Source of the DNA: Argopecten irradians
Lineage: Eukaryota > Mollusca > Bivalvia > Pectinida > Pectinidae
Assembly: GCF_041381155.1 (NCBI RefSeq)
Contig: NC_091147.1
Coordinates: 12,153,030-12,217,029, forward strand
Direction of reading: 5' to 3'
Length of the DNA: 64,000 nt
Made by a program: the position numbers and the translations under genes. Under the pieces are notes generated by a model, which had not been told where the DNA came from, searched no databases, and was given only the letters and a program-made list of their open reading frames with translations. Positions 1 to 64,000 of this stretch are shown here, piece after piece. Within the stretch, counting starts at the first letter, position 1, and every line of letters starts with the position of its first letter.

Positions 1-323
1 CAAACCATTGAAAATCTGAAATCGGATTTCATATTTTGATTGTATAAGTTGAACGGCAAAGCATCAATTGCATATGAAAAGCACTATAGATATCAAAGAA
101 CGAATGTACGAACCCGACCTATTATGCTTAATGGCTGACACCGTTATTTCGAGCTACACTATTGAATCAATAAATATAATAATTGCGTAGATATTTTTGT
201 TAACAAAACCTAAAATCAATCTAAAATCAACAGCATTTGTACAATTATAACTCATTTGTAATGTACTTTACATAGAATTCATAATGAATATGTAGATAAA
301 GTTCTGTATGGAAATGATAATCA

Positions 324-425
324 CTATAACTGCCAACACTTCGTCATCATCTCCTCGAAGTACTCGTCCAGGTCTATAAAGGCGCTCACTCCACTGTAGT
401 AGTCGACAAACTCATCAAAGGTAAC
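324..425 (-). CDS. Duplicate terminal exon of calcyphosin-like gene, inverted orientation
   Basis: This 102-base segment encodes the last 33 residues of the calcyphosin-like protein plus a TAG stop, and I see no base difference from exon 4 at 42598-42699. It keeps a consensus acceptor (TTTTCCAG) at its 5' side. It lies 21 kb upstream of exon 1 and on the opposite strand, so it cannot be spliced to exons 1-3 in the arrangement shown. No copies of exons 1-3 are visible next to it. The strand is open through the preceding minisatellite to 629, giving 101 residues, because the repeat unit is 45 bp. It is either an orphan exon, the tail of a paralogue cut by the window edge or array, or a misassembled allele. 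Perfect identity means recent duplication, gene conversion or allelism. Confidence 0.85.
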   Translation of the reverse strand, partial: VTFDEFVDYYSGVSAFIDLDEYFEEMMTKCWQL

Positions 426-690
426 CTGGAAAATAAACAGGGTTATCATATCAAACTCATCAAAGGTAACCTGGAAAATAAACAGGGTTATCATATCAAA
501 CCCATCAAAGGTAACCTGGAAAATAAACAATATTATCATATCAAATTCATCAAAGGTAACCTGGAAAATTAACTGGGTTATCATATCAAACTCATCAAAG
601 GTCACCTGGAAAATAAACAGGGTTATCATATCAAACTCATCATAGGTAAACTGAAAAATAAACAGGGTTCATCAAAGTTGACCTTTAAAA
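421..690 (-). repeat. 45-bp minisatellite duplicating the exon 4 splice acceptor (left copy)
   Basis: About five clear units plus degenerate outer ones. Each unit, on minus, contains a pyrimidine-rich TTTATTTTCCAG acceptor followed by the first 18 bases of the terminal exon (VTFDEF) and about 15 bases of spacer. The 45-bp period keeps the exon frame, so the translation repeats [15 protein letters not shown] without a stop. The counterpart at 42340-42597 has about the same number of units but carries indels that close the frame. Confidence 0.9.
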
Positions 691-1429
691 TAAAAAGAAG
701 TTACACAATAAATGGTTGTTGAATATTGAATTCATTCCATGCGAGTTATTTTATAAAAAGTTACAAAAGACACGCGCTTTAGCGATGACGAATTACGAGT
801 GTGGAATAAATTCCATATTCAACAACAACGAGTAGTGTCACCTGTTTCTACAACAATCATATTCCTTTTTAGCCGGTAGAAATACGGCGGAAATAAGGTA
901 ACGTGTATTTAACGAAATATGCGAATAAGGTGTAGTAATATTTTCATCAGCAAAATGACACTAATTAGTATTCAAAAGTCATCGTTTGATAAAGAATCCA
1001 TTGATATTAAATTTTTCTAATTGGGAACATCTTTAGGGTTAAATTATACTCAGTTAACGTGTTATTGAGTTCAAATCTTCATAGTTGCTTCTAGAAAATA
1101 ATACTCAATGTCGGAGTACATATATACATGCAAAAGCATTCGCACAATACGGCATCGTCTATTTCCCGCCAGATAGTCATCAAAACAATTCCATCAAGAT
1201 CAAGTTCGTTTCATACTCGTTAAATCAACGACACTCATCAATGAAATTCTTGTCCGTCAATATGTATTATTAGTACTTAAGGTCAGTTTAACATGAATAA
1301 AAACGTCGCTTATTTTGACACAACGACCACGACGCATTGGCTTTCCAACGGCAGCTTTGGACGTAAAGCGGCGATCACAACATAAAATGATGTCACTTGT
1401 TTATTGATGACGTTGACATTGATATCGGG

Positions 1430-4400
1430 ACACTGATAAATACCACAAAATCAGCAAAGATGAAAAAAGGCTATTATCACAAAATCAGCAAAGATGAAAA
1501 AAGGCTATTACCACAAAATCAGCAGAGATGACAAAATAACCTATTATCATAAAATCAGCAGAGATGACAAAAAAGCCTATTATCAATAACACAGCAGAGA
1601 TGACAAAAAACCTATTATCACTAACACAGCAGAGATGACAAAAACCTATTATCAATAACACAGCAGAGATGACAAAAAATCTATTATCACTAACACATCA
1701 GAGATGACAAAAAAATCTATTATCACTAACACAGCAGAGATGAAAAAAAAGCCTAATGTCACTAACACAGGCAGAGATGACAAAAAAAAACCTATTATCA
1801 CTAACACAGCAGAGATGACAAAAAAGCCTATTATCAACTAACAAATCAGAGATGACAAAAAAAACATAGAGATGACAAAAAAAACCTATTATCACTAACA
1901 CAGCAGAGATGACAAAAAACCTATTATCAATAACACAGCAGAGATGACAAAAAATCTATTATCACTAACACAGCAGAGATGACAAAAAATATATTATCAC
2001 TAACACAACAGAGATGACAAAAAAGCCTATTATCAATAACACAGCAGAGATGACAAAAAAACCTATTATCACTAACACAGCAGAGATGACAAAAAAAACT
2101 ATTATCAATAGCTCAGCAAATATGACCAAAAAAACCCATTATGAATAACACAGCAGAGATGACAAAAAACCTATTATCACTAACACAGCAGAGATGACAA
2201 AAAAACTATTATCACTAACACAGCAGAGATGACAAAAAAGCCTATTATCAATAACACAGCAGAGATGACAAAAAAACCTATTATCACTAACACAGCAGAG
2301 ATGACAAAAAAGCCTATTATCAATAACACAGCAGAGATGACAAAAAAACCTATTATCAATAACACAGCAGAGATGACAAAAAATATAACACACAAGATGA
2401 AAAACTATTATCAATAACACAGCAGAGATGACAAAAAACCTATTATCAATAACACAGCAGAGATGACAAAAAAGCCTATTATCAATAACACAGCAGAGAT
2501 GACAAAAAAGCCTATTATCAATAACACAGCAGAGATGACAAAAAAACCTATTATCAATAACACAGCAGAGATGACAAAAAAACCTATTATCAATAACACA
2601 GCAGAGATGACAAAAAAACCTATTATCAATAACACAGCAGAGATGACAAAAAATCCTATTATCAATAACACAGCAGAGATGACAAAAAAGCCTATTATCA
2701 ATAACACGTGCAGAGATGACAAAAAACTATTATTACTAAAACAGCAGAGAGATGACAAAAAACACAGCTAAAAGCCTATTATACTAACACAGCAGAGATG
2801 ACAAAAAAAACTATTATCAATAACACAGCAGAGATGACAAAAAAAGCCTATTATCAATAACACAGCAGAGATGACAAAAAAGCCTATTATCAATAACACA
2901 GCAGAGATGACAAAAAAACCTATTATCAATAACACAGCAGAGATGACAAAAAAACCTATTATCAATAACACAGCAGAGATGACAAAAAAAAATCTATTAT
3001 CAATAACACAAGAGAGATGACAAAAAAAAGCCTATTATCACAAATAACACAGCAGAGATGACAAAAAAAGCCTATTATCAATAACACAGCAGAGATGACA
3101 AAAAAGCCTATTATCACTAACACAGCAGAGATGACAAAAAAAACCTATTATCAATAACACAGCAGAGATGACAAAAAAGCATATTATCAATAACACGACA
3201 GAGATGACAAAAAAAACCTATTATCACTAACACAGCAGAGATGAAAAAAAGCATATTATCAATAACACGACAGAGATGACAAAAAAGCCTATTATCAATA
3301 ACACAGCAGAGATGACAAAAAAGCCTATTATCACTAACAGGCAGAGATAACCAAAAAACCCATTATGAATAACACAGCAGAGATGACAAAAAAAACCTAT
3401 TATCAATAACACAGCAGAGATGACAAAAAAGCCTATTATCAATAGCTCAGCAAAGATGACAAAAAAACTATTATCAATAACACAGCAGAGATGACAAAAA
3501 AGCTTATTATCAATAGCTCAGCAAAGATGACAAAAAAACCTATTATTACTAACACAACAGAGATGACAAAAAACCTATTATCAATAACACAGCAGAGATG
3601 ACAAAAAAGCCTATTGTTACTAACACAGCAAAAAGATGAAAAAAAAACCTATTATCAATAACACAGCAGAGATGGATGAAAAAAGCCTATTATCAATAAC
3701 ACGACAGAGATGACAAAAAAGCCTATTATCAATAACACAACAGAGATGACAAAAAACTATTATCACTAACACAGCAGGATTATCAATAACAGGCAGAGAT
3801 AACAAAAAACCTATTATACAATAACACAGCAGAGATGAAAACAAAAAAGCCTATTGTTATCAATAACACAACAGAGATGACAAAAAAAAACCACCCTATT
3901 ATCAATAACACAGCAGAGATGGATGACAAAAAAGCCTATTATCAATAACACGACAGAGATGAAAAAAAACCTATTATCAATAACACAGCAGAGATGACAA
4001 AAAAGCCTATTATCACTAACAGGCAGAGATAACCAAAAAACCCATTATGAATAACACAGCAGAGATGACAAAAAAACCTATTATCAATAACACAGCAGAG
4101 ATGACAAAAAACTAAAAAACTATTATCAATAACACAGCAGAGATGACAAAAAACCTATTATCAATAACACAGCAGAGATGACAAAAAACATTAAACACAG
4201 CAAGATGACAAAAAAAACCTATTATCAATAACACAGCAGAGATGAAACAAAAAGCATTATCAATAACACAGCAGAGATGACAAAAAAAAGCCTATTATCA
4301 ATAACACAGCAGAGATGACAAAAAAGCCTATTATCACTAAACAGAGCAGAGATACAAAAACAACAAAAAACCTATTATCAATAACACAGCAGAGATGACA

Positions 4401-7400
4401 AAAAAGCCTATTATCAATAACACAGCAGAGATGACAAAAAAAACCTATTATCAATAACACAGCAGAGATGACAAAAAAGCCTATTATCAATAACACAGCA
4501 GAGATGACAAAAACTATTATAAAACACAACAGAGATGACCTATTATCAATAACACAGCAGAGATGACAAAAAAGCCTATTATTCACTAACACAGCAAAGA
4601 TGACAAAAAAAACCTATTATCAATAACACAGCAGAGATGATCAAACAAGAAGCCTATTATCAATAACACGACAGAGATGACAAAAAAGCCTATTATCAAT
4701 AACACAGCAGAGATGACAAAAAAAGCCTATTATCAATAACACAGCAGAGATGACAAAAAAGCCTATTATCACTAAACAGGCAGAGATAACAAAAAAGCCT
4801 ATTATCACTAACACAGCAGAGATGACAAAAAAACCTATTATCAATAACACGACAGAGATGACAAAAAAGCCTATTATCAATAACACAGCAGAGATGACAA
4901 AAAAGCCTATTATCACTAACACAGCAGAGATGACAAAAAGCCTATTATCAATAACAGGCAGAGATGACAAAAAAACCTATTATCACTAACACAGCAGAGA
5001 TGACAAAAAAGCCTATTTATCACTAACAGGCAGAGATAACAAAAAACCTATTATCACTAACACAGCAGAGATGACAAAAAAAACCTATTATCAATTACAC
5101 AGCAGAGATGACAAAAAAACTATTATCACTAACACAGCAGAGATGACAAAAAGCCTATTATCAATAACACGTTCAGAGATGACAAAAAACTATTATTACT
5201 AAAACAGCAGAGATGACAAAAAAACTATTATCAATAACACCGCAGATATGACAAAAAATTATTATCACTAACACAGCAGAGATGACAAAAAAACCTATTA
5301 TTACTAACACAACAGAGATGACAAAAAACCTATTATCAATAACACAGCAGAGATGACAAAAAAGCCTATTGTTACTAACACAGCAAAGATGACAAAAAAA
5401 ACCCACCCTATTATCAATAACACAGCAGAGATGGATGACAAAAAGCCTATTATCAATAACACGACAGAGATGAAAAAAGCCTATTATCAATAACACAGCA
5501 GAGATGACAAAAAAGCCTATTATCACTAACAGGCAGAGATAACCAAAAACCCTATTATGAATAACACAGCAGAGATGACAAAAAAGCCTATTATCAATAG
5601 CTCAGCAAAGATGACAGAAAAAAAACTAATTATCAATAACACAGCAGAGATGACAAAAAAGCTTATTATCAATAGCTCAGCAAAGATGACAAAAAAAACT
5701 ATTATCAATAACACAACAGAGATGACAAAAAACCTATTATCAATAACACAGCAGAGATGACAAAAAAGCCAATTGTTACTAACACAGCAAAGATGACAAA
5801 AAAACCCTATTATCAATAACACAGCAGAGATGGATGACAAAAAGCCTATTATCAATAACACGAAAGTGATGACAAAAAAGCCTATTATCAATAACACAGC
5901 AGAGATGAACAAAAAAAACCTATTATCAATAACACAGCAGAGATGACAAAAAAACTGTTATCACTAACACGTGCAGAGATGACAAAAAAGCCTATTATCA
6001 CTAATACAGCAGAGATGACAAAAAAGCCTATTATCAATAACACAACAGAGATGACAAAAAACCTATTATTACTAACTAACAACAGAGATGACAAAAAATC
6101 ATATTATCAATAACACAGCAGAGATGACAAAAAATCTATTATCACTAACACAGCAGAGATGACAAAAAAATCATATTATCAATAACACAGCAGAGATGAC
6201 AAAAAACTCTATTATCAATAACACAGCAGAAGATGACAAAAAACCTATTATCAATGACACAGCAGAGATGACAAAAAATCTATTATCACTAACACAGCAG
6301 AGATGACAAAAAATCATATTATCAATAACACAGCAGAGATGACAAAAAATCTATTATCACTAACACAGCAGAGATGACAAAAAATCATATTATCAATAAC
6401 ACAGCAGATATGACAAAAAAGACTATTATCACTAACACAGCAGAGATGATCAAAATCCTATTATCTCTAACAGGCAGAAATAACAAAAAAACCTATTATC
6501 ACTAACACAGCAGAGATGACAAAAAACTCTATTATCAATAACACAGCAGAGATAACAAAAAAGCCTATTATCAATAGCTCAGCAAAGATGACAAAAAAAC
6601 TATTATCAATAACACAGCAGAGATGACAAAAAAAATCTATTATCAATAACACAGCAGAGATGACAAAAAATCTATTATCGATAACACAATAGAGATGACA
6701 AAAAAAAGCCTATTAACAATAACACAGCAGAGATGACAAAAAAGTCTATTATCAATAACACGACAGAGATGCCCAAAAAAGCCTATTATCACTAACACAG
6801 CAGGGATGAAAAAAAAGCCTATTATCACTAACACAGCAGAGATGAAAAAAAGCATATTATCAATAACACGACAGAGATGACAAAAAAACCTATTATCACT
6901 TACACAGCAGAGATGACAAAAAAGTCTATTATCAATAAACACAGACAGAGATGACAAAAAGCCTATTATCAATAACACAGCAGAGATGACAAAAAAGCCT
7001 ATTATCACTAACAGGCAGAGATAACCAAAAAACCCATTATGAATAACACAGCAGAGATGACAAAAAAAACTATTATCAATAACACAGCAGAGATGACAAA
7101 AAAGCCTATTATCAATAGCTCAGCAAAGATGACAAAAAAAACTATTATCAATAACACAGCAGAGATGACAAAAAAGCTTATTATCAATAGCTCAGCAAAG
7201 ATGACAAAAAAACCTATTATTACTAACTAACACAACAGAGATGACAAAAAACCTATTATCAATAACACAGCAGAGATGACAAAAAAAGCCTATTGTTACT
7301 AACACAGCATAGATGACAAAAAAAAACCTATTATCAATAACACAGCAGAGATGGATGACAAGAAGCCTATTATCAATAACACGACAGAGATGACAAAAAA

Positions 7401-8830
7401 GCATATTATCAATAACACAGCAGAGATGACAAAAAAACCTATTATCACTAACACAGCAGAGATGACAAAAAAACCTATTATCACTAACACAGCAGAGATG
7501 ACAAAAAAAACTATTATCAATAACACAGCAGATATGACAAAAAAAACAACCTATTATCAATAACACAGCAGAGATGACAAAAAAAACTATTATATCAATA
7601 ACACGTGCAGAGATGACAAAAAACTATTATTACTAAAACAGCAGAGATGACAACAAAAACTATTATCAATAACACCGCAGATATGACAAAAAAGCCTATT
7701 ATCAATAACACAACAGAGATGACATAAAAAACCTATTATCAATAAACACAGCAAAGATGACAAAAAAACCACCCTATTATCAATAACACAGCAGAGATGG
7801 ATGACAAAAAGCCTATTATCAATAACACGACAGAGATGAAAAAAAGCCTATTATCAATAACACAGCAGAGATGACAAAAAAGCCTATTATCACTAACAGG
7901 CAGAGATAACCAAAAAACCATTATGAATAACACAGCAGAGATGACAAAAAAAACCTATTATCAATAACACAGCAGAGATGACAAAAAAAGCTTATTCACA
8001 AAGCTCAGCAAAGATGACAAAAAAACTTATTATTACTAACACAACAGAGATGACAAAAAACCTATTATCAATAACACAGCAGAGATGACAAAAAAGCCTA
8101 TTATACTAACACAGCAAAGATGACAAAAAAAAACCCTATTATCAATAACACAGCAGAGATGATGACAAAAAGCCTAATATCAATAACACGACAGAGATGA
8201 CAAAAAAGCCTATTATCAATAACACAGCAGAGATGACAAAAAGCCTATTATCACTAACAGCAGAGATAACAAAAAACCCATTATGAATAACACAGCAGAG
8301 ATGACAAAAAAGCCTATTTATCAATAGCTCACAGCAAAGATGACAAAAAAAACCTATTATCAATAACACAGCAGAGATTACAAAAAAGCTTATTTCTTTT
8401 ATCAATAGCTCAGCAAAGATGACAAAAAAACTTATTATTACTAACAAACAGAGGTGACAAAAAAACCTATTATCAATAACACAGCAGAGATGACAAAAAA
8501 GCCTATTTGTTACTAAATCAACAGCAAAGATGACAAAAAAAACCTATTATCATAAAACAGCAGAGATGGATGACAAGAAGCCTATTATCATAACACGACA
8601 GAGGATGACAAAAAAGCCTATTATCAATAACACAGCAGAGATGACAAAAAAGCCAATTTTATCACAAACACAGCAGAGATGACAAAAAAAGCCTATTATC
8701 ACTAACAGGCATAGAGATAACAAAAAAACCTATTATCACTAACACAGCAGAGATGACAAAAAAAAACCTATTATCAATAACACGACAGAGATGACAAAAA
8801 AGCCTATTATCAATAACACAGCAGAGATTG
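1430..8830. repeat. 36-bp minisatellite array (left), about 200 copies
   Basis: The unit on plus is close to ACAGCAGAGATGACAAAAAA followed by GCCTATTATCAATA, length 34-37 bp and modal 36. Variants alternate AATAACACAG, ACTAACACAG, AGCTCAGCAAAG and ACGACAGAG. Blocks recur with a higher-order pattern: a unit with GGCAGAGATAACC followed by one with CCCATTATGAATAAC appears near 3340, 4020, 5535, 7015, 7900 and 8265. The outer-edge units (1430-1560) carry an older CACAAAATCAGC form. Because 36 is divisible by three, long spurious frames run on both strands (MTKKPIINNTAE on one, LIIGFFVISAVL on the other). It is the inverted counterpart of 30408-41560. Confidence 0.97.
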
Positions 8831-9504
8831 ATATGTAACAATACTTAAAGTGTTCGACTGAATAGTCAAGCAAGTGTGACTAAGGCATGATATCTTGGCG
8901 TAATTCATATATAGAGAGAGGATATTTCTTGTTTACTGATGGATACCAGTCAAATTTCATCCAATGCAGGGTGAGCTTTTTTCCACGAGTGCATGGCTTA
9001 ACGGGTTATGTGGTGCGGTAACTTACTCTTTTGGAACACATGGTGTTTAGTTCAAAAGTTCTCCATAATGCTTTGTAAAGACATTTAACTTCGCGTATTG
9101 ACCATTCTTATGTACATTTGCTTCAATTTCGGAACTTGTGTTTGATATACTTCGTTTGGAACTGCTTTGAAAACACGATTGAACTGTACTGCGTTTATTT
9201 TCAGGCAATATTTATTAGTGAATGTTTTAGTTAAAAAATTGTTGAGGCGCGTGAAGAACCTGAAACATATTAAATGAGAGTGTTAAGAAAAGGAATTACT
9301 TACATGTAACATACAAGATCAGCGCCCATTTTCATAAACATTCCTTAACTTTAAGGAATTCCTTAACTAAGTTTCCCATAGGAAAGCATTATAGCAGTTA
9401 AGGATATAATTATAAGTTTATGAGCATTCCTTAAAATCTGTAATGCTTTCCTTTAGAGAATATGAAGGTAAAATTTAATTTATGTTCATAAAACTGTGCC
9501 AAGC
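8831..9504. other. Intergenic, no gene seen
   Basis: Unique AT-rich DNA follows the array edge. At about 9330-9470 there is a loosely palindromic stretch built on CCTTAACTTTAAGGAATTCC and a second half with CATTCCTTAAAATC, which may be a small hairpin-type repeat. No coding frame or RNA gene is recognised. Confidence 0.5.
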
Positions 9505-9510
9505 TTTATT
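9505..9510 (-). promoter_or_regulatory. Poly(A) signal AATAAA for the secreted-peptide gene
   Basis: TTTATT on plus reads AATAAA on minus, about 140 bases downstream of the stop codon at 9651-9653. This is a plausible 3' UTR length. Confidence 0.5.
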
Positions 9511-9650
9511 ACCATATGATGTTTCTGAATTTCTAACAATTTCGTACAAACGAAAAAAACTACCTTATTGAATCAATTGCACTTGTGTCCTAGTATAATT
9601 GAAGAGGTATAAAATAATATAATATGTACCCTTAATTATTGCTAGAGTCG

Positions 9651-11045
9651 TTATCCAATCCAGCCTCTTCCCCTTCGTCTGCGGATAGAGCTTCCGGGCC
9701 TACAGTAGATCGAGGGACAACATCTATAATGTCCAAACTGACGGTGCGGGTAAACAGTCGGGTAGTGATTGACTTGGCGGTCATTCCAATCTGGATAAAT
9801 CAAAATCAGGATTTAAAGGGTAAAATTCTTCATACAGTAATAAAATGTCTTGATATTCCACAATGACGCGTCAGGCATGATTAAATATGGTGTTAATGGT
9901 TGGATGATTTAAGCAGCAAACTATGATTAAACATACTCTGGATTAATAGAATCACCATAATATCACATTGACCCAAAAGCACGGCGATCTAGGCAGCGGA
10001 ACTGTGAAGCGTTTTAAAATATCAAAACGCATACACTACGGAAATATCATAAAACGGCTAAAGGTCTTTATGTCCGAAATTTTGGTTCAATTTTATTAAT
10101 GACCATCCTACATCCAAAACAGTTATTTTAAGTAAGTCTGTTTTTATTATAGTGCGCACTGGCGCAAACTACGGTGACAATTACAGTTATATAGTCAGCA
10201 ACAGTCAGTAAATTCTCTTATGCGTATTTAACAAAGATTAACATAGTAAATTGTGAAACAGAACTCGACAAAGATCCGACCTATTTATTTCAATCCGTCT
10301 TGAAATCAGTTGTTAAGACATAACACAATTTGTGTAGTTTAGCCTTTACTCATTTTAACATGAGAATCACACTAAATAAAGTAATTATCCACTAAACTCT
10401 TGATAGTAAGTTTATGAAATGGCTGTATATAACACATGTATAAACAATATTGAACTGTGGAGGATTCTGGGACATTTGAGTCCATATATTACCTACAGCT
10501 ATTCCGTCTTTGCATTTACAGAGCTAGCTCCCTTGCGGGTAGGCATCGATTGTTACGTCTTCGAAACATATGACGTTACGCTCGCAAACACATGACGTCA
10601 CAATCAATACCTACCCGCAAGTGCAGATAACTCTGTAATATGCAAATTCGGAATAGAATAAGAATAAACATAGTCGTTCTAAAAACGGTTGTTCATTTCA
10701 TAGTGCTATATTACAAATTTGCTCCCAAAACTCTTTTCGCTTGAATACAATACTGGGGGAAATGGTACGCTTAATATACTGTATGAGAAACGATCACTGA
10801 TTTAAGTATAACTTTATACAGAATCGAAACTTTGAACAATGACATTAAATTCATGATGATTATAAAAAGTTGTAGATACAAATTGTAAATAATCGAAGTT
10901 TATAAACTTTAATATGTATATGTTCTATTTACTGATAGCTGTTTATACCTGGGAAGTCATACGATACTTGACTGGAGTACAGGGTGGCTTGGACAGCGAC
11001 GACAACCACGGCCACCACTAGCAGTACGGCTGTCACTCTCAGCAT
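9651..11045 (-). CDS. Candidate small secreted cationic peptide, two coding exons, 78 aa
   Basis: Exon 1 is 11045-10949: ATG, then a strong signal peptide (MLRVTAVLLVVAVVVVAVQA), then TLYSSQVSYDFP, ending CCAG|GTATAA. Exon 2 is 9790-9651, after acceptor TTTATCCAG. The phases fit (one base plus two make GAT) and give WNDRQVNHYPTVYPHRQFG, then HYRCCPSIYCRPG, SSIRRRRGRGWIG and TAA. The predicted mature part is about 58 residues, strongly basic at its C-terminus, with three cysteines (CC and C) and a possible polybasic processing site. A short 5' UTR piece (acceptor TTTTTTGCTGATAG, ten bases before the ATG), an upstream UTR exon and a TATA box lie in register. I do not recognise the family. Antimicrobial or signalling peptide are guesses from charge and secretion. 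If exon 1 is not spliced there, it reads five more codons to a stop. Confidence 0.55.
10500..10665. mobile_element. Palindromic MITE-like hairpin
   Basis: An imperfect 165-bp palindrome. The left arm has GCATTTACAGAGCTAGCTCC, then CTTGCGGGTAGGCATCGATT and GTTACGTC. The right arm is its reverse complement (GACGTCACAATC, ATACCTACCCGCAAG, TCTGTAATATGC). It sits in the single coding intron of the secreted-peptide gene. It looks like a small non-autonomous DNA element. No transposase is present. Confidence 0.65.
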
Positions 11046-12011
11046 GCTGCTCCCTCTATCAGCAAAAAACAAAGGAAATAACTGAAACAAAATGGTAGAG
11101 ACCAGACATATTTTAACGTTTGATCAGTAAACGCTTAATATAATGCAAATCAGCCCATGACTGGAAAAGGGGAGCTGAATTATCGAAAAAAACATACCAA
11201 ATATTAGATTTGTTTAACGATCTCGCAATTTGCATTTTCATCACGGTAAAATCTAATGTCTGCAAAAGTTATCTTAAAGATACTCCACCGCCGACAGAGC
11301 ATAAACGATACTGATCATTTGAACAAAAATTGGTGTTTAATCGTGTATAGATACGTCTAATTAACACAAAAACATGATATAAAATAACTAAGTTGGTTTT
11401 GGTGCATGCGCAATCAGTACTTCATTTAAAATAGAACATAGCACCACGGATTTTTTTTTTGGGAATGCAATCAATTATTTTTGATATTTTATCTTGAAAT
11501 AAAATTAGAAGCTCAAACTTTTCCATGGTGACAATGGTCAGTAAACTTTTGCAACTGAATAAAAAAAAAATACTAATTCGTCTGCTCCTGTTTTTGACAG
11601 AAAAAAAAACCATTTGTCAGCGGTGGAGCATCTTGAAAGGTAGCTAGTATCAAGTATATCAACACAAACTAGCAATAAAATAATAGAAAAGCTAAGCGAA
11701 ATATGTATGCAGTGTATAAATAGGCTTGAACTGAAGAAAATATAGATAGGTGGACATGAGCACAGAGCAAAGGATAATACTGCAGTAAATCAATATATAT
11801 GTTAAAATATCACACGTATGTTCTAAGAAAACACACATCCATTTATATGGCTTACTGTCACAAAGGTACCTTTACATATGTAGTAACACAAGCTTTAATC
11901 TGTAATGTGTCTTTGGCAGGCTTAGTGAAAGATTTCGTGTCTACGTGTTGTTGTCTATATGTGCATTGAAGACCCAACACATGTGTGACACATATATTTA
12001 CAGTACTTACC
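11046..12011 (-). other. 5' UTR exon and intron of the secreted-peptide gene
   Basis: A donor reading CTCTAATAG|GTAAGTACTG on minus ends a UTR exon at 12011. Its intron would run to the acceptor just before the ATG (TTTTTTGCTGATAG). The GTAAGTA donor is near perfect. The MITE at 11278-11634 lies inside this intron. The transcription start would be near 12040, about 30 bases past the TATA box. Confidence 0.5.
11278..11634. mobile_element. MITE with about 20-bp terminal inverted repeats
   Basis: The left end AGATACTCCACCGCCGACAG matches the reverse complement of the right end TGTCAGCGGTGGAGCATCTT with few differences. The 357-bp interior holds T- and A-runs and no coding sequence. It lies in the 5' UTR intron of the secreted-peptide gene. 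A related end (ATACTCCACCGCTAAAAAAT) is seen at about 13096. Confidence 0.65.
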
Positions 12012-12063
12012 TATTAGAGTGTCTTGAACATTGAGTTTGCACTCACTTTCAAAAATGTTATGA

Positions 12064-12071
12064 TATTTATA
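12064..12071 (-). promoter_or_regulatory. TATA box of the secreted-peptide gene
   Basis: On minus the sequence reads TAGTATAAATATCATAAC. It lies about 55 bases upstream of the GTAAGT donor of the short 5' UTR exon. The spacing fits a TATA-driven start. Confidence 0.45.
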
Positions 12072-12074
12072 CTA

Positions 12075-13430
12075 ATATCAACGACATGCATGGCTACGGA
12101 ATGATGCATGGGGATTGATTGTTCAGTAAATTTACAGTCCTTGGTATATCAAAATATGCAAAATGTGTTTTTATTGTTCAAAAAATATTCATTCAGGTCA
12201 TGCTTTTCATATTTTCTGTTGTAACGAATGAGAAGGGACGGCGTGCACTTTCTGTAATTATAGCAATATCTATCACATTAACATAATACAAAATGAATAA
12301 GTAGCAACTCCCATAACTCACACCGTAAGATACACAACAAAGAATCAAGCTAATGCGTACAAGTGCCTCCCCTGTATGCGTTGTGAATGACGTTTTTAAG
12401 CAATTATGTTTTTATTATTAAAATAGGGAATATCGGCCATTGTATAGTGTCACTGAAACGTACTCAAATGATACATAACATCATAATCCATCATGGCGCA
12501 TCATACTGATAACGGACAAGCAAGTTGTCTTACTCCAATAATAGAAAGGCGTCCAGTTTGTACAGTCTGTGTCCCGTTTATTGGGAAGAAATAGACATCA
12601 CCCGCACTCTGCCAAAAGTTCATCCGAAAACTAAAATGGGGTTGTTGTCAATAGCATGTTACAAGAAATGCTTTTCTGTTTGGTATTTCATTTCCATTAA
12701 AAAAAATATTTATGAGGCATTTGGCGAACTTCAGTTATAATACATCAGTACACACGCGTTTCCCTTCGGAGAGGCAAGTTTAGATTAAAAATAACATCCA
12801 AAAAATCTTATCTATCCTATTATATTTGTACCATCATGTCACGGTTAGACGGCAGATAATACATGTATACTTTTATCATTAGCTCTCGTATGCCTGTATT
12901 GGTACAAAAATATCTTGCCACAATCAGTATTTGAAATATTAATACAAAATTAGAAAAATATATTGAATACAACTGTATATCAAACACAGTCATGCATCGT
13001 CGCGTTATCATTACGCGGAGGTTTTGTTCTACATCACGTCACCTTCCTTTATTGTCAGCATTTAACGTATGCATAAAAAAACATGTGATTAAAAATACTC
13101 CACCGCTAAAAAATGGTATTTTTGCTCTATCAAAAAAGAGACAGACAAATAAGGAGTTTTTTTCAGTGATAAACGGTACATAATTTTCACCATAACCACC
13201 ATTGGAAAGTTGGAGCTTCTTATTTCACTCAAAGATGAAAATATCAAAAATAATTAATTGAATTATGAAAAAATGCATGGCATTATGGCTGATATGAAAT
13301 GAAGTACTGTTTGCGTATGCACCAAAAGACACATATATACACGATTAAACATCCGTTATGTTTAAGGATCAACTTGAACAGATTTTTATGTTATAGGTGT
13401 ATACTAGTAACACATTTTGTAATAAAGCAC
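12075..13430. other. Intergenic, no gene; one MITE-like fragment
   Basis: No supported coding sequence. At about 13096-13215 a stretch resembles the ends of the MITE at 11278-11634 (ACTCCACCGCTAAAAAATGG on the left, GGAGCTTCTT on the right) and may be a shorter related copy. The open frames of 60-70 codons here lack any recognisable domain. Confidence 0.45.
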
Positions 13431-13433
13431 GAA

Positions 13434-15075
13434 GTGGGTTACGATGAGAATACATATATTAACATAATTCTTATATTCTCAGAATGCATCAGCCATCCAG
13501 GGGCACATTTGTTTTAATGGGCTGATGATCGAAATGTATAACTAATATGTTTAGCCAGTGTAAATGCGGAATATAAGCACGATAGGAGATTGAATTATAA
13601 CAAAATATCATCCTTTTGCATCAAATTATCGAAATTTCCTGTGAGGAAATATAAGTTTACAACGATTTTGAAAAAAATGTACAGAAGCAAATACATACAG
13701 TAACCTACTTTCCTACTAAAAATACATTTAAATGTGTAATTATCAAGCGAAGGTCATTTAGTATTAATTAAAGTTATCTTACTTATAAGACACTGAATGA
13801 ACCACAGAATATCATGGCGGAATTATCTTCAGGCAAACAAACATTAGACCAGCATACGACACGGAAAAAGGACTCCAATGTTGTACCGACAATTATGTTC
13901 CGTGTCGTATCTATTCTGACAAACATTCATCAGGTATTTAAGGCCAAGCATAGACGGTTAGAAACAGCTGTCTGACCGCTCCATTTTTGGGGTCAGACAC
14001 ACTCTGGGAAATAAACTTGTGTGTGGCCCCTTTTGGGCTCATGATGACAAGCACTACATAAATTGTATATAATATGCATATGTAAATATTTACGATTGAG
14101 CAAAGAAAGTAAACGTCGACATAACAATACAGTCCTTCATTTCATCAACACAACATCGACATGAACCTCACGAGCCATGGAACCAACAAACCCACATCAA
14201 GCCATACTCAAACAAGCGTTTGGAAATATTATATGTAAAATCATATGTAAATGTTAAAATTTAGAAATTTTATAATATATTTTACCATTTTTAACTAAAT
14301 TGTTATAATTTATGACATTGACACGTATGTAAAATAACATGGAAATGTTAAGATTTAGAAAATTGACTATGTACAAATTTTCTAAATTTTAACATTTCCG
14401 TATTATTTTACAGATAAACGAAAAACGAGCTACACTGTATGATAAATGAAAAACGAGCTACAATGTATGCTATATGATAAACGATCTACATGTACATTGC
14501 TAAATGAAAACCCATCGTCGGAGACCCACGGGTGATAGCACTACACTACACTTATCACCCGTGGGCAAACTCCTCGTAACGTCCTTGTAGTAATTTATAT
14601 GCATGAAGAATTTGATTGGTTCCAGTACATTTTTGCGATGGAATTTCAGCCAATCAGAGTAAGCGTTATATACAGTATACGGGATGGCCAACACTTGCAC
14701 CTGGCGAATGTTTAGGTACGCGATACACGTGTGTGTATGGGCAAGGTAAACTATGAACAAAAGCGTTGTCAGCTTTTGATTTCATTAGTTTAACGTCCTA
14801 CATGTATTAACAGCCAGGGTCATGTTAGGACGTGCCAGGTTTGTTGGTGGAGGAAAGCCGGAGTACCCGGAGAAAAACCACCCGCCAGCGGTCAGTATCT
14901 GGCAACTGCCCCACATGGGATTCGAACCCGTATCACAGAGGTGGAGGGCTTGTGGTTATATGTCAAGACATCTTAACCACTTTTGCCACCGCGGCCCCTG
15001 CGCGCGTTGTTAGCTTCGTTCATAATAGTATAGGACTTTATTATGTATTTATATACTAATAGTATGCTTTATTAG
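13434..15075. repeat. Tandem duplication, copy A (about 1.64 kb)
   Basis: This segment begins TGGGTTACGATGAGAATACA and is repeated in direct orientation from 15076. Shared internal marks are a hairpin with ACGACACGGAA and TTCCGTGTCGT arms (13855-13912), a second AT-rich stem-loop (14346-14400), a short 28-bp-type tandem with GAGCTACAATGTATGATA, a GTCGGAGACCCACGGGTGAT block at 14513, and a SINE. Copy A has fewer small indels than copy B. Confidence 0.9.
14800..14998 (-). mobile_element. tRNA-derived SINE (copy A)
   Basis: On minus it starts GGGGCCGCGGTGGCAAAAGT, has an A-box-like GTGGCAAAAGTGG and a B box GGTTCGAATCCC. A conserved SINE body follows with TTTTTCTCCGGGTACTCCGG and CTTTCCTCCACC. 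The tRNA-like head cannot fold as an intact gene and is followed by the SINE body, so this is a retroposon and not a tRNA gene. It is duplicated with its host segment. Confidence 0.75.
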
Positions 15076-16862
15076 GTGGGTTACGATGAGAATACATATA
15101 TTAACATAATTCTTATATTCTCAGAATGCATCAGCCATCCAGGGGCACATTGCGAACGACATTTGTTTTAATGGGCTGATGATCGAAATGTATGACTAAT
15201 ATGTTTTAGCGGTGTAAATGCGGAATATAAGCACGATAGGAGATTGAATTATAACAAAATATCATCCTTTTTGCATCAAATTATCGAAACTTCTTGTGAG
15301 GAAATATAAAGTTTACAACGATTTTGAAAAAAAATGTACAGAAGCAATTACATACAGTAACCTACCTTCCTACTAAAAATACATTTAAATGTGTAATTAT
15401 CAAGCCAAGGTCATTTAATATTAATTAAAGTTATCTTACTTATAAGACACTGAATGAACCACAGAAATATCATGGCAGAATTATCTGCAGGCAAACAAAC
15501 ATTAGACCAGCATACGACACGGAAAAAGGACTCCAATGTTGTACCGACAATTATGTTCCGTGTCGTATCTATTCTGACAAACATTCATCAGGTATTTAAG
15601 GCCAAGCATAGACGGTTAGAAACAGCTGTCTGACCGCTCCATTTTTTGGGGTCAGGACACACTCTGGGAAATTACACTTGTGTGTGGACCCTTTTTGGGC
15701 TCATGATGACAAGCACACTACATAAATTGTATGTAATAAGCATATGTAAATATATTTACGATTGAACCAAGAAAGTAATCGTCGACATAACAAATACAGT
15801 CCTTCATTTCATCAACACAACATCGACATGAACCTCGACGAGCCATGGAACCAACAAACCCACATCATAGGTCATACTCAAACAAGCGTTTTTGGAAATA
15901 TTATATGTAAAATCATATGTAAATGTTAAAATTTAGAAAGATTTTATAATAATATTTAAGGACCATTTTTTTAACTAAATTGTTACTAATTTATGACATT
16001 GGACACGTATGTAAAATAATACTGGGAAATGTTAAGATTTAGAAATTGACTTTATGTACAAATTTTCTAAATTTTAACATTTCCGTATTATTTTACAGAT
16101 AAAATGAAAAACGAGCTACACTGTATGATAAATGAAAACGAGCTACAATGTATGATATATGATAAACGATCTACATGTACATTGCTAAATGAAAACCCAT
16201 CGTCGGAGACCCACTGGTGATAGCACTACACTACACTTATCACCCGTGGGCACCAAACTCCTCGTAACGTCCTTGTAGTAATTTATATGCATGAGAATTT
16301 TGATTGGTTCCAGTACATTTTTGCGATGGAATTTCAGCCAATCAGAGTAAGCGTTATATACAGTATACGGGATGGCCAACACTTGCACATGGCGAATGTT
16401 TAGGTATCGCCGCTCTATACACGCTGTGTGTGATAGGGGCAATGGTAAACTATATGAACAAAAGCGCCCCCGTTTGTCATCTTTGGTTATCATTAGTTTT
16501 AACGCTGCCTAATGTATTACTGTCATGCTACACAGCCAGGGTTCCTTGTTTAGGAGCGCCTCCCCCCCCTGCCAGGTATTCGTAGGTGGAGGAAAGCCGG
16601 CACGTACAAAAGGAGGAAAACACCCCACACGCCACTAGCGGGTCAGTTACCTCCGCGGCAACTGCACCCACATGTGTATTCTAACCCGTTATCCCAGAGG
16701 GGTAGGGCCTTGTGGTTATAATGTAGAGGACATCTCCCTAACCACTTTTAGCCACCGCGGCCCCTGACCCGCGCGGGTAGTTAGCATCGTTTATTTCTCA
16801 TATTAGTATTAGCGCACTGACTTTATTTCTGTATTTATATAATAATAGTATGCTTTATTAGG
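15076..16862. repeat. Tandem duplication, copy B (about 1.79 kb)
   Basis: Direct repeat of 13434-15075 with the same order of internal marks and a matching TAGTATGCTTTATTAGG end. It is longer mainly through many one- to several-base insertions, concentrated at 16400-16800. That looks more like consensus error or local decay than functional change. Confidence 0.9.
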
Positions 16863-17382
16863 GCAGAAATAGGTATTGTCATATGAGTGTTTTATACTAA
16901 TAAATCTTAATGTTATTAAGTATTAATTAGGGCATAGGTATGTTGTAGTCAACGTCATGAAAGCCAACACCGCCTTGACCTACATTGTAACCAAACACAG
17001 CTGGTTTAACACTCACCGTGGTCAACAACTTCATTCTATACCTTTGGTGTCATACCTCCATACTCACCATATACTACATGACCTATAATATATATGTGGT
17101 CAAATGAGAATAGTTTTGGAAGATAGAGATCTGTATGATTTGTCCTTGATCGTTTTTGAATACAAAACTCACATGTTTTTTTTGGCGCCGAGATTTTTTT
17201 TTGTCTTCAAGATAATAAACCAGCCTTCACTCTGAAGAGTTCTGAACTATGTATCGAGTATTCTAATTGGTCAATTCTAGTATGTGAATTAGCATGTCTT
17301 AAGAGGATTTTACGAGGAGTTTGCCCATTGGTGATAAGTGTAGCGTAGTATAGTGCGGTCACTCGTGGGTCTCCGACGATGA
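16199..17382. mobile_element. TIR-flanked non-autonomous DNA element containing the SINE
   Basis: The left end (CGTCGGAGACCCACTGGTGA onward, about 70 bp, to ACTCCTCGTAA) is found inverted at 17314-17382 (TTTACGAGGAGTTTGCCCA to GGGTCTCCGACGATG). The roughly 1.2-kb interior holds SINE copy B and no transposase. Copy A at 14513 has only the left end, so the tandem duplication probably broke one element. Both outer flanks carry GAGCTACAATGTATGATA in the same orientation. Confidence 0.6.
16530..16764 (-). mobile_element. tRNA-derived SINE (copy B, indel-rich)
   Basis: Same element as at 14800-14998 within the second tandem copy. The head GGGGCCGCGGTGGC and the CTTTCCTCCACC motif are visible, but the body is interrupted by many short insertions, including a C-run near 16561. 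Confidence 0.65.
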
Positions 17383-20300
17383 TGAAAACCGAGCTACAAT
17401 GTATGATAAATGAAATGAAAAGCGAAGAATCATTTTACTTTAAAACATGGAGAGTTACATAAAACCGCAAATCATAATAAGGTTATATATTTTAAACATT
17501 TGATGTATAGGCATGTAATAATTAATCGCTGAAATATGTTAGTTGTGTTCTACCTTTTGATAGATAATTATGTAAATACGAATGTTAATGAATAGCATTC
17601 TTTTAACTGATCGACGGAATCATAACTCTTTGCCAATCATATCCTTTATACTGAAAAGTTAGCACTTAATTGTTTAAACTATTTATAGCTATCTGACAAC
17701 CAAATTAAGTATACGAGTTTATAAAAATAGCACTCGTCCTTTTATTTGGCTGATGTGTATACGTACCGTTGGATTGTAATTATACCAAAGTTGTGTTGCA
17801 TGGTAATGGTACAGCTCATTTGCATACCATAAAATGCATAGTTCAACGTTTTCTAACGTTTTTGAAAGGGAGGTAGATTTTACAGAAAACATTACTAATT
17901 TAAGTACCCTGGATGTCGTGTCTGCCACCATAGGACAGTTTTTAATTCAACTTGAGTAGCGTTTGTATTATTGCTATCCGGTTTACTGTTGATTTGTAGG
18001 ACTTGCCCTACAATGACATCTAGTGGTGATCTCTTGAACCATTTCATTCATAAACTTCCATTCATTAATTCTCTATTCATTAAATAATAACCCTTTGGAA
18101 CAATCAGTAGTCATGGGAAGACTGCCTTCTGATTGGTAGAATACGCAAAGTGTGTATAGAATGCACAGAGTGTTATATAATACACAGTTGACATCTAGGT
18201 CAACTGTACCTTATACCAGTACTTTCTGATTGTTCTGCTTGCTGGTGACTCCTCTGTCCATCTTACATATTCTCTGTTAATGACAATTCAAATTGGACTT
18301 ACTATCTAAAGCTTACAGACCTGAGAGTGCATTACAGCTATAAAGTAAACTAATCAGATGCTCTTTCTGTGTACCTTAAAATAATATTTTTGAATGACTG
18401 TTAAAAACAGATCTTAAAGCTGACAATGCAAGTTAAAAACATGCAGTTGAAATTTAAAAAAAAAATATTAACGAAATATTTTTTTTTCAAAAATTGTTTC
18501 TGAGACATCCCCTAGTTATGACAGTGTGGTATCTAAGGAAGTGGCAGCCATTTTTCTTTTGCTCTGCTTAGTAACCTTCACTGGCCAACCCCCTATATAA
18601 AGCACGGGACACTTGACACACGTGTATCATTCTAAACATATCTTGTCTCAGATACACATGCCCCGATATTGCAAATAACAATGTCAAATTGAAAATAAAC
18701 ACTGCACTCACCTGACAATATTTCATTGAAGTAATAGATGAATGCTATATCCCAACATATGTCCAATACGAACTAATAAAACACTTCAATATACACTAAG
18801 TTTTACACGTACATGTACAACGACACGTGTGTGTCCTTGATAGTTGTCGCTCGTTCGGATCAGGTACGTAGTCACGTGTATATGGTCAGTTGAGTGCGTC
18901 GGGTACGATGATATACGTGGAGATATGTGGACGGATTATTTTTGGATTTCTATTCACTTGCGTTGGAATTTTATTTTGAGAAACATCTAAATGACAACTT
19001 CGAGGAGTTGACATGTTTTCTTGCTAAAAAAAGTCCCATATAGTTTTACAGGTGAGGGTTTTGTTTACCTATTTGTAGGTGACATAACCTGTGGACTGCT
19101 AGGTGTATAGGTACTTGAATGAGCGCACGTGTGTCGATTCACGCGCTTTATATAGGGGTCGGTGAGTCGTCGGAATGTAAAACAAAAATGGCTGTCCTCA
19201 ACCGGGGAATGTCTCATAAACGATTCTTGGAAAAACGAGTATACTTATTTTTAAAAAAAATCATGTTAATAATTTTAACTTGCATTGTCAGCTTTAAGTA
19301 ATGGCAATATAACTAATAAGGCTGTCCTCATGTGTGCATGATTTTACCAAAATAAGTGTATATGCATCATAAGAAACAAGAGTATAGGATAAAAACTTAT
19401 TTCTATTTTCTCTTGTAGGAACTTTAATTAAGAAAAAATGTCAAACAAAATATGTATTTTCTGTGATCAGTTGAATGTTCTTGAAATAGTTGATATAAAA
19501 GTATTTGTAATATGGTTTTTATATTTTGGAAATTCATTTGATTTCATTCTATTTTCCTGTTTCTGTTGCGTTGTTTTTGCAGTACTTTGAGTACTTTGAT
19601 TTGATTTCGTTTTTCTTCTCGGTTTCTCCAACTGTAGGGCCACCAGCAACTCAGTAACAATACAACAATAACCAGAATAGTTTTCCCTGGAGATCCGCCA
19701 CCGACTGCTGTTTATTTCTCCCTACCTACCATGTGAAACTACTTTTACAAAAATTATGTTGCATGACAATGGTGCAGTTCATTTGCATATCTCATAAAAT
19801 GCATCATTCAACGTCTGCCTAACGTTTTTGAAATGGAAATAACCCGTACATAAAAGTGTCACAGTCTAGTAAAATATGGTTTTGTGAGCTAAAAACAATT
19901 AAGTTTCGTTCTAGAGCTCCAATTGTGTCATTAACGGCTTACATGTTTGATGTATTGATGTGTCGGTATAGTTGAACTAACTTCACACTATATATATTAG
20001 TGGATAGGTTTATAATAGTAAGTTATGATATGACCACTATTTACAGAAATGGAAGGGTTATGTAAACAATTCATTAAAAACTATATGTTATATTTTTTTA
20101 GATAACTGCCACTTTGAAAAATTATTTAGATATCTTAAATGATAAAGATAGAACCACTTTTTGTAACTTTTGTACAACTAATCACAAATCTATACTGTAG
20201 GTGAAACTGGTAGATAACACCAGATTGGATATAATAATAGAAAATGTACTTATTGTATCATTATGTACTTGAATGTTATACATAGTCAAATATTATTGGT

Positions 20301-21510
20301 TAAGACCAAACATTATAAAATTTAAAGAATTAATTAATGTTACAAGTTGAAAAAATTAAGAAATTGTGTACTTTTATATAAGAACAATTAACTCCATAAT
20401 TTGACCCCTCGATATGAATGAAAATTCATAAGGTAATGAATCTGTTATATATTGTAGGTTATTTCCCCTCTACAGCAGTGCTGTTAATGTGTATTACAGT
20501 AGTAATATATTGCAATTCGATTAGTTGACCTTTCAGCTACACTGTACCATCTCCGGTAAGCTAAAACTTAATAATTAACGGGATACCAAGGTGACCGACA
20601 GGCAATGCTACTTTGTAAATGTTCACACGCCACGTTTAGTGAATTATTGATCACGCTATCGACGTTTGTTATACCAGAAACATATATAAATGGAGATTGG
20701 CAACTCCGCCATTTTTACGATCGGCAGATGCACCTCTGTATGTGCTTAGGGGTTTTTAACTAAACTTTTAAATATTAAATTACAGCAGAATCACTTTGAT
20801 ATATTATGAAAGTTCAGTATTTTTCAGATTGTTTGAGTACGATTTTGGATAGAAAAAATAATAATTTAACGTCTTACATGTATGTATAAATAAAACAAAA
20901 TGCACTTCCGGTTTTGAATGTCTGATTTTCGAAAAAAAAAACATGTAAAAATACTTATTTTCGTGCTTTCAAAAATCATATTCAATAACATCAATCGGGA
21001 AAACTGATCACATCAAACCATGATATAATGTTTATTTTTATTAAGAACTTTGTGTTGATGCAAAAATATCATGTGTAAGAGAATACACTTAAAAGAAGTT
21101 AGCCAAGGGAAAATGCCTGTAAACCGGAGATCCCGCTTCCTGTCAACAAAGACAAAGAAAGAGTTTTCCAATCTCTATGTATATATGTTTCTGGTAATAC
21201 ACTGTACGTGCGGTTCGTTATCAAACCGTTGTCTTGAATTGGGCAGTAGTAAATAAAAACAAGCACTTTTCATATACGTTACACTGTATATATTCAGACA
21301 TACTACTCAACATTACAGACATTATTATGATGTAGCATAGTGAATTGTAAAACAGTAATACGTGTCCAGTATATAACCGCACACAGGTGAGCACGGTGTC
21401 TGGTACACACTACTCCACGTGTATGAACAAGTTGGTAAACATTTTCACCTGGGGATTTCACCTGGTACACACCTTACTGCGGCTAAGTACACACCTGTCT
21501 TCGACCACCT
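17383..21510. other. Intergenic, no gene seen; dispersed repeat and TATA-like sites
   Basis: An 85-bp segment at 17790-17873 recurs at 19755-19838 (GGTACAGCTCATTTGCATA, then CATAAAATGCAT and CTAACGTTTTTGAAA), both on plus and each with an ATTTGCAT octamer. TATA-like sites occur at about 18593 (CCCTATATAAAGC) and 20683 (ATATATAAATGG), with no supported exon downstream. A short palindrome CAGTTGACATCTAGGTCAACTG-like stem is at about 18185. Confidence 0.45.
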
Positions 21511-21560
21511 GTACACAAGTTTATTCTGTAAACTCAGAGGTGAAGTAAAGCTTTGTTAAG

Positions 21561-42699
<21,139 letters not shown>

Positions 42700-42919
42700 T
42701 GATTATCATTTCCATACAGAACTTTATCTACATATTCATTATGAATTCTATGTAAAGTACATTACAAATGAGTTATAATTGTACAAATGCTGTTGATTTT
42801 AGATTGATTTTAGGTTTTGTTAACAAAAATATCTACGCAATTATTATATTTATTGATTCAATAGTGTAGCTCGAAATAACGGTGTCAGCCATTAAGCATA
42901 ATAGGTCGGGTTCGTAGAT

Positions 42920-43626
42920 TGTTACATGAACGATTAACAGAAATGGGAGAAACCAGCAGCTAAATTCAAAACACAATTTAATTATATATACAATATTATA
43001 CAGAGATGATTTACAATATCTAAAGTAATTGGTGGTGGTACAAGGGTAATACGATGATTTAAAGTGTTACTTATCTGTATGCGAATGTCCTGGTATAATC
43101 TTGATCCTTCCAGGTTTTAAGGCAACAATAATCACAAATCCACGAGGAAAATGAATGTCCACAGATGATATGTAAAGTTCCAGGCAATATGAATAAATCC
43201 ACACAAAGTGTTGTAATAATCCACAGATAAAGTCACAATAGCTCTCCCAATAGAATCTTGTATGGCGCTATACAATTCTTGATATGTCTAATTACAGGTC
43301 TCATTACAGTTCTGATTAGCCTTGGACAGCTCGAGTATATATAGCTAAACCCTAGTTCAAGAATATTGGAGAACCTTCTACTTCTAGAAATATCTAACTA
43401 AAAACAGTAAACAAATAAACACACAGAACTTTCTGGAAATAGATCATTCTAGATCTCTACTTAAAATCAACATGTTTACAAACATATTTGTTTATACATG
43501 GTAATATTCTAGAAAGTTCTATAACCTAAATTAATTATATGAACTTTATAGGATGTATTGATAGTGTAGCTATAGGAGTTATCTCCCCTATCTAATAACT
43601 ACATGTATTTAGTGTCATACATAACA
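42920..43626 (-). repeat. 3' LTR of the Gmr1-like element
   Basis: 707 bp with TGTTA/TAACA ends, next to the polypurine tract. About fifteen single-base or short differences from the other LTR. Confidence 0.93.
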
Positions 43627-46600
43627 CACCCCTCCTTAAAGAAAAGAAAGTTTTCTTGAAAAGGAAACTTTCTTGAAATATCAAGTAACGTTTAAATCCT
43701 TGATAAAGCATCAGCTAGAATATTGTCTTTTCCTTTGATATGTTTGATGTCAAGATTGTACTCTTGCAAAGTCAAACTCCACCTGAGAATTCTTTGGTTT
43801 TTGTTTTTCATTTTCCCAATGAATGTCAAAGGGTTGTGGTCGGTGAAGACCAACACAGGCACAACTGTAGTGCAGAGATACACATCAAATTGGTTCAAGG
43901 CCAAAATCAACACTAAACATTCTTTCTCAATGGTGGAATAATTTCTCTGGTGTTTGTCAAACTTTTTCGAGAAATAACAAATTGGATGGTCAATTTGTTC
44001 AGAACCTTCTTGCATCAAAACAGCACCAACACCTACATCGCTGGCGTCAACAAACAGTTTAAACTGTTTATTAAAATCTGGAGCAGCCAGAACTGGTGAG
44101 TTTGATAATATGGCTTTCAATTTTCTCAAAGGCAGACTTACATTCGTCTGACCAGACAAATTTGACATTTTTCTTTAACAAAGCAGTAAGTGGAGCTGCT
44201 ATAACAGAGAAATTTTGACAAAATTTTCTGTAGTATCCAGCCATACCAAGAAATGTCATCAGCTCTCTCTTGCTTCCAGGAGTTGGAAAATCTATAATTG
44301 ATTCTACTTTGGCCTGAACAGGTTTAACCTGCCCCTGTCCTACAACATGGCCCAAAAATTCAACAGTTGCATGACAAAATTCACATTTCAATAAGTTTAC
44401 AGTCAATTTCATGGTAGTGAGTCTTTCGAAGAATTCACGAATCCCGCGTAGATGGTCTTCCCACGTGTCGTGGTAGTTGATGACGTCATCAATGTATCCA
44501 TCGCAGCCTTCCAGGTCTGATATAACGCTGTTAAGAAGACGTTGAAATGTTGCCGGGGCATTCTTCATACCAAACGGCATAACTTTGTACTGGTATAAAC
44601 CTTGTGAAGTTACAAATGCCGACACTTCTTTGGCTCTTTCTGTTAATGGTACCTGCCAATATCCTTTCAACAGGTCAAACTTGCTTACGTACTTGGCTTT
44701 GCCAACTTTGTCAATACATGAGTCAATCCTTGGAATTGGATAAGAGTCTGTTTTACTTTTCTGAAGTCAGTACAGAACCGGTAGGTCTTGTCTGGCTTTG
44801 GCACCAGAACACATGGAGAGCTCCATTCACTTTTGCCTGGTTCAATAATATCATTGTCCAACATATATTGAATTTCTTTCTTTAAATGTTCTTCTTTCAA
44901 AGGATTGACACGGTAAGGATGTTGCTTGACAGGTGGCGCATCGCCTACATCCACGTCGTGATAGATAGCATCTGTTTTGCCTGGTGTATCCGGAAACAAA
45001 TGTTTAAACTCAAGTATCAAATCTTTCAGTTCATTGCGTTCCTTTTCTGATAGATGACATAGTTTCTTGTCCAAGATCGCGAGCACATCTGAGTTCCGTA
45101 ACTTAACACCACAGTCTAAACCTACATCTTGTACACCACCATCTAAGTCTAATTTACAAATATCAGCTGTACTTTCACTTTGTGATGGTACAGAGGCCAA
45201 AGTAGCAATAGGTTGAGAGGTCTTGCTCTCTTCTCTATCTACATATTTCTTAAGCATATTAACATGACATAATTGAGTTTTCTTGCGCCTCCCTGGATTT
45301 TCTACAATGCAGTTAACATCATCGACCTTTTTCTCAACAACATAAGGTCCAAAATATCTAGCTTGCAAAGGCTGACCCGGTATTGGTAATACAGCCAAAA
45401 TGTTGTCACCTGGATCAAAACTTCTTGCACGGGCATCTTTATCATACCATGTTTTCATTTTGGTTTGAGTAACGGCCAAATTTTCTTTTGCCAGTTCACA
45501 TGCCCTTGTCAACCTTTGCTTAAAGTTAGACACATACTCTAAGAGATTCACTTTAGAATCTTCGTCCAAAATTTTGTCTTTCAAAATTTTCAAAGGACCA
45601 CGTACAGTATGTCCAAACACAAGTTCAAAGGGACTGAAGCCAAGAGATTCTTGTACAGATTTTCTAACGCCAAACAACAACATGTGTATACCTTCGTCCC
45701 AATCTCTTTTGTTTTCAAAACAATAAGATCTCATCATATTCTTTAATGTCTGATGAAAACGTTCTAAAGCACCCTGAGACTCTGGATGATAAGCACTAGA
45801 CTTATACTGCTTGATCTGGAGCTGGTACATGACTTGTTGAAAAATACCAGACATGAAATTCGAACCTTGGTCCGATTGGACCGCTTTTGGAAGACCAACC
45901 AATGTAAAGAATTTAACCAAAGCCTTGACAGTGTTAGGGGCCTTAATATTCCTGAGTGGAATGGCTTCAGGAAAGCGTGTGGAAGCACACATAATAGTTA
46001 AAAGATACTCATTCCCAGACTTAGTTTTGGGTAGAGGACCTACACAGTCTATAATGACTCTACTAAATGGTTCCTCAAATGCTGGAATGGGGTGCAAAGG
46101 TGCAACAGGGATTTCCTGATTAGGTTTCCCTACCACCTGACAAGTATGACAAGACCTACAAAAATCAGCCACATCCCGTTTCAACTTGGACCAAAAGAAG
46201 TGATCTAAGATCCTGTTATAAATCTTGGTCACACCTAAATGCCCTGCCATAGGTACGTCATGAGACAAACTCAGAATATCTTGCCTATACCTCGGTGGGA
46301 CAACTACTTGATTGACAACCTTCCAGTCTTCCTCGGGAGACACATCAGGGGGGCGCCAACACACCTGACTTACGGAAGTAACAAACTGGGACTTTCTCAA
46401 CCTCTTCCTCACTCAAAGCACGATTACACAATAAGGAGATTTCAGGATCTTTTTCCTGTTCTACTATCAGCTCCTCTCTAGACAAAGATGATTTACTCAT
46501 CATGTCAGCAAAGAAGTACCCTTGTTAGGAACAACTCTATCACTATCAAAGTCTACAGGATTGCTCAAAAGATCACACTTGCTCCCGACATCCTCTTTAT

Positions 46601-48587
46601 CATGAGCCAAGAAAGTGTCACCTAACCCTGGACTATAATGATCCTCAACTACTGCAACATTAGAAACCTTCTTACTCATTGAACGAGTTACAGCACAAGA
46701 AGGGAAAATACCAGGAAATTCCTGTTGAATAGTCTCAGCATCATCTGTTTTATCAGGGATACTGGACACAAAGGGATCTACCCTAACTTTCTCTCCAGCC
46801 AAGTCATTGCCTAAAATGAGCGACACGCCCTCTATAGGAAGTTCCGGTCTAACACCAATGGTGACAGGCCCAGTAACCAAGTCTGACTTTAAATAAACAG
46901 AATGGAGAGGCACATTAACAAAACCTAACTCTACACCTTGAAGCAAAACACTACTACCAGATGAGGTCTCCTCAGACAAAGGCACTACGCCATCTAATAT
47001 CAAAGAATGAGAAGCCCCAGTATCTCGCAAAATCTTCACAGGTTTCAAGTTGGTAATATCACTAGTAAGTGAAACAAAACCTTCAGAAATGAAGGGAGAG
47101 TACTTCTCCAAGACACTATCAGACTCTGAGCTCTTAATCTCAAAAGACACTTTAGAATCTTCCACAATATCACTAAGTTTCCGACTAGGCTTTGACATAG
47201 CTACACAGAAGGAACTGACTGTTAACGCCTTTGCTCCTTACGCTGGAGAGAATAACATTCAGACATAACATGCCCTACTTTCTTGCAGTAATTACAAATA
47301 GGACCAGAAGGAGACCCCACACCTACCCTATCATCTGTTTTAGAAGCAGACTTAGTCTTATCACCTAATTTAAGTTTGTCGTTAGAAGGGCCACTAAAGG
47401 TTGGGTTCCTAGACTGACCAAATTTACTAGTACCTGTGGTACTGTTTTTGTCTTGAGAACTGTTTTTAACAAATGAGCCTTTGTGGGTGAGAGCGTAATC
47501 ATCAGCCATTGTAACTGCTTCACTAAGCGTTTCAACTTTTTCTCTCATCTAAATGAGTTTTTTATGTTTATGTGGACACAACGTTTTAAACTCATCTATC
47601 AACAACAATTGCCTCAATTTACCGAAATCCTCATCAATTTCTTTAGAATCACACCACCTATTAAATAATTGTTCTTTTTCTCTGGCAAATTCTACATGAG
47701 TTTGTTCATCTCTCTTTCTCGAGTTTCGAAATTTCTGGCGGTAAGCCTCAGGAACTAACTCATTAGCTTTCAAAATAGCTTTCTTAACTACTTGGTAATT
47801 TGAAATGTCATCAACAGACAAAGAAGAATAAATGTCTCTAGCTTTACCAATCAAGACACTTTGAAGAAGCATTGTAAGCTTATCTTCAGGCCATTTCATA
47901 CTATCAGCTATTTTCTCAAAATGCAGAAAATACTTGTCAACTTCTTTCTCTTGAAAAGGAGGAACTAACCTAATGTTTCTACTGACATCAAAACCTCTGT
48001 TTCCTTGTAAACCCCTAAAAGTTGGATTACTTGAACTGTCTTGAGAAGCTAGCTCTAATTCTTTAATTTTAAGTTCTGTTTCAGCTTGAATTTTATGCTT
48101 CTCTAGCTCTAACATCTAAATCTCTCTCAATCTCTTTTTCTCTTAACTCTTTTTCTATTTCTCTTTCTCTCATTTCTTTCTCTATTTGTTTCATTTTCAT
48201 TTCATGTTCAAGTTCCATTTGTCTAATTTTGATTTCTGAAGTGACTGTTTCCTCTATATTATCTAATGCACTAGAGTCAAATTTGCCATTGTCAACAAAA
48301 TATCTTATAATTACATTCCTAATTTCAGCTTTCCTCAAATTAGTTTTGATAGTAAGGCCTAAATGTTTACCCAATAACAGTAAATCCTTCTTACTAACTT
48401 GCAAAAGAACTTCCAGGGATGGCGCTTTAACAAACTGTTCTACCTGTATAGAAGTCATGTCTATCTAGCTGTTGGTTTCAAATGTAAACTCCAAGTTTGT
48501 ACACAAATTTTGAAAATTTCTTAATTAATTTTTCGAAGTTAGATTTCACAAATAAAATATCGATCTCGGACAAGAGCCCCCAATTCC

Positions 48588-49294
48588 TGTTACATGAACG
48601 AATAACAGAAATGAGAAACCAGCAGCTAAATTCAAAACACAATTTAATTATATATACAATATCATACAGAGATGATTTACAATATCTAAAGTAATTGGTG
48701 GTGGTACAAGGGTAATACGATGATTTTAAAGTGTTACTTATCTGTATGCGAATGTCCTGGTATAATCCTTTATCCTTCCAGGTTTTAAAGCAACAATAAT
48801 CACAAATCCACGAGGAAAATGAATGTCCACAGATGATTTGTAAAGTTCCAGGCAATATGAATAAATCCACACAAAGTGTTGTAATAACCCACAGATAAAG
48901 TCACAATAGCTCTCCCAATAGAATCTTATATGGCGCTATACAATTCTTGATATGTCTAATTACAGGTCTCATTACAGTTCTGATTAGCCTTGGACAGCTC
49001 GAGTATATATAGCTAAACCCTAGTTCAAGAATATTGGAGAACCTTCTACTTCTAGAAATATCTAACTAAAAACAGTAAACAAATAAACACACAGAACTTT
49101 CTGGAAATAGATCATTCTAGATCTCTACTTATAATCAACATGTTTACAAACATATTTGTTTATACATGATAATATTCTAGAAAGTTCTATAACCTAAATT
49201 AATTATATGAACTTTATAGGATGTATTGATGGTATAGCTATAGGAGTTATCTCCCCTATCTAATAACTACATGTATTTACTGTCATACATAACA
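48588..49294 (-). repeat. 5' LTR of the Gmr1-like element
   Basis: 707 bp, same length as the 3' LTR. The primer-binding site lies directly inside it. No matching target-site duplication: TAGAT flanks the left end and CGATG the right end. Confidence 0.93.
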
Positions 49295-49665
49295 CGATGA
49301 CCTTAAGATGTCCTCAAGTTTATTTGTAAAGTATCATGCGCATGGCTAGCTATATTCGTTCGAAAGATCGTTAGTCCATGTATATCCGCATTGTTGACAT
49401 GTGATGAAGTCATCGAATGAAGACAGACAACTCTAGTATCGTATATATCTAGGGTTAGATAGCTTCATTGAGTGAATAAACACACGTTCTTCACATGGAT
49501 TATCTACATTTCATTCCAATAATGAACTTCTGTCGCGCCTCCACAGAAAAACTAAAATAAATCAGTAAATAAATCATAGAAAATTAAATTTGGTGAGTAT
49601 GACGTTTCCTTGTGCTCTGTACTTTTTGGCGCATAACTTGATCTGAAAGAAATATCAAAATTATG
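49295..49665. repeat. Direct repeat copy 1 (also at 51152-51521), transposon end
   Basis: Starts CGATGACCTTAAGATGTCCT, the base after the LTR, and is about 95% identical to 51152-51521. From about 49580 to 49985 it also matches, inverted and more diverged, 55085-55548 (shared TTTACCCGAGAGTACGTGTT and GGCGCATAACTTGAT-type motifs). It is best read as one terminal region of the DNA transposon whose transposase lies between. Confidence 0.75.
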
Positions 49666-49985
49666 AAGATTTACCTATATTTCATAACGCAGTCTTTTGT
49701 CTGTACGCATACATCTCGCAACAGTAAAAACTGAAAGTATTAATTTTGAACCCGTATCGATATAAAGAGAACCCTTTCGTCCTATCGATTGAAGTGATTG
49801 TTTTTACAGAAAAGGGAATCGCAATACGTGACGGGTGTTTTTTGTATGTTTACATACCGTGATCGAGTAATTTACCCGAGAGTACGTGTTTACATAGGCT
49901 TGTAGATGTATTGATCGTTATGTACAAACGGATAAATTCGTAGTCACACGTTGTCACACGCGAAATAAAACCGCAATATGATGTA

Positions 49986-51151
49986 ATAAATGGAAAGGAA
50001 AGTCAATTGCAATCACATTTAACTCATATATTGGTATATCATATAAATCGTTGATGTTTAATGTTTAAAGAGTTTAACTTAAGTCCAAGCACAAGTGAAC
50101 GGTAAATTTAGAGACTGCTGTTGAGTTAAACAAAACTGTTTTGCAATAATGAAATACAATATTTGCCGCAAAACGTTATTAAGACAAATCTTTTTGATAC
50201 GAACTTCTCCTTATTTGGAAGTAAATTGAAATCGTTTTGCCTCCACTTTATTTATACTTCTTTAAGAAATATATAACACATTTGCTTATAACAAGTTATC
50301 TTTTGCTACGAAATGATTTCGTGGATCCGTCAAGTTAATATTTACTCGAGTAGAAAATCTTCCAGAATTTCGTTCTCAAAGTGCAGGATGTAGCCTTGCG
50401 AAACAAATATGGAATCGACTAACAAAAAATCAAATACGATCAAACAGGTATACAATTACATGTTGATAGTGAGCTTAGTAACTACGTTGATTCGGGGTGC
50501 AATCAATTAGGAGTTTTAATTATTTTTAGTTTCAGAAACTCTATAGCGATTTTTCGTTATAACGAATTATTGATCCTTATCCCATGTGGTTCGCTATAAC
50601 AAAGGTTCTTTTTTGTACAATTTGACGAATACCGAATAATTAAAGACATTTTGCATTTTAAATACTTTGTTTAAAAGGTTTGGTATTTATGCTAATTGTT
50701 ATTATCTAAATTCGGGGTGTTAATATTTCATATGTGTAACTCCCAAAACGAAACGTCATTTCGAGATCCAAATAATGATTTGTATACAATAACAATAATG
50801 TTCTGGTTGTCGTCAAATACAAAATAAATGAAGTAACAACGAATTACATGGATGTTGTTACAAATTATTGTTATTAACGTTTTGTCGAAACGTATTGAAA
50901 CAACACTTACATGTCATTTACCGATACAAATTAAAGTTTGCTGCTTTAAAACGCCTTTAGTCATGTAATAGTAGTACTAGCTTTCTTGTCATTTTTTATA
51001 CGCTTACCTGGTACACAACTGGTTATAATTGCATTCATTGTGCTACTCTTTACCTTATTGTTGCAGTTCGTACGTAAACTACAATGTTAAAGAATATTTA
51101 ACCGTTACTCTAAATATATTTCGCATATACTACTTACCGTTATCAACGACT
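49986..51151. other. Spacer between direct repeats, no gene
   Basis: AT-rich sequence with no coding frame recognised. It is probably the interior of the DNA transposon left end or a nested non-coding insertion. Confidence 0.4.
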
Positions 51152-51521
51152 CGATGACCTTAAGATGTCCTCAAGTTTATTTGTAAAGTATCATGCGCAT
51201 GGCTAGCTATATTCGTTCGAAAGATCGTTAGTCCATGTATATCCGCATTGTTGACATGTGATGAAGTCATCGAATGAAGACATACAACTCTAGTATCGTA
51301 TATATCTAGGGTTAGATAGCTTCATTGAGTGAATAACGCACGTTCTTCACATGGATTATCTACATCTCATTCCAAAAATGAACATCTGTCGCGCCTCCAC
51401 AGAAAAAAAAAATCAGTAAATAAGTCATTGAAAAAAAATTGGTGAGTATGGCGTTTCCTTGTGCTCTGTACTTTTTGGCGCATAACTTGATCTGAAGGAA
51501 ATATCAAAATTATGAAGATTT
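51152..51521. repeat. Direct repeat copy 2, shorter transposon end
   Basis: Same start (CGATGACC) as copy 1. Homology stops at about 51521 (GAAGATTTA), while copy 1 continues to match the right end. This suggests a secondary or partial duplication of the end, 1.86 kb inside copy 1. Confidence 0.75.
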
Positions 51522-51908
51522 ATTTTTAAGGCATAAAAACAACAATTTTACAGTACAATTTTTTTGTGTTATAACTAACGTTTGTAAGTCATCTGAAGCC
51601 ATTTGAATGATTTCTTACAGCTTCGTTCATCAAACCTTATGGTTTTTAATTGATTAACGATGAAAAAATAGCATGTCAAAATTTTCCCTAGTTACGGCAC
51701 ATATAACTTTAACAGTAAGTTCACAAAGGCAGTATAATACACGGTATACTAGTCTGTTCAGCTGTATAGAATCCTGAATGGATTTACAAATGTAACTTAG
51801 CTGATTGTCCATAAAGCAATTAATTGTGTATATATTTATATCCACTAGGTAAGTACAGTTGTACATATTATACACTGTACTTGTTTAGATATTGATATAC
51901 ACTGGTAC

Positions 51909-54565
51909 CTACTTTTTCACTAGTGGTTTCTGTAAATTGCAAAATAATGCACACACTTTCAACATTTGGTTGGCCAGAGGTTTCACTTTTAATGGCATAG
52001 TATCAGAAAGCATATGGAATTTGTTTAGTCTCTCTATAGCCCTCTCTACATGTATTCTTAGACGGGCATTTTTTTTAGTTTTGGAAACATCACTTGCATT
52101 TAGGCGTTTCCCTTTTCCCCAATTACATTTTCTGGTGAATGGAGGAATGTTTAATGTGGCATGTCTTTCAAGTAAAAGATCTCTAATAAAAAAGCCTCGG
52201 TCAGCCATGACCTCGTCCCCAGGCCTTAAATGATCAAGGAAGGCACTATGCATTGTAATGTATCTATCAGATGTGTCTCCGTCCCACAAATCTGACACAT
52301 AGATAAACGCACCTGATGGACTTATTCCTAGCAGAGCTTTATACGTATTTCTGTGTCTGTGACTGTGCAGTAGGTGATTTTGGGTTTTCTATGAAAAATT
52401 CTGTGCAGTCAATTATGGTAGTTGTATTGGGGAAGGTTTCCTTAAATGATCTGGGCATATATTTCTTGATTCTGTTTGATGATGACCACTTTAAAAGTGG
52501 ACAAAATATAGCATGCATACATAAAATTTATCCATGTAGTAAAAATTTGTGAAACTCTACTGTTGGACACATTGAACATATCAGCAATGACAAAGGTAAG
52601 CAAAGCCAACCTCAGCCTGACTAATGTCAGAAGAAATTCATGAAAAACATAGTAATTTTTTCTTGGAGGGCCAGTCTTTTTTCTCCAGGTCTTCATGATA
52701 AGGGGGGTCTTCTGTGACCAGTAATTGAGAAACTGGAGATGCTTTCTTCAGATTCCCTACAAAATACAGCATTGAAACAGTTACTGATTTGCAGGTAATT
52801 TAATTAATGCAAAATCATAATGTTCATCACAAAAGTATGTTTATTATACATGCTTGTATGTATATTTTATCAAATATATCTTCATCCTTAATATACTGTT
52901 GCTGCATTTCGCAGAAATATTGAACTATTTTGTATTTATTATCAACTGCTATTTATCCACTTTTAAATATATATTTGCCATGAATTTTGATTTGAAAGAT
53001 TAGGTCAAACTCCATATACCTGGTATATGTAAATTATTATTCAGCTATAAATACACCCAATCTTTACCAAACAATGTGTTGAGCATTAGTAATGATGGCA
53101 GCCCAGTGTACTTTCTCACAGTTTTCATCAGACTGAGTTATATTGTTAACCACAGATGGCCTCATGTTTTCTTCCTCACTATCCTCTAAGGACTTTAGTT
53201 TTTTCTCAGCTATTTCCATGTCTTCCATAGAAATGGTATTTTGGACACAAACATCATGCACATCATCTCTAGACTTCTGATATACATGGTCTATCATTAC
53301 ACCTGAAGTGATATGATTCCAATTTTAGGATAATAAAACATGCAATATCTTTTTATTATCAAACATGTGTATGCATACATGTAATATATACACAAATATT
53401 GTAAGAAAAGAACATAATGTGAAACATTTAAACTGACAATGTATCATCTAATATTTAGTCACATTTTTGTCACCTCCACATCCATTTGTGTATACATGTA
53501 CTAGGTTTTTTAAAGGGAAATAATTTTTCTAAATACTTGGGTATATATTGTTGGTATGCATTTACTAAATTATTTTATCTTATATAGGTTGTGTTCTATT
53601 GAGAATTTTAACTTTAAACATATTTGTTGTATAAACAGTAACATTCCAACTTAAAAAGCAATCTCCTATCATTATGATAAAATCAATATATTAGTGATGA
53701 CTTTCAAGTTTTATTATTACCATCTTTCTGTGGAATCTGTGAGGTATCAACTATTTTTTCATGTATTACAGGGATAAATATCTTGTGACCAACCTGAGAA
53801 ATAATGTTGACATAATGGTGATTTCAGTAAAGTTGGATATTGCTTTTGGTTAATGATGCTGTGGATTTATCATATTTTAGTTCAAATATGGATACTATAC
53901 TTAGTGTTTAATGTGTATAGTACAATACATTATAGTAAAAGATTATTTAGTGATGGCAGCATTAATTGCATAATGACTAAAAATGTGAACATGTTTATTT
54001 GTTCACCATAAATAAACGGGTACTCAGGAAAACAAATACATCTTTTTATTTTCCTTGAATGTTAAAATTAACTTATCATGCAAGTAAACACATGGTTGAT
54101 ATTGATTGTAATTAGAATTAATTGGCCCTGTTTACCTAATCAGTATCTGGAAAGTCAACAAGCATCATGGCCATTGGCATCTCCTCGGTATGATCTGTAC
54201 ATGTATTTGTCGCTGTGTGCTTTGTCGAGTTCTCTTCATCCCTACACCTACCAAGCTTACTGAGTAAACGTGTTGATCTTGGATTGCATGACTGTTTATA
54301 ATTATTATAAGCAAATAGTTCGGGATAAGGGTGGTTATCTGTGGGCTTGCCGTCAACAAAATGACGAGAACACAGTCTGTGCCGTTTATTTGGGTCATAG
54401 TCCTCTCTTCGCAACAGCTCCAACCATCGTTTTCGGGCTTTCGGCGCTTTCTGTTGAGATAGAATTGGAAAAAAATTCAATGCCGCTCATAAAATCATAC
54501 TTCCCTCTTTTACAATCTGCGGAATTACACCCTTCGGCAACACACCAGCGGTTCGCAAACGGCAT
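51909..54565 (-). pseudogene. THAP-HTH-DDE transposase (PIF/Harbinger, ISL2EU-type), eroded
   Basis: Minus-strand pieces in order. THAP zinc finger (54565-54140): MPFANRWCVAEGCNS, then KARKRWLELLRREDYD and RLCSRHFVDGKP, giving the C2CH pattern. A charged linker exon (about 53305-53066; acceptor ATATCACTTCAG, donor GTTTG|GTAAAG). An HTH_Tnp_4-like region (about 52750-52480): EFLLTLVRLRLALLTFVIAD, VSNSRVSQIFTTWINF. A DDE_Tnp_4 catalytic domain (about 52480-51909): TTIIDCTEFFIENP, VMADRGFFI, RIHVERAIERLNKF, so the D, D and E are present. Frame breaks: one base in the T-run at about 54472, one near the C-run at about 52700, one near 52490, and a small deletion with frameshift near 52365 where the YSSYKSHNTYK-type motif should be. 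A decayed transposon gene, though the homopolymer breaks could be consensus errors. A domesticated host gene is less likely. Confidence 0.82.
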
Positions 54566-55084
54566 TTTGACAGGAGTTGCCAATGTAAACAAGTAGGACC
54601 GGAAGTAGGGTACCAGGACTTTTTTTGCAAAATCACGTGACGTACGTCATAACTAAACACAAAAACCGTCCGGAAACCGGTAACTCGGAAATCTCGTATT
54701 TTCAGAAATGAGTCAAACTTGGTTAGAGTTATTAGACTGAGATAGTATTTTAACATCACATCCATATAGGTCCCTGCTGACTCCCAGGGACCTGAGGGTG
54801 GGGCCAAAAGGGATCAAAAGGGCTAAACATTTAAAAAAAAAAATCTTCAAATCAACTGAAATACATAAGATGTGGAAATACATGGTAGATATATACAGAA
54901 ATACATGGTAAATATATACAGAATGTCACAATATTTTGATCAAGGAAAATAACTAGAGAATACAATGTTTATTATCTTACTTATTTTACTGGTTTATTTT
55001 GGTGCGAGACTTAAGAAAGCCGATATGACGAGCACCAAAATAAAACTAGTATTTTAATAAACTAACCGTATATTCTGATTATCC

Positions 55085-55548
55085 TATATCTGTTATGACA
55101 AACGCCAAAAGTTAAGACACACCAAAATGTGGCTATGCATTTTTTGGATTGTATGTAACGAAAAATAAATCTACATATCATTTATTAGGTATGTGTGAAC
55201 ACGTACTCTCGGGTAAATCACTGTTGTAAAAAAACATATATTTAAGGTATGTGCGGTCAACCGGAATCAACGTTACCGGTTTGAGTCTTTTTTTTGTGCA
55301 ATCATGTATATGATTAGATGTATGACTATTAATCACTTCTATTAAAACAAATATTTTAAATGGATGTTTTTAGTATCGATATGGTTTCAAAACTTATCAC
55401 GTCAAATTGCCATTATTTCGGGATATATGTGTATAGAAAAACTAAATCTTCAGATTTTTTTCTTTTGATCAAATCAAGTTATGCCCCAAAAATTTGCATG
55501 CTACAAGGAAAAGCCAAATTTAAACTCACCAAAATTTAACTACCCTAT
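55085..55548. repeat. Inverted counterpart of the transposon left end
   Basis: The reverse complement aligns with 49580-49985 and, in its outer 95 bp, with 51437-51521 at roughly 65-75% identity. Shared blocks include TTGGTGAGT, TTTCCTTGT, GCATAACTTGAT, GAAGATTTA, GTATCGATA and TTTACCCGAGAGTACGTGTT. Outside it, 55550-55620 has a MITE-like AAACGCCAAAAATTTTACCG motif series. Confidence 0.6.
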
Positions 55549-55997
55549 TTTGATGCAAAACGCCAAAAATTTTACCGACGCCAAAATATCTCATTTTACG
55601 GTATCACTGAAACAATATGAAAATACTCAAAAACAATAATTACCCATCAAAAAAATACTTTACAATACATAAGTTTGCCATGACCCAAGAAAAAGCCGAC
55701 ACCGCCATACGATATTTTTGATAACGTAAAAATGACGACATTCCGGTGAATGTGATGTCACTTTTTAGCGGGACTGAATGACGTTTCATACACCAGAAGG
55801 TTAAAGTTCTGGGTCAGGTTAGAAAAAGTTCCGTCAGATGTGGAACAAATTCACGTAATCGTAGTGACGGATCAAACACAAGTTTATCTAGCAGTAGTAA
55901 TCCGTCAGTATATGGGGCAGTTGCAGGATAAAAGAAGATGTAGCAAATATTATATAATATATACAACATTAAAAGTAATATGTTTTCATCCACTTAC

Positions 55998-57298
55998 ATC
56001 GCTGAGTGTCTCTAGTATCATGATTCCACAACCTCTCCCCGGACATATCCGTCAGCGTTAGCGGAGAACGCCTGGCACTTGCCGGTAGGGGACGCCATCC
56101 GGGCTTTCGTCAGGGTCACAAACATATCTGGGTATAAAATAAAAAGTCTATGCAATAGACGTCTTTTTTCACAATTCGTATTTCCCGCTTTATGCTTTAT
56201 GTTTTTGTTCTTTGATTGGTCAGTTTATATCATGTGATCGTCATATACGTAACGCACATGCGCATATGTCATTCTTCGCTGACAGAAAAAATTGTAAGAC
56301 GCCATTTTGTAAGACAAGAAATTTTGGAATTTCATTCGTTTATATCAGCGTTGAAGACGTTATACCACTACCAGTAACTAGATTCTTATCACTGATTGGT
56401 CAATTGCAAATTGGGTAAGTTTTTTGTGTTATTTTATGGTTCAGTTATCACACAAATTTGGGTCACTATGTCAGACCCTGCTCGAGTTTTGGTTATCGGC
56501 CACAGTTTCATTGTGCGTCTCGCTTCATATATCAATAACTCCCCATCGAGGGCTAATTTTGGTTTATCTCGTGATCTTGTGGATTTCGTGGGTATCCCAG
56601 GGGCTAATATGCAACGTATCGCTTCTCGTTTTGAGCTTCCCGGTTCGACATCTTTTTACGACGTCATTTGTTTACAATGCGGCGGAAATGACCTAAGTAG
56701 GCCACGAGGTTTGCCTGATCGTGTGGTTGACGCTATTATGTATTTCACCGAGGAACTCTTGTCCAGGGGTACCAGGCATGTCGTTGTTTGTCAGTTGTTT
56801 CGGCGAGAGCGAACACGTCGTCATAAAGGTGATGTTGCGATTTCAATATACAATTCGCGTGTGGCCGAAACCAATGAGCTATTGCTTCATAGACTTAATA
56901 ATTTCCAAGGTGTTACCTTCTTGCGTCATACCAGGGAGATCTGGGATGAACATGACTTGTTAGGATCAGATGGTGTGCACTTTCATTGCTTAAAACCTTA
57001 TTATCGCTCAGTTAAAGGTGGTATTATCTATGCTCTTGCCCAATAAATTTTTTACAAATTTCCCTGTTTCGGTAGAAGTTACCTCCCTTTGAGAATTTCC
57101 TGTGGTCAGAGATTTATTTCGGGGTTACTTCCCTTTACACGGAATGAGATCTATTATCACTAAGCCTACAACTAAATATATATTGCAGCCCAAAACACCT
57201 GTAGTTAGCATACTTTTGCTGTGATACATATCAGTATGGAATTAATGAGTAATTGCAGATTTTTTTTTTCATAATCATATATACATAAAAATATATTA

Positions 57299-57330
<32 letters not shown>

Positions 57331-59410
57331 CTTAAAATCCATAACATCACTTAAAAAATATTAAAAAAAAAAAAAAAAAAAAAAAGTGTTATGTACACAG
57401 CCAATCGGGGCTTTACTGGTACCAGTATATACGCCATATCTGTTTCGGCAGCGGTGTAAACTCTGAGAGGCTTATTTGTGTACCCGCGTTATTATATTCT
57501 AATTATTTTGCCTTTGGCCCGCGTTAGTTTTATTATTTTGCCTATGGCCCGCGTTCATATTTTATTACTTTTTTTATTAGATACTCATTACATTTCGGCA
57601 TTTTAAAACATAACCTAGGCGGTAAACCTCACACTATACCTATCAAGGCAGTAGCACATGGTCACTGCCCTGTGCAATACTTAATGACATATCTAAGGCA
57701 TCGCGGTACAAAACCGGGCTGTCTCTTTCAAACTAAACGTGGTGACGCTTTCTCACGCAGAAGTTTTGACTCGTTGACAAAACAATGCTTGTCCATATGC
57801 GGACTTGATGTGACTCGATTCAAGGGTCACTCATTTCGTATAGGTGGGGCATCATTTGCTGCTAATATATTGGGCTTGTCTGATTCTCAAATACGAAGTC
57901 TTGGTCGATGGAAAGGTGACGCTTTTAAGGTCTATATTCGATCTCCTGCCATGTAAGCAGAATATAGACCTTAAAAGGTGACGCTTTTAAGGTCTATATT
58001 CGATCTCCTGCCATTTCACATACATGTTAATTTTACAATGTTATTTGTTCCACACAGGCTATAGTGACGGTACGTCCAGGTCATTGTGGTATAAAATTCA
58101 TTGTAGTTAACATGTTGATATAAGTTTGATATTTGTCTTTGATGTATATATGTTGAGACTACATCTGCGACTGGGAACTCAGTGGCGGTACGCCCGTTCC
58201 CTGGTGGTTTTTCTATGACTCTAAGTTTTCTTTTGATGTACTGTGTTTTACTCTGTAACATTTGGTATTTGCAGAGATATATGCCATAAAAGACTTGTTG
58301 TAAAGTCTGTTTGGACACTGAATGTGTTTCCAACATTATTTGCTTCTGTTATATGCATTGAAGTTATCATATTGTTTTGTTTAGATATATATATACATAT
58401 ATATGTTAGGTTTGTTTATACGCAGCAAGGGTGGCGGCAGTTCCATATGTATTAAGGTAAAAGTAACCTTTTGGCGCTCTTTAGGCCGCACCTTCACTCA
58501 AAATTCTTTTCGATAAATAATTTGGGTTAAGTCAAAATAAATATTTTCGGCCGCCTTCATAAAAGGTGAGCCAGTTTTCTGCCAAAAATCCTTGTTGCGT
58601 TGTTTATTCTTGATTATTCATTTTGAGTAAACAGAGCTTGCTGCTTTATGAGAGAGCATACAGAATTGAGGGATACAAAGAAGTGGTCTTTCGATTTTTG
58701 TATACGAATAAGGGGAAAAATACTGTTGACACCGTCACATATCGCCATGGATGACTCTCCTGTAAATGGATATATTTATAATGTGTTTAAGAAAATGGTA
58801 AATGGTACAGTTGTTGTTTTTCTTTCCATCTTATATAAAGAAAAATGACTTTATAGCATAATTAAGTACTATTGGTTTGCTGGTATGACCAATACTAAAT
58901 TTAGACATAAGAATAATCATACAGTTATTGTCTCCTACTGTGCAGACCTCCGAGCAAATGTCTTGGTGAAACCTTAAAACAAAATAGATCGATGCAAAAT
59001 AATCTATTTTCCCATACACGCTATTTATGCCAGAAAACGACCTACCGATTCTGAGAGACTGTGTCGCGAGGTTGACAGCCACGAGTGATGAGGAACAGGC
59101 TGTGTCGATAGTTAGTGATGGACCCAGTAAGTTATAGTTGTACGACACCCGAGCCGTGATGATGCTGGCCGCGTCTCCGGTCACGGTGTAGTTCGTCATT
59201 AACGAATAGTCGCCATCTTTGGAGGTCTTGGCGTCACTGTTCATGGCGCCAATGTAAACACTTGTTTGTGAACCATCCAGCTCTTTCCGGGTGATCCCGC
59301 CGTCTTCCAGGGCCATGTGTACACATTCAAGGACGTAACGCTGCTGGGGGTCCATTTCTGAGGCCTCCATTTCGGCAATGCCGAAAAATTCATTGTCCCA
59401 GAAATCATGA
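55998..59410 (-). CDS. Animal FAS-like type I polyketide synthase, ketosynthase exons
   Basis: Exon A 59410-59046 (acceptor TTTTTTTCCTTTCACAG, donor AATCG|GTAGGT) encodes HDFWDNEFFGIAEMEASEMD, PQQRYVLECVHMALEDGG, SVYIGAMNSD and DTACSSSLVAVNLATQSLR, containing the ketosynthase active-site Cys. Exon B 56127-55998 (acceptor TTTTATACCCAG, donor GCGAT|GTAAGTGG) encodes MFVTLTKARMASPTGKCQAF and SANADGYVRGE. The expected GCGIMILETLSD follows only in another frame, so one base is missing in GAGAGG: a pseudogene mark or homopolymer error. The two exons share phase 1, but the roughly 18 residues expected between them (CGGVN segment) were not found. Such PKSs condense malonyl units in the cytosol and are known from molluscs. 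Upstream and downstream exons are not seen. An SGNH/recombinase element sits in the intron on the other strand. Confidence 0.85.
56468..57046 (+). CDS. SGNH/GDSL-hydrolase-like protein of the mobile element, 192 aa
   Basis: The ATG at 56468 (MSDPARVLVIGHSFIVRLAS) is preferred over the upstream in-frame extension because the SGNH block I starts right after it. Block I is VLVIGHSFIVRL with the nucleophile-position Ser. Block III is QCGGND. Block V is DGVHF (Asp and His). A block II Gly lies in GIPGANMQ. The frame is complete to a TAA, within the usual 180-220 residues for this element-borne domain. Its substrate is unknown. In YR elements it is thought to help the element and not the host. A possible donor (TTGG|GTAAGTT) just upstream suggests a spliced 5' leader. 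Confidence 0.75.
   Translation: MSDPARVLVIGHSFIVRLASYINNSPSRANFGLSRDLVDFVGIPGANMQRIASRFELPGSTSFYDVICLQCGGNDLSRPRGLPDRVVDAIMYFTEELLSRGTRHVVVCQLFRRERTRRHKGDVAISIYNSRVAETNELLLHRLNNFQGVTFLRHTREIWDEHDLLGSDGVHFHCLKPYYRSVKGGIIYALAQ
57047..57572. other. Low-complexity linker between SGNH and recombinase
   Basis: No supported gene. There is a TA microsatellite (about 57308-57331), an A-run (about 57364-57385) and two copies of a TTATTTTGCCTNTGGCCCGC-type motif at about 57500 and 57535. Confidence 0.6.
57573..57956 (+). CDS. Tyrosine recombinase, C-terminal catalytic region (mobile-element relic)
   Basis: The frame reads IRYSLHFGILKHN, then HGHCPVQYLMTYLRHRGTKP, GCLFQTKRGDAFS, FKGHSFRIGGASFAA (H-x-x-R box), LGRWKGDAFKVYIRSP (active-site Tyr). 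This matches the phage-integrase-type catalytic fold of Cryptons and DIRS/Ngaro elements. Only the C-terminal half is recognisable. It is treated as a fossil of the element at 56140-58450. Confidence 0.78.
   Translation, partial: FIRYSLHFGILKHNLGGKPHTIPIKAVAHGHCPVQYLMTYLRHRGTKPGCLFQTKRGDAFSRRSFDSLTKQCLSICGLDVTRFKGHSFRIGGASFAANILGLSDSQIRSLGRWKGDAFKVYIRSPAM
57911..58014. repeat. 40-bp direct repeat with palindromic link after the recombinase
   Basis: AAGGTGACGCTTTTAAGGTC and TATATTCGATCTCCTGCCAT occur at 57914-57953 and again at 57975-58014. The 20 bases between them contain AATATAGACCTTAA, the reverse complement of the repeat core. Split direct or inverted repeats near the recombinase gene are typical of YR elements, but this could be a local slippage duplication. 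Confidence 0.85.
58451..59045. other. PKS intron, no gene
   Basis: AT-rich intron of the ketosynthase gene on minus. The short frames, including 58648-58848 on plus, show no domain. The minus-strand frame that reads leftward past 59046 is intron read-through past the donor. Confidence 0.55.
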
Positions 59411-61380
59411 CTGTGAAAGGAAAAAAATAAGAAAAATACCTAGATTAATAAAATATAATAACCTCTAATCATAAAATATGAGAATATGATATAAAACAAT
59501 CCATAGTAACTGCCAACAGCCTATCTTAAAATTGTGCAAGTCGGAAGAACTTCTGGTTGACACGTAGATCGAGGATTAAAAAAAAGAGATTTTTTTCTTA
59601 GGCGTACACTTGCAGTACAGCTAATCTTGAGGTTCCAAAAATCGGTTTTAGTTTATTTCGGATAATAAATATATATCTACATGTATTAGATATGCAGATA
59701 TCTCCTAAAAAACATACAATGACATTCAATATTGTGTATGATGACATCGATTTTACCGAACTTCGATCGTTGTCACGTAGACGCTTTTCATGGCTACAAT
59801 TTTGGCGCCAAATTCAAATTTATGCTTAAATATCTGCCTCAAACGACTTTTGAAGCTAAGATATCTTGACGATGGAAAGATAGATTTTGATAAAATATAT
59901 ATCCGTTAAAACAATATAAAATCATAGATTGTCTAAAGGGTAATTAATTTTCCATAATCATTTTTCAGATATTATATCCAGGCCAGATAATGGCTTATTT
60001 GTACCATTTCTTAGCTTTGCATAGCACCAAATCGGTAGCATCGTGACATAAAATTAATAGTTATAACAATTTATATTATCAGACTATGACACTTTATAAT
60101 GTTGAATATATAAGTTGTAATTTATAAAAATATTACCGTTCGATTTCGGTCTAATAATATAATTGTGAAAAAAAGTCATTTTTAGGGGGTAGGGGTATAG
60201 AAAGGATAATTACTCAAAAATTCCCCGGTCAATTTTTTTTTATATTCTTTCATCCCAACCCAAACAACTGTTTTATTATGTGGACAAAAAATAAAGAAAA
60301 TTAAATGACACAATTTTTTGAAATTAGGTATTTAAATTGAAATTCAAATGCAAAAATTGGCCCTTTTTAGGCCTCATTTACACGCATTTGCGTAAAAAAA
60401 TCACAATTAATGTATTTTTAAGAGTGGAAACGACATTGAGGTCATTGATAGCCATATAAACTTACATATTAAAGATAAAAAGTGTTGTTTGTAATATTTC
60501 AGTCAATTACCAAGCTTTGAAAATATGTGTGTAAAATTGTATTTTGAGAAAAACAGACGGTAAAGTAGGGTTATTGAGAGTACAATATTTCCAAAACCGC
60601 TCGGTCAAATTTCAATTAAAAGCCTTAATAAACAGTTTATCAACCAATATTTCAGTGAGCAAATTTTAAAGAAAATTAAACGAGGGGAATTATTTAGGCC
60701 GAACTGTATCGAACCACCTTAAATAATTAATTATATAATTATAATCAATCATGTCAGAACCTTTGCCGCTCATTCATTTGAGGATCAATTTCCTTTGAAA
60801 TTTTGCCGCTACCGGCCATGCACTGTACATTGTACACATGCTTTTCAACTCCTAGAATACGGACACCTCTGTATGATCATGTCGGTGTTGTCGTACTTTG
60901 AATGCTTGGGAATGTCTATTAATAGTGTACGCATACACGGGACACCAACATGGGGTATATTATCGTACGTGTATAACCATGAAAACTAAATGTAAATCAC
61001 TTGAATAAAGTTCGCTTTTAGTTAGTTGTCTTTTCTCCAGCTGAAAACTTGCTCACTAATCCGTCTCTTATATTCCTATACACAATAAATATCCATGATA
61101 TACATGAACAAAAATGTACTTAATTACGTCAAGAATATAACTGCAGTAATATAAATTTATTTTTAATTAATAACCAGATTCATACAGTATGTATCTGGAA
61201 ATATGAAATATTCAATATACACGATGCTAAGTTAACTTTTCAAAGATTAGAGATTAAAGCCGCATAATCCGTATCTTTCAGGGTCCGTAAAACAAAAAAT
61301 TACAAGATATGGTGTAATAGCTCTAAAAAGTTTCCCCAAATTAAAAGTCTAGAAAGTTAAGAGATCAAAAGATATAGATA
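59411..61380. other. Non-coding, no gene seen
   Basis: AT-rich, presumably PKS intron on minus. I searched for the upstream ketosynthase motif (GIGCRFPGG-like) on minus and did not find it. No repeat family is recognised. Confidence 0.5.
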
Positions 61381-61600
61381 TGCAAAATCTTATTTTAGAT
61401 TTATGCGCGGTCCGACAGAAAGTCAAAAGCTACCGCCTCCAAAGCTTAGAAATGCTATTTTGCGCATGTCCGGAAATAAAAGTTGTTTACCGCAATGGCG
61501 CGAGCTTTGCAGTGAAAGCTATGGCAACAACTATGATTTGAGAATGATCTACCAAAACCACATAAACTGACTTCTCTTCGTCTCTATAAGGTGAGTGGGG
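61381..61600 (+). promoter_or_regulatory. Possible TATA-less promoter and first non-coding exon
   Basis: A locally GC-richer island in AT-rich DNA with TGCGCATG (NRF-1-like), TCCGGAAAT (ETS-like) and GCAATGGCGCGAGC, followed by TCTATAAG|GTGAGTGG at 61591, a good donor. Together these look like the start of a housekeeping-type gene running right, out of the window. No coding exon follows within the window, so this is tentative. Confidence 0.3.
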
Positions 61601-64000
61601 CCCCGAAGTGATAACAGTTATATTCTATACTGTAAGTGTTTGGTCGCTTTTTTAATTAGTATCATAGTAAAATAGAGATTAGAAATCAGGAAAAGTGTTG
61701 ATAAATTGGGGGACATATAACAGATTTAATCTTGGATTACAACAGAAGCATACAATAGAGTCGTATTAATTATACGCGGTTCCCTAAAGATGATCGCATT
61801 CTTCAGTGTTATGTACGATATATTGTTACTGTTAGCTACACTTTCAGCGTCAGGAGTGTGATATCTTTTCCGATATCTATTTGTGTATGTATGTATATGC
61901 AGTGATATATATCCTTTTACTGTATGCTATGGATATTACTGTATTAAAGAAGCCACTTTCAAACTTACTTCATCAGTGCCCGTGTGTGTAAGATTGTATT
62001 TTTTTAGACTTACAGTCACTTAGTCACGTACTCGTTATCCTATCTGCTGGTCTTAATTATATAAAATTCACACCAATACATCACAAGTGGTGTAAGTAAA
62101 GAATAGTAATTGACTTTTTACAATATGTATTATATAGTATGTCCAATACATTTAGGCTACATAAATTCTGGCACTAGTACTATTAGTACCATTATTCTTC
62201 ACATGGAAAATGCCTAAACCTCTGTAATTCAAGAATTGACTCAGTAGTATCTAGTGAGGTTTGATTTTGATAAACTTGTGATCAAAAGAATGTGTAATTG
62301 TCATAAATTTGTGTTTGACATAAAAACAATTGGAACTAGTTTGTTTTACATGTAGGCTTACACTGGAATATTATGTACATACATGTATACAGTATTTATC
62401 TCTGTACATAACTGACATTTTACTTCATAGAAATGGGAAAAACAACTAACAAGTCTCCACTGAGAGATCACAAACCCTACAGACAAGAAAAAACAAAAAA
62501 AGTCGTATTTGTAATGTACCATTAAATATGCACCCAGAAAGAAATTAATTTTATATATAATATTCACAAGGACAGGACAGAACAAAACCTAGCATAATTC
62601 CTATACTATCTAATCACGTGGTGGACAAGTATATAAAACACGCAATAACATATAAAATATTATTCTTCTCATCACAAACCAAAAGAAACAAAAGTAATAA
62701 AAATAGAATCATGCAAATATTCCCAAACCGAGTAATTAATACTATACTGCATCATTTATAGAATTTAAAAGGTTACAATGAGATGTAAAATCCAATATAT
62801 GATGTGGCACAATTCAACCAATTAAATACACATATAGTATCAAAAAGTACTTTGGATTAGTAGTAGTAACTAATGTCGAGTACATTTTATAAATGTATCA
62901 AAATACAGAAAAAAAAAATAGCAAAACAAGAACAGGAAAGCTTAGGAAATCACAAGGTTCTTAGGTGTGATTAATGCACAGTCAGTGTCACATCTCAGGA
63001 TTTGAGTTGTGCAACGATATGTATACATTTAGCCCCAATTAAGAAAAACCCCAAACAATCTTGATATGTATCTGTAAATATCACAGATAATGCACCATTA
63101 CTCATAAGTAAGTAAATCCATAAATCTGTTAGCAGACATCATAGCCAGTTGACGCAAGTTGTTAAATTGCAAATATTCATTATTCGAACTAGATTTTAAG
63201 TTTCCAAATATTTTGATTGATAATTAGGTTAAATGTGACTAGACTGAGCAATAAGGGGGTGACACTCTTTTTCCTATCATGCATACTTCTTCTTCTTCTA
63301 ATGTAGCACCAAGGTCAAATCAAAAGGGGTACTACGATGGATACAAACGAGAGGTCTTTATCAAACATCACTTAGTTGTTTGTGGAGCCAAGATCACACT
63401 AAAGAAATTATAATTGAATTAAATAAAATCAAACGATAAACAAACAACATAACAACATTAAAACTTCAAAAAAAAAAGAAGTTAGAATTTCCCACCAGAG
63501 TTAGTAGAACAATAAAAAACAGTACTAAAAAAATGAATTTTTAAACTAGCAATTAACTCATAATAGACATGATAATCAACATTCTATGTTGCAAAGCTTA
63601 TTTTACACTAACATGTATTCTAATTTTGAAACTCCATTACATTTTTTTATATTGGAAACTTAAAAATTTCAATGCCGTAAAATTTATAGCATTGGGAAAC
63701 ACTAAACAAACGATACAGATGAGCTATATGAGTATATGAATGTGATTAGTACTTAATAAACACAAATGGTCTATATTTTCAACAAAAATTATACCTGTCA
63801 TGATTTGCATTGGATTCAAGAGGGTGACAAAATCACGGGGCTTGAACATAAAATATAAATGGTCATCAATAAGTGTATATATGGCAATCTATTAAATGTC
63901 CAATGTACATCCACAAATTTAAACCAGGGAACATGATCTATTCCACATATACACCCAGAGAAGCAAATACATAAAATTGCTTGTTTAGAACATTCCCCAA
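61601..64000. other. Non-coding, no gene seen
   Basis: AT-rich sequence with short frames only (longest 75 codons at 62358-62585 on minus, no domain). It may be the first intron of a gene starting near 61.5 kb or part of the PKS gene. Confidence 0.45.

Follow-up and report, generated by a model that had tools for sequence, protein, structure and literature searches.

A minisatellite of splice acceptors at the last intron-exon boundary of a predicted calcyphosin-like gene in Argopecten irradians

The host gene

The window analysed here, a 64 000 nucleotide stretch of contig NC_091147.1 from the bivalve Argopecten irradians, holds exons of a predicted EF-hand gene. On the plus strand, an upstream EF-hand exon (22093–22270) is followed by the exon before the last (25067–25279), which ends in KDGL at the donor GTACGT; both were located by tblastn and sequence reading. 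The coding part of the last exon lies at 42598–42699 on the same strand (tblastn and translation), and the copy to which it belongs is collinear with the two upstream exons. A further copy of the last exon stands inverted near the left edge of the window, where its coding part (324–425, minus strand) translates as 33 residues and a stop. The spliced 167-residue reading, whose first four residues are read across the acceptor, had matches along query residues 2–167 to a calcyphosin-like protein (11yj, E 2.2e-49) and to calcyphosin (3e3r, E 4.5e-43). Both extend along the EF-hand domains as far as the C-terminal end and, judged by sequence, place the host among the calcyphosin-like EF-hand genes. 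The junction between the last two exons, KDGL/VTFDEF, is in phase 0 within EF-hand 4, as in calcyphosin.

Two minisatellites overlie splice junctions of this gene. One has a 45-bp unit, sits on the acceptor of the last exon and is the subject of this work. The other (22253–22391, plus strand, identified by TRF) consists of 5.6 copies of a 25-bp unit that repeats the end of an exon together with the donor GTAAAT; it overlies the donor of the exon at 22093–22270, giving the gene both an acceptor and a donor array. The calcyphosin paralogue on contig C6 has no such array at its junctions, so the junction array is not ancestral to the family. That paralogue (L036–L038, G000:C6:3485255-3502057) has two single EF-hand exons, after which the last exon occurs five times, every copy with an AG before it and a stop at its end; these copies may be alternative last exons. 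An array with a 59-bp unit, repeated 74.8 times, terminates immediately 5′ of the fourth copy.

Anatomy of the acceptor array

In the left copy, TRF placed the 45-bp tandem array at 407–674 on the minus strand, with 5.9 copies, 91% matches and 0% indels, and its acceptors and frame were then read from the sequence. The unit spans the intron-exon boundary: 27 intronic bases ending TTTTCCAG are joined to 18 exonic bases, GTTACCTTTGATGAGTTT, and in each unit the intron-end part reads GATATGATAACCCTGTTTATTTTCCAG before the exonic bases begin. TRF and the sequence thus agree with the preliminary description, which had the unit containing a 3′ splice site and the first 18 coding bases of what proves to be the last exon.

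The authentic acceptor of the left copy, with its first exon base at 425, adjoins the full exon. Five decoy acceptors lie upstream of it in 45-nt steps, with first exon bases at 470, 515, 560, 605 and 650. The AG is retained in every unit, and the full authentic exon follows acceptor 425 only, so that splice signals recur through the array and a single authentic junction stands at its edge. Decoy 470 matches the authentic site at 23/23 upstream bases and 18/18 exonic bases, and decoy 605 does so at all 23 upstream bases; since 425 and 470 are identical, local sequence cannot favour one over the other. Beyond the last decoy, a diverged acceptor-like AAAG/GTC was read from the sequence (675–690, minus strand; first exon base 682). 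It lies 32 nt before 650 and is therefore out of phase.

A pyrimidine-rich stretch is also kept in the decoy units, and those from 605 inward have a branch-like TGATAA (TGATAAC) as well. Retention of AG, pyrimidines and branch-like motif together would suit a regulatory role, in which splicing factors bound by the array of acceptors would delay or regulate removal of the last intron, the repeated sites themselves going unused. Copying alone explains the kept signals, however, and the C6 paralogue does without an array; we consider such a role most improbable.

Over the searched sequence, the region of the array matched only its own two copies and a 45-base intron-flank stretch at C14:12520929. 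A dispersed repeat was rejected on this pattern of matches, obtained with a search that skips very common words.

Two inverted copies

The inverted counterpart of the left copy comprises the exon, the array and part of the intron, and similarity ends at 42920. The right array (42345–42616, plus strand; TRF and frame reading) has seven acceptors, two of which are open: 42598, adding no residues, and 42553, adding 15. The other five run into stops that stem from small, mostly homopolymer-type indels, and these indels may be assembly error. An alignment of the two copies over 1492 bases shows 92% identity and 52 gaps; in the unique stretches flanking the array, the copies differ at 1/323 and 1/314 bases. 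As to length instability between alleles, within this single assembly the two window copies have equal unit numbers and differ by small indels.

A tblastn search of the window with 40 kb to its left and 30 kb to its right found both upstream exons on the plus strand only, at 22 and 25 kb, besides a 35% match (E 0.44) in the left flank. The partner exons are absent from the left copy's own strand over this span, and it stands alone as an inverted duplicate exon.

Long intronic minisatellites with a 36-bp unit, mutually inverted, occupy both arms (1447–8828 and 30411–41474). TRF gave 71–72% matches and 14–16% indels for the right-hand one, as against 82% and 6% for the left. An LTR retroelement lies at 42920–49295, with LTRs at 42920–43627 and 48588–49295 that are 97.7% identical; no clean target-site duplication was seen for it. 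Similarity between the arms stops at the left end of this element.

The two arms could be one locus assembled twice, with the indels of the right array being consensus errors. A poor consensus on the right is suspected because the 36-bp array there is also the noisier one, and the near-identity of the copies beside the arrays, their 92% identity broken by 52 gaps and the halt of similarity at the start of an LTR all point the same way. On the other hand, the outer flanks do not run into each other, unlike those of two assemblies of one allele, the window contains no run of N, and a recent true inverted duplication would look nearly alike. We put a partial artefact of this kind at somewhat below even odds. 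Such an artefact would affect the copy number and the right copy's frame; it is compatible with our preferred reading of the array, set out below.

Other junction arrays in the genome

A further 45 EF-hand loci outside the window were read, drawn from 147 matches, 25 of them with 1.5-kb flanks and 20 with 250-bp flanks. The loci were picked by score and lie mostly outside a cluster on contig C3, so the sample is non-random; that cluster (G000:C3:2.1-2.56 Mb) is dense in EF-hand exons, with dozens of matches. Donor-edge arrays were found in four of the 45: L051 (642–1512, G000:C14, approx. 10.09 Mb; 21 bp × 39.6), L054 (25 bp, at least 59.9 copies), L069 (37 bp, at least 7.5 copies) and L070 (42 bp × 2), the arrays of L054 and L069 reaching the locus end. 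L049 was left uncounted, as its array starts just after the donor and the exon is not copied. Together with the 25-bp donor array in the window, this makes at least five further junction minisatellites in this genome.

One of these belongs to L051, a calmodulin-like gene in which approximately 816 bp (approx. 95%) of an 858-bp intron are copies of its own donor site. The motif AAAG/GTAAAG is exact in 22 units, and the open frame reads IDYKGKV. This 21-bp array keeps phase, and its frame stays open through roughly the first ten units, the first stop coming after 101 residues. Among the five junction arrays besides the 45-bp one (units of 25, 21, 25, 37 and 42 bp), it is the only one both in phase and open; the 42-bp array of L070 meets a stop at once.

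Arrays with a period of at least 15 make up 9.1% of the flanking sequence and 0.8% of the sequence in domain matches. Taking domain edges as a proxy for exon edges, which they approximate, we counted 4/90 edges within arrays in this non-random sample, against 6.5 expected from random shifts of the arrays (P(≥4) = 0.92). No enrichment of arrays at junctions was found on this count. Junction arrays are no commoner than random placement gives, and special targeting is therefore not needed. For the window gene, two of five placed junctions fall in arrays; at 9% each, by our own arithmetic, the chance of this is approximately 0.07.

Reading frame of the array

From acceptors 470, 515, 560, 605 and 650, translation runs uninterrupted to the authentic stop and gains 15, 30, 45, 60 and 75 residues, respectively, and a chance AG within a unit, at 572, is also open (+49 residues). 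This bears out the earlier proposal that each unit contributes 15 residues within EF-hand 4. The accompanying statement that every left-hand unit is in phase and stop-free holds for the five decoys and fails at site 682.

How much an open frame means was gauged by shuffling the unit's intronic portion 20 000 times, with its last 9 nt kept; 63% of the shuffles remained open. A unit length divisible by three is expected in one-third of cases, which with the 63% gives a joint chance of approximately 0.2. Phase is weak evidence at that chance, the more so because the units are mutual copies and hence not independent. Across the genome, in-phase open units occur in two of the six junction arrays, the 45-bp array of the window and the 21-bp array of L051, which is near chance. 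Selection for frame is unsupported given these two figures, and the in-phase open frame of the 45-bp array is probably incidental.

The preliminary description went further, proposing that choice of acceptor makes a protein of variable length. In its fullest form, this would be a coding array in which a ladder of acceptors yields calcyphosin isoforms longer by 15n residues after the EF-hand 4 loop, with the frame under selection. Five left decoys open to the authentic stop, acceptor sequences that are near-identical among units and the partly open array of L051 are what such an arrangement would produce. Yet four of the six junction arrays lack in-phase open units, most shuffled units stay open regardless, and the five left decoy units show 10 base differences between them, 7 of which fall in codons whose amino acid is changed. 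A unit that is a multiple of three and open is found at the five left decoys and not at site 682, and in the right copy, the one in line with the gene's other exons, 5/7 acceptors are closed, with the caveat that the indels behind those stops may be assembly error. The proposal's one support is the open frame, which is itself near chance. We regard a coding array under selection as very unlikely, and a length-variable protein from the 45-bp array is unproven.

Discussion

A host exon whose 3′ splice site has become a repeat was initially described as unusual. That is overstated: junction minisatellites already have a name, mirages, in the available portions of two papers (PMC3087553, PMC3902484), and at least five others occur in this genome. 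In the first of these, as far as its available text goes, amphioxus mirages are described as tandem repeats of the minisatellite type that copy an intron-exon boundary, whether acceptor or donor; many units carry AG or GT signals, and the globins BflGb6 and BflGb9 and Adh3 are among the hosts (PMC3087553). BflGb6 carries an acceptor-side array, with six and three units in two haplotypes; data for Adh3 and RT-PCR of globins suggested that mirages do not disturb regular splicing, and the same portion of the paper proposes them as a route to new introns (PMC3087553). Troponin C and PGBD5 appear as further amphioxus hosts in the part available of the second (PMC3902484).

The array described here shares with the amphioxus examples, in so far as the available text presents them, a tandem unit that spans the boundary and splice signals in many units, and with BflGb6 the acceptor side. 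It differs in that the host is a protostome, that donor and acceptor arrays share one gene and that the acceptor unit is open in phase; donor arrays elsewhere in this genome also reach approximately 40 and 60 copies. One of the amphioxus hosts, troponin C, we take to be an EF-hand gene itself. Among microRNA families that are presumably protostome, the genome gave eight matches to mir-2, five of them within approximately 1 kb on contig C2, and one match to bantam over the cut-off. A cephalochordate origin, which the likeness to mirages had raised, was set aside on these matches.

In human segmental duplications, boundary minisatellites averaging four units of 30 bp can alter splicing or form introns, according to the portion available of PMC2812944. 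These internal tandem repeats resemble the present array in lying at exon-intron boundaries; they concern primate paralogues with transcript support, whereas the array here is known from genomic sequence alone. An interferon-induced human transcript with a donor minisatellite is cited by title in PMC2572611; the minisatellite of human 6-16 (IFI6/G1P3) is on the donor side, in contrast to the acceptor-side array of the window. Minisatellites inside introns feature in the available text of PMC12783039, and the portions available of PMC3862624 and PMC4201569 contain no junction array. In the literature covered on minisatellites, splice sites and molluscs or bivalves, no junction array from a mollusc was found.

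Taken together, we favour, with a probability of about 0.8, a splice-junction minisatellite, or mirage, that grew neutrally where the final intron of the calcyphosin-like gene meets its last exon and that leaves most splicing to the exon-adjacent acceptor. The duplication itself is visible in the tandem units. It took in 45 bases, 27 from the intron and 18 from the exon, as a single unit, in a protostome genome rich in minisatellites, and the array may then have spread into the intron by ordinary minisatellite slippage or unequal exchange. It was probably tolerated because an intact acceptor remains beside the exon. Most mRNA would be expected to come from this acceptor, and the decoys would yield minor isoforms at most, longer by 15n residues. 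The near-identity of the decoys to the authentic site and the second, donor-side array in the same gene support this reading. Counting against it, the left array with its five open decoys would also fit coding use, and the splicing precedent is an analogy from another phylum.

A bolder reading is that growth of junction minisatellites is recurrent in this protostome, lengthening introns from their own splice sites, and that where units are in phase, the result is an in-frame ladder and graded EF-hand isoforms, whose range would vary with unit number between individuals. The 45-bp acceptor array and the 21-bp IDYKGKV donor array of L051 would be its examples; we hold this reading to be highly doubtful. 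The 45-bp array adds to a known kind of exon-edge repeat. The presence of six junction arrays at EF-hand exons in one protostome genome suggests that such arrays originate wherever minisatellites abound, and they are natural material on how the spliceosome chooses among many near-identical sites.
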